Positions 1-40,461 of a stretch of 40,461 bases of DNA are shown in pieces (position 1 is the first letter of the stretch; the number at the start of each line of letters is the position of its first letter). The stretch comes from SAR202 cluster bacterium Io17-Chloro-G4 (GTDB taxonomy: Bacteria > Chloroflexota > Dehalococcoidia > Lucifugimonadales > UBA3495): the NCBI GenBank assembly GCA_002816455.1, contig MUCR01000062.1:1-40461 (forward strand), written 5' to 3'. Below the pieces are notes generated by a model. That model saw nothing but the letters and a program-made list of their open reading frames with translations, ran no database searches and was not told where the DNA came from. The translations under genes were made by a program, and so were the position numbers.

Positions 1-587
1 CAGGCCGCCAGCACCCCAGGTTGTTTTGTCCGACTACTCCGTCCTAGAGCCCATGGGACTAACATGAATGCTGGTACAAAGAATGGGGGCAGGTCAAATG
101 GGGATAAGATTGGGAAGTTAAGCAACATTCCCAATATATAGACGTCTGAGATAATAGTTTGTCAAGGGGTCCCACAGTAAGGGTAATCGACCCATCAGAG
201 TCCAAAAGAAGGAAAAGAATGTGTAGTCGCTGTTACGTCGAAATTTCCTCGGCCGAAGCCCCCCTCTCAAAATGGCCCCTTAATATCTTTTATCGGTCAG
301 GCACGGCACTTTGGGCCTAGCCCGGGACCCCGCCATTATTAACCTATGGTTGTCGGAAAATGAAAGTTCAGATTACACACATTGAACTAGCTTACGGGAG
401 ACGGACGGGATCGGCTGTTCACGGATTGCAAGGCCAAGGGTTAACGAACACCGTTCGCCGATAGTGTCAGTGGATGGCGGGTGCCCGATGAACATGGTTC
501 GGGCACAAGTGGCCTGAATAATACGGGGGACCATAGGGGGTTGCCTCGTTGGCGTGGATACTCGCTCAGGTCACAACCTCCCCTTAG

Positions 588-610
588 TCCCTTCCTTACG
601 AAGGAAGGGA
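588..610. repeat. Palindromic repeat, copy 1 (inverted relative to 686-706)
   Basis: Perfect 10-base inverted repeat (TCCCTTCCTT / AAGGAAGGGA) around the 3-base loop ACG. With its flank it resembles the reverse complement of 681-716 (shared skeleton CCCCT..A..CCC..C..TTACGA..GG..GGGA), so the two look like inverted copies of one short REP-like element. Confidence 0.6.
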
Positions 611-685
611 AATTCGCCATGGAATCTTCCCTCTCTGGGTCACGTGGAATACTCCAATTTGTCGATCGTGAGGAACCTGTCTAAT

Positions 686-706
686 CCCCCCTCTCGTAAA
701 GGGGGG
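686..706. repeat. Palindromic repeat, copy 2
   Basis: Six C, nine-base loop TCTCGTAAA, six G, followed by a G-rich tail. This is the common C-run/G-run type of intergenic palindrome and an inverted relative of 588-610. There is no T-tract after it in either direction that would make it a good terminator. Confidence 0.55.
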
Positions 707-792
707 TTGAGGGGATTTCCCCGCATCACCCTAGACTCCATCCCCATCCGGTGTTACACTCAGCTTATTAAAGAGACTAGGTATCAATAACT

Positions 793-1266
793 ATGCGGCG
801 AAGAGGACTTTCCTTGGCTGAGCAACTGCTGGATACCCTGGAAGAGAAGGGGTACCGGTCTACGTCGCCGCGCCGCGCCGTGGCCAACGCCATAGCCTCC
901 CAACAACGCCACTTCACCGCCGAGGAACTAAGGGAAAGGCTTACCGGCGTCGGCCGAGCCACCGTTTACCGGTCCCTCAAGTTGTTGGTGGAAGCTGGCG
1001 TCTTGTGCCGGGTCCTATTGGAAGACGGCGACCTGCACTACCAGCTAAGTCACCGGGGACACCATCATCACCTGCTGTGCGTGGAATGCGGCGCTTCAGA
1101 GGACTTGCTAGGCTGCGACATTGAGGACTTGCTTCGACAAGTCTCGTCGGCCCACGAGTTCCAATTGAGCGGCCACTGGCTGGAGGTCTACGGGCGCTGC
1201 CGCCAGTGTCTTTCGACCGAAACAGACAACGGCCAAACTGAAATAGACCAGCCCGTTACCGCATAA
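793..1266 (+). CDS. Fur-family metalloregulator (Zur/PerR-like), first copy
   Basis: DNA-binding repressor of the Fur superfamily, 157 residues. The N-terminal winged helix includes the family segment around residues 52-60 (GVGRATVYRSL). The dimerisation/metal domain has a His cluster H90-H93 followed by C96-x2-C99, and a second pair C136-x2-C139, the usual structural zinc site of four cysteines. The ATG at 793 is the first start in the frame; no strong ribosome site precedes it. The gene lies directly upstream of a ZnuABC-type importer on the same strand, so control of zinc or manganese uptake is the likely job. A GTATCAAT half-site at 781-788, just before the start, recurs in the next promoter and may allow autoregulation. 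Whether it senses zinc, iron, manganese or peroxide cannot be settled from sequence alone. Confidence 0.9.
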   Translation: MRRRGLSLAEQLLDTLEEKGYRSTSPRRAVANAIASQQRHFTAEELRERLTGVGRATVYRSLKLLVEAGVLCRVLLEDGDLHYQLSHRGHHHHLLCVECGASEDLLGCDIEDLLRQVSSAHEFQLSGHWLEVYGRCRQCLSTETDNGQTEIDQPVTA

Positions 1267-1284
1267 GTCTCTTTTTTTACCCTC

Positions 1285-1322
1285 AATTGATACTGTGTAT
1301 CATTAAGATTTATAGTTGATAC
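1285..1322 (+). promoter_or_regulatory. znuA promoter with candidate Zur operator
   Basis: A -35 TTGATA (1287-1292) and -10 TATAGT (1311-1316) are 18 bases apart. Overlapping the -35 is a palindrome, TGATAC-TGT-GTATCA (1288-1302), and a further half-site TTGATAC follows at 1316-1322. The same half-site in the other orientation is at 781-788 before the Fur gene. A repressor bound here would block polymerase. Assignment to the neighbouring Fur protein is inference. Confidence 0.55.
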
Positions 1323-2248
1323 AGCAATCTAATAAGTACCTGAGAGCCGAAACCGGCTTTGCCAAACTTAAAATCAATCCGGGATACTGGGCAATCGTTC
1401 TCGTCCTTTTCGTTTTAACGGCCTGTGGCGGTGGCGAAATTCAATCCATCGCTGTGCCATCTGACGAAACCAAGCTGCGGGTGGTTACCACAACGGCGCT
1501 GCTGGCGGATTTTGTGGAAAACGTGGGCCGAGAATGGGTGGATGTGAGTCCTCTGGTGCCTCCGGGCGCCGACGTGCATTCGTTTCAGACGACCCCGGAA
1601 GACAGCATTGCAATCAGCCGGGCTCAGGTGATCGTGTTGAATGGCTATGGCTTGGACGAGTTTTTAGAACCGGTGCTGGACAGCGCCAGAGACGACGATT
1701 CGGTATGGGTGGTTGCGGCAGAAAGACTGTTGCCGGGTGAAACCGATCCTCACCTTTGGCAAAACCCCGCCTTTGCTATCGGTTACGTGGACCGCATCCG
1801 GGAAGCCTTGGTCGCCGCCAACCCGGAGCATGGGGCTGATTTCGGAGTAAACGCCGGGAATTACATAAACGAGTTGCGGGAGTTGGAGCTGGAAATTGAA
1901 GAAACATTGAGCCAGGTGAAACCCGAGCTTCGACACCTGATCACCTATCACGACGCCTTTGGTCACTTGGCAGAGCGCTACGGATGGGAGGCTTTATCCT
2001 TCGTGGCCAGCGACGCGGATGAAGTGAGCCCCAAGGCAGTGGCGGAGATTCTTGAGCGCATCAACCAGCAAGGTATCCCGGCAATATTCGTGAGCCCCCA
2101 GCTTAGCTCCGATGTTGTCCGCCGCACCGCTGAAGACTCGGGAATTGCCGTCGGGACTTTGTATTCGGGTATTGCCGAAGAGGGGGCCACCAGCTACATA
2201 GAGATGATGCGCTTAAACGCCGGGTCCCTCGTCAGAAACCTGCGCTAG
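1316..2248 (+). CDS. znuA: Metal ABC transporter substrate-binding lipoprotein, ZnuA/TroA type
   Basis: Cluster A-I (cluster 9) solute-binding protein that captures Zn(II) or Mn(II) outside the membrane and delivers it to the ZnuB-type permease. Numbered from TTG 1316: hydrophobic signal segment about residues 24-36, lipobox LTAC with lipidated C37, then metal-ligand candidates H88 (DVHSF), H146 (DPHLW) and H212 (TYHDAFGH). A His at the third position is usual for zinc binders (Glu in many manganese binders). The late Asp seen in many relatives is not evident; TLYSG stands near its place. Short loops give 310 residues and there is no His-rich loop. The start is uncertain: TTG 1316 follows an in-frame stop and overlaps the apparent -10 box, so translation may begin downstream, for example at CTG 1340. 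First gene of an importer operon. Confidence 0.88.
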   Translation: MIQQSNKYLRAETGFAKLKINPGYWAIVLVLFVLTACGGGEIQSIAVPSDETKLRVVTTTALLADFVENVGREWVDVSPLVPPGADVHSFQTTPEDSIAISRAQVIVLNGYGLDEFLEPVLDSARDDDSVWVVAAERLLPGETDPHLWQNPAFAIGYVDRIREALVAANPEHGADFGVNAGNYINELRELELEIEETLSQVKPELRHLITYHDAFGHLAERYGWEALSFVASDADEVSPKAVAEILERINQQGIPAIFVSPQLSSDVVRRTAEDSGIAVGTLYSGIAEEGATSYIEMMRLNAGSLVRNLR

Positions 2249-2276
2249 ACACAAGCGAGAATTTAAGGGAGCAACC

Positions 2277-3212
2277 TTGCAAGATACAAGCCAAAACAAC
2301 TCAATAGAAACCGAAAGTCATGAGAGCGATGGCCCGCGCGTGGCCCTGGCAAATGGTGATCACATCGAGACCGCCTGCCAAGATTCTTCGGACACCAGTG
2401 TAAGTTCTCAGGAAGGCCGGGCGCCAGCCCTGGAGGTGCGGGGTCTTTGGGCCGGATACAACCGTCATCCCGCTTTGGAAGATATTAATTTCCAGGTAGC
2501 CCGGGGTGAAATCGTGGGCGTGATTGGACCCAACGGCTCCGGCAAGTCCACCTTAATGAAAGCAATCCTGGGCTTGGTCAAGCCATGGCGTGGCGGAGCC
2601 TTCGTCATGGGTCAACCGGCCGCCACCCAGCGGCGCATCGTTGGTTACATGCCCCAGATGGAAGATGTGGACTGGGATTTCCCCGTCACGGTCCGGGATG
2701 TGGCCCTGATGGGGCGATATTCCGGCCGGGGCCTCCTGCGCCGGACCAACAAGGTAGACCGAGACGCTGCCGACGCAGCTCTGAGCAGGGTGGAAATGCA
2801 TGGGTTAAGAGAAAGGCTAATCGGTGAGCTTTCCGGTGGGCAGAGGCGCAGGGTGCTGCTGGCCAGGGCCTTGGCCAACGACCCGGCGCTACTGCTTTTA
2901 GACGAGCCCGTGGCCGGCTTGGATGCCACCGCTCAGCACAATTTTTTGGACACAGTGGACGAGCTGCGACAAGAGGGAAAGACGGTGGTTCTCAGTACCC
3001 ACGACCTTTCTTGCGTGTCCGAGTGGTGTGGACAAGCGGCCTGCTTAAACCGCACGTTGATTGCCTATGGGCCGCCCAATGAAATCCTGGATGAAAGGGT
3101 CCTCAGCGAAACCTTTGGCTCTCATCTGCTCTTGGTGCATACCGACGGCCGGGCCTACGCCTACCAGCACCACCGCCATGAGCCAGACCCTGATAGTGAA
3201 GCCGAAGAATGA
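2277..3212 (+). CDS. znuC: Metal ABC transporter ATPase, ZnuC type
   Basis: ATPase of the zinc/manganese importer. Walker A GPNGSGKST (84-92), Q-loop in the YMPQMEDVDWDFP stretch typical of cluster 9 ATPases, signature LSGGQ (185-189), Walker B LLLLDE (205-210) and H-loop H242 are all intact. The start is TTG 2277, supported by AAGGGA seven bases upstream. The first 50 residues are an acidic, low-complexity extension before the usual ABC start and have no recognised function. The gene follows the binding protein by 28 bases and its stop overlaps the start of the permease gene (ATGA at 3209), indicating translational coupling. Confidence 0.93.
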   Translation: MQDTSQNNSIETESHESDGPRVALANGDHIETACQDSSDTSVSSQEGRAPALEVRGLWAGYNRHPALEDINFQVARGEIVGVIGPNGSGKSTLMKAILGLVKPWRGGAFVMGQPAATQRRIVGYMPQMEDVDWDFPVTVRDVALMGRYSGRGLLRRTNKVDRDAADAALSRVEMHGLRERLIGELSGGQRRRVLLARALANDPALLLLDEPVAGLDATAQHNFLDTVDELRQEGKTVVLSTHDLSCVSEWCGQAACLNRTLIAYGPPNEILDERVLSETFGSHLLLVHTDGRAYAYQHHRHEPDPDSEAEE

Positions 3213-4066
3213 TCGACGCCATAGTTGACCCTCTGCAGTTCGGGTTTATGCAGCGGGCCTTCCTGGCTGCGGGTCTGTCGGCGATCGTATGTGCCGTGGT
3301 GGGCACTTTCGTGGTACTGAAAGGCATGGCCTTCATGGGCGATGCCGTCGCCCACTCCTCATTGGCTGGAATGTCCGTGGCCTACTTCTTTGGCGGCAGC
3401 ATCTTTTGGGGTGCCTTCGCTTGGGCCATTCCGGCTTCAATTTTGATGACCGGCATCAGCCGCCGGACCAATCTCAGCCTGGACACGTCCATCGGCATTA
3501 TATTCGCCAGCGGGTTCGCCGTGGGCATAATCCTGATGAGCCGGGTCAGCAATTACACGGCCGATCTATTCGGCTTTTTGTTCGGCAACGTCCTGGGCGT
3601 GTCTTGGAACGAAGTGGCCCTAATCGGCGGCATAGCTGGGGCGGTTCTTGTAGTGGTCGTGGCCTTTTATAAGGAGTTGCTTTACACGTCCTACGACTCA
3701 ACGATGTCCGCCGCCTCGGGCATACCGGTGCGCTTTATCCAGTACTTGCTTCCGGTTTTGGTGGGCATCACCGCCGTGGTGTCGCTAAAAGCGGTGGGCA
3801 TCATTTTGGTGTTGGCCCTTCTAGTCACGCCACCAGCCACCGGCGCTCTGCTGGCCCGGAGGCTCCCCGGCATAATGGCCTACGGCATCGCCACCGCATT
3901 GGTTGCCACCGTCCTGGGCCTGTACCTGTCTTACCACGCAGACATCCCATCCGGCCCCAGCATCGTGGTGGTAGCCACCGGGCTTTTCCTGCTGGCCTTT
4001 TTGTTTTCGCCAGCCAAGGGGATTGTGTGGAGCCGGAACCAATTGGCGGGGCTGCTTCCTAGCTAG
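3209..4066 (+). CDS. znuB: Metal ABC transporter permease, ZnuB type
   Basis: Integral membrane subunit of the importer, 285 residues, the normal length for the ABC-3 family. Hydrophobic segments run through the whole protein, with the family pattern near the N-terminus (MQRAFLAAGLSAIVCAVVG, then GMAFMGDAVAHSSLAG) and the conserved SLKAVGIILVLALLVTPPA segment before the last helices. It overlaps the ATPase gene by four bases and ends the first importer operon. A convergent amidase gene begins its own stop only 45 bases further on, with no clear terminator between. Metal preference (zinc or manganese) is inferred from the neighbours, not visible in this subunit. Confidence 0.93.
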   Translation: MIDAIVDPLQFGFMQRAFLAAGLSAIVCAVVGTFVVLKGMAFMGDAVAHSSLAGMSVAYFFGGSIFWGAFAWAIPASILMTGISRRTNLSLDTSIGIIFASGFAVGIILMSRVSNYTADLFGFLFGNVLGVSWNEVALIGGIAGAVLVVVVAFYKELLYTSYDSTMSAASGIPVRFIQYLLPVLVGITAVVSLKAVGIILVLALLVTPPATGALLARRLPGIMAYGIATALVATVLGLYLSYHADIPSGPSIVVVATGLFLLAFLFSPAKGIVWSRNQLAGLLPS

Positions 4067-4111
4067 CCGTTTCCGGCGAACGTCTCGTGGAAATGATGAA
4101 CATTCGCCGCC

Positions 4112-5518
4112 TCACTCGATGTCCGGCCTCAGCTCATGCCAGGGTGTGTTCTGTTCGAAATTGTGGCCCACGCGGCACAACAACTGCTCGGACAGGTGCT
4201 TCCCCACGAACTGGATGCTAAGGGGCAGACCGTCGCTGTTCTGGCCGCAGGGCAGGGATATGGAGGGCGCGCCGCTAAAATCGTAAGGGACGGTGAACCA
4301 TCCCCAATAGGGGTTTTCCAGCAAGAACGTTGGCCCGTACATTTCCTCCAACGTGATGGGGAAAGGAGGAGTGGTCATCGTCGGGCAGCCGATCACGTCG
4401 ATATCCTGGAAAACGTTGTTCAGGAGACCCCGGCAGGCCGAGCGGACGTTGTTGGCCCGGGCGTACTGTGCTCCGGTGACAGTTGCCCCTAAATCCAGCC
4501 AGTTTCGGAACCAGGGTCCGTAGTCGTCCCGGCGCGACGGATAGGTCGCCTGGTGGGCGGCCAAGGCCTCCGCAGAGCAGAGCTCCCCCCATGCCTCCAT
4601 GTATTCGCTCATGTCCGGCATTTGTATCGGGATTATTACGGCGCCCAAGCCTTCCATCAACTTAATCCCCGCCAATACGCTCTCCGCCAACTCAAAGTCC
4701 GTATGCTCCGTCACGTAATTTTCGTCCAAGCCGATCCGAAGGCCGCGTACGCCGCCGTCGATACCTTCCAACATGTCGGGCACTGGAGCGGGCAATGTCG
4801 TGGGGTCGTTGGGGTCCAGACCGGCTATGGCTTGAAGCATTATCCCGGCGTCGGCGGCGCTGCGGGTCATGGGGCCGATGTGGTCCAAGGACTCTGCCAA
4901 GGCCAACACCCCGTAGCGGCTGACCCGGCCCCAAGTCGGCTTAATCCCCACGATTCCGCAGGCGGCGGAAGGGAATCTGATGGACCCGCCGGTATCGCTG
5001 CCTAACGACCCGTAGCACAGACCAGCCGCCGTGGCCACGCCGGAGCCGCTGGAGGAAGCGCCGCTCCAAAGATCTGAGCCCCAAGGGTTTACCGGCACTT
5101 GAAACTCGGGGTTGTACCCGGCCATAGCGCCCTCGGTGAGGTTGAGCTTGCCCAAGATGACCGCGCCGGCTGCGTTCAGCCTCTCCACCACCGTGCAGTC
5201 AAAATCTGGGACGTGGTCTTTCAAGGCCTTGGTGGCGCCCATAGTTGCCACGCCCTTGGTGGAGCACAAGTCTTTGACAGCGATGGGCACGCCGTGGAGG
5301 GGACCCAGATAGCTACCGGCGGCAATGTCCCGCTCGGCAGCTTGAGCGGAGGACCTTGCTTGCTCGGCCATTACGGTGGCGTAGCTCTTGTAGTGCCCGT
5401 CCTGTGCCAAAATGCGATTGAGCATCGCCTCCGTTAATTCCACGGGGGATAAGGCTTTAGACTTGATTTGCTCGGCTAATTCCGTAATGGTCTTAAAGTG
5501 CAGAGGTGTCTCGGCCAT
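4112..5518 (-). CDS. Amidase-signature family hydrolase
   Basis: Hydrolyses an amide of unknown identity using the Ser-cisSer-Lys triad of the amidase signature family. Candidate residues are K82 (AVKD), S155 in GASSSGSG, and nucleophile S179 in SDTGGSIR. Length (468) is normal. It resembles GatA, encoded at 12784, but has GASSSGSG where GatA has GGSSGG, and no GatC or GatB lies beside it, so it is more likely a catabolic or detoxifying amidase than a tRNA amidotransferase subunit. The start at 5518 is preceded by GGGAG at eight bases. It is a single-gene unit convergent with the znuCB genes. Substrate cannot be inferred from context. Confidence 0.88.
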   Translation of the reverse strand: MAETPLHFKTITELAEQIKSKALSPVELTEAMLNRILAQDGHYKSYATVMAEQARSSAQAAERDIAAGSYLGPLHGVPIAVKDLCSTKGVATMGATKALKDHVPDFDCTVVERLNAAGAVILGKLNLTEGAMAGYNPEFQVPVNPWGSDLWSGASSSGSGVATAAGLCYGSLGSDTGGSIRFPSAACGIVGIKPTWGRVSRYGVLALAESLDHIGPMTRSAADAGIMLQAIAGLDPNDPTTLPAPVPDMLEGIDGGVRGLRIGLDENYVTEHTDFELAESVLAGIKLMEGLGAVIIPIQMPDMSEYMEAWGELCSAEALAAHQATYPSRRDDYGPWFRNWLDLGATVTGAQYARANNVRSACRGLLNNVFQDIDVIGCPTMTTPPFPITLEEMYGPTFLLENPYWGWFTVPYDFSGAPSISLPCGQNSDGLPLSIQFVGKHLSEQLLCRVGHNFEQNTPWHELRPDIE

Positions 5519-5730
5519 TCGATAGTCTCCCGTTGGACGTAGATTAAATCGGCAAGTGGGTTGATATGAGGAACTTGTTGCACCGCGGAAATTGCTGAGG
5601 GCAGCCAGATACGCGGTCGCATGACCGGGTAATTATAGCGTTTTGGCCAGCCGCCCACTGGGAGACCAGGGATTAGGAGAATTGCGCCTGAATCACGGTC
5701 TGGGCGTACTTGTCGTCGGGAAGGCCGTTA

Positions 5731-7164
5731 TTATGGGATAGCGTTAACTCTGACGTTGTCCAAGAGCGGACCATTTGCAGAATCGTCGGTCGTAGTGCTT
5801 GTAAAGGTCAGCGTGGTGGTAGTGCCCGAGGCTGTGAATGCGAAGGATTGCTCTAACCAACCCAAGCTGACGTTAGTTTTACCGGCACCGTCGAACGAAT
5901 AAGGCTGTGTCGTACCGGCCGCAGACACGTCCAAGTTCACTATGGCGTCCCCAGTTTGGGGTAACCCTCGGTTCGCAGCCAAGTCAAATAGCACTGTGTA
6001 CTGGCTTCCGGACACGGTCTCAAAGGACTGGCTGATTGAACCTGGTACGCTCCCGTTCAAATCGATGAGCCAGAAACCTTCGGAAGCGATCCAAGAAGGA
6101 TCTCTGAAGCGATCGATGTTCACGAAGGTCCAGGGGCTGAGACCAATCTCGAAACTTCCGTTTCTGAAAGGATCAGACACAGTGATGGTGAATGTCTGGT
6201 CGACGCCCCTGTTTTCGCCACTGTTTAACGTTCCACCGTCGTCGTGAGCGTGTAATGTGATTGTCGCACTGCCATTGACGTTCGAGGACGGAGAGTAAGT
6301 CAGTGTCCCGTTGCTTGCCACCGCAGGCGCGATGGAGAACAAACTGGGCGCGGTGTTGTCGGTCACAACGAAGTCTATGGTCTGCCCGGATTCGTTAGCG
6401 GGACCGGGGTCGATGTTGGTGGCCCAATTAGTGATCGTCTGAGTTCCGGATCCCTCAATGATCGTCTGGTTCGCACCTGGAGTGAAGACCGGCGGGTCGT
6501 TGACCGCGAATACTGTAATGATGAACGGTTGCTCCCCACTCGTGTCCGAGCCTCCGCTGTCGTCCGACAAATCAACTGTGACTGTTGAGGAACCGTTGGC
6601 GTCTTGGGCGGGAGTAAAGGTCAGAATGCCGCCGGATGAGATTGCGGGCGGCACGCTGAATAGTGGGCTATTGGTATGGTCTACGTTGAATGTAAGCACC
6701 TGACCGGTTTCATTCGGCGGACCGGCGCTGATGGATGTGGCCCAAAGTACCGTCTGCAGGCCCGCGTCCTCTAATGAACCGACTTGGCTCAGTCCGGTGC
6801 TGAAGCTGGGCGGATCGTTTACCGGGTCCACGGTGACGATAAAGGTATCCAAGGCAAATGCACCAGCGTCGTCAGCCGCCATCACCGTAATGTCAGCAGA
6901 GCCGTTCTGCTCAGGAAGGAATTGCAGATTCAAAATGCTTCCCGACATGAACGCCGTGACCAATGATGGGTTGTCGTTAGAGTCCACCTCGTAAGTGAGA
7001 CTGTCAGCATTTGTGGCAATGTCCACGTCGTCAAACGCGCTCGAAACGTCTATAAAAGCGGCTGGCGCGTCTTCGTTTACCTTGATGTCGTTCAGGGTTG
7101 AAAGGGTGACGACCGGTGTGTCATTGACCACATTGATGGTCACCGTGACAGGTGCCCAGGTCAT
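5731..7164 (-). CDS. Cadherin-like repeat and DUF642-like C-terminal part of a frameshifted surface protein
   Basis: Contains at least three tandem Ig/cadherin-like modules of about 100 residues, each closing with a VNDxP linker (VVNDTP, PVNDPP, AVNDPP), then a final domain opening NGSFEIGLSPW and closing LLDNVRV, which resembles DUF642/galactose-binding-like extracellular domains. It begins without signal peptide or ribosome site, inside the end of the frame at 7121-8209. Its first residues (APVTVTINVVNDTP) are exactly what should follow DGNGDD in that upstream protein. I therefore read it as the C-terminal part of one secreted or pilus-associated protein separated by a one-base frameshift near 7145-7170. 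ATG 7164 is then not a real start. Whether the shift is a mutation, sequencing error or programmed cannot be told here. Confidence 0.7.
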   Translation of the reverse strand: MTWAPVTVTINVVNDTPVVTLSTLNDIKVNEDAPAAFIDVSSAFDDVDIATNADSLTYEVDSNDNPSLVTAFMSGSILNLQFLPEQNGSADITVMAADDAGAFALDTFIVTVDPVNDPPSFSTGLSQVGSLEDAGLQTVLWATSISAGPPNETGQVLTFNVDHTNSPLFSVPPAISSGGILTFTPAQDANGSSTVTVDLSDDSGGSDTSGEQPFIITVFAVNDPPVFTPGANQTIIEGSGTQTITNWATNIDPGPANESGQTIDFVVTDNTAPSLFSIAPAVASNGTLTYSPSSNVNGSATITLHAHDDGGTLNSGENRGVDQTFTITVSDPFRNGSFEIGLSPWTFVNIDRFRDPSWIASEGFWLIDLNGSVPGSISQSFETVSGSQYTVLFDLAANRGLPQTGDAIVNLDVSAAGTTQPYSFDGAGKTNVSLGWLEQSFAFTASGTTTTLTFTSTTTDDSANGPLLDNVRVNAIP

Positions 7165-8209
7165 CCCCGTTCCCGTCGATTACGCTATAGGTGAAACTGT
7201 CTTCGCCGTTGAAGTTAAGATCGGGGATATAAGTGACGCTGGCGCTGTCGGTATTGGGCTCTTCTTCAAATTCGCTGCTCACACACTCGTGGTCGGTAAT
7301 ATGAGTCAATAAACCGTGGGTGGTGCCCGCTTCAATCGTGAAGGTCAGCTCGCATGTATCCAAATCCGTGCCCACCAAGGTCACAGTGGTCGGTGTATCT
7401 TCGTCGGTGACAATCGTAAAGGACGACGCTTCGGGAATTGCGTCGGCAAATAGGCCACCGAACAAACGCCGGTAGGTTAGGTCCACGATTTCCGAGCCGA
7501 CCAGTGAGTTGACGGTCTGCAACTTGAATACGGCAACCTCCCGGGAAGATATGTCTCTATTGCTGCTGGAGGTAACCGACTTCTCCAGTAGCCACAAATA
7601 GCTGGCGAATCCTCGACTAGTTTCCAAGGCGTTCTTGGGTACGGCAGTCAGGAAGCCGTCTTCTGACAGAACGTCAAAATCAACGGCGTTGAAACGTTGC
7701 AGCAAACCCCTGACTCGGAGGTCCGAAACCTCCCCGTCTTTGTCCTCGAAGAAGATACTTCCTATCTGTGATGAAGTTCCCTCTGGAAATACTTCGGGGT
7801 AGGTCACGGTGATGAATTTCTCAGGCCATTTGTTGCTAGTGACTTGCTCGATGTTTCTTTGGCCGAGTACTTCTACCACCAAGGGATTGCGGGTCTCGGT
7901 CCCTTCTTGATTACCGAAGAAATTGGCGACAGCGGTCTCCACCGTAGTGGCGTCTAGCTGGGTCTGAGTATCTCTGCTGGTCTGCCCGGAGCCCGCCACG
8001 GAAACAGAAATAATCCCAGCCAGTACGGCCACGATTGCCATAACAGCTTGGAGTTCTATCAGGGTAAAACCCTTTTGGTTTTTGAGAGCGATTTTTATAA
8101 TTGCTCCCGAGTAACGGGTTAATCTCCTACACTTCCTCACCACACACGTTACCTTTCCTATACCTATCGATAACAGATAGGCAACATGCACACCAGGTGG
8201 CGAAGTCAC
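7121..8209 (-). CDS. Prepilin-like protein with cadherin-type domain (N-terminal part of frameshifted gene)
   Basis: Carries a class III prepilin signal: basic leader ending KNQKG, then FTLIELQAVMAIVAVLAGIIS with the conserved Glu at +5 of the mature protein. This predicts cleavage by the prepilin peptidase PilD and use by a type IV pilus or type II-like secretion pseudopilus. A roughly 200-residue unrecognised region follows, then a cadherin/VCBS-like module (DEDTPTTVTLVGTDLD ... YIPDLNFNGEDSFTYSVIDGNGDD). After DGNGDD the frame drifts into LGTCHGDHQCGQ and stops, while the next frame continues the expected repeat (see 5731-7164). The start is unsure: ATG 8209 lacks a ribosome site; GTG 8143, with AAAGG eight bases upstream, would give a 24-residue leader before the cleavage Gly's neighbours. 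No other pilus genes are in the window. Confidence 0.72.
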   Translation of the reverse strand: MTSPPGVHVAYLLSIGIGKVTCVVRKCRRLTRYSGAIIKIALKNQKGFTLIELQAVMAIVAVLAGIISVSVAGSGQTSRDTQTQLDATTVETAVANFFGNQEGTETRNPLVVEVLGQRNIEQVTSNKWPEKFITVTYPEVFPEGTSSQIGSIFFEDKDGEVSDLRVRGLLQRFNAVDFDVLSEDGFLTAVPKNALETSRGFASYLWLLEKSVTSSSNRDISSREVAVFKLQTVNSLVGSEIVDLTYRRLFGGLFADAIPEASSFTIVTDEDTPTTVTLVGTDLDTCELTFTIEAGTTHGLLTHITDHECVSSEFEEEPNTDSASVTYIPDLNFNGEDSFTYSVIDGNGDDLGTCHGDHQCGQ

Positions 8210-8254
8210 GCAATATAATTGAGGGTATTCCCTCAGTCCCGATTCCTACGAGAG

Positions 8255-8287
8255 TTCCCGACGTTGTCGAGGATGCTCGATAAAATC
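8255..8287. repeat. 33-base dispersed repeat, copy A
   Basis: Matches 27526-27558 at 27 of 33 positions in the same orientation, all six differences being transitions (core TTGyCGAGGAyGCyCGATA). It lies upstream of the pilin-like gene. Looks like an old intergenic repeat rather than coding sequence. Confidence 0.55.
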
Positions 8288-8366
8288 GGCACTCGACGAA
8301 GTCGCACCTGGCGCAAGGGCAGGCGATTGGTTAAACTGCCAAGGTTTGCTGTAGTTGGCTAATTGA

Positions 8367-8394
8367 AAGGCGGATTCGTAATGGGATCCGCCTT
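8367..8394 (+). promoter_or_regulatory. Hairpin in the leader of the SDR gene
   Basis: Nine-base arms AAGGCGGAT and ATCCGCCTT around a 10-base loop, ending 26 bases before the SDR start. There is no U-tract after it, so it is not a standard terminator. It could be a leader structure or the end of an upstream transcript. Confidence 0.35.
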
Positions 8395-8420
8395 ACCAGT
8401 AAGAAAGATGGAGGAAATAA

Positions 8421-9269
8421 ATGTATGACCTGAGTAACAAAGTAGCGTTGATTACGGGAGCGGGCGGCCGCCACGGCATCGGGCGGTCAATCGCTCTGCG
8501 GTTGGCCCAGGAAGGCGCCGACGTGGTGGTCACCGACATTGAGCAGAGCATGGAAGCGATTCGGCCCGAAGACCGCCAGGCTGGCTGGAACGGGCTACCC
8601 AGCGTTGTAGAGGAAATCGAGGCGCTGGGACGCCAGTCCATGGGGTTGTTTTCCGACGTTTCCGATTCCGCTCAGGTAGCCGACATGATGGGCCGGACCT
8701 TGGACCGGTTCGGCAAAATCGACATTCTGGTGAACAACGCCGGTTCCAGGCCCGGCAAGGACCGGGTACTGGTGGTGGAGTTGGAAGAAGAAGCCCTTGA
8801 CGAGGTTTTGCGGGTCAACGTCCGGGGCACTTTCCTCTGTTCTCAGGCTGTGGCCCGGCACATGATCGCCCGGGGAGGCGGAGGCAAGATAATCGTAATA
8901 TCTTCCGGAGCGGGCAAAAAGGGCATCGCTAAGTACGCCGCCTACTGCGCTTCTAAGTTTGCGCTAATTGGTTTCACTCAGGCCTTATCTCAGGAGCTGG
9001 GCGTTCACAACATAAACGTCAATGCCATCTGCCCGGGGCTAGTAGACACCGAGCGGGTGGACTTTATCGCTGCCGCACTGGCCCCGGAAGGAGAATCGGG
9101 GGCCGAGCACCGGGCAATGATGGTCCGGCACCGGGAGTCCATAATACCCTTGGGCCGGATTGCGCAGGGGGACGACATCGCCCGCCTGGCTGCCTTCCTG
9201 TCTTCCACCGAATCGGACTACATGACCGGCTTGTCCATCAGCGTCTCCGGCGGCACCGAGATGAATTAA
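8421..9269 (+). CDS. Short-chain dehydrogenase/reductase (SDR)
   Basis: Classical SDR oxidoreductase of 282 residues using NAD(P)(H). Nucleotide-binding GAGGRHGIG (13-21), structural NNAG (105-108), catalytic S161/S162, Y175 and K179 (YCASK), and the PGLVDT segment after the active site are all present. The cofactor motif has two extra residues compared with the common TGxxxGIG spacing, as seen in some members. D39 at the end of the second strand would favour NAD(H) over NADP(H). GGAGG six bases before ATG 8421 fixes the start. It stands alone between two genes on the other strand, so the substrate is not suggested by context. Confidence 0.9.
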   Translation: MYDLSNKVALITGAGGRHGIGRSIALRLAQEGADVVVTDIEQSMEAIRPEDRQAGWNGLPSVVEEIEALGRQSMGLFSDVSDSAQVADMMGRTLDRFGKIDILVNNAGSRPGKDRVLVVELEEEALDEVLRVNVRGTFLCSQAVARHMIARGGGGKIIVISSGAGKKGIAKYAAYCASKFALIGFTQALSQELGVHNINVNAICPGLVDTERVDFIAAALAPEGESGAEHRAMMVRHRESIIPLGRIAQGDDIARLAAFLSSTESDYMTGLSISVSGGTEMN

Positions 9270-9390
9270 CGATTCCCAAAATTAACGCCACAGGAATTCG
9301 GCTTGAAGTGTTAGGAATGCCGGGCACAAATTTGTAATTCTGGGCGTAGGGAAGAAATCACATTTAAGGGGATGTTTATTTAGCCTCGTA

Positions 9391-9476
9391 TGTCATACTG
9401 AGCCAGCCTCAGCGGCGAAGTATCTGGGGTTCGGAGTACCCCGAGCCCCAGACCCTTCGCTACACACAGGATGACA
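9391..9476. repeat. Long imperfect inverted repeat ending TGTCAT.CTG (REP-like)
   Basis: Both ends read TGTCATxCTG inwards, with GCGAAG..ATCTGGGG on one arm and its complement CCCCAGA...CTTCGC on the other, giving a long hairpin. The right arm (9449-9476) resembles 27577-27604. It lies in the 267-base gap between the convergent SDR and MFS genes, where no gene is visible. Type and position fit a dispersed REP/MITE-like repeat, possibly also acting as a transcription stop. Confidence 0.6.
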
Positions 9477-9536
9477 CTCTGCGGGTTAGTTGACGGGCTG
9501 CAGTCATTTGACTGTCGAGAACAGTTAGTAAATCCG

Positions 9537-10871
9537 TTATTTAAGCGGTTCCGGCGTCGCCCTGGCAGGCAGCCGGGGCGTTTTGGCCAAGAACACAAAG
9601 GTGGCCGCCAAGAAATATAGACCCGCTAAAGCGAAGTACAATGTGGTATACGGTCCTACTTGCTCCCGGAACAGTGCGCCAAGCGCCGGCCCCAAGCCAA
9701 GCATGGCCGTTTGAAATGGAGCAAACGCACCCAAGATGGTACCGTAGGAGTTCCTACCGTAATACTGGGCTAACATCATGCTTTCCAACGAACCAGCGGG
9801 TCCGGAAACGACACCAAACACCAATGCGAACACAAAGGCCGTTGGGAGAGAGTTAACCGCCGTTAAGAAAAGCGCCGTCGCTCCCGCCGCGACCATGGCG
9901 ATGGCAAGACACTTGCGCGGAGTGATCAAGTCGGCCAGATAGCCCCAACCTAAGTTGCCTATGGCCAGAAAAGTCCCCAAGCTTAGCACACCAGCCGACT
10001 GGGCTTTGGAAAGGCCAACATCGTCGGCCAAGTAGGGCACCAGACTAAATCCGATAGTGCTTGATGCCAGCGTGGCCGTGGCGGCGGTCAGTACCACAAA
10101 CCAGAAAGTCCTGGTGCGGAGCGCCTCCCCGACGCTCCAGCTAAACTCATATTCTCCAGCCTGCCCCGCTCGGCGCAAACCTGCCCGTCCCGTTTGTACT
10201 CCCTCTGCTTGGCTGGCGACTTGACTGGGCCCGGCCCCGTCGGGTAACAGCCCGATGTCCTCAGGACGGCGCCGCATCAGCAGAAATACTGGTGCAATCA
10301 ATATTAGGCTAAGAATCCCCATATATCGGTAGGCAGCGCGCCAACCCCAATGGATTGCGATAAAGGAAATTATCTGAATATTGATGGCGCCGCTAATGGG
10401 ACGGAATGTGGAGATTAGGGCCAAGGCCATGTTACGTCGGCGGAAGAAAAAGTTAACGGCGGCAGTCCTTGGAACGACTCCCACAAGCACGGGATTGCTA
10501 ATGGCCCGACCAACAATGTAAGCCGCAAAGAATTGCCATATTGCCTGGGTGCCAGCGATGGAGAAGAATGAGATTGCGGCTATAACCAGGCCGATGGACA
10601 TCAACCAACGGGGACCGTGGCGGTCGGCCAAGTGACCGATGAACGGAGCTAATAGTCCCGAGGTCCAAGTGCCCGCAGTGACGGCAATAGATATGTTGCT
10701 CGCCTTCCAACCCGTATCGTCTGTTATGAACACCTGAATGCCGCCCAATACTACCTGAGTGACGCCGGATGCGGCGAAGGCAGCCAGAAAGCTGATGGCC
10801 AAGATCAGCCAACCGTAATAAAAAGGGGCGCCCGGTCTCCAATTGGAAACGGAATTCAGCAAAGAATTCAT
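9537..10871 (-). CDS. Major facilitator superfamily transporter (monocarboxylate/OFA-like)
   Basis: Secondary transporter of 444 residues with twelve predicted membrane helices in two six-helix halves. The opening FYYGWLILAISFLAAFAASG is typical of the monocarboxylate/oxalate-formate antiporter-like group. The loop after helix 2 carries GHLADRHGPRWLM, close to the MFS signature GxLaDrxGrr. A hydrophilic central loop (about residues 205-235) separates the halves. The start at 10871 is not backed by a strong ribosome site. It is transcribed alone, convergent with the SDR and divergent from the CDF exporter. An organic-acid substrate is suggested by family only. Confidence 0.85.
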   Translation of the reverse strand: MNSLLNSVSNWRPGAPFYYGWLILAISFLAAFAASGVTQVVLGGIQVFITDDTGWKASNISIAVTAGTWTSGLLAPFIGHLADRHGPRWLMSIGLVIAAISFFSIAGTQAIWQFFAAYIVGRAISNPVLVGVVPRTAAVNFFFRRRNMALALISTFRPISGAINIQIISFIAIHWGWRAAYRYMGILSLILIAPVFLLMRRRPEDIGLLPDGAGPSQVASQAEGVQTGRAGLRRAGQAGEYEFSWSVGEALRTRTFWFVVLTAATATLASSTIGFSLVPYLADDVGLSKAQSAGVLSLGTFLAIGNLGWGYLADLITPRKCLAIAMVAAGATALFLTAVNSLPTAFVFALVFGVVSGPAGSLESMMLAQYYGRNSYGTILGAFAPFQTAMLGLGPALGALFREQVGPYTTLYFALAGLYFLAATFVFLAKTPRLPARATPEPLK

Positions 10872-11123
10872 GCCGGATTACCCAGATTGGGAGTCATTTC
10901 GGAGGCCGTGGTTCTGCTTTGTCTCTACAATTCTACTTGGCGCCAACCTCGGCCAGAGAAACCAATAATACTCTCAGAGGCTCCGCTGAGCCAGTAAATC
11001 GGAACCTAACTTTGCTTAATTTGGGCTCGTAACTGCTACGATGGACCGTCTCCGGCTTCGTCCTCATGCCCGATGTGATTGGTCCAAGCCGGAAATAATC
11101 CTACCGCCAAGGCAAAACTTGAG

Positions 11124-12233
11124 ATGATTTATGATTGTCTCATTAAAGACCTAGATGAGGCCAAACGCATGTTAGGCCACGAGCACCCTGGCGAAGAGCA
11201 ATCTCAAAGTCCTGAGGACCGCGGCCACGGCCACACTCACGGGGCGTTGGACCGAGCAATCTTAAATAGCGAGCGGGGAATCTGGGCCACAAAGGTTTCA
11301 TTGGTCGTACTGATCGCTACGGCGGCCATGCAGGTGGTTCTTGTTGTCGTCACTGGAAGCGTGGCGCTGCTGGCAGACACAATTCACAACTTCAGCGATG
11401 CCGCCACGGCCCTTCCCCTATGGGCTGCGTTTACCCTGAGCAGGCGGCCTCCCAGCCGCCGGTTCAGCTACGGTTTGGGCCGGGCGGAAGATTTGGCGGG
11501 CCTATTGATCGTGGGGGCCATTTTAACCACAGGCATTATCGCTGCGGTCGTCTCCATTGGGCGACTTTTCGACCCGCCGGAAGTGGAATACATTTGGGCG
11601 GTGGTGCTGGCTTCAATCGTTGGGTTCATAGGCAACGAAGCGGTCGCCCTATTCAGAATCAAGATCGGTAAAGAAATCGGCAGCGCAGCCCTAGTAGCGG
11701 ACGGCTATCACGCCCGAGTTGACGGATTGACCAGCCTGGCGGTTTTGGCTGGCGCCATCGGCGTATGGTTAGGCGCGCCTTTGGCGGACCCGATAGCCGG
11801 TGTCGTAATCAGCGTGGCCATTTTCCGCATCGTGCTCGAATCGGGCAAATCGGTGATTTCTCGGCTGATGGACGGCGTAGAGCCCGAGGTTTTGGATGAA
11901 GTGCGGACGGTAACAGACGCCACCGACGGTGTAGAGGAAGTGACCCAGATCCGGGTTAGATGGTCAGGTCACAGCCTGCTGGCTGAGGTGAACATATCCG
12001 TTAATCCGGACCTGTCGGTGGAGGAAGGTCACCGGATTGCTCAAGAGACTCATCAAAGGCTATTGGACCGCTTGCAATACTTGGCCAACGCCACGATACA
12101 CGTAGACCCAATGGGGGCTTCCGGCGAGGAACACCACCAAGTAATGCCGCAGGACAATGGGGACCATCATGAAGAACATGACGGAGAACACATCCACCAC
12201 GGCGAAGAAGGAGAGGAACCGCACGGGAATTAA
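11124..12233 (+). CDS. Cation diffusion facilitator (CDF) metal exporter with His-rich termini
   Basis: Proton-coupled exporter of Zn(II) or related divalent metals. From ATG 11124 (369 residues): N-terminal His stretch GHGHTHG (35-40), six membrane helices, transport site H88/D92 in helix 2 (ADTIHNFSD) and H196/D200 in helix 5 (ADGYHARVD), cytoplasmic domain from about residue 270, and a tail rich in His, Asp and Glu (HHEEHDGEHIHHGEE). The His-Asp/His-Asp pair is the arrangement known from zinc-transporting members. The frame stays open to TTG 11079, which would add 15 residues, but neither start has a strong ribosome site. A zinc exporter fits the two zinc-type importers in the same window. 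Confidence 0.9.
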   Translation: MIYDCLIKDLDEAKRMLGHEHPGEEQSQSPEDRGHGHTHGALDRAILNSERGIWATKVSLVVLIATAAMQVVLVVVTGSVALLADTIHNFSDAATALPLWAAFTLSRRPPSRRFSYGLGRAEDLAGLLIVGAILTTGIIAAVVSIGRLFDPPEVEYIWAVVLASIVGFIGNEAVALFRIKIGKEIGSAALVADGYHARVDGLTSLAVLAGAIGVWLGAPLADPIAGVVISVAIFRIVLESGKSVISRLMDGVEPEVLDEVRTVTDATDGVEEVTQIRVRWSGHSLLAEVNISVNPDLSVEEGHRIAQETHQRLLDRLQYLANATIHVDPMGASGEEHHQVMPQDNGDHHEEHDGEHIHHGEEGEEPHGN

Positions 12234-12437
12234 ATGTGATTAGCCCCACCAGAGGGCAATTTCTAGAGCAAAATTATTCCTCCGTGGTATTCTGACACTA
12301 TTGGGGCAAGGCACCCTTCGAGTGAGAAGGGACTGTTCGGATTATTAGCTTTGACTTCGGGTTGCGGCTATACCGGCCAGCGACCCCATTTTGCCCGTGC
12401 ATTTCACAACTTGGGCATCCAACAGAAAACCGAAATT

Positions 12438-12457
12438 ATCACCGCAAATTTGGTGAT
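12438..12457 (+). promoter_or_regulatory. Small hairpin before gatC
   Basis: Arms ATCACC and GGTGAT around an 8-base AT-rich loop, immediately followed by AATTGATACT and the gatC ribosome site. The 254-base gap from 12234 otherwise shows no gene or clear promoter. Confidence 0.3.
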
Positions 12458-12487
12458 GAGAATTGATACTTTAAGGGAGGACTAGCC

Positions 12488-12778
12488 ATGCCCTTAGACC
12501 GTGCCGACGTTGAGCAGATCGCTATCTTGGCGCGCATCGGGCTGACATCGGAAGAAGTGGAGATGTTTCGGGAGCAGCTGTCCGACATTCTGGAGCAGTT
12601 CGAGACACTCAAGGACGTGGACACCACTGGCGTTGCCGCCACCGGCCACTCCGGTCAACTCCAGACCGTGTTGCGTGACGACGTGCCGGAGGATTCTCTC
12701 GAGCAAGACCAAGTGCTCAGCAACGCTCCTCGCCGGGAGGGACCGCTTTTCCGGGTCAAAGCGGTGTTAGAGGAGTAA
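12488..12778 (+). CDS. gatC: Asp/Glu-tRNA amidotransferase subunit C
   Basis: Small subunit that wraps around GatA and tethers it to GatB in the GatCAB amidotransferase, which converts Glu-tRNA(Gln) or Asp-tRNA(Asn) to the amidated form. At 96 residues it has the standard length, with the family opening ([29 protein letters not shown]) and ending ([18 protein letters not shown]). GGGAGG ahead of ATG 12488 supports the start. It is followed by gatA after five bases. GatB is not in this window. Confidence 0.95.
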
Positions 12779-12783
12779 AACCG

Positions 12784-14241
12784 GTGGCCGATTTTAAGTA
12801 TTTGACCATTGCGGAAGCCCGCCAAAGTTTAGACCAGCGGGAAGTGAGCTCCGTGGAACTGACTCAAGCCTGCCTGGACCGCATCAACCAAGTGGAAGAC
12901 CGGGTAAAGTCTTTTGTCACCTTGACACCCGACTTGGCGCTCCAGCAAGCCGAGGAAGCCGACCGCCTCATCAGCAGCGGCGCCGCCGGGCCCTTGACCG
13001 GAATCCCGGTGCAAGTCAAAGACGTCATGTGCACCCAGGGCATTCGGACCACATGCTCGTCCCGAATGCTGGAAAACTTTGTCCCCGTTTACGACGCCAC
13101 CGCCGTGGGGAAACTGCTTGAACAGGGAATAGTGCTGTTGGGCAAAGGGAACATGGATGAGTTTGCGATGGGGTCGTCCACAGAAAACTCCGCTTTCTTC
13201 CCAACTCATAACCCATGGAACTTAGAACGGGTCCCGGGAGGGAGCAGCGGCGGCCCAGCAGCTTCGGTGGCGGCCGGAGAGGCGCTTTTCTCCCTGGGTT
13301 CTGACACCGGAGGGAGCATCCGCCAGCCAGCTTCTTTCTGCGGTGTGGTCGGACTCAAACCCACTTATGGTTTGGTTAGCAGATTTGGCTTGGTGGCCTT
13401 CGCATCTTCCTTGGACCAGATTGGCCCCGTAACCAAAGACGTAGCCGACTGCGCATTGGTGCTGAACGCCATCGCCGGCCACGACCCCAGAGACGCAACT
13501 TCCTTGCCACTGGATAAGAAGGACTATACTGCGGCGCTGGGGTCAGGGGTGGAGGGATTGAGGCTGGGAGTGCCTGAAGAATACTTTGTGGAGGGTATGG
13601 AAGACGGCACCCGGGGGGCTGTGGAGGCGGCGATAGAAATTCTACGGGGAATGGGCGCGAACGTTAAACCGGTGTCGTTGCCCACGACAAAAAACGCTCT
13701 GGCCTGCTACTACATAATCGCCCCATCCGAGTGCTCGGCCAACCTAGCCCGTTACGACGGGGTCAAATACGGCTATTCCTATCAGGATGCCGACAACATG
13801 TGGGAGGACCTGGAGAAGACTCGCCAGCACGGCTTCGGCCCGGAAGTCCGCCGCCGTATCATGCTGGGCACCTACGCCTTGTCCACCGGCTACTACGATG
13901 CCTATTACCTGAAAGCGCAGCAGGTGCGAACATTAATCCGGGAGGACTTTGCCCGAGTCTTCCAAGAAGTAGACGCGTTGGTCGCTCCTGTGTCTCCCAC
14001 GGTGGCTTTCGCCTTAGGCGAGAAGACCTCCGACCCGGTGCAGATGTATTTGAGCGACGTTTGCACGCTGCCGCCCAATATTGCCGGCCTACCCTCTATG
14101 TCGGTGCCTTGCGGGTTCGACCAAGGGCTGCCCGTGGGACTTCAATTAATTGGGCCCCATCTGTCTGAGGAAACTCTACTCAGGGTGGCCTATGCCTACC
14201 AGCAAGAAACTGATTGGCACCTAGCCACACCGGAGCTTTAG
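12784..14241 (+). CDS. gatA: Asp/Glu-tRNA amidotransferase subunit A
   Basis: Glutaminase subunit that releases ammonia for tRNA-bound Glu or Asp. The amidase-signature triad is complete: K79 (QVKD), cis-S154 in PGGSSGG and nucleophile S178 in SDTGGSIR, at the same numbers as in Staphylococcus aureus GatA. Length 485 is normal. The start is GTG 12784 with GAGGAG upstream, five bases after gatC, so the two genes are coupled. Since an asparaginyl-tRNA synthetase is encoded at 16451, the complex is probably needed mainly for Gln-tRNA(Gln), as in many bacteria lacking GlnRS. That is inference, because the rest of the genome is not visible. Confidence 0.95.
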
Positions 14242-14297
14242 GGAGGTGTGACAAACCGTTGTGGGTCGCCTTCTAAAAGAGGTCAATTCAAGAGGTA

Positions 14298-14339
14298 GAC
14301 GACTATGGGGACGCACCGACGTGCGGCCCCATAGTCGTC
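14298..14339. repeat. Large inverted repeat downstream of gatA
   Basis: Outer arms GACGACTATGGGG (14298-14310) and its exact complement (14327-14339), with an inner pair CGCAC/GTGCG. This is a very stable hairpin between the converging gatA and 14341 genes. The sequence GTAG..GACGACTATGGGG resembles dispersed intergenic palindromes, and no T-tract follows, so it may be a repeat that doubles as a transcript end. Confidence 0.55.
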
Positions 14340-14340
14340 C

Positions 14341-14682
14341 CTACAGGAACCCCCGCATGACTGCGTCCATGGCGGACATTTCCCTGGCGTTCAGGTTCCG
14401 GGACTCGCGGTACCAGAACTTTCCGGGAAGAGAAAGACCAACCTGGAATGATGCCGCCCTTAACGCCTGAAACGACCTGCCAAACAGGCCCGGCTTTTTG
14501 CCGTGAATTTCGGGCGATTTGGTGATTTCTTCCACGTTAAGTTCATCTGAAGTTATGCGGCTGAACGCCACTTCCGGCCCAGGTGCTCGTGTCGCGACGC
14601 CGGTTGCGATTACCGATGGCTCATCGGTGATTGGTTCAATTGTCGTTGGTTCCAATACTGCGTTGGTCAACTTCTTAGTCAC
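14341..14682 (-). CDS. Unrecognised small protein (113 aa)
   Basis: I do not recognise the family. The N-terminal half is rich in Thr, Pro, Val and Glu and probably disordered. The C-terminal half is basic and aromatic (KKPGLFGRSFQALRAASFQVG, LPGKFWYRESRN), with no membrane helix or Cys/His metal motif. The start would be GTG 14682 with only a weak ribosome site. It lies 60 bases downstream of the 77-residue gene at 14743-14976 on the same strand, behind the promoter at 15103-15131, so the pair probably forms an operon. Like its neighbour it pairs a disordered N-terminus with a short basic/aromatic C-terminus. Stop lies at the large palindrome 14298-14339. Confidence 0.5.
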   Translation of the reverse strand: MTKKLTNAVLEPTTIEPITDEPSVIATGVATRAPGPEVAFSRITSDELNVEEITKSPEIHGKKPGLFGRSFQALRAASFQVGLSLPGKFWYRESRNLNAREMSAMDAVMRGFL

Positions 14683-14742
14683 CTCGTTAATATGCGTGGC
14701 CGGGTGGGATCAGCCGAATTTAAAGCACAAGATGGGCCGGGC

Positions 14743-14976
14743 TTATATCCTAAACTGGGTCCAATACCCGGTCGTGAGCTTGTATTCAGCGTATTCCTCA
14801 GCCCATCGGAACATTTTGGCCCAAAATCCATTAGAAACCTGTGGGGCTTCCAATGCCTCTTGGAAAACAGCTGGGATTTCCTTCTGTTTTGGCTGAACTT
14901 CGCTCTGCCGTACTGCGGGCGCGGGGGTAATTGCCGAGTTCGAAATGATCCTTTCCTGAGTTGCTTGGGTAGCCAT
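14743..14976 (-). CDS. Unrecognised small protein (77 aa)
   Basis: No family recognised. Residues 1-45 are Gln/Pro/Ala/Glu-rich and likely disordered. The end (NGFWAKMFRWAEEYAEYKLTT, then GYWTQFRI) is strongly aromatic and could form an amphipathic helix. No signal peptide or membrane helix. Support for a real gene: ATG 14976 follows AGGATAGGTG, and a near-consensus promoter (15103-15131) points at it with a leader of about 120 bases. It is divergent from an HxlR regulator at 15226, which is a common arrangement for a regulator and its target. Confidence 0.55.
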   Translation of the reverse strand: MATQATQERIISNSAITPAPAVRQSEVQPKQKEIPAVFQEALEAPQVSNGFWAKMFRWAEEYAEYKLTTGYWTQFRI

Positions 14977-15052
14977 GATTCACCTATCCTGTGTATGATT
15001 TGCCCCACTTGGAGGCGTTTTGACTAGTTTGCAGTTAACAAAAACAATTAAT

Positions 15053-15085
15053 TAGCATGTGCTATTTGATTTGTTACTTGCTATT
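15053..15085. promoter_or_regulatory. Candidate HxlR operator
   Basis: Palindrome TAGCA-TG-TGCTA (15053-15064), and direct repeats TGCTATT at 15060-15066 and 15079-15085, 19 bases apart. It lies between the divergent HxlR gene and the small-protein operon, just downstream of the latter's start of transcription, where a bound repressor would block elongation or initiation. Confidence 0.4.
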
Positions 15086-15102
15086 CTCTAGTTAATAATG
15101 AT

Positions 15103-15131
15103 AGTATAGTGAAGTCGCTAAACATTGTCAA
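15103..15131 (-). promoter_or_regulatory. Sigma-70 promoter for the small-protein operon
   Basis: Reading leftwards: -35 TTGACA (15131-15126), 17-base spacer, -10 TATACT (15108-15103). This is a near-perfect match. The expected start is close to 15096, giving an untranslated leader of about 120 bases before ATG 14976. Confidence 0.75.
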
Positions 15132-15225
15132 GCCCCTAATTTTTAGTTAGAATGTACCATCGTCAATCGATCGGTATGAGGCCAGCGGCAAACCTTCTGG
15201 TTAATCCGAAAAGCAGAGAGGTAGT

Positions 15226-15567
15226 ATGGACTGCCAAGAGCCCTGTCCCCGCTACGAGCGGGCTATGAACATTCTGGGGAAAAAGTGGACCTGCATAATG
15301 CTCAGATGTTTGATGGAAGAGCCTCGACGCTTTTCCGACATCTCGGCATATGTGCCAGGTCTCAGCGATCGTCTTCTCTCCCAACGCCTTCAGGAGTTGG
15401 AAGAAGCGGGCATCGTCGACCGGCAAGTGTACGCTCAGCGGCCGGTGGTCGTAATGTACTCGTTGACCGAGAAAGGCGAGGCTTTGCGTCAGGTGGTTAG
15501 CGCCATCCAATCATGGGCGGACGATTGGGAGCGCATGGACGCTGCTCCCGCTAAAGTTACCGCCTGA
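15226..15567 (+). CDS. HxlR-family transcriptional regulator
   Basis: MarR-like winged-helix regulator of 113 residues. The hallmark N-terminus CPxxxxxxxLGKKW is present (C7, then ILGKKWTCIMLRCL), with recognition helix in LSDRLLSQRLQELEEAGIVDR and wing RPVVVMYSLTEKGEAL. C3 and C7 at the N-terminus are positions where some HxlR proteins sense aldehydes or oxidants by thiol chemistry. GAGAGG four bases before ATG 15226 supports the start. It is divergent from two unrecognised small genes, and the shared intergenic region holds a palindrome and direct repeats that could be its operator. Confidence 0.92.
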   Translation: MDCQEPCPRYERAMNILGKKWTCIMLRCLMEEPRRFSDISAYVPGLSDRLLSQRLQELEEAGIVDRQVYAQRPVVVMYSLTEKGEALRQVVSAIQSWADDWERMDAAPAKVTA

Positions 15568-15623
15568 ACTTCTATGTATGTTGGCCCCTTGGTGAGCTGG
15601 CGGCTAATTAGCACTGATCCCGC

Positions 15624-15929
15624 TCAAGCTGGTTTCGCCAGTATCCGTACGTCCTTTTCTAGCCGGTGCCCCAGCCGGTCTCTCTCTACCTCCAGATCAT
15701 AACCTGATTGGAGGTTCAGCCAAAAACGGTCCGAGGTACCAAAGTGGCGGGAAAGGCGAAGGGCTGTGTCTGCAGTTATCGAGCGTTTGCCGTGGACTAT
15801 CTGGTTGATGCGGCGAGGATGGACACCCAAGTCCTTTGCCAGCCGGTACTGGCTGATCCCGTAAGGTTTCATGAACTCTTCGAATAGAACTTCTCCCGGG
15901 TGAACTGGAGCCAATTTGCCGCTTTTCAT
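15624..15929 (-). CDS. higA: HigA-type antitoxin
   Basis: XRE-family DNA-binding antitoxin of 101 residues. The opening APVHPGEVLFEEFMKPYGISQYRLAKDLGV and the helix-turn-helix RRINQIVHGKRSITADTALRLSRHFGTS are characteristic of the HigA/VapI group, followed by the typical RFWLNLQSGYDLE. It neutralises the HigB toxin encoded eight bases upstream and represses the shared promoter together with it. ATG 15929 is preceded by GGAG at the right distance. Toxin-before-antitoxin order is normal for higBA. Confidence 0.93.
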   Translation of the reverse strand: MKSGKLAPVHPGEVLFEEFMKPYGISQYRLAKDLGVHPRRINQIVHGKRSITADTALRLSRHFGTSDRFWLNLQSGYDLEVERDRLGHRLEKDVRILAKPA

Positions 15930-15937
15930 ATTTGCTC

Positions 15938-16219
15938 CTAATGGTAATCGACTATCTCAACGTCGTAGGTGTCGCCGTCGGCCCATCTGAAACATATCCT
16001 CCACCGATCGTTAATGCGAATGCTATGTTCACCTGCTCGATCGCCAGACAAGGCTTCTAGGTGGTTTCCTGGTGGCGCTCTCAGGTCTTGTATGGATTCC
16101 GCTGCGTCAAGGATTGCCAGCTTTCGCTGTGCGCTACGCTGGATCTCAAGTGATAGCTTACGCACTCTACTGCGTAGAAACACTTTCTCGGTTTCGTCGT
16201 CGCGAAAGCTCCTAATCAC
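15938..16219 (-). CDS. higB: HigB-type toxin (RelE-fold mRNA interferase)
   Basis: Ribosome-dependent endoribonuclease of the RelE/HigB superfamily. From GTG 16219 the product is 93 residues, the usual size, beginning with the family's VIRSFRDDETEKVF and ending IRINDRWRICFRW...YDVEIVDYH. R and K residues of the RelE-type active surface are present (the ND-R-WRI-CFRW strand). The frame is open upstream to 16330, but the added residues do not match the family and would precede the promoter. The promoter's expected start is only about three bases before GTG 16219, so the message may be practically leaderless. Confidence 0.93.
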   Translation of the reverse strand: MIRSFRDDETEKVFLRSRVRKLSLEIQRSAQRKLAILDAAESIQDLRAPPGNHLEALSGDRAGEHSIRINDRWRICFRWADGDTYDVEIVDYH

Positions 16220-16228
16220 CGTGTTATG

Positions 16229-16257
16229 ATAATAGCGCTTCACGCTATTAGCGTCAA
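16229..16257 (-). promoter_or_regulatory. higBA promoter with operator in its spacer
   Basis: Leftward promoter: -35 TTGACG (16257-16252), 17-base spacer, -10 TATTAT (16234-16229). A perfect inverted repeat, TAATAGCG / CGCTATTA around 5 bases, covers 16230-16250, that is the spacer and most of the -10. This is the expected place for HigA or HigBA autorepression. Confidence 0.7.
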
Positions 16258-16398
16258 CCGCTATTACCGAGTCCGCGCCAGCCAGGGAACCAGATGTTAA
16301 TCGAGTCCTTGCCGCCCTCAGGAATCGCAAGCCGATATCGCATGGTAATTAACCGTCGGCTTGCTGAGAGGTCGGTATCTTCTCGTGCAGCTTAAGGG

Positions 16399-16427
16399 TT
16401 GGACGGTGGCGACACTGATGCTAGAAT
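16399..16427 (+). promoter_or_regulatory. Candidate asnS promoter
   Basis: -35 TTGGAC (16399-16404), 17-base spacer, -10 TAGAAT (16422-16427). Transcription would start near 16434, directly before the AGGAGG ribosome site at 16435-16440. Supports ATG 16451 over any upstream start. Confidence 0.5.
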
Positions 16428-16450
16428 TGCAGACAGGAGGAACGAGAGCC

Positions 16451-17836
16451 ATGCGACGCAGCAAGATTAGCGAGATTCTTGACCGTCAGCAGGCTGGTGA
16501 TGAGGTGCTGGTCCAGGGTTGGGTCAAGACCAAGAGGTCATCCAAGTCTGTTTCCTTTATCCAAGTCAATGATGGGTCCACCCTTCAGGACCTCCAGATA
16601 GTCGCCGACCAAGCGTTGCCTTGTTTCGAGACGGCCGATTCCCTGACCACCGGTTGCAGCGTCAGCATTGTTGGGAAGGTAATGGACTCCCCTGGGAAAG
16701 GCCAAAAGTTCGAGATCCACGCCAGCGACATCGAACTTGTTGGCGGCTCCGACCCCGAGTCTTATCCATTACAAAAAAAGCGCCATACTCCCGAGTTTCT
16801 CAGGGAAATCGCCCACCTTAGACCCCGGACCAATACGTTTGGCGCCATGGCACGGGTTAGGAACGCCGTGGCCTTTTCTATCCACACCTTTTTCCAAGAG
16901 CGGGGCTTCAACTATATCCAGACACCCATCATCACAGCCAGTGACGCGGAAGGCGCCGGTTCAATGTTCAGGGTCACTACCCTGGACCTCGACCAGTTGC
17001 CCAAAACTGGGGACGCCGTAGATTACGAAGAGGACTTCTTCGGCAAGCCGACCTTCCTGACCGTAAGCGGGCAGCTCGAAGCCGAGATATTTGCTCAGGC
17101 GATGAGCGATGTGTATACCTTTGGCCCCACATTCAGGGCTGAGAACTCCAACACTTCGCGGCACTTGGCCGAGTTCTGGATGGTCGAGCCGGAAGTGGCT
17201 TTTTGCGACTTGGACGGCTTGGCCAGCCTGGCTGAAGAGTTTCTAAAATACGTTTTCAGCCACGTTCTAGACCGCTGTTCAGAAGACTTGGCTTTCTTTA
17301 ACCAGTGGTATGACCCCACCGTAATATCGACTCTTGAAGATATCGTCGGCTCCAGTTTCGAGCGCATAACCTATACCGAGGCGATCAACCTGCTCAAGAG
17401 TTCTGGCGAAAGTTTTGAGTTCCCGGTCGAATGGGGCTTGGACCTTCAGTCGGAACACGAGCGCTACCTTACTGAAAGCAAGATTGGGCGACCGGTGATA
17501 GTCACCGACTACCCTAAAGACATCAAAGCCTTCTACATGCGCTTAAACGACGACGGCGACACCGTGCGGGCCATGGATACCTTAGTCCCGAGAATAGGGG
17601 AGATCATCGGTGGCAGTCAGAGGGAAGAGCGCCGGGATGTGCTGTTGGCCAGGCTAAAAGAGTCGGGACTGTCCGAAAGCAGTTATTCTTGGTATTTGGA
17701 CCTGCGTAGCTACGGCACCGTGCCCCATGCCGGATTTGGCCTTGGGTTCGAGCGCACGGTGCAATTCGTCACCGGCGTCTCCAATATCCGCGATGTTATC
17801 CCCTTCCCGCGCACTCCCAAAAGCGCCGAGTTTTAA
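16451..17836 (+). CDS. asnS: Asparaginyl-tRNA synthetase
   Basis: Class IIb aminoacyl-tRNA synthetase that charges tRNA(Asn) with asparagine. An N-terminal OB-fold anticodon-binding domain (about 1-105, [11 protein letters not shown]...) is followed by the catalytic core with motif 2 [21 protein letters not shown] (from residue 228) and motif 3 [10 protein letters not shown] (from residue 428) ending in VIPFPR. The sequence [16 protein letters not shown] is the AsnRS version; AspRS differs here. AGGAGG ten bases before ATG 16451 and the promoter at 16399-16427 set the start; the open frame to 16361 is not used. The product is 461 residues, normal length. It sits alone between the higBA pair and the TPP-enzyme operon. 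Confidence 0.96.
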
Positions 17837-17886
17837 ATTGGCGCATCTCCGGCGCATCAATGAAACTTCGGCACGCCGGTACTTTG

Positions 17887-17916
17887 TTGACGGTCAATCC
17901 GGAACCTCCATATAAT
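17887..17916 (+). promoter_or_regulatory. Promoter of the TPP decarboxylase operon
   Basis: -35 TTGACG (17887-17892), 18-base spacer, perfect -10 TATAAT (17911-17916). Start expected near 17923, giving a leader of about 70 bases to ATG 17991. The -35 overlaps the small palindrome TTGACGGTCAA. Confidence 0.65.
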
Positions 17917-17990
17917 ATGACGGTTCAACAGTGTCAACTCCCCTTTGCAATACTTGGTGACTACTTCCTATATGGGACACGAAGAGGACC

Positions 17991-18500
17991 ATGATGACTG
18001 TTTATGAATCAGTTTTGCACCCAACGTCGATCGTTGAAGAACTTAAGAAGAATAAATTCACTCATGTCGTCTGGCTTCCGGATAGCGAGACGAACTTCAT
18101 GTACCAGTTGCTGACCAATGAGCCGGATCTGGACTTGGTCCCGGTATGTAGGGAAGGTGAGACCATGGCCATTGCGGCCGGCTTGTGGGTCGGCGGCAAG
18201 AAACCGGTGGTCTTGATCCAGAACACGGGCATCTTCGAGTCCGGCGACTCCATCCGCGGTCTGGCGTTGGACGTCCATCAGCCGTTGGTCATGCTTATCG
18301 GTTACAGGGGTTGGAGCCGCCATGGATTGACCAACGACTCGGCTGCACGCTTCATAGAGCACATTCTCCATGCCTGGGGCATCACCTACTTTTTGATTGA
18401 AACCGACGATGACGCAGACCGGATAAGCTTGGCCGCCGAAGAGGCAGACCGTACCCAGAAACCAGTGGCGGTGCTGGTAGGCAGCGAATTCGGCGCCTAA
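17991..18500 (+). CDS. TPP-dependent decarboxylase, alpha (pyrimidine-binding) subunit, sulfopyruvate/phosphonopyruvate decarboxylase-like
   Basis: Resembles ComD, the alpha subunit of sulfopyruvate decarboxylase, and the N-terminal half of phosphonopyruvate decarboxylase. At 169 residues it is a stand-alone pyrimidine-binding domain. The catalytic Glu that activates thiamine diphosphate is expected in VPVCREGETMAIAAGLWVGGK, followed by the family stretch PVVLIQNTG, then the helix GDSIRGLALDVHQPLVMLIGYRG. The ribosome site GAAGAGG lies before two adjacent ATGs (17991, 17994); either may be used. The partner beta subunit follows after 38 bases. The complex would decarboxylate a 3-substituted pyruvate to an aldehyde; sulfopyruvate, phosphonopyruvate or another 2-oxo acid are all possible, since no other pathway genes are adjacent. 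Confidence 0.85.
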   Translation: MMTVYESVLHPTSIVEELKKNKFTHVVWLPDSETNFMYQLLTNEPDLDLVPVCREGETMAIAAGLWVGGKKPVVLIQNTGIFESGDSIRGLALDVHQPLVMLIGYRGWSRHGLTNDSAARFIEHILHAWGITYFLIETDDDADRISLAAEEADRTQKPVAVLVGSEFGA

Positions 18501-18538
18501 TTACTGCCGAGCAACGCGCAAAAAGGATAAATATAAAG

Positions 18539-19129
18539 GTGATTAATAACACCGACGCAGTCAGGCTGCTCGATAGCAAGCGCAACGGGGCGGTAATCGT
18601 CCCCACTATGAATGCAGGTAACGTTCGCATGGGCCTGCCCAGCGTCAGCACCCACGACGAGTTGGATTTCCCCTTGTCGGGTTGCATGGGCAAAGCGTCA
18701 TCCGTGGGATTGGGGTTGGCTTTGGCCCATCCCGAGCGGAAGATTATGGTACTGGACGGTGACGGGAGCCTGCTAATGAACCTGGGCACGATGGTCACCG
18801 TATCCAACAAGGCGCCGGATAACCTCATCCACTTCCTGTTCGACAACGGTATTTATGCGGTCACCGGCGGCCAACCGGTACCCGGAGCGGGCCAGGCCGA
18901 TTGGAAACTGTTGGCCGAAGGAGCAGGCTATGCCGCCACGTTCTCCTTTGACAACTTGGAAGACTTGACCACGAGCATTGACCAAGTGTTGGCCGCCAAG
19001 GGCCCGGTATTTGTCCATTTGGTTGTAGAGCCTGAAATAGATAACACCCCCGTCCAGTTCCGTGCGCCAGCACGCCGGACCGTGCATACGGCCATCAAGA
19101 AATTGCCCGAAGCCATCGGCAGAGGATAA
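18539..19129 (+). CDS. TPP-dependent decarboxylase, beta (diphosphate-binding) subunit
   Basis: ComE-like C-terminal TPP domain as a separate chain of 196 residues. The cofactor motif is intact: GDGS at 74-77 and, after the usual interval, DNG with N103, which together hold Mg(II) and the diphosphate. The segment GCMGKASSVGLGLALAHPERKIMVLDGDGS is characteristic of phosphonopyruvate/sulfopyruvate decarboxylases. The start is GTG 18539, 38 bases after the alpha subunit; the ribosome site (AAGGA) is a little distant. A stable hairpin follows at 19180-19205. A degenerate paralog of this subunit is encoded at 19714. Confidence 0.88.
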   Translation: MINNTDAVRLLDSKRNGAVIVPTMNAGNVRMGLPSVSTHDELDFPLSGCMGKASSVGLGLALAHPERKIMVLDGDGSLLMNLGTMVTVSNKAPDNLIHFLFDNGIYAVTGGQPVPGAGQADWKLLAEGAGYAATFSFDNLEDLTTSIDQVLAAKGPVFVHLVVEPEIDNTPVQFRAPARRTVHTAIKKLPEAIGRG

Positions 19130-19179
19130 GGAACTGCGTTCGGCTAAACAACGGACTCTGGAGGATAAGGGGCAATTAG

Positions 19180-19205
19180 CGAGGCAACGCGAAAACGTTG
19201 CCTCG
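19180..19205 (+). terminator. Hairpin after the beta subunit, possible terminator
   Basis: Perfect 10-base arms (CGAGGCAACG and complement) around a 6-base loop CGAAAA, 50 bases after the stop at 19129. No run of T follows, so strength as an intrinsic terminator is doubtful. Confidence 0.45.
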
Positions 19206-19224
19206 ACTTGTTAAAGGCCCCGTT

Positions 19225-19321
19225 GTTGGCGCCTTAGGCGCCAACACGTCATTCCGGCGGAGGCCGGAATCCAGAATATGGTGCAACCGAATGATTTCTT
19301 GGACACCGGCCTTCGCCGGTG
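19225..19321. repeat. Cluster of three palindromes (REP-like)
   Basis: Three hairpins in 97 bases: GTTGGCGCC-TTA-complement (19225-19245), ATTCCGGC-GGAG-GCCGGAAT (19251-19270) and CACCGGC-CTTC-GCCGGTG (19304-19321). The second, within GTCATTCCGGC...GGAATCCAG, and the third, within GGACACCGGCCTTCGCCGGTG, are of a kind found repeatedly between genes in many bacteria. They fill most of the 316-base gap before the next gene. Confidence 0.6.
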
Positions 19322-19355
19322 AGTCGGATTGTCACCGATATCTCTTCGTTCGAAA

Positions 19356-19384
19356 TTGATAGATCGCCAAATGTTCGGGATAAT
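19356..19384 (+). promoter_or_regulatory. Promoter for the membrane protein and TPP paralog
   Basis: -35 TTGATA (19356-19361), 17-base spacer, -10 GATAAT (19379-19384). Start near 19391, about 55 bases before ATG 19446. It makes the second half of this region a separate transcription unit from the alpha/beta decarboxylase genes. Confidence 0.55.
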
Positions 19385-19445
19385 GGAACGAAGCTGCAAA
19401 TCCGATTTAGCATAATACTGGATACAACAATTAGTTAATCTTCTA

Positions 19446-19706
19446 ATGTTGAAATTATTAGCGAAGGGCCTTTTCGGCAGATTTCTCAGTTACGGCGCTT
19501 TCACGTTGGGCTTCTGGCTGCTGTTCCAAGGATTTTCCCGCCCAGAGGCGGTCTTGTGCGTCTTGGGCGGGGCAGCGGTGCTCTTGGGAATGTATCTTAT
19601 GGTGCAAGCACGAAAATCAGAACACAGCTTTAGCCCGCCCTTAAATAACGACAATAATGTCGATTCGCCCATCGCTGAGAAAATACCGGAAACAGGTGAA
19701 AAGTAA
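19446..19706 (+). CDS. Small two-helix membrane protein, unknown function
   Basis: An 86-residue protein with no recognised family. Two hydrophobic helices are visible, roughly residues 14-31 (YGAFTLGFWLLFQGF) and 37-56 (VLCVLGGAAVLLGMYLMV), followed by a charged, probably cytoplasmic tail ending IPETGEK. The N-terminus is basic (KLLAKGLFGR). There is no clear ribosome site at ATG 19446, but the promoter at 19356-19384 leads into it and the next gene starts seven bases after its stop, so the two are probably one operon. A link between this membrane protein and the TPP paralog is suggested only by position. Confidence 0.6.
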   Translation: MLKLLAKGLFGRFLSYGAFTLGFWLLFQGFSRPEAVLCVLGGAAVLLGMYLMVQARKSEHSFSPPLNNDNNVDSPIAEKIPETGEK

Positions 19707-19713
19707 CAAGTTG

Positions 19714-20283
19714 ATGGACTCGCTAGAAGCAACTAGGGCTGTAAATTATCACCGTAAAAACGCATTGGTGGTGTCGACGTCGTCGGCATTGCGAGACTGG
19801 GTGCAGGTGTCTGAGCGCAGGGATTTGGATGTCGACCTCATGGACTGTATGGACCGCGCGCCGGCGGTAGGTTTGGGTTTGGCTTTGGCACGGCCGGAAA
19901 GCAAAGTCCTGGTTTTAGATTGCGATGCCACTTTGCGCACCGACTTGGGCGGTCTCGCCACGGTGGGGGAGTCGGCGCCGGAGAACTTGGTCCACCTGTT
20001 ATTTGAGGACGCTTCTTTCCGGTCCACTGGTGGGACGCCCATCAAGGGGCTGGACACAATAGATTATCAAGCCATGGCCCAAGGCGCTGGCTACGTAAAA
20101 ACCTACCAGTTCGACAAGCTAGAAGAGTTGGTTCTGGGCTTGGAAGACGTGATGGCCCAGTCGGGACCTATCTTTGTGTTGATCAAGGTGGTGCGGGAAG
20201 AAGAGCTACCGCCAATGCCCCAACGCAGCATGGCGGAGGGTTGGGCTACCGTGCGCCAGACACTACTTCCAGACGTGAGTTAG
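19714..20283 (+). CDS. Degenerate paralog of the TPP decarboxylase beta subunit
   Basis: Aligns along its whole length with the beta subunit at 18539 (shared PAVGLGLALARPESKVLVLD, APENLVHLLF, STGGTP, AQGAGYVKTYQFDKLEEL, GPIFVLIKVV). The cofactor motif is broken: GDGS is replaced by CDAT (70-73), and the Asn of DNG by Asp (EDA, D99). Binding of Mg(II)-thiamine diphosphate in the usual way is therefore unlikely. The frame is otherwise intact, which argues for a retained non-catalytic role, such as a regulatory or structural partner, rather than random decay. ATG 19714 matches the beta subunit's start; the frame extends upstream to 19657 inside the membrane-protein gene. No second alpha subunit accompanies it. 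It is convergent with the DtxR gene, 25 bases away. Confidence 0.75.
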   Translation: MDSLEATRAVNYHRKNALVVSTSSALRDWVQVSERRDLDVDLMDCMDRAPAVGLGLALARPESKVLVLDCDATLRTDLGGLATVGESAPENLVHLLFEDASFRSTGGTPIKGLDTIDYQAMAQGAGYVKTYQFDKLEELVLGLEDVMAQSGPIFVLIKVVREEELPPMPQRSMAEGWATVRQTLLPDVS

Positions 20284-20308
20284 CCGAGATTAGGCCAATC
20301 TTTCGGGG

Positions 20309-21061
20309 TTAATTCTGGTCGATAGTGCGGACCAGAATCTGCTGCGCCACGTTGTAGCCAATCGACACGTTTCCCAGTTGTGTGGCGAGCTCCAAAACTC
20401 CCAGGTATGGCGTGGCTTCCACCACGGTCACCTGGCATTCGGGAACAATCATTGAATCGGACAGGAACCGCAACAGTTGCGAATCTTCCTCCGGCACGCG
20501 GTCAACCATGTGTGCCATTCCAGGGGTAGCCTGGTCCAGCGTCACTGCGTTGGCTGGCATCCGGGGCTCGCCGGAGCCGGGAATTGGCCGTCCGTACGGA
20601 GAACGCTTGGGGTTGCCCAGCCGTTCCACCAACTTTTGCTCAAACTCTCTGGACATGCCGTGTTCTAATCTGTGAGCCTCATTGTGGGCTTGGTAAAGCT
20701 CCATGCCCAGCAGCCGAACCACCAGCCATTCTGCCAGCCTATGGCGGCGCGCAATGTCCTCCGCTCCCTCAAGACCTCTGCGAGTTAGCCTGATGCGTTT
20801 GTCGCCCCCGATCTCCACCAGAGTTTGACGTTGCATGCGGCGAATCATCCCCGCCACGGACGGCACCGAAGTTCCCAATCCTTCAGTGGTAGGAAGCTGC
20901 TTGAGAGTGTCTGTCAGTTGAGTGATGGTCGGGATTTCCGAGTCCTCCCAGAGCTTGTAAAGGCAGAGTAAGTAGTTCTCGGTCCCAGACGAAAGACGGT
21001 CGGAGCCGGGGTCACCGTCAACTATTACCGATTGGCCGGGGTCATTTTTTTGTCGGGGCAT
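20309..21061 (-). CDS. DtxR/MntR-family metal-dependent regulator
   Basis: Iron- or manganese-responsive regulator of 250 residues: winged helix (about 26-95), dimerisation and metal domain (100-160) and a C-terminal SH3/FeoA-like domain (about 185-250). By alignment with DtxR the ancillary site is intact (H107, E111, H126 for H79, E83, H98), and E133/H134 match E105/H106. C102 is replaced by H130 and M10 by N29, so the primary site differs from both DtxR and MntR. ATG 21061, with AGAGG six bases upstream, is preferred over TTG 21067. It stands next to a ferric importer (21244-25749), its probable target. No clear DtxR box was found by eye. Confidence 0.88.
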   Translation of the reverse strand: MPRQKNDPGQSVIVDGDPGSDRLSSGTENYLLCLYKLWEDSEIPTITQLTDTLKQLPTTEGLGTSVPSVAGMIRRMQRQTLVEIGGDKRIRLTRRGLEGAEDIARRHRLAEWLVVRLLGMELYQAHNEAHRLEHGMSREFEQKLVERLGNPKRSPYGRPIPGSGEPRMPANAVTLDQATPGMAHMVDRVPEEDSQLLRFLSDSMIVPECQVTVVEATPYLGVLELATQLGNVSIGYNVAQQILVRTIDQN

Positions 21062-21243
21062 CCACAACCTCTGTTACCGGGATCATAAAAAATGGGAATG
21101 AGGCAGGGACCTCAGGCCGAACGGGACCTGTCAAGTTTATTTTGGAAGGCCATCAAATGTTAGTGGCGATTTTGACTGAAGCGGTCCGCAGGGTCACATC
21201 GGTCAGAAAAGCAAACACCTAAACCCAGAGGCTTAACACTAAA

Positions 21244-22491
21244 TCAGTAAATCAAGGGCCTTTGGTCACTGAATGGCAGGAGATTATGACCGTGCCTTAA
21301 TGCCACACCTACCTTTTCACCGATGGCGAAGTCCGCAGTATGGGGAAGCAAGCAGCGGACAGTGTTGCCTGAAGGCAAGGCCACCCTATAGAGGTAAAAA
21401 GAGCCTCGAAACTCCCGTTCAACTACTACACCCGGCGGTTGATAAGCCCTTCCGTTGGTGTCCGGTCCTGGAGTATATGTAAAACAGTCCAGGCAGTCAG
21501 GCCGGACCATCACCTCGATCTCTTGTCCTGTTTCTGGCGCCACGGAGTCAGGCTCAGGTGCAACTCGGTTCCCGTTGTGAGAAGACTGTTGGTTGATTTG
21601 GAGCGGCACGACGGCCGATCTCGAGACTGTGCCCACTTCGGTCATCAGGTGACCGTCTTCCTGCCATGCGGGCAAAAAATCCACCATGCCGATAAATTGG
21701 GCGACGAAACGGGTGGCCGGGTGATGGAAAATTTCTTCGGGTGGACCGAATTGCTCGACCCTGCCCTGGTTCATCACGGCAATTACGTCACCAACAAATA
21801 GGGCCTCTTCTTGGTCGTGGGTAACGAACACCGTAGTGATGTGGCTGCTTCTTAGTATCTCCAACACGTCCCGGCGGACCTGTTCCCGCAACTTGGGGTC
21901 AAGGTTGGAGAACGGCTCGTCCAGCAACAGAATGTCGGGATTTGGCGCTAGCGCCCTGGCCAATGCGACTCGCTGCTGCTGGCCTCCGGATAGTTCGTAG
22001 GGCATTCGGTGCCTGAGGCCGGTAAGGCCAACTAGTTCCAAGACTTGGTCAACTTTTTCCTTCCGCTGGTCCGACCGTGGCAGTCCATAAGCGATATTCT
22101 GCTCGACTGTCATGTGGGGGAAGAGGGCGCCTTCTTGGAAGACCATTCCGACGCGGCGCTTTTCCGGAGGGAGCCCGTTGCCCACCTGGTCCACGATCTG
22201 TCCGTGCAGTGTAACGGTCCCGCCGTCGAGTTGGTCAAAGCCCGCTATGAGCCGCAAGGCAGTGGTCTTGCCGCAACCACTGGGGCCCACCAAGGCTAGA
22301 ATGTCGCCTTCGGCCACGGATAAATCCAATCCGTCCACAGCCTGCACATCGCCAAACCGTTTGACCAAGTCGGAGCAAACCAAGGCTGGCTTATCGATAG
22401 TCGCACACTTACCGCTCAGTCCATTTACCTGACGGGCCGGCTGGAACGCGGATTCGGCGTGCTGAGTAGTATGGGCGCCAGTGGGATTCAT
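21244..22491 (-). CDS. fbpC: Ferric iron ABC transporter ATPase, FbpC type
   Basis: ATPase of the FbpABC-type iron importer, in the CysA/PotA/FbpC group. Walker A GPSGCGKTT, Q-loop VFQEGALFPHMTV, signature LSGGQ, Walker B ILLLDEPFSNLD and H-loop VTHDQEEA are complete. The C-terminal third is a regulatory TOBE/OB-like domain (from about residue 290). A 40-residue N-terminal extension without recognised function precedes the ABC core. ATG 22491 is preferred to TTG 22503. The gene is divergent from the binding-protein and permease genes with a 530-base intergenic region, unlike the usual fbpABC operon order. Confidence 0.9.
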   Translation of the reverse strand: MNPTGAHTTQHAESAFQPARQVNGLSGKCATIDKPALVCSDLVKRFGDVQAVDGLDLSVAEGDILALVGPSGCGKTTALRLIAGFDQLDGGTVTLHGQIVDQVGNGLPPEKRRVGMVFQEGALFPHMTVEQNIAYGLPRSDQRKEKVDQVLELVGLTGLRHRMPYELSGGQQQRVALARALAPNPDILLLDEPFSNLDPKLREQVRRDVLEILRSSHITTVFVTHDQEEALFVGDVIAVMNQGRVEQFGPPEEIFHHPATRFVAQFIGMVDFLPAWQEDGHLMTEVGTVSRSAVVPLQINQQSSHNGNRVAPEPDSVAPETGQEIEVMVRPDCLDCFTYTPGPDTNGRAYQPPGVVVEREFRGSFYLYRVALPSGNTVRCLLPHTADFAIGEKVGVALRHGHNLLPFSDQRPLIY

Positions 22492-23023
22492 ATAATATCC
22501 CAACCCCTGATGATTCGTTTCAGACTCGCAAATTAAGCTAAATGCGGCGTCTTGAGTTTGGTTTCCACCTTGTCAACCTCTAAACGCTGCCCGCATCGCC
22601 CCAAAATTTGTTTGTGCTTTTAACTTTAGTATCAGTACACGAGCAAAGCACTAGTGTAGACGCATGTATCCCAGGTGTCAACACACGAAAGATAGGCTCA
22701 ATCTCATTTGAATGCGACTGTGCCGTGCGTGTCTGCTCAGATTGGATGGTCAAATTGTTCCGGCCGGAATTGATCGGTTTTCATAACATATTCCATGCAG
22801 GCTGGGTTACAAGATTATCGTTGACATCACACCAGCTTCGAGAGTATCCTCTTTGTCCAACAGAGGCCATGCATGTTTGTTGAATTAAGCATACCATTAT
22901 ATTAAAAAGTGTGTGAACGTTTGAGACTATTGGTTGACCTGTTTTCGATTAATAATTTTAGCGGGCCCAGTACTCATTAGGCACACGCTCGTGAGTGTTA
23001 TAGGGCTTTCAAAAGAGACGCCG
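22492..23023. other. Long AT-rich divergent intergenic region between fbpC and fbpA
   Basis: No convincing gene: a 91-codon frame at 22608-22883 has no ribosome site, no homology I recognise and unusual Cys-rich composition. The region holds a candidate rightward promoter (22821-22850) and probably the iron-regulated control sites. I could not find a clean 19-base DtxR/IdeR palindrome. Confidence 0.5.
22821..22850 (+). promoter_or_regulatory. Candidate fbpA promoter
   Basis: -35 TTGACA (22821-22826), 18-base spacer, -10 TATCCT (22845-22850). The leader to ATG 23024 would be about 165 bases. A TATATT further on (22898-22903) lacks a good -35. Confidence 0.4.
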
Positions 23024-24049
23024 ATGATGGTAAAGGGCCGCCGAGTCAATATGCCGAGTTTCGCCGTACTGGGAATGCTGGCAATTTCATGTCTAGTGGC
23101 AGCATGTGGAGGCAGCTCGGGCTCCAATACCCTGACCATATATTCAGGGCGGAGCGAATCGCTGGTCGCGCCGATTATCCAGCAATTCGGCGAGTCCTCA
23201 GGCGCCAACGTTCTAGTGAAATACGCCGATACCCCACAATTGGCGGCCACCTTATTGGAAGAGGGCGAGCGGACCCCGGCTGATGTGTTTTTCGCTCAAG
23301 ACCCGGGTGGATTGGGCGCCGTTGAACACATGCTCTCGCAATTGCCTGAAGACCTGCTGTCTCTGGCTCCGGAGTGGGCCAAGTCCCCGTCGGGACGCTG
23401 GATTGGCCTCTCGGGACGGGCCAGGACGGTGGTATACAACACTGAAAACCTCACCGAGGCCGACCTGCCCGACGACATATTTGATTTCGTGGACTCTAAG
23501 TGGCGGGGACGCATCGGCTGGGCCCCCACAAATGCTTCTTTTCAGACCATGGTTTCCGCCATGCGAGGCATCTGGGGTGATGACAAGACTCGCCAATGGA
23601 TCGAGGGTATAAAAGATAACGAGCCTAAGGCCTACCCAAAAAACACTCCCATCGTTGCTGCCGCCGCTTCGGGCGAGATCGACGTGGGCTTTGTGAACCA
23701 CTACTATTTGCACCGCTTTCTTGCCGAGGAAGGGGAGGGGTTCCAGGCCCGTAATTACCATCCCAGAGCCGGAGGGCCGGGGTCCATCATCATGGTGGCT
23801 GGCGCCGGGGTTCTGAGCAGTTCGGACAACGAGGTGCTGGCCCAGCGGTTCTTGAAGTTCTTGCTGTCTCCGCCGGCCCAGAGTTACTTCGCCCGCGAGA
23901 CATTTGAGTATCCCCTCATCAGCGGCATCCCGGCTCAAGGCGGCCAGGTGCCCATTTCCGAATTCGCCCATCCCGACGTGCCGGTAGCGGTACTGGCGGA
24001 CCTGGAAACCACCCAAGCCCTTCTCCGTTCTACCGGAATCTTGCCGTAA
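23024..24049 (+). CDS. fbpA: Ferric iron ABC transporter substrate-binding lipoprotein, FbpA type
   Basis: Binds Fe(III) outside the membrane and passes it to the permease. From ATG 23024 (341 residues) there is a basic N-region, hydrophobic segment and lipobox LVAAC, then the mature protein opening SNTLTIYSGRSESLVAPIIQQF, typical of the iron-binding family. The tyrosine pair Y227-Y228 (NHYYLHRF) corresponds to the two adjacent iron-ligand tyrosines of FbpA. TTG 22934 and GTG 22991 lie upstream in frame but would put extra residues before a good signal peptide. The permease gene follows after about 110 bases. Confidence 0.92.
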   Translation: MMVKGRRVNMPSFAVLGMLAISCLVAACGGSSGSNTLTIYSGRSESLVAPIIQQFGESSGANVLVKYADTPQLAATLLEEGERTPADVFFAQDPGGLGAVEHMLSQLPEDLLSLAPEWAKSPSGRWIGLSGRARTVVYNTENLTEADLPDDIFDFVDSKWRGRIGWAPTNASFQTMVSAMRGIWGDDKTRQWIEGIKDNEPKAYPKNTPIVAAAASGEIDVGFVNHYYLHRFLAEEGEGFQARNYHPRAGGPGSIIMVAGAGVLSSSDNEVLAQRFLKFLLSPPAQSYFARETFEYPLISGIPAQGGQVPISEFAHPDVPVAVLADLETTQALLRSTGILP

Positions 24050-24165
24050 ACCCTGGCCAGTCCAGTTCGGCTGGAATTCCGGCGGCTCCTTCGATTTTCT
24101 TTTCCCCACCCAACGGAGGGATCACGGCGATAAATTCCGCAACCGGTTCGTTTGGTCCGTTTGTC

Positions 24166-25749
24166 TTGGCTCGGCTGTTTGCCAGGCCTCCGTGGCCTCC
24201 GGCCATCGTCTGGGTTCCGGCCTTGGCTGTAGCCGCCGCAGTTCTTCTGCCCCCGGTCTACTTGTTTGTGCGCGCCGCCAGCGATGGCTCCAGCGCTGCC
24301 GATGCCCTGTTCCGGTTGCGTATCTTGGAAATTTTGGGGCGCACTCTGGTGTTGGTGATAGCGGTCTCCGTTGGCTCGGTGATCTTGGCTGTGCCATTAG
24401 CCTGGTTGACTGTGCGCACCGACCTGCCATTTCGCAAGTTTTGGGCGGTTCTCACGGCCTTGCCCTTGGTGATTCCCAGTTACGTCGGCGGCTTCATCGT
24501 CGTCCTGGTATTGGGACCCCGGGGCATGCTCCAGGGCTTACTGGAAAACCTCTTCGGCGTCGACCGCCTGCCGGATATCAACGGATTCGCCGGGGCGATG
24601 CTGACCCTTACTCTCCTGAGCTACCCCTATGTTCTACTCACGGTACGGGCTGGATTGCTGCGTTTGGATCCGGCTCTGGAGGAAAGTTCCCGCGGCCTGG
24701 GCCATAATGCTTGGTCCACGTTCTTTAGAGTGATACTCCGCCAATTGCGTCCCGCAATAGCTGGCGGGGCGCTGCTGGCGGCCCTGTACACGCTCAGCGA
24801 TTTCGGGGCCGTCTCCTTGCTGCGCTACGAGACTTTCACCTCGGCCATATTCGTTCAATACGGCTCGGCTTTGGACCGGACTCTGGGAGCGGCCATGTCC
24901 TTGGTGCTGGTCGCCTTGGCCTTGAGCCTGGTGGCCGGGGAGGCATTTACTCGAGGCGGAGCGCGGTACTACACCACTGGCACCGGTGTCTCCCGCCCCA
25001 TCTCAGAAGTCAAGCTGGGACGTTGGCTTTGGCCTTCGCTGGCCTTTTGCGGAATTGTAGTTTCCGCCGCCTTGCTTTTGCCCATGTCGATTCTCGGCTA
25101 TTGGGTGTATCGGGGCGTGGCCGCTGGCGAGCCTCTGCTGTTCCAATGGAATACGGTCCGAAACTCACTAACTGTATCCGGGCTGGCTGCGGGGGCCACC
25201 GTTGCTGTTGCCTTGCCCGTCGCCGTGATGTCGGTCCGCTACCTGGGCCTATTCAGTACCGTCTTGGAAAGAGTGACTTATATCGGATTTGCCTTGCCCG
25301 GTATCTCCATTGCCCTAGGGTTGGTCTTCTTCGGCGTTAATTATGCTCCGCCCATTTATCAGACCACCGGGATGCTAATCTTCGCTTATGTAGTGCTGTT
25401 TCTGTCTCCAGCAGTGGGGGCTGCCAGGACCTCGCTGTTGCAAGTCAGCCCCAGGATGGAAGAGGCTGCTAGAGGGCTAGGCAGCACGCCTCTCCGCGTT
25501 TTCACCTCGGTTACCCTGCCTCTCGTGCTGCCGGGAATACTATCCGGCGCCGCCCTGGTCTTCCTGCTAACTATGAAAGAATTGCCAGCCACTCTGATTT
25601 TGAGTCCAATTGGCTTCACCACGTTGGCGACCTCCATTTGGGCTGCCGCTTCCGAGGCATTCTTCGCCCGAGCCGCTGCGCCAGCGCTATTGCTGATTCT
25701 TGCTTCTTCCGTGCCCTTAGGATTCCTGATGCTTCGGGAGCGCCGATAG
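24166..25749 (+). CDS. fbpB: Ferric iron ABC transporter permease, FbpB type (two fused domains)
   Basis: Single-chain permease with two repeated binding-protein-dependent transport domains, about twelve helices in 527 residues. Each half has its cytoplasmic EAA loop contacting the ATPase: EESSRGLGHNAWSTFFRVILRQL (from about 171) and EEAARGLGSTPLRVFTSVTLPLV (from about 432). The start is a puzzle. TTG 24166 lacks a ribosome site, while GGAGGG at 24115-24120 is nine bases before an in-frame ATA at 24130; no ATG, GTG or TTG lies between. Translation may begin at ATA 24130, adding 12 residues. Co-directional with fbpA, it completes the importer with the divergent fbpC. Confidence 0.92.
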   Translation: MARLFARPPWPPAIVWVPALAVAAAVLLPPVYLFVRAASDGSSAADALFRLRILEILGRTLVLVIAVSVGSVILAVPLAWLTVRTDLPFRKFWAVLTALPLVIPSYVGGFIVVLVLGPRGMLQGLLENLFGVDRLPDINGFAGAMLTLTLLSYPYVLLTVRAGLLRLDPALEESSRGLGHNAWSTFFRVILRQLRPAIAGGALLAALYTLSDFGAVSLLRYETFTSAIFVQYGSALDRTLGAAMSLVLVALALSLVAGEAFTRGGARYYTTGTGVSRPISEVKLGRWLWPSLAFCGIVVSAALLLPMSILGYWVYRGVAAGEPLLFQWNTVRNSLTVSGLAAGATVAVALPVAVMSVRYLGLFSTVLERVTYIGFALPGISIALGLVFFGVNYAPPIYQTTGMLIFAYVVLFLSPAVGAARTSLLQVSPRMEEAARGLGSTPLRVFTSVTLPLVLPGILSGAALVFLLTMKELPATLILSPIGFTTLATSIWAAASEAFFARAAAPALLLILASSVPLGFLMLRERR

Positions 25750-25787
25750 CTGGCGTTATGGCTTGGCTCCATAGGCTATAATCTTCC

Positions 25788-25803
25788 GGGGCAGGGATGC
25801 CCC
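25788..25803 (+). promoter_or_regulatory. Leader hairpin before the amidohydrolase
   Basis: GGGGCA-GGGA-TGCCCC hairpin, six bases after a TATAAT (25777-25782) that has no good -35, and just ahead of the AGGAGA ribosome site. Function unknown. Confidence 0.3.
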
Positions 25804-25825
25804 GAAATTGCCCTAGGAGATAATA

Positions 25826-27115
25826 TTGGTTTCGTCACCAGTAACCCTCATTAAACCCGGCCTTTTGATTGATGGACTGGGTGGCGCTCCTCAAACAGGC
25901 GCCGCCATAGTGTTAAAAGAAAACCTGATCCATTGGATTGGACCCACTGAAGAAATCGAGACCAACCGAGAATTAAAAAATTTGGTTGACTCATCCGGTC
26001 AACATGGCTTACTGGAATTGCCCCAATGCACCCTATTGCCTGGACTAATCGACTGTCATAGCCACACCAACATGCCCGGCGACGGTCGCACCGGCGAGGA
26101 AGTGGCCAAAGACACCGACGACGTTCGCCTAATGCGGGCCGCCCGGAACACAACCTTGGCCCTGCAATCCGGCGTGACCACCCTATGCGACTGCGGGTCT
26201 TGGAACCACACCGCCTTTTCCTTAAAAGAGGGCATAGACTTGGGCTTGGTGCCCGGCCCTCGGTTAATGGTCTCCGGCCCGCCCGTTACGTCCACCGGCG
26301 GCCATCTTTGGTTCATGGGTGGAGAAGCGGACGGAGTTGATGGGGTGCGCAAGCAAGTCCGCTATCTGATAAAACAGGGCGCCGACATTATTAAAATCGC
26401 CGCCTCTGGAGGGAGCACTTTAACCAGCGATCCTTACCGTCCTTCCTACGGCGGCGAAGAACTTAAGACCATCGTGTTTGAGGCTCACAACCGGGCGAGG
26501 CCGGTGGCAGCCCATTGCCGCTCAACCGTGGCGATCAACAACGCTTTGGATGCTGGTGTGGATATGATTTTCCACTGCTTTTTCTCCGAGCCCGACGGCT
26601 CTTACCGGTTCGACCAAGCCACCGCAGATCGCTTGGCTCAAACGGGGACTTGGCTAAACCCGACGCACGCCCTGGGTAACCGCCGCCGTGTAGAGTTGCT
26701 CGAGATGAAAGAAAATGGGCCACTGGACAAAGTTGATGCCGCCATGTTGGAACGCATCGTAACCGGTCACCGAGACCGAATTGAGGCGTATAGCAAGATG
26801 GTCAAAATGGGCGCAAAGCTAATCGGAGGCTCCGATTGCGGTTGGGGTTCATACCCCTTTGGCGACTTCCAAGACGAAATAATATCGATGTCCGACTTCG
26901 GGCTCTCTCCCATGGAGTCCATCATGACGGGCACTCGAAACGCCGCTCAAGCCATAGGCAAGCTGGACTCCTTGGGCACCATTGAGCCCAAAAAAGAGGC
27001 GGACCTTCTTTTGGTGGAGGGCAACCCAGTGGATCAAATTGAAAGCCTGCGGGGCGTAACGGCCGTAATTTTGGGTGGGCGCTTGGTGCGCGATTCGCCA
27101 GCGCTTAGAAATTAG
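25826..27115 (+). CDS. Amidohydrolase, imidazolonepropionase/prolidase-like
   Basis: Metal-dependent hydrolase of the amidohydrolase superfamily, 429 residues. Metal ligands appear in order: H78-x-H80 in LIDCHSH, a Lys in ADIIKIAASGG that may be the carboxylated bridging residue, His in AAHC, His in MIFHCF and Asp in GGSDCGWG. The small beta-sandwich is built from both ends (LIKPGLLIDG... and IEPKKEADLLLVEGNP). Sequence style matches the imidazolonepropionase-like and Xaa-Pro dipeptidase amidohydrolases; the substrate may be a cyclic amide or dipeptide. TTG 25826 is backed by AGGAGA five bases upstream. The unknown gene at 27132 follows closely. Confidence 0.87.
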   Translation: MVSSPVTLIKPGLLIDGLGGAPQTGAAIVLKENLIHWIGPTEEIETNRELKNLVDSSGQHGLLELPQCTLLPGLIDCHSHTNMPGDGRTGEEVAKDTDDVRLMRAARNTTLALQSGVTTLCDCGSWNHTAFSLKEGIDLGLVPGPRLMVSGPPVTSTGGHLWFMGGEADGVDGVRKQVRYLIKQGADIIKIAASGGSTLTSDPYRPSYGGEELKTIVFEAHNRARPVAAHCRSTVAINNALDAGVDMIFHCFFSEPDGSYRFDQATADRLAQTGTWLNPTHALGNRRRVELLEMKENGPLDKVDAAMLERIVTGHRDRIEAYSKMVKMGAKLIGGSDCGWGSYPFGDFQDEIISMSDFGLSPMESIMTGTRNAAQAIGKLDSLGTIEPKKEADLLLVEGNPVDQIESLRGVTAVILGGRLVRDSPALRN

Positions 27116-27131
27116 CCTGGGACGGGTCACT

Positions 27132-27524
27132 ATGCACCATTGGGAAGTGGGCGGAGAAATCAATATAGGTTGGCCCGACTTTGGGCGGCCCGAACACACT
27201 TTCACCATCGCAAATATGGACCTATTGGGTCAAGTGCTGCGGGCCAGGGTGACCGACGGCGAAAAAGAAGGCGGCTTCCTGGTGGTCCATGATTGCCCGG
27301 AAGTGGTTTTGGAGATGTTGGCCGAACAGGCGACCAGCAAACTCGGGTTCAAAGTAATTGTCTCCAACCTGCGCTGTAGCGTCGACGGGGAGGTGCTGCG
27401 CAGTTTTGACTACGAATGGTACCCCACTCCCGAGTATGCCCAGCGGCCCACCGACCTAGCCGTTGCGATTTCCGAGGCTCTGGAAGCCATGAAACAAGGT
27501 GACAGTGGTTCGACTTTGTCGTGA
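27132..27524 (+). CDS. Unrecognised protein (130 aa)
   Basis: No family recognised. It is soluble, acidic, without signal peptide or membrane helix, with mixed alpha/beta character; hydrophobic strands such as GGFLVVHDCP and LGFKVIVSNLRC suggest a compact fold. ATG 27132 lies 16 bases after the amidohydrolase stop, implying co-transcription and perhaps a related function. The frame extends upstream to TTG 27075 inside that gene, less likely. It ends at a block of dispersed repeats. Confidence 0.6.
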   Translation: MHHWEVGGEINIGWPDFGRPEHTFTIANMDLLGQVLRARVTDGEKEGGFLVVHDCPEVVLEMLAEQATSKLGFKVIVSNLRCSVDGEVLRSFDYEWYPTPEYAQRPTDLAVAISEALEAMKQGDSGSTLS

Positions 27525-27525
27525 C

Positions 27526-27604
27526 TTCCCGGCATTGCCGAGGACGCCCGATAGAATCTCTTGCTCCAGGCACAAAGATTCTTCGCTGCTCGCAGAATGA
27601 CGGA
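27526..27604. repeat. Two dispersed repeats in tandem
   Basis: 27526-27558 matches 8255-8287 (27 of 33). 27577-27604 (AGATTCTTCGCTGCTCGCAG then AATGACGG) matches the right arm of the inverted repeat at 9391-9476. Together they occupy the start of the 233-base gap before the cupin gene. Confidence 0.55.
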
Positions 27605-27757
27605 CGCTAGGGGACATTTGGGGCAAGGCTGGTCGGAGCTAGCAAGTGCAAATTGTGGACTTGCTGGCCGTACCAAGGTATTATTATCCACGCCCACGTT
27701 CGCCGCTTCACAAACCGAAGACGTAGGCTATTCCACACTAAATATAGGAGAACTCTC

Positions 27758-28129
27758 ATGAAGAAAGTAACAATGAGCGATGTGCCAATTACAAAGGCTG
27801 AAATGACCGGAGGCCTCATGACCGGGACCCAGGTTTGGCGGCAGCCCATTTTAGATACCGGTGACAGCAGCAATTTTAACTTCGCCATAGTTAAATTCGA
27901 CGCAGGTTCCCGAAACAAGTTCCACAAGCACTCCGGCGACCAGATCCTGATAGTCACCGAAGGCACCGGAAAAGTGGTCAACGACAACGAGACCCTTACT
28001 GTCACCGAGGGAGATATTGTGCTGATTCCCGCCCAGGAAAACCACTGGCACGGCGCTCCCGACTCCACCGCCATGGCTCACATTACCATCACCGTAGCTG
28101 GCAGCCAGACGGAGCAAACCGAAGCTTAA
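27758..28129 (+). CDS. Cupin-domain protein
   Basis: Small single-domain cupin of 123 residues. Motif 1 carries ligands H-K-H in RNKFHKHSGDQILIVTEGTG, and motif 2 has His residues in GDIVLIPAQENHWHGAP, enough for a mononuclear metal site. Such proteins may be dioxygenases, isomerases or sensors of small carbonyl compounds; the reaction is not evident. AGGAG seven bases before ATG 27758 fixes the start, although the frame is open further upstream. It ends before the strong terminator at 28157-28197. Confidence 0.88.
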   Translation: MKKVTMSDVPITKAEMTGGLMTGTQVWRQPILDTGDSSNFNFAIVKFDAGSRNKFHKHSGDQILIVTEGTGKVVNDNETLTVTEGDIVLIPAQENHWHGAPDSTAMAHITITVAGSQTEQTEA

Positions 28130-28156
28130 CGATCCGTCCGCCGCCAATCCGAACGC

Positions 28157-28197
28157 AAAAAGCCCCAGAGTGCAGTTCACTGCACTCTGGGGCTTTT
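28157..28197. terminator. Strong intrinsic terminator, usable in both directions
   Basis: A 14-base perfect stem (GCCCCAGAGTGCAG and complement) with loop TTCA, flanked by AAAAA on the left and TTTT on the right. It ends the cupin transcript and, read leftwards, could also stop transcripts from the converging 28457-29356 gene. Confidence 0.9.
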
Positions 28198-28304
28198 CTT
28201 GATCCACTGAAATGTGATTCGCCTGGGTAACACCGGTCGCTTAGTACTGAGGCGTGCTAGTCACATTGGTGTAATATCCCACAGTAATAACTCTGCTACC
28301 AAAT

Positions 28305-28413
28305 CCGCTCACCCTGAGCGTGTCGAGGGGCCATTCAGCGTTAGAATGGTTCGACAAGCTCGGATTCCATCGAGAGTCTCGACAAAGTCAGACCTGTCCT
28401 GAGTTCGTCGAAG
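28305..28413. repeat. Cluster of TTCGACAAGCTC/GAGCTTGTCGAA-type short repeats
   Basis: Three related units: CACCCTGAGCGTGTCGAGGGG (28310-28330 region), GGTTCGACAAGCTCGG (28348-28363) and GTCCTGAGTTCGTCGAAG (28396-28413), in alternating orientation. This 13-mer type is widespread between bacterial genes. The 327-base gap contains no gene. Confidence 0.6.
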
Positions 28414-28456
28414 TGCTCACCACAAGCGCACGGCGCTAGCTTTGGTGACCTCGAGT

Positions 28457-29356
28457 CTAACCTCGCTTCATGTGGGCAGCCAGTTGTTGGATGGTCTCCC
28501 CCAAGGACCGGTTTTCGTCCCTGTTCTCCGGGGTCTCTTCTCCCATGGAGGTGCTGCCGACTAATCGATACATGTCGGCCACACCTTGGAAAATCAGAGG
28601 AGTGAGGCCCAAGCCGTCGAAGGTCGCCTCGATTTCTTGCATCTCGCTTACCCAGCGGTTGGCCTTGGCTGGCAATCCGGGCAACCATCCTTCCATCCGT
28701 TGGTGCACTGCAGGCTGGCTGCTCTGAAATTCTGCTAATAAATCCTTGGAAAGCCCCAGCATTTCAGCGGCCATCAGCAACTCGGTAAACAATGCCGCAG
28801 TGCCCTTGGTCATGGCGGCGTAGCACATCTTGATTCCAGACGCCTGGCCGGTATCCGGGCCTATAACCCGGACGTCTAGACCCCGTTCTTTCAAACCTTC
28901 CATCTCCGCCGCATGAGACCCCGATGCGTAAAAACGGGGGCTCGATCCATTCCTGGGTGGCCCGCCTATGATGGAAGCGTCAACGTAGCGGCTACCTGTT
29001 GCGCTGATGAGACTCTCCATCTCCCGGGAAAGCTGAGGCGAGATGGCGTTGCATTCGGCAAATAACAATTTCGTCCTTGTGGCGGCTATAGCATCGGCTA
29101 CTTCCTGACACAGCTGCGGCACAGCTTCACTCACCGTTATGCTGAGAATCAGGTCCGACTGCTCCACCAACTCTTTCATTGTGGGAACATCGGTTATGCC
29201 CGCTTGCTCCGATAGCATTTTGGTGCGGGGGCTTCTGCCGTACAGGCACGTGAGAACTCTGACCTCATGCTCCCTGAGCAAGCGACCTACGGCATGGCCC
29301 ATGTCGCCGGGGCTAAGAATCGCGATTGTCTCGAGACTACTGTTGGACTTGGGCAT
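28457..29356 (-). CDS. 6-phosphogluconate/3-hydroxyisobutyrate dehydrogenase-like NAD(P)-dependent protein (DUF1932 type)
   Basis: Beta-hydroxyacid dehydrogenase family protein of 299 residues. The N-terminal Rossmann domain opens ETIAILSPGDMGHAVGRLL, and residues near VDASIIGGPP are the substrate-loop region. The helical domain has the catalytic-type Lys in GIKMCYAAMTKG. The C-terminal part resembles the DUF1932 subgroup rather than classical HIBADH. GGGAAGG before ATG 29356 supports the start. It follows the znuB-like gene by 31 bases on the same strand, so it may be the last gene of that operon, though nothing in its sequence suggests a metal role. The reaction is unknown. Confidence 0.82.
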   Translation of the reverse strand: MPKSNSSLETIAILSPGDMGHAVGRLLREHEVRVLTCLYGRSPRTKMLSEQAGITDVPTMKELVEQSDLILSITVSEAVPQLCQEVADAIAATRTKLLFAECNAISPQLSREMESLISATGSRYVDASIIGGPPRNGSSPRFYASGSHAAEMEGLKERGLDVRVIGPDTGQASGIKMCYAAMTKGTAALFTELLMAAEMLGLSKDLLAEFQSSQPAVHQRMEGWLPGLPAKANRWVSEMQEIEATFDGLGLTPLIFQGVADMYRLVGSTSMGEETPENRDENRSLGETIQQLAAHMKRG

Positions 29357-29387
29357 TTTGGAAAACCTTCCCGGTCGTGGATTTAGG

Positions 29388-30236
29388 CTAAAGCGCCGGG
29401 GCCTTTGGTGGACCTTTGACTGCCACCGAAAATTTGCTCTTCATATTGGAGTAGGCCATAACTGCCGCAAACAGGACCGCCTCGACCAGCACCACGCTGG
29501 CGCCTGAGGACACGTCAATGTAAAAACTAACGTAGATACCGGCGAAGCCGCAAAACGCTCCCAGCGTCGAGGATAAGAGCAGCATTCTGCTGAAGCTGTC
29601 GGTCAGCAACCTGGCCACAATGGGCGGTATCACCGTAGCTCCGGCGATTAGCAACACGCCCAAGACCTGCATGGAAACTACGATGGTCCCCGCCAGCACT
29701 ATGGAGAACAGTGTCTCTATCCAACCGGTGGGCACGCCGTAGAACTTAGCTACTTCCACATCGAAGGTGGCGAAAAGAAATTGCTTGTAAGCGACGAACA
29801 GGATCAGCGATGCGGCCACCACCACCACGGATATGGCCAGCAGGTCGCCGTTGCTGACTCCCAAGATGTTGCCGAATAAGGCTGCGTCAAAGTCCTGGGT
29901 GAAGCTCTTGTACCTGCTGATTAACACTATCCCCAAAGCGAAGCTGGCCGTGGTTATGACGCCAATGGCGGCATCGGCGTTGATCTTCCGCTTTCGAGTG
30001 GTCAACGTAATGAGTTGAGCGCATAGGAACCCCCAAATGCTGGCGCCGACGAAGAAATTCAGCGACATGACATAACTCGCCACCGCTCCGCCCAGGACCG
30101 CATGGGAAAGGCCGTGGCCGATGTAGGCCATGCGGCGAAGGATGATGTACACGCCGATTAGCCCGCACAGCCCTCCCACCAAGGTGGCCGCAATAATTCC
30201 TCGAACAAAAAACTGGTACTCAAAGGGTTCAAACAT
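29388..30236 (-). CDS. znuB: Metal ABC transporter permease, ZnuB type, second copy
   Basis: ABC-3 family permease of 282 residues with the expected helices and the family segments GLIGVYIILRRMAYIGHGLSHAVLGG and SMQVLGVLLIAGATVIPP. It differs clearly from the copy at 3209, so the two are distant paralogs rather than a recent duplication. Its start overlaps the end of the ATPase gene by eight bases. It should form the channel of the second importer. MntB/ZnuB distinction is not visible from sequence alone. Confidence 0.92.
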   Translation of the reverse strand: MFEPFEYQFFVRGIIAATLVGGLCGLIGVYIILRRMAYIGHGLSHAVLGGAVASYVMSLNFFVGASIWGFLCAQLITLTTRKRKINADAAIGVITTASFALGIVLISRYKSFTQDFDAALFGNILGVSNGDLLAISVVVVAASLILFVAYKQFLFATFDVEVAKFYGVPTGWIETLFSIVLAGTIVVSMQVLGVLLIAGATVIPPIVARLLTDSFSRMLLLSSTLGAFCGFAGIYVSFYIDVSSGASVVLVEAVLFAAVMAYSNMKSKFSVAVKGPPKAPAL

Positions 30237-31233
30237 GTTCGACTTCCTGTTCTTGGTCCTGGACCGGGTTCGGTTGGACAGGTTTATGCTCTAGCTCTTC
30301 GAGTTGGTCATGATCGTGGTCATGGGGATGGCCGTGGCCATGCCCGTTTCCTGACCCGTGATCCGTTCCCTGATCCGAACCGTTCGTATGAGCCGCCTCG
30401 AGCTTTTGGATTTCCGGCTCTTCGGCGTGGCGGCCGTAGGCGTGGGGGCTCTCAGCCACCAGGGTCATGCCCTGGTAGCGGATCACCGGCATATCCGCCC
30501 CGTAGGTTAGTTTTAAGATTTCCGAGGTTATTACCTCCGTCGGCGGTCCTTCCGCCAACACCCGGCCGTTCAGACAAACAATCCAGGGCAAGTGAACTGC
30601 CACTGCATTGATCTCGTGGGTGGTCATGATGATGGTGATGCCTTGGTGGTTTAGCTCGTGGAGCACATGCATCACGTCGTCCCGGGTCTTGATGTCGACG
30701 CCCGAGGTCGGCTCATCCAAAAGCAGAATGCGGCGGCTGCCAACTAGCGCACGGGCCAGGAATACCCGCTGCTGCTGACCGCCGGAGAGCTCCCGTATGT
30801 GCCTGTTGGCCAGTTCGGAAATCCCCAAGCGTTCCATCATCTCCGCAGCCAACATCCGGTCTTCGCGGCTATACCAGGGGAAGAACCGCTTGTCCATGGT
30901 CCGCCCCATCATCACGACTTCTTGGACCGTCACTGGGAAGTTCCAATCTATGGTCTCCAGTTGAGGCACGTAACCGACCTTGGTCCTTTGCTGGCTGGTG
31001 GGCACACCTTCCACTACAACTTGTCCTTGGAAAATGTCCACGGCGCCCAGAATTGTCCTGAGAAGGGTCGTCTTTCCCGAGCCGCTAGGTCCCAGAAGCC
31101 CAACGAAGTCGCCTTCCATAATGTCCAAGGTTACGTCGGAAAGGACTTCCCGTTTGTCGTAGCCGCAGGTTAGACCCCTAATCTGAACTACGGCATGTCC
31201 TTCGTGTCGTTGGAGTGGCATCGGATGTAACAT
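30229..31233 (-). CDS. znuC: Metal ABC transporter ATPase, ZnuC type, with His-rich C-terminal tail
   Basis: Complete ABC ATPase: Walker A GPSGSGKTT (48-56), cluster 9 stretch YVPQLETIDWNFPVTV, LSGGQ (149-153), Walker B ILLLDE (169-174), H206. After the usual end, near residue 265, there are about 70 extra residues including HGHGHPHDHDHD (seven His between 292 and 308), followed by an acidic end. The tail would bind zinc or similar metals in the cytoplasm and may sense or buffer the imported metal. The first copy (2277) lacks it. 125 bases separate this gene from the ABC exporter upstream; a ribosome site is not strong at ATG 31233. Confidence 0.92.
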   Translation of the reverse strand: MLHPMPLQRHEGHAVVQIRGLTCGYDKREVLSDVTLDIMEGDFVGLLGPSGSGKTTLLRTILGAVDIFQGQVVVEGVPTSQQRTKVGYVPQLETIDWNFPVTVQEVVMMGRTMDKRFFPWYSREDRMLAAEMMERLGISELANRHIRELSGGQQQRVFLARALVGSRRILLLDEPTSGVDIKTRDDVMHVLHELNHQGITIIMTTHEINAVAVHLPWIVCLNGRVLAEGPPTEVITSEILKLTYGADMPVIRYQGMTLVAESPHAYGRHAEEPEIQKLEAAHTNGSDQGTDHGSGNGHGHGHPHDHDHDQLEELEHKPVQPNPVQDQEQEVEHV

Positions 31234-31358
31234 GATTTTCCTTTACCGGTGACGGGCCCGATTTGTTCTACGGAGCGGGCAATATTCTTGCTGGTTCACA
31301 GGTTCTTTGGTTCTCGAATAGTGGTTCCCGAAATTTTTGCCGAATATTTTTAAATGAA

Positions 31359-34300
31359 CTAATGATGGTGCTCATCATGGCCCGACAAGCCATGCCACGG
31401 TTTTGAACCAGCGCCATGATGGCCGTGATCCTGTCCATGCTCGTCTTCGTGGCTATCACCGTGGCCATTATGCTCGGAGGACCGGCTGGTGGCGCCAACC
31501 AACTGGGTGGAAACCAGTTGGGAGTAGAGACCGCTTTGAGCCAGAAGGTGATGGTGGTCGCCTTGCTCCACTACGTGCCCATCATCCAGCACTACGATAC
31601 GGTCTGCCTCCCTGATGGTAGACAGCCTGTGGGCGATTACCAGGGTGGTCCGCCCTTCCATCAAGCGTTCCAATGCGTGGCGGACCTGCTGTTCGTTCAC
31701 TGCGTCTAGGTGGGAAGTGGCTTCGTCTAGGACCAACACAGGAGAGTTCTTGAGTAGGGCTCGGGCAATGGAAATTCGCTGCCTCTGACCCCCTGATAGC
31801 TGCATGCCCCTCTCTCCCGCCATCGTTTCATATCCGTCGGGGAAGGACATGATGAAATCGTGGGCGTTCGCTTGTTGCGCCGCCTCCTCAACTTCTTGGT
31901 CGGTGGCGTCTTGGCGGCCCAACCGCAGGTTGTCCTTGATTGTAGCGTTAAATAAATACGTGTCTTGAGTCACTAGAGCGATTTGCTCTCTCAGGTGGTC
32001 CAAGCCAAAGTCTTTTAAGTCGTGCCCACCCAGGTCTATTTGCCCGTGTCCGGGGTCCCAAAACCGCATCAGGAGGTTGGCGCAGGTCGACTTTCCGGCA
32101 CCGGAACGGCCAACCAAAGCCACAGTCTCTCCCGGCTCGGCGCTGAAACTCACGTTGTGGAGCGCTTGTGGCTCGTGTGGCCCATAGGAAAATCCAACTT
32201 CGTGGAAACTTATGGACGGAGCGACCGCGCCATTAGAAGATATTGGTCCGTGAACGCCTTTTCCATCTACGACCGGAACCGGCTCATCATGGATTGAGAA
32301 GACCCGACGGGCTGCCGCCAAGGTTTCCAACAGTTGTTTCATTGTTCTGGCTAGGTCCGAAACCGGAGCGAAGGCGGCCACTGACAGAATTACAGCTAAA
32401 ATCAATTCGGGCCGGGAGATATCTCCCTGAATCATGAACCACAGCGCCATGGCCAAGACCGTCAGCCCTCCCAATGCAGTCATCGCTTCGATAAATCCAA
32501 CCTGGAAGGCCTGCTCTTTTAGGAAACGCATCTGGGAGTGGGCGAACACCCAACCGTTGCGCACGATTTCGGCGGCGCGGGCCCGGCCTCGCCCAAAGGC
32601 GGAAATTTCACGCAGCCCTTGGATGCTGTCCACCATGTGAGCGTGGACTTCTCCTACTTGCTCGCGCAATTCCTCGCCCAAGCGTTCGGCCCTTTTTTGA
32701 GCGATGAATGGGCTCACCGCCACCGCCACCAAGAAAGGAGCAAGCACCAAAGCCAATGGCCAAGAGATAACCGCCAAGGTTGCCAGCACCGCCGCGGGCA
32801 CCAAAATCGCCACGAAAGCCGGGGTGATGGTGTGGGCGAAGAAGAACTCCACCAACTCTACATCGCCGCCGACGATGCTGATCAGGTCTCCGGACCGGCG
32901 GCGGACCAAGTAAGCAGGGGCCAGCGGGTCCAGCTTGTCGTACATGTCCACCCGCATCTCGGCCAGCAGGCGATAAGCTAGGTCGTGGGCTATCCAAGAC
33001 TCGGCCCAGGTGAAAAGTCCTACCATGGGCACAAATATGCCCAATAATACGATGAGCAGGGTCAACTCACCGCCGGTTATGACTTGGCCGACCAGCAGAG
33101 CGCCAATTACGCCCACGCCGATGATGGAGCCGTGGTGAGCGAGCCCCAAGACAAAGGTCAGCGCCAGTTGGCCCCACCAAGGTTTAACCAGGTTTAGGAG
33201 CCTGCCCCACACCGCCATAATCCCGATGGGCTTTCCACCTGCATGGCCGTCCTCCGCCGTTTCCGCCGCCGGGGCATGGTGGTGACCATGGCCGTGATCG
33301 TCACCGTGGCCATGAAGCGTCTGAGGAAGGGAGGACATGGCCTCCGATGGTGATTGCACTGCGTGATCGGGATCTTCTTCCCGGGCCACCGTGGCGACCA
33401 TGTAATCCTCTTCTGGCCCCGCTTGTTGCTGGGCCATCAAAAGGGCGTACGCGCCGTTTGCCGCCACCATCTCGTCATGCGTGCCTGATTCCACCAAGCG
33501 GCCGTTCTCCAGTACCAATATGCGGTTGGCGTTGACCACGCTGGACAGCCGGTGGGCTATGACCAGGGTGGTTCTGCCTTCCATAAGGCGGTCCAGCGCT
33601 TGTTGGATCAACGCCTCGTTTTCGGCGTCCACATTGGACAATGCCTCGTCCAGCACCAGAATCGGTGCGTCTTTCAACAAAGCGCGGGCGATGGCGATGC
33701 GTTGCTTCTGCCCTCCTGAAAGCCGTAAGGCCCGTTCGCCCACCATAGTTTCGTAACCATGGGACAACCCGGAAATGAAGTCGTGGGCGTTGGCGGCCCT
33801 GGCAGCGCTTTCCAGTTGTTCCTGGGTAGCCTCCGGGTTGCCGAAGCGCAAGTTGTCGGCCACGCTCCCGTGGAACAAGTAAGTATCTTGAGTCACCACA
33901 GCGATGTGCCGCCTCAAGTATTCTAAAGGCAATTCCCGAATGTCTTTGCCACCCAGAAGAATCCGGCCGTGCTGAGGGTCGTAAAAGCGCAAAAGCAGCC
34001 AAACCGCGGTCGACTTTCCAGCGCCACTCGATCCCACCAAACCCATGGTCTCGCCCGCCGCCAAGGTAAAGGAAACCTCTTCCAACACCGAACGGCGACC
34101 ACCGCTGTAAGCAAAGGACACTCCGTCGAACGCAATCTCAGGTGAGAGTAGGTTTTGGCCATCTATATCGTAGAGTTGGCCGGAATGAATCCCGCCATTT
34201 GTTTGGTTTGTGGCCGTAAAGTTGTCGTTAGCCATCGTGGCCTGGGCAATACCGGCCTGAGCTTCAATGTCGGCAGAGCCCGGATCCTTGACATCCACTT

Positions 34301-35249
34301 GCTCGTCCATAATGGCGAAGATGCCCTCTGCGGAGGACATGGCCATCACGCCTTCGTGGTAAAGGTTCACCAACTCTCGCAGCGGACGGAATATTTCCAC
34401 GCCTAGCATCAGCACTATCAGCAGAGGGCGGAGCTCCAAACCCCCGTCCTCAACCCGGACCGCGCCGTAAGCCAGTGCCGCAGACGCGCCGGCGGCTATA
34501 CCCAGCACCGTTATGGCGCTGGTTACTGAGTTGGCGGCCAGAACGCCCATGGTGGTGCGGTAGAGACGCCGCGAACGGTCAGCCAGCAACTGGCCTCTGA
34601 CCCGGCTTTGCCCAAAGGCTTTAAGGGTGCCCAAGCCTTGGACCGCATCCAGGAAGTCGGCGCCCAGTACGCCGTAAGCTTCTCTGCGCGCCATGCTGCT
34701 GGATTTGTTCCACCGGTGGAAAAAGTTGGGAGCAACCAAAGTAAATAAAGCGAAGCCCAAGAATATGAAACCGATTCTCAGATCGATTATCGCCATGAAA
34801 ATAAAGATGAGGATTGGCGCCAGCGCGGCGACTATGAGTTGAGGCAGATATTTGCCGAAAAACGCCTCCAGCCGCTCCACGCCGTCAGCCAGCGAGAGCA
34901 TCACGTCGCCGGTTCGGGTTTGATCAAAGAATCCCGGACCCAACGCCAGCGAGTGCTCGTACAGTGTTTTCCTGAGTTGGACCTTAACTATGCTGGCCGT
35001 GTGGTGGCTGATGACTTCTTGTAAATATTGGAGTGCGCCGCGAACCACGATCAGCGCCGCCATGATAACCAGAGCCCAAGTCAAAGTGGAGAAAGCCGCC
35101 CCTTCGTGTATCACCTTCACTATGACCGTCGCAGCGACAGCTAGCCGTGCCACGCCTGCGGCCACGGCCAGCAGTCCGATCAGAGCTGCTGCTAATATCC
35201 TGAGGCGCACACCTTCAGTTAAAGCCAAGAGCCTGGGATGAAGATACAT
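31359..35249 (-). CDS. Fused double ABC exporter (CydDC-like) with His-rich linker and tail
   Basis: A single 1296-residue chain with two complete exporter halves: membrane domain about 1-320, NBD1 (Walker A GSSGAGKST near 405, LSGGQ near 509, Walker B ILVLDE near 530), linker, membrane domain about 690-985, NBD2 (GRSGAGKST near 1046, LSGGQ near 1151, VLVLDE near 1172). Both catalytic Glu and H-loops are present, so both sites look competent. The first half resembles CydD (FFGKYLPQLIVAALAP), the second CydC, the cysteine/glutathione exporter. The linker (643-667) holds HGHGDDHGHGHHH and the last 40 residues are again His-rich, ending DEHHH. AAAGGA precedes ATG 35249. It lies between the binding-protein and ATPase genes of a zinc-type importer, suggesting export of a metal, a metal chelator or a thiol linked to metal supply; substrate unproven. 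Confidence 0.85.
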   Translation of the reverse strand: MYLHPRLLALTEGVRLRILAAALIGLLAVAAGVARLAVAATVIVKVIHEGAAFSTLTWALVIMAALIVVRGALQYLQEVISHHTASIVKVQLRKTLYEHSLALGPGFFDQTRTGDVMLSLADGVERLEAFFGKYLPQLIVAALAPILIFIFMAIIDLRIGFIFLGFALFTLVAPNFFHRWNKSSSMARREAYGVLGADFLDAVQGLGTLKAFGQSRVRGQLLADRSRRLYRTTMGVLAANSVTSAITVLGIAAGASAALAYGAVRVEDGGLELRPLLIVLMLGVEIFRPLRELVNLYHEGVMAMSSAEGIFAIMDEQVDVKDPGSADIEAQAGIAQATMANDNFTATNQTNGGIHSGQLYDIDGQNLLSPEIAFDGVSFAYSGGRRSVLEEVSFTLAAGETMGLVGSSGAGKSTAVWLLLRFYDPQHGRILLGGKDIRELPLEYLRRHIAVVTQDTYLFHGSVADNLRFGNPEATQEQLESAARAANAHDFISGLSHGYETMVGERALRLSGGQKQRIAIARALLKDAPILVLDEALSNVDAENEALIQQALDRLMEGRTTLVIAHRLSSVVNANRILVLENGRLVESGTHDEMVAANGAYALLMAQQQAGPEEDYMVATVAREEDPDHAVQSPSEAMSSLPQTLHGHGDDHGHGHHHAPAAETAEDGHAGGKPIGIMAVWGRLLNLVKPWWGQLALTFVLGLAHHGSIIGVGVIGALLVGQVITGGELTLLIVLLGIFVPMVGLFTWAESWIAHDLAYRLLAEMRVDMYDKLDPLAPAYLVRRRSGDLISIVGGDVELVEFFFAHTITPAFVAILVPAAVLATLAVISWPLALVLAPFLVAVAVSPFIAQKRAERLGEELREQVGEVHAHMVDSIQGLREISAFGRGRARAAEIVRNGWVFAHSQMRFLKEQAFQVGFIEAMTALGGLTVLAMALWFMIQGDISRPELILAVILSVAAFAPVSDLARTMKQLLETLAAARRVFSIHDEPVPVVDGKGVHGPISSNGAVAPSISFHEVGFSYGPHEPQALHNVSFSAEPGETVALVGRSGAGKSTCANLLMRFWDPGHGQIDLGGHDLKDFGLDHLREQIALVTQDTYLFNATIKDNLRLGRQDATDQEVEEAAQQANAHDFIMSFPDGYETMAGERGMQLSGGQRQRISIARALLKNSPVLVLDEATSHLDAVNEQQVRHALERLMEGRTTLVIAHRLSTIREADRIVVLDDGHVVEQGDHHHLLAQSGLYSQLVSTQLVGATSRSSEHNGHGDSHEDEHGQDHGHHGAGSKPWHGLSGHDEHHH

Positions 35250-35276
35250 TTAACTTCGTCCTTTAAAAGTTAATGA

Positions 35277-36395
35277 TTATTGAGGATAGTTGGCTGTGCT
35301 TTCACCGCCAAAGACCAGACTGGGGTCAAAGGCGGCTAGGGCCTCGGCGCTACCGCCCAAGGCCGGAATCATGAATTCCATGTTCTCCAGCATTAAACCC
35401 AAATAGCTGTGACGGGGGTCCCCCGGAACGCCGGGAAGGTCGTCATCTCTGAGTTTATCCACAAACTCCGCTCCCGCCTCACGGGCCACGGTTTCCAGAA
35501 CATCGCTGGGGAAAACCTCCGACCCAAACACGGCGGGCAGCTGAAGCTCCTTTAGTTGGTCAATGAGCTCAGCAACTTCTTTAACGGAAGGCTGGGAAAA
35601 GTTGGACGGTTGGACCGCTCCGATCACATCCATGCCGTAGCGCAGGGCGAAGTAGGCCCAAGAATCGTGGTAGGTCAGCAGCTTCCGGTTGGATTCGGGA
35701 ATGGTGGCGACAGCCGTGGCAATCGCTTGGTCCAGAGAGTCAATCCGCTGCCCGAAGGTCTCCAGATTTTCGGAATAGTAATCTGCGTTGGAAGGGTCCA
35801 TTTCCTCCAACTGCTGTTGCACCAACTCGGCATAGCGCAGGGCCAACAATGGGTCGGGCCACAGGTGAGGATTGGGCTGTCCGTTGGACTCGGGAAAGGT
35901 GAAGTCGAAGCGCCATTCTTCTCGGGAAATGGCTTTGTCCCCTAGGGAGAGAATCACCGCATACTGCTTTTTATTAGCGCGAGCCATTTCCAGCGTCGGC
36001 TCTTCCAACTGCAGTCCGTTGAGAACGATCAAATCGGCATCAGCGATCAACCTGGCCACAGATGGAGCGGGAGCAAATGTGTGGGAATTGACCCCCTCGG
36101 GCACCACCCCGTCCAAAATGATCCTGGAGCCGCCTATGTTCTCCACGATGCTGGTAATTGGGGAAACCGTAGTAACCACTCTAATTGCTCCAAGGTCCTG
36201 TAAGGGGGCCGTGGTCCTTATTCCGCTCCCGGCGCTTGATGCTGCGTTTGGATCGGAAGTCGCCGAAGAGCCGCATGCCAGGGTCGCGACAATAAGCGAT
36301 GCCGAAACAAGCATTATTAAAATACTGCGCCTGGGCCTGACCCACTTCGGCATGATTGTGACGCGCCACAAATCTCCGGGTTCCCAAAAATTCAT
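35277..36395 (-). CDS. znuA: Metal ABC transporter substrate-binding lipoprotein, ZnuA/TroA type, second copy
   Basis: Cluster 9 metal-binding lipoprotein of 372 residues. Lipobox VATLAC with C41, then ligand candidates H105 (NSHTF), H177 (NPHLW) and H243 (TYHDSWAYF), with acidic residues in FVDKLRDDDLPG near the fourth position. A three-His pattern favours zinc. It is longer than the first copy, with an extra linker after the lipidated Cys, and lacks a His-rich loop. ATG 36395 has AGGA about twelve bases upstream; the inner ATG 36353 would give a tidier signal peptide. It follows the Fur-family gene by 20 bases and precedes the ABC exporter by 27. Confidence 0.92.
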   Translation of the reverse strand: MNFWEPGDLWRVTIMPKWVRPRRSILIMLVSASLIVATLACGSSATSDPNAASSAGSGIRTTAPLQDLGAIRVVTTVSPITSIVENIGGSRIILDGVVPEGVNSHTFAPAPSVARLIADADLIVLNGLQLEEPTLEMARANKKQYAVILSLGDKAISREEWRFDFTFPESNGQPNPHLWPDPLLALRYAELVQQQLEEMDPSNADYYSENLETFGQRIDSLDQAIATAVATIPESNRKLLTYHDSWAYFALRYGMDVIGAVQPSNFSQPSVKEVAELIDQLKELQLPAVFGSEVFPSDVLETVAREAGAEFVDKLRDDDLPGVPGDPRHSYLGLMLENMEFMIPALGGSAEALAAFDPSLVFGGESTANYPQ

Positions 36396-36415
36396 TTAGC
36401 TGGCAATTCCTGTTA

Positions 36416-36841
36416 TTAGTTGGAATCTCGGCATCCGGCACAGACACCACTGATGGCAAAGTGTTCCAGGTCAGGCTCAAATCCGAACTCCTGACTGAGG
36501 GTGTTCCGAAACTCTTCCAGGTAATGGGGGCTTAAGTTGAAAGCGCCGTCGCACACCCGGCATACCATATGGTGGTGGCCACCTAGGGGGTCGGTGAGTT
36601 CATAGTGCAGCCGGTCGCCGATGGCCACTTCGGTCACCACGCCCAAGTTCCGGAACAGGTGGAGAGTGCGGTAGACGGTGGCCACGTCCATGTACGGGTA
36701 GGCGGTCTTGGCGGACTGGAAAATTTCATCCACGCCCATGTGACCAGCACCATCAGCCACAATGGACAAAACAATTAGCCGTTGTGGGGTTAACCGGTAA
36801 CCTTTGTCCCTAAGGACCGCAACTGCCTGCTCATGATCCAT
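36416..36841 (-). CDS. Fur-family metalloregulator (Zur-like), second copy
   Basis: Fur superfamily repressor of 141 residues with the recognition helix in MDVATVYRTLHLF, His cluster H89-H91, C94-x2-C97 and C134-x2-C137. It is a regular-length member; the first copy (793) has a longer tail. As first gene of the operon that continues with the second importer, it very likely controls that operon and itself. Sequence differences from copy 1 and different motifs at the two promoters suggest distinct metal or operator specificity. Confidence 0.92.
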   Translation of the reverse strand: MDHEQAVAVLRDKGYRLTPQRLIVLSIVADGAGHMGVDEIFQSAKTAYPYMDVATVYRTLHLFRNLGVVTEVAIGDRLHYELTDPLGGHHHMVCRVCDGAFNLSPHYLEEFRNTLSQEFGFEPDLEHFAISGVCAGCRDSN

Positions 36842-36880
36842 AATGCGAACCTGTGTTACTGCAACTATTTGCGATTACAA

Positions 36881-36908
36881 ATTACAGCGCAATACTATTA
36901 TGTGTCAA
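36881..36908 (-). promoter_or_regulatory. Promoter of the second Fur/Znu operon
   Basis: Leftward -35 TTGACA (36908-36903), 16-base spacer, -10 TGTAAT (36886-36881). TTGCG (36869-36873) and CGCAA (36888-36892) form an inverted repeat around the -10 with a 14-base centre, a possible operator. The TTGATAC motif of the first locus is absent here. Confidence 0.5.
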
Positions 36909-36960
36909 CACGGAATACAGAGAGAACCATTATCCGCAAAAACCAGGAGTAAAATTCCCC

Positions 36961-38238
36961 CTAGACCTTCACCGTGCGGATCATCAGGGCGGAAACAATG
37001 CGGGTGGCGGCCATTATCAAGAAAACCAATGTCCATGGGCTGCCCGCCATATCCAGCAGCACGCTGAAAACGATGGCTTGAAGCCCGGCGTAGGCGTAAC
37101 CGTGGGCGTCTAGCAACCCGGAGGCCGTCCCAGACATCCGCCGTCCTGCAATGTCCACCGCCAAGGTCGACATCGGGGACATGCCCATGGACATCCCGCC
37201 GACCAGCAACAAGATTGCGCCCAAAGTGACGTTAACCGGCGGGGCGAAAGCGATTATTACCAACACTACAGCGCTGATGGCGCAGGAAGCTATTACCATG
37301 GGACGCCGGGCGCTGTTCAGCAATCGGTCTGAGATGAGCCCGGAAATTGGTGGGGCGATCAGGTATCCCAATGGCAGCAATATGGTGAGGAAAATGGTGG
37401 ACTCGATGGACAAGCCGCCCTCCTCGAAGTAATAGATGGGCACCCAGGTGGTCAACCCATAGCGCACTACATTTTCCAGGCCCTTAACGTGGCTGGCCAA
37501 GATGAAGCGGGAGTTGGACATAAGTTCTTTGTAAGGACCGAGACCCTTGAGACGCTCTGGATCAATCGACTCGGGCGTAGCCGACACCTCATCGTCCTCG
37601 ATGTATTCAGGCAGACCCACATCAGAGGGCCGGTCGCGGGCCACAAAGTAGACCACTAGGCCCAGGACAATGATTATTAACGGCGGATAGCGGAAAGCGG
37701 CCCGCCAGCCGAATTCAGCGCCCACCAGGCCGGTTAGCCACCACATCATCAGCATCGCGCCGCCAGCGGCCGTCCCTATGATCCCCATGGCCATCCCACG
37801 GTCCCGTCTTGGCCACCATTGGGAAATCATGCTGATTCCCGGAGCCCAGCAGGCGGCGTTCACGAATCCAGCCAGGCCAAAGGGTATGGCCAGGGTCACG
37901 GCGGAGGTGGCAAAGCTGGTGATGAAGTTAAAGACTGCGGTTAAGATCGCTCCGATTAGCACCCACAGCCTAAGCCCGTAGGTCTCGGCCAATCGACCGT
38001 GGACCAAATCACCCAGTCCAAACCCCCAAAGCAGCATTGCGTTGATAATGCCAACTTCAATGTTGCTCAAGCCCAGTCCGTCTATTGGGTCTTTCACCAA
38101 TGGCGCGATCGGCCAAAAATTAAAGCGGCCCAGGTAGAGGAACAGATAAAAGAAGGCAAATGCCAGCAGGACACGCCACTTCCATAGGTGGAAAGTGCGA
38201 GGAAGCTCGGAATACGGTTGTGCGTTGACGCTGCTCAC
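36961..38238 (-). CDS. MFS transporter, organophosphate:phosphate antiporter/UhpC-like
   Basis: Twelve-helix carrier of 425 residues. The opening FLYLGRFNFWPIAPLV resembles the YxxRxN/F motif of the GlpT/UhpT/UhpC group, whose Arg binds a phosphate, but the match is partial, so the substrate could be another organic anion. A central hydrophilic loop (about 205-235, acidic) divides the halves. The start is GTG 38238 with AGGA eight bases upstream. The promoter at 38282-38310 has a perfect palindrome at the transcription start, so the gene is probably repressed by a regulator encoded elsewhere. It ends 119 bases before the Fur gene on the same strand. Confidence 0.82.
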   Translation of the reverse strand: MSSVNAQPYSELPRTFHLWKWRVLLAFAFFYLFLYLGRFNFWPIAPLVKDPIDGLGLSNIEVGIINAMLLWGFGLGDLVHGRLAETYGLRLWVLIGAILTAVFNFITSFATSAVTLAIPFGLAGFVNAACWAPGISMISQWWPRRDRGMAMGIIGTAAGGAMLMMWWLTGLVGAEFGWRAAFRYPPLIIIVLGLVVYFVARDRPSDVGLPEYIEDDEVSATPESIDPERLKGLGPYKELMSNSRFILASHVKGLENVVRYGLTTWVPIYYFEEGGLSIESTIFLTILLPLGYLIAPPISGLISDRLLNSARRPMVIASCAISAVVLVIIAFAPPVNVTLGAILLLVGGMSMGMSPMSTLAVDIAGRRMSGTASGLLDAHGYAYAGLQAIVFSVLLDMAGSPWTLVFLIMAATRIVSALMIRTVKV

Positions 38239-38261
38239 GTTGATAATCCTGGCCAGGGCCT

Positions 38262-38284
38262 TATACTAAACGAGCTTTAGTATA
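38262..38284 (-). promoter_or_regulatory. Operator at the MFS promoter
   Basis: Perfect inverted repeat with 9-base arms TATACTAAA and TTTAGTATA around CGAGC. It covers the expected start of transcription (near 38275) and touches the -10, a standard repressor position. The regulator is not identifiable in the window. Confidence 0.6.
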
Positions 38285-38310
38285 GTAGCGATTAGAGAGC
38301 CCCCTGTCAA
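38282..38310 (-). promoter_or_regulatory. MFS transporter promoter
   Basis: Leftward -35 TTGACA (38310-38305), 17-base spacer, -10 TACTAT (38287-38282). Confidence 0.6.
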
Positions 38311-38429
38311 TTGCCGCTGTTTAATTTCTGCCTTATGAATTCCCGCGGGCGCTTCCGTCAATGGACGGTTTCGAAAGCGAGATCAAATTCATTATGCTTC
38401 CTATAGGTTTCTGAGCGTTTACATAAATT

Positions 38430-38473
38430 TTACAAATATGGGAAGTTACGGATATGGATAATTACTGATATGG
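38430..38473. repeat. Three tandem copies of TTACnnATATGG at 16-base spacing
   Basis: TTACAAATATGG (38430-38441), TTACGGATATGG (38446-38457), TTACTGATATGG (38462-38473): ten of twelve bases constant and the 4-base spacers differ. It lies about 120 bases upstream of the MFS promoter and beyond the terminator of the VOC gene. The 372-base gap 38239-38610 holds no gene. Confidence 0.65.
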
Positions 38474-38524
38474 CCAATTTCTGGTGGTAGGCTTGAGCCG
38501 CGCAAGGAAGCATCACCCGGGAAT

Positions 38525-38563
38525 AAAAAACGACCGTAGTCAATTACCTAACTACGGTCGTTT
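38525..38563 (-). terminator. Intrinsic terminator of the VOC gene
   Basis: A 10-base perfect stem (CGACCGTAGT and complement) extended by A-T pairs, loop of 10 bases. Read leftwards it ends in TTTTTT, the right polarity for the gene at 38611-39084. Confidence 0.85.
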
Positions 38564-38610
38564 ACGGATACAAGATTTTTCCTAAATGGGGTTTTCAAAC
38601 CCAAACCTGA

Positions 38611-39084
38611 TTAGGCGGGAATCAGCGCCCTTGCGTTCGCCAACAATTTCTCATTGGACTCTTCCAGGTCGATGGGGTCGCCATGGGGCTGGGGAACCTT
38701 GAAGCCCGTCTTGTAATACAACTCAATCCGGTTGCCTTCGGGGTCGAAGAAATACATCCCAAAAGCGTTGCCGTGGCTGACGATTCGGTCAATCTGCACG
38801 TTCTCGGATTGAAGCCTGTGATAATGCTCCCGCAGGTCGTCGATGGTGGGCACGATAAAAGAAATCTGCTGGATAATTTTTGCGCCTTCGGGAGCTTCCT
38901 TGCCTTTTATAAGAACAAATTCGTGGTGCTCCTCATCGGGATGGGAACTGAGGAAGCACATGCCGCGGCCTTCCAAGTCCTCATCCGCGACTTTCAAGCC
39001 TATCACCCGGGTGTAAAAATCTCTCTGTTTCATAAGGTCGTCGGCGTAAATACCGACATGCCCTAGACCATCTATTGCTGGCAT
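38611..39084 (-). CDS. VOC-superfamily protein (glyoxalase/extradiol dioxygenase fold)
   Basis: A 157-residue protein with two beta-alpha-beta3 modules. The first begins GLGHVGIYADDL with H9 and ends HHEFVLIKG (H53, H54, E55). The second runs from QQISFIVPTIDDL to FDPEGNRIELYY (E121). In glyoxalase I numbering the four metal positions would be H9, E55, Q73 and E121, so one usual His is Gln. It could be a dioxygenase, a lyase or a binding protein; the substrate is unknown. It is a monocistronic unit with its own terminator. The start at 39084 agrees with the family's usual N-terminus. Confidence 0.87.
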   Translation of the reverse strand: MPAIDGLGHVGIYADDLMKQRDFYTRVIGLKVADEDLEGRGMCFLSSHPDEEHHEFVLIKGKEAPEGAKIIQQISFIVPTIDDLREHYHRLQSENVQIDRIVSHGNAFGMYFFDPEGNRIELYYKTGFKVPQPHGDPIDLEESNEKLLANARALIPA

Positions 39085-39178
39085 CCTTCCTCCGTGTTGT
39101 GTTCAGGCTGGCCGCAATTATAGCACGGGACCGGTAAGATCGATTTTAGTTAAAAATCTAAACTCGTTCTTCGAGGCC

Positions 39179-40461
39179 TTAGCCCCCGTTTCCCGCCAAA
39201 TTGCTTGCCAGCTTGGCCAAGGTGCGGGCTGGCACGCCGGTGGCGCCCTTGACTTGGTATCCCTTGGTCCTATCGGCGGTGGACGTTCCAGCTATGTCCA
39301 AGTGTACCCATGGGGTGTCCCCCACGAACTCGGCCAGCAGGAATGCGGCGCTGATGGAACCCGCCTGCCTGCCTCCGGAGTTTTTCATGTCGGCCACGTC
39401 GCTCTTTATCAGGTCCTTGTACTCGTCGAACATGGGCAGTTGCCAGTATTTTTCACCGGTTTCTTTGCCGGCGGCGGTCACTTGGTCCAACAAATCCTGA
39501 TTGTTGCCCATTGCTCCGGTGCAGGCCTTGCCCAGTGTGGTGACCATGGCGCCGGTGAGAGTTGCCACGTCCACCAGCCGGTTTAGACCCTGCTCCCGGG
39601 CGTAACACAAAGCGTCGGCCAAGACCAAGCGGCCTTCGGCGTCGGTGTTGATAACTTCAATGGTCTTTCCGTTCATGGCCCGAACCACGTCACCGGGACG
39701 CTGGGCCGACCCACCGGGCATGTTTTCAGTGGCCGCGATTATGCCAGTCACGTTGATTTTCGGTTTTTCTTGGCCGATTATCTTCATTGCTGCGATAACT
39801 GAAGCGCCCCCGGCCATGTCACCCTTCATCGCTTCCATACCGCCGGCCTGCTTCAGGGAGATGCCGCCGGTGTCGAAAGTTATGCCTTTGCCCACCAAGC
39901 CCAAGTTGTTGCCGGGGTTGTCCGGGTCGCCCTTGTAGTCTAGGACTATCAGCTTCGGCGGCTCGTCGCTGCCCTGAGCCACTCCCAGAAACGCGCCCAT
40001 GCCCATTTCCCTCATTTGGGGCGCCTCCAGTATCTTCAGCGTCAGCCCTTCGGACTCGGCCACCCGGCGGGCTATTTCCGCCATTTGGGTGGGCGTCATC
40101 ATGTTTGCTGGCTCGTTGACCATGTCCCTGGCCAGGATGGCGCCCTCCGCGACGGCCACACCTGCAGCAACGCCTGCTTCGATATCCTTGGCGCGTTTGG
40201 GGTTCTTCTCCACGATGGTCAATTCCTTGATTTCGGAATTGGTTTCTTTGCCAGCGGACAGGTAGGAGCCGAACTTGTAGAGACCCAACAGGCTGCCCTC
40301 AGCAATGGATTGTCCGGATATCATGGGTTCCAGGCCACCAATCCCGGCGCCGTGGGTGATGGTTACCGCCTTTTTGATTCCCTTCTGCCTCAAGTATCGG
40401 GCCACGTCGCCAGCGACCTGCCTCACCACTTGAGCGTCGAACTTATCGGCGGGCCCCAGAC
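39179..40461 (-). CDS. pepA: Leucyl aminopeptidase, M17 family (5' end outside the window)
   Basis: Cytosolic zinc/manganese exopeptidase that removes N-terminal residues. The visible 427 residues include the complete catalytic domain: GLVGKGITFDTGGISLK with the metal-binding Lys and Asp, MKGDMAGGASV, the signature NTDAEGRLVLADAL, and the C-terminal GATGVPARTLAKL. The frame is open to the window edge (reading ...LGPADKFDAQVV upstream of the first possible GTG at 40429), so the gene starts beyond 40461 and part of the N-terminal domain is missing. Confidence 0.95.
   Translation of the reverse strand, partial: LGPADKFDAQVVRQVAGDVARYLRQKGIKKAVTITHGAGIGGLEPMISGQSIAEGSLLGLYKFGSYLSAGKETNSEIKELTIVEKNPKRAKDIEAGVAAGVAVAEGAILARDMVNEPANMMTPTQMAEIARRVAESEGLTLKILEAPQMREMGMGAFLGVAQGSDEPPKLIVLDYKGDPDNPGNNLGLVGKGITFDTGGISLKQAGGMEAMKGDMAGGASVIAAMKIIGQEKPKINVTGIIAATENMPGGSAQRPGDVVRAMNGKTIEVINTDAEGRLVLADALCYAREQGLNRLVDVATLTGAMVTTLGKACTGAMGNNQDLLDQVTAAGKETGEKYWQLPMFDEYKDLIKSDVADMKNSGGRQAGSISAAFLLAEFVGDTPWVHLDIAGTSTADRTKGYQVKGATGVPARTLAKLASNLAGNGG

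Follow-up and report, generated by a model that had tools for sequence, protein, structure and literature searches.

A conserved PP-domain paralog with an altered cofactor site encoded beside a two-subunit TPP decarboxylase in SAR202 bacteria

Introduction

Decarboxylases of the RhiEF and ComDE type have been described as two-subunit enzymes (PMC12141560; PMC12746152), and two-subunit TPP decarboxylases are thought to be similar to the ancestor of the TPP-dependent decarboxylases (review PMC12141560). The same architecture of one PYR and one PP subunit is seen in the α-imino acid decarboxylase AzcB/AzcC and the quinoxaline decarboxylase LumK/LumL (PMC12746152); these are active enzymes, and neither a pseudo-PP third subunit nor a membrane partner is reported for them in the texts consulted. 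A non-catalytic subunit kept beside an active α-β enzyme is known from a different enzyme family, in TSB-like, a tryptophan synthase β paralog of eudicots (PMC12727527). In the open-licence literature we found no description of a cofactor-less third PP subunit in two-subunit TPP decarboxylases, which is weak evidence of novelty, and no account of the SAR202 locus presented here.

This locus, with the gene order α-β-mem-β′, lies in a 40,461-nucleotide stretch of DNA, analysed as a whole and referred to below as the window, from a metagenome-assembled genome (71% complete) of SAR202 Chloroflexota, a lineage known for enzyme-paralog expansion. β′ shares with RhiF and ComE a full-length PP fold and a gene beside a PYR-domain α; unlike them, it lacks GxMG, GDG and DNG and is encoded by a third subunit gene, coupled to the gene for a two-transmembrane (two-TM) protein, mem. 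Our preferred reading, to which we assign a probability of roughly 0.55, is that β′ is an ancient non-catalytic pseudo-PP subunit in a membrane-associated module with mem, for which the decarboxylase is usual but not strictly needed.

Genes and Predicted Proteins of the Locus

All four genes are on the forward strand. The first encodes α (positions 17,991–18,500), the ComD/RhiE-like PYR-domain subunit of a two-subunit TPP decarboxylase, which matches TPP_enzyme_N (6.3e-07) and RhiE (9iz3_A, 1.7e-11) and scores 85.9 bits against TIGR03845, below its cutoff of 147.95. It is followed by β (18,539–19,129), a ComE/RhiF-like PP-domain subunit with GxMG, GDGS and DNG all intact (RhiF, 9iz3_B, 1.8e-20), by mem (19,446–19,706), a small protein with two transmembrane helices in the same orientation as β′, and by β′ itself (19,711–20,283). 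The sequence-only reading of this DNA had recognized both the two-helix membrane protein and the homology of β′ to β, and both hold: nearly all mem relatives have two hydrophobic segments and a G-F-W/Y-L-L motif, and β and β′ align with 39% identity over 187 residues (E = 3e-45) in frames that are both intact. Pfam TPP_enzyme_C matches β at 2.3e-18 and β′ at 7.4e-07. That reading placed the β′ gene at 19,714; the gene is there, but its orthologs have a GTG or ATG start one codon upstream, so the likely start is the TTG at 19,711 and not the ATG at 19,714. Its statement that only one α exists is correct for the window and not for the source genome, which holds three α-type genes, the other two in α-β pairs on contigs C42 and C35.

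In these other pairs (G000:C42:37159-37710, L094, and G000:C35:14207-14701, L095) the GDG of β reads SEG (DSEGALLMNLG...DNE), and the equivalent cluster in genome G193 has a second, GDG-intact β added (L076).

The AlphaFold model of β′ (pLDDT 90.9) predicts a complete PP domain. The solved structure closest to this model is RhiF (9iz3_B), with a Z of 24.2 and an rmsd of 1.9 over 171 residues at 22% identity, and the AzcB/AzcC entry 9u8q gave a Z of 20.8. Family scores do not assign α-β to sulfopyruvate or phosphonopyruvate as its substrate, being under both cutoffs: TIGR03846 (sulfopyruvate decarboxylase β; cutoff 221.5) gave 123.2 for β and 66.0 for β′, and TIGR03297 (phosphonopyruvate decarboxylase; cutoff 312.5) gave 118.0 and 90.3, respectively. 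Nor is the substrate fixed by the genes sampled nearby (asnS, gatCA, a methyltransferase-like gene, gltX and a luciferase-like monooxygenase).

The Cofactor Site of β′

The motifs of β read GCMGKAS...GDGS...DNG, and those of β′ read DCMDRAP...CDAT...EDA. The replacement of GDGS by CDAT and of the Asn of DNG by Asp had been noticed from the single sequence; a third altered loop, in which GxMG has become DxMD, and an invariant Arg had been missed. Across 49 distinct β′ orthologs, Asp has replaced the first Gly of GxMG in 49/49, and Asp or Glu the last Gly in 49/49. None of the 49 has an intact GDG, the first Gly having become Cys, Ser or Thr and the last Ala, Ser or Thr, with the middle Asp kept in every case, and both the Asn to Asp change and a new Arg in place of Leu are found in all 49. 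GDGS and the Asn are each present in 44 of the 44 distinct β sequences taken from the same clusters. The Asn to Asp change alone is not diagnostic, since [ED]DG frequently stands in place of DNG among the GDG-intact solitary β-like proteins of the order. With all of these changes, β′ would be unable to bind TPP-Mg.

It could instead be argued that β′ is an alternative catalytic partner of α, either binding TPP in an altered way or using some other metal or ligand to carry out a distinct reaction. The Asp that binds metal in GDG is kept in 49/49, the Asn to Asp change leaves a possible metal ligand, and, as noted, [ED]DG also occurs in proteins with an intact GDG. However, the GxMG glycines are acidic and the GDG glycines gone throughout, changes that, going by the structure of TPP enzymes, should both clash with the diphosphate and repel it. 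β′ is also kept in genomes without α (see below), which argues against catalysis because the pyrimidine site and the catalytic Glu of TPP enzymes sit in the PYR subunit. We consider a catalytic β′ improbable.

Selection on β′

Pairwise Nei-Gojobori dN/dS for β′ is 0.04–0.15, similar to that of β (mostly 0.03–0.12, with one pair at 0.24), and is 0.11–0.32 for mem in the same set of comparisons (0.11–0.36 over all those made for mem); dS is saturated in several comparisons. No stop codon was found within any β′ match. Taken as one sequence in isolation, the lost cofactor motif of β′ could be that of a decaying duplicate retained by chance, but the same substitutions in 49/49 orthologs, the low dN/dS, the intact frames and what appears to be a single ancient origin all speak against this. 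Decay is refuted by the fixed motif changes and low dN/dS, which indicate a site rebuilt under selection, and we give it next to no weight. An enzyme fold, a conserved loss of cofactor residues and purifying selection are marks of a pseudoenzyme, and the proposal that β′ is a retained one is supported, its lack of catalytic activity being predicted.

Distribution and Origin

We found β′ in 53 of the 250 genomes of the order, nearly all of the genomes compared being metagenome assemblies; its profile score (at least 249 bits) sets it cleanly apart from the other PP subunits (at most 199.5). It is present in 46 of 50 genomes of the window's family, the four without it each being at most 85% complete, and the others are in families f10, f15 and f4. 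A survey for the order α-β-mem-β′, as the sequence-only reading had suggested, found it recurring across four SAR202 families (f1, f10, f15 and f4) despite differing neighbours, which are gatCA, asnS, DtxR and an ABC transporter in the window's family and gltX or a luciferase-like monooxygenase in others. In lineage G122, mem was not found. Outside the order, the best matches elsewhere in the phylum all have intact motifs, and no β′ was found in viral contigs.

A tree built from 76 PP subunits has a branch (87/99; recovered in 85% of bootstrap trees) with all β′ on the same side of it. This fits a single ancient origin of β′ across the four families, though long branches leave the exact root unsure.

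A PP-like protein of genome G011 (L098, 4594–5037), downstream of an α-β pair, is extremely diverged (DCENDT, QSNES). Its divergence kept it from being placed (branch 6.6), and it may be either a further eroded β′ or an independent case.

Other PP Paralogs in the Order

Orphan PP subunits are common in the order. The extra and solitary SAR202 β paralogs with an intact GDG (for example L073, L074, L081–L083, L091 and L072) resemble β′ as an expansion of PP subunits within the same order, some beside an α and many without one; they differ from it in that their GDG/xDG is mostly intact, no two-TM gene was detected with them and they lie outside the β′ side of the tree. An α followed by two or three β paralogs is seen at L081, L082 and L083 (f30), L091 (f33), L074 (f25) and L073 (f13). 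In the middle β paralog of f30, D[VA][VL]GKG and TDG replace GxMG and GDG, a partly similar and apparently independent departure. Solitary β-like PP proteins (L072, L075, L077–L080, L090, L092, L093 and L099–L103) mostly have an intact GDG with [ED]DG, and no α gene was detectable within the few kb examined around them.

Expression of the Four Genes

A sigma70-like promoter (TTGACG-N18-TATAAT; 17,887–17,916, forward strand) lies upstream of α, matching 11/12 consensus positions, and none of 300 shuffles was as good. An 11/12 score (TTGAC[GCT]-17/18-TATAAT) at this place is common to 17 of the 20 loci tested, from several families, with 0–2 of 300 shuffles scoring as high. The membrane gene had been credited with a promoter of its own, a claim that the analysis does not support: the best match in the β-mem gap (19,356–19,384) scores 10/12, a level that 18 of 300 shuffles also reach, and relatives do not have it; no comparable promoter between β and mem is conserved among them.

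Many relatives in the window's family have a GC-rich hairpin followed by T between β and mem, which possibly attenuates transcription. In the window this is CGAGGCAACG-CGAAAA-CGTTGCCTCG (19,180–19,205, forward strand), with a weak T tract; outgroup families have a short β-mem gap without such a hairpin. The long gap of the window is due in part to a dispersed palindromic repeat, a copy of which lies at 19,250–19,274 (no strand assigned). This repeat, CATTCCGGCGNAGGCCGGAATCCAG, has 31 copies in the source genome at three or fewer mismatches and none in a reversed-pattern control.

The mem and β′ genes overlap or abut in most relatives, with ATGA or a longer overlap in many, and are probably translationally coupled. 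Given a conserved promoter at α, none at mem and the overlap of mem with β′, the simplest arrangement is one four-gene transcription unit, and we infer a single transcript for all of them.

A methyltransferase-like gene (~520–670 aa) with weak, under-cutoff matches to N6_Mtase/UPF0020 lies upstream of the α promoter or mem at L040, L044, L046, L038 and L063 and is absent from the window.

Retention of β′ After Loss of α-β

Cognate α and β′ occur together in 43 genomes of the window's family, so that 43 of the 46 with β′ have both; α without β′ was seen in none, β′ without α in three and neither in four (Fisher p = 1.5e-4). The three exceptions, G159 (L038), G150 (L044) and G171 (L063), belong to one genus. 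Their contigs run continuously from the upstream methyltransferase-like gene into mem-β′, with α and β deleted; a C-terminal remnant of β persists at L044, and the α promoter is retained at all three loci, in stretches picked by eye ahead of scoring. No cognate α was found elsewhere in these assemblies, which are 87–91% complete, and the best other α are paralogs at 56–62% identity in two of them and 25% in G171. L038 groups with L044 as its sister (100/99), and a single clade of all three is disfavoured (p-AU 0.038; gatA+gatC+β′), which favours two losses of α-β, probably as independent events, although the same topology test with β′ alone (p-AU 0.25) does not settle their number.

The β′ of these genomes differs at 0–1 of ~75 family-conserved positions and has a dN/dS of 0.04–0.12 in the pairs whose dS could be measured; for the two sisters dN is 0.107, with dS saturated. 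The β remnant of L044 has a dN of 0.28–0.35 against the intact β of sibling genomes, well beyond the 0.01–0.12 usually seen for intact β pairs. That mem and an unrelaxed β′ are kept after deletion of α-β points to a selected function of β′ that is independent of the cognate α-β, and a role limited to this α-β pair is not supported. In the 43 genomes with both, β′ may still be a non-catalytic partner of α.

This last idea can be extended to the whole group, with β′ as a dedicated non-catalytic partner of its cognate α, mem as its tether, and the loci without α-β as late relics or users of other α. β′ would then replace β in some complexes (α2-β-β′ or α-β′) and exert half-site or allosteric control. 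Every family genome with cognate α carries β′ (43/43), a single conserved promoter stands ahead of all four genes, the operon of the outgroup families is tight with no terminator-like β-mem hairpin, and there is precedent in TSB-like, a non-catalytic β paralog that hijacks TSA (PMC12727527); α-activation has been shown for TSB-like and may be a role of β′, which, unlike TSB-like, outlasts its cognate α in some genomes. The near-perfect co-occurrence with α suggests that the main role of β′ is still tied to the decarboxylase, and the paralogous α (56–62%) in two of the α-β-less genomes could be usable by β′. On the other side, β′ is unrelaxed after what appear to be two independent losses of α-β, and G171 has no α above 25% identity. 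Extra constraint on α from having two partners was also rejected: α is more conserved than β, and the gap between them is the same with and without β′ in the cluster. We regard a dedicated partnership with α as possible, though on the doubtful side.

A different use of the fold, which we think rather unlikely, is that the PP domain became a membrane-associated sensor of a ligand or metal, with an acidic pocket (invariant Asp, Asp/Glu, Asp, Arg, Asp) and a two-TM partner, independent of its parental enzyme and in the same operon in most family members.

Proposed Role of β′

In our preferred reading, a pseudo-PP subunit acting with mem, the TPP/Mg pocket of an ancestral PP subunit would have been rebuilt and then fixed, and β′ would act with the two-TM protein as a membrane-associated module. 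The adjacency and overlap of their genes are the basis for proposing a mem-β′ complex at the membrane. The pair would normally be expressed from the α-β promoter, alongside the decarboxylase, with a selected function that does not strictly depend on it. The linkage of β′ to α-β suggests that they usually work together, and its retention after their loss suggests a role of its own too, most plausibly with mem. Where both occur, β′ would also modulate or tether α-β, perhaps by taking the place of β on α, much as the plant TSB-like docks on TSA.

If confirmed, this would show a cofactor-binding subunit that has been repurposed and has outlived its own enzyme, and β′ would offer a testable handle on SAR202.
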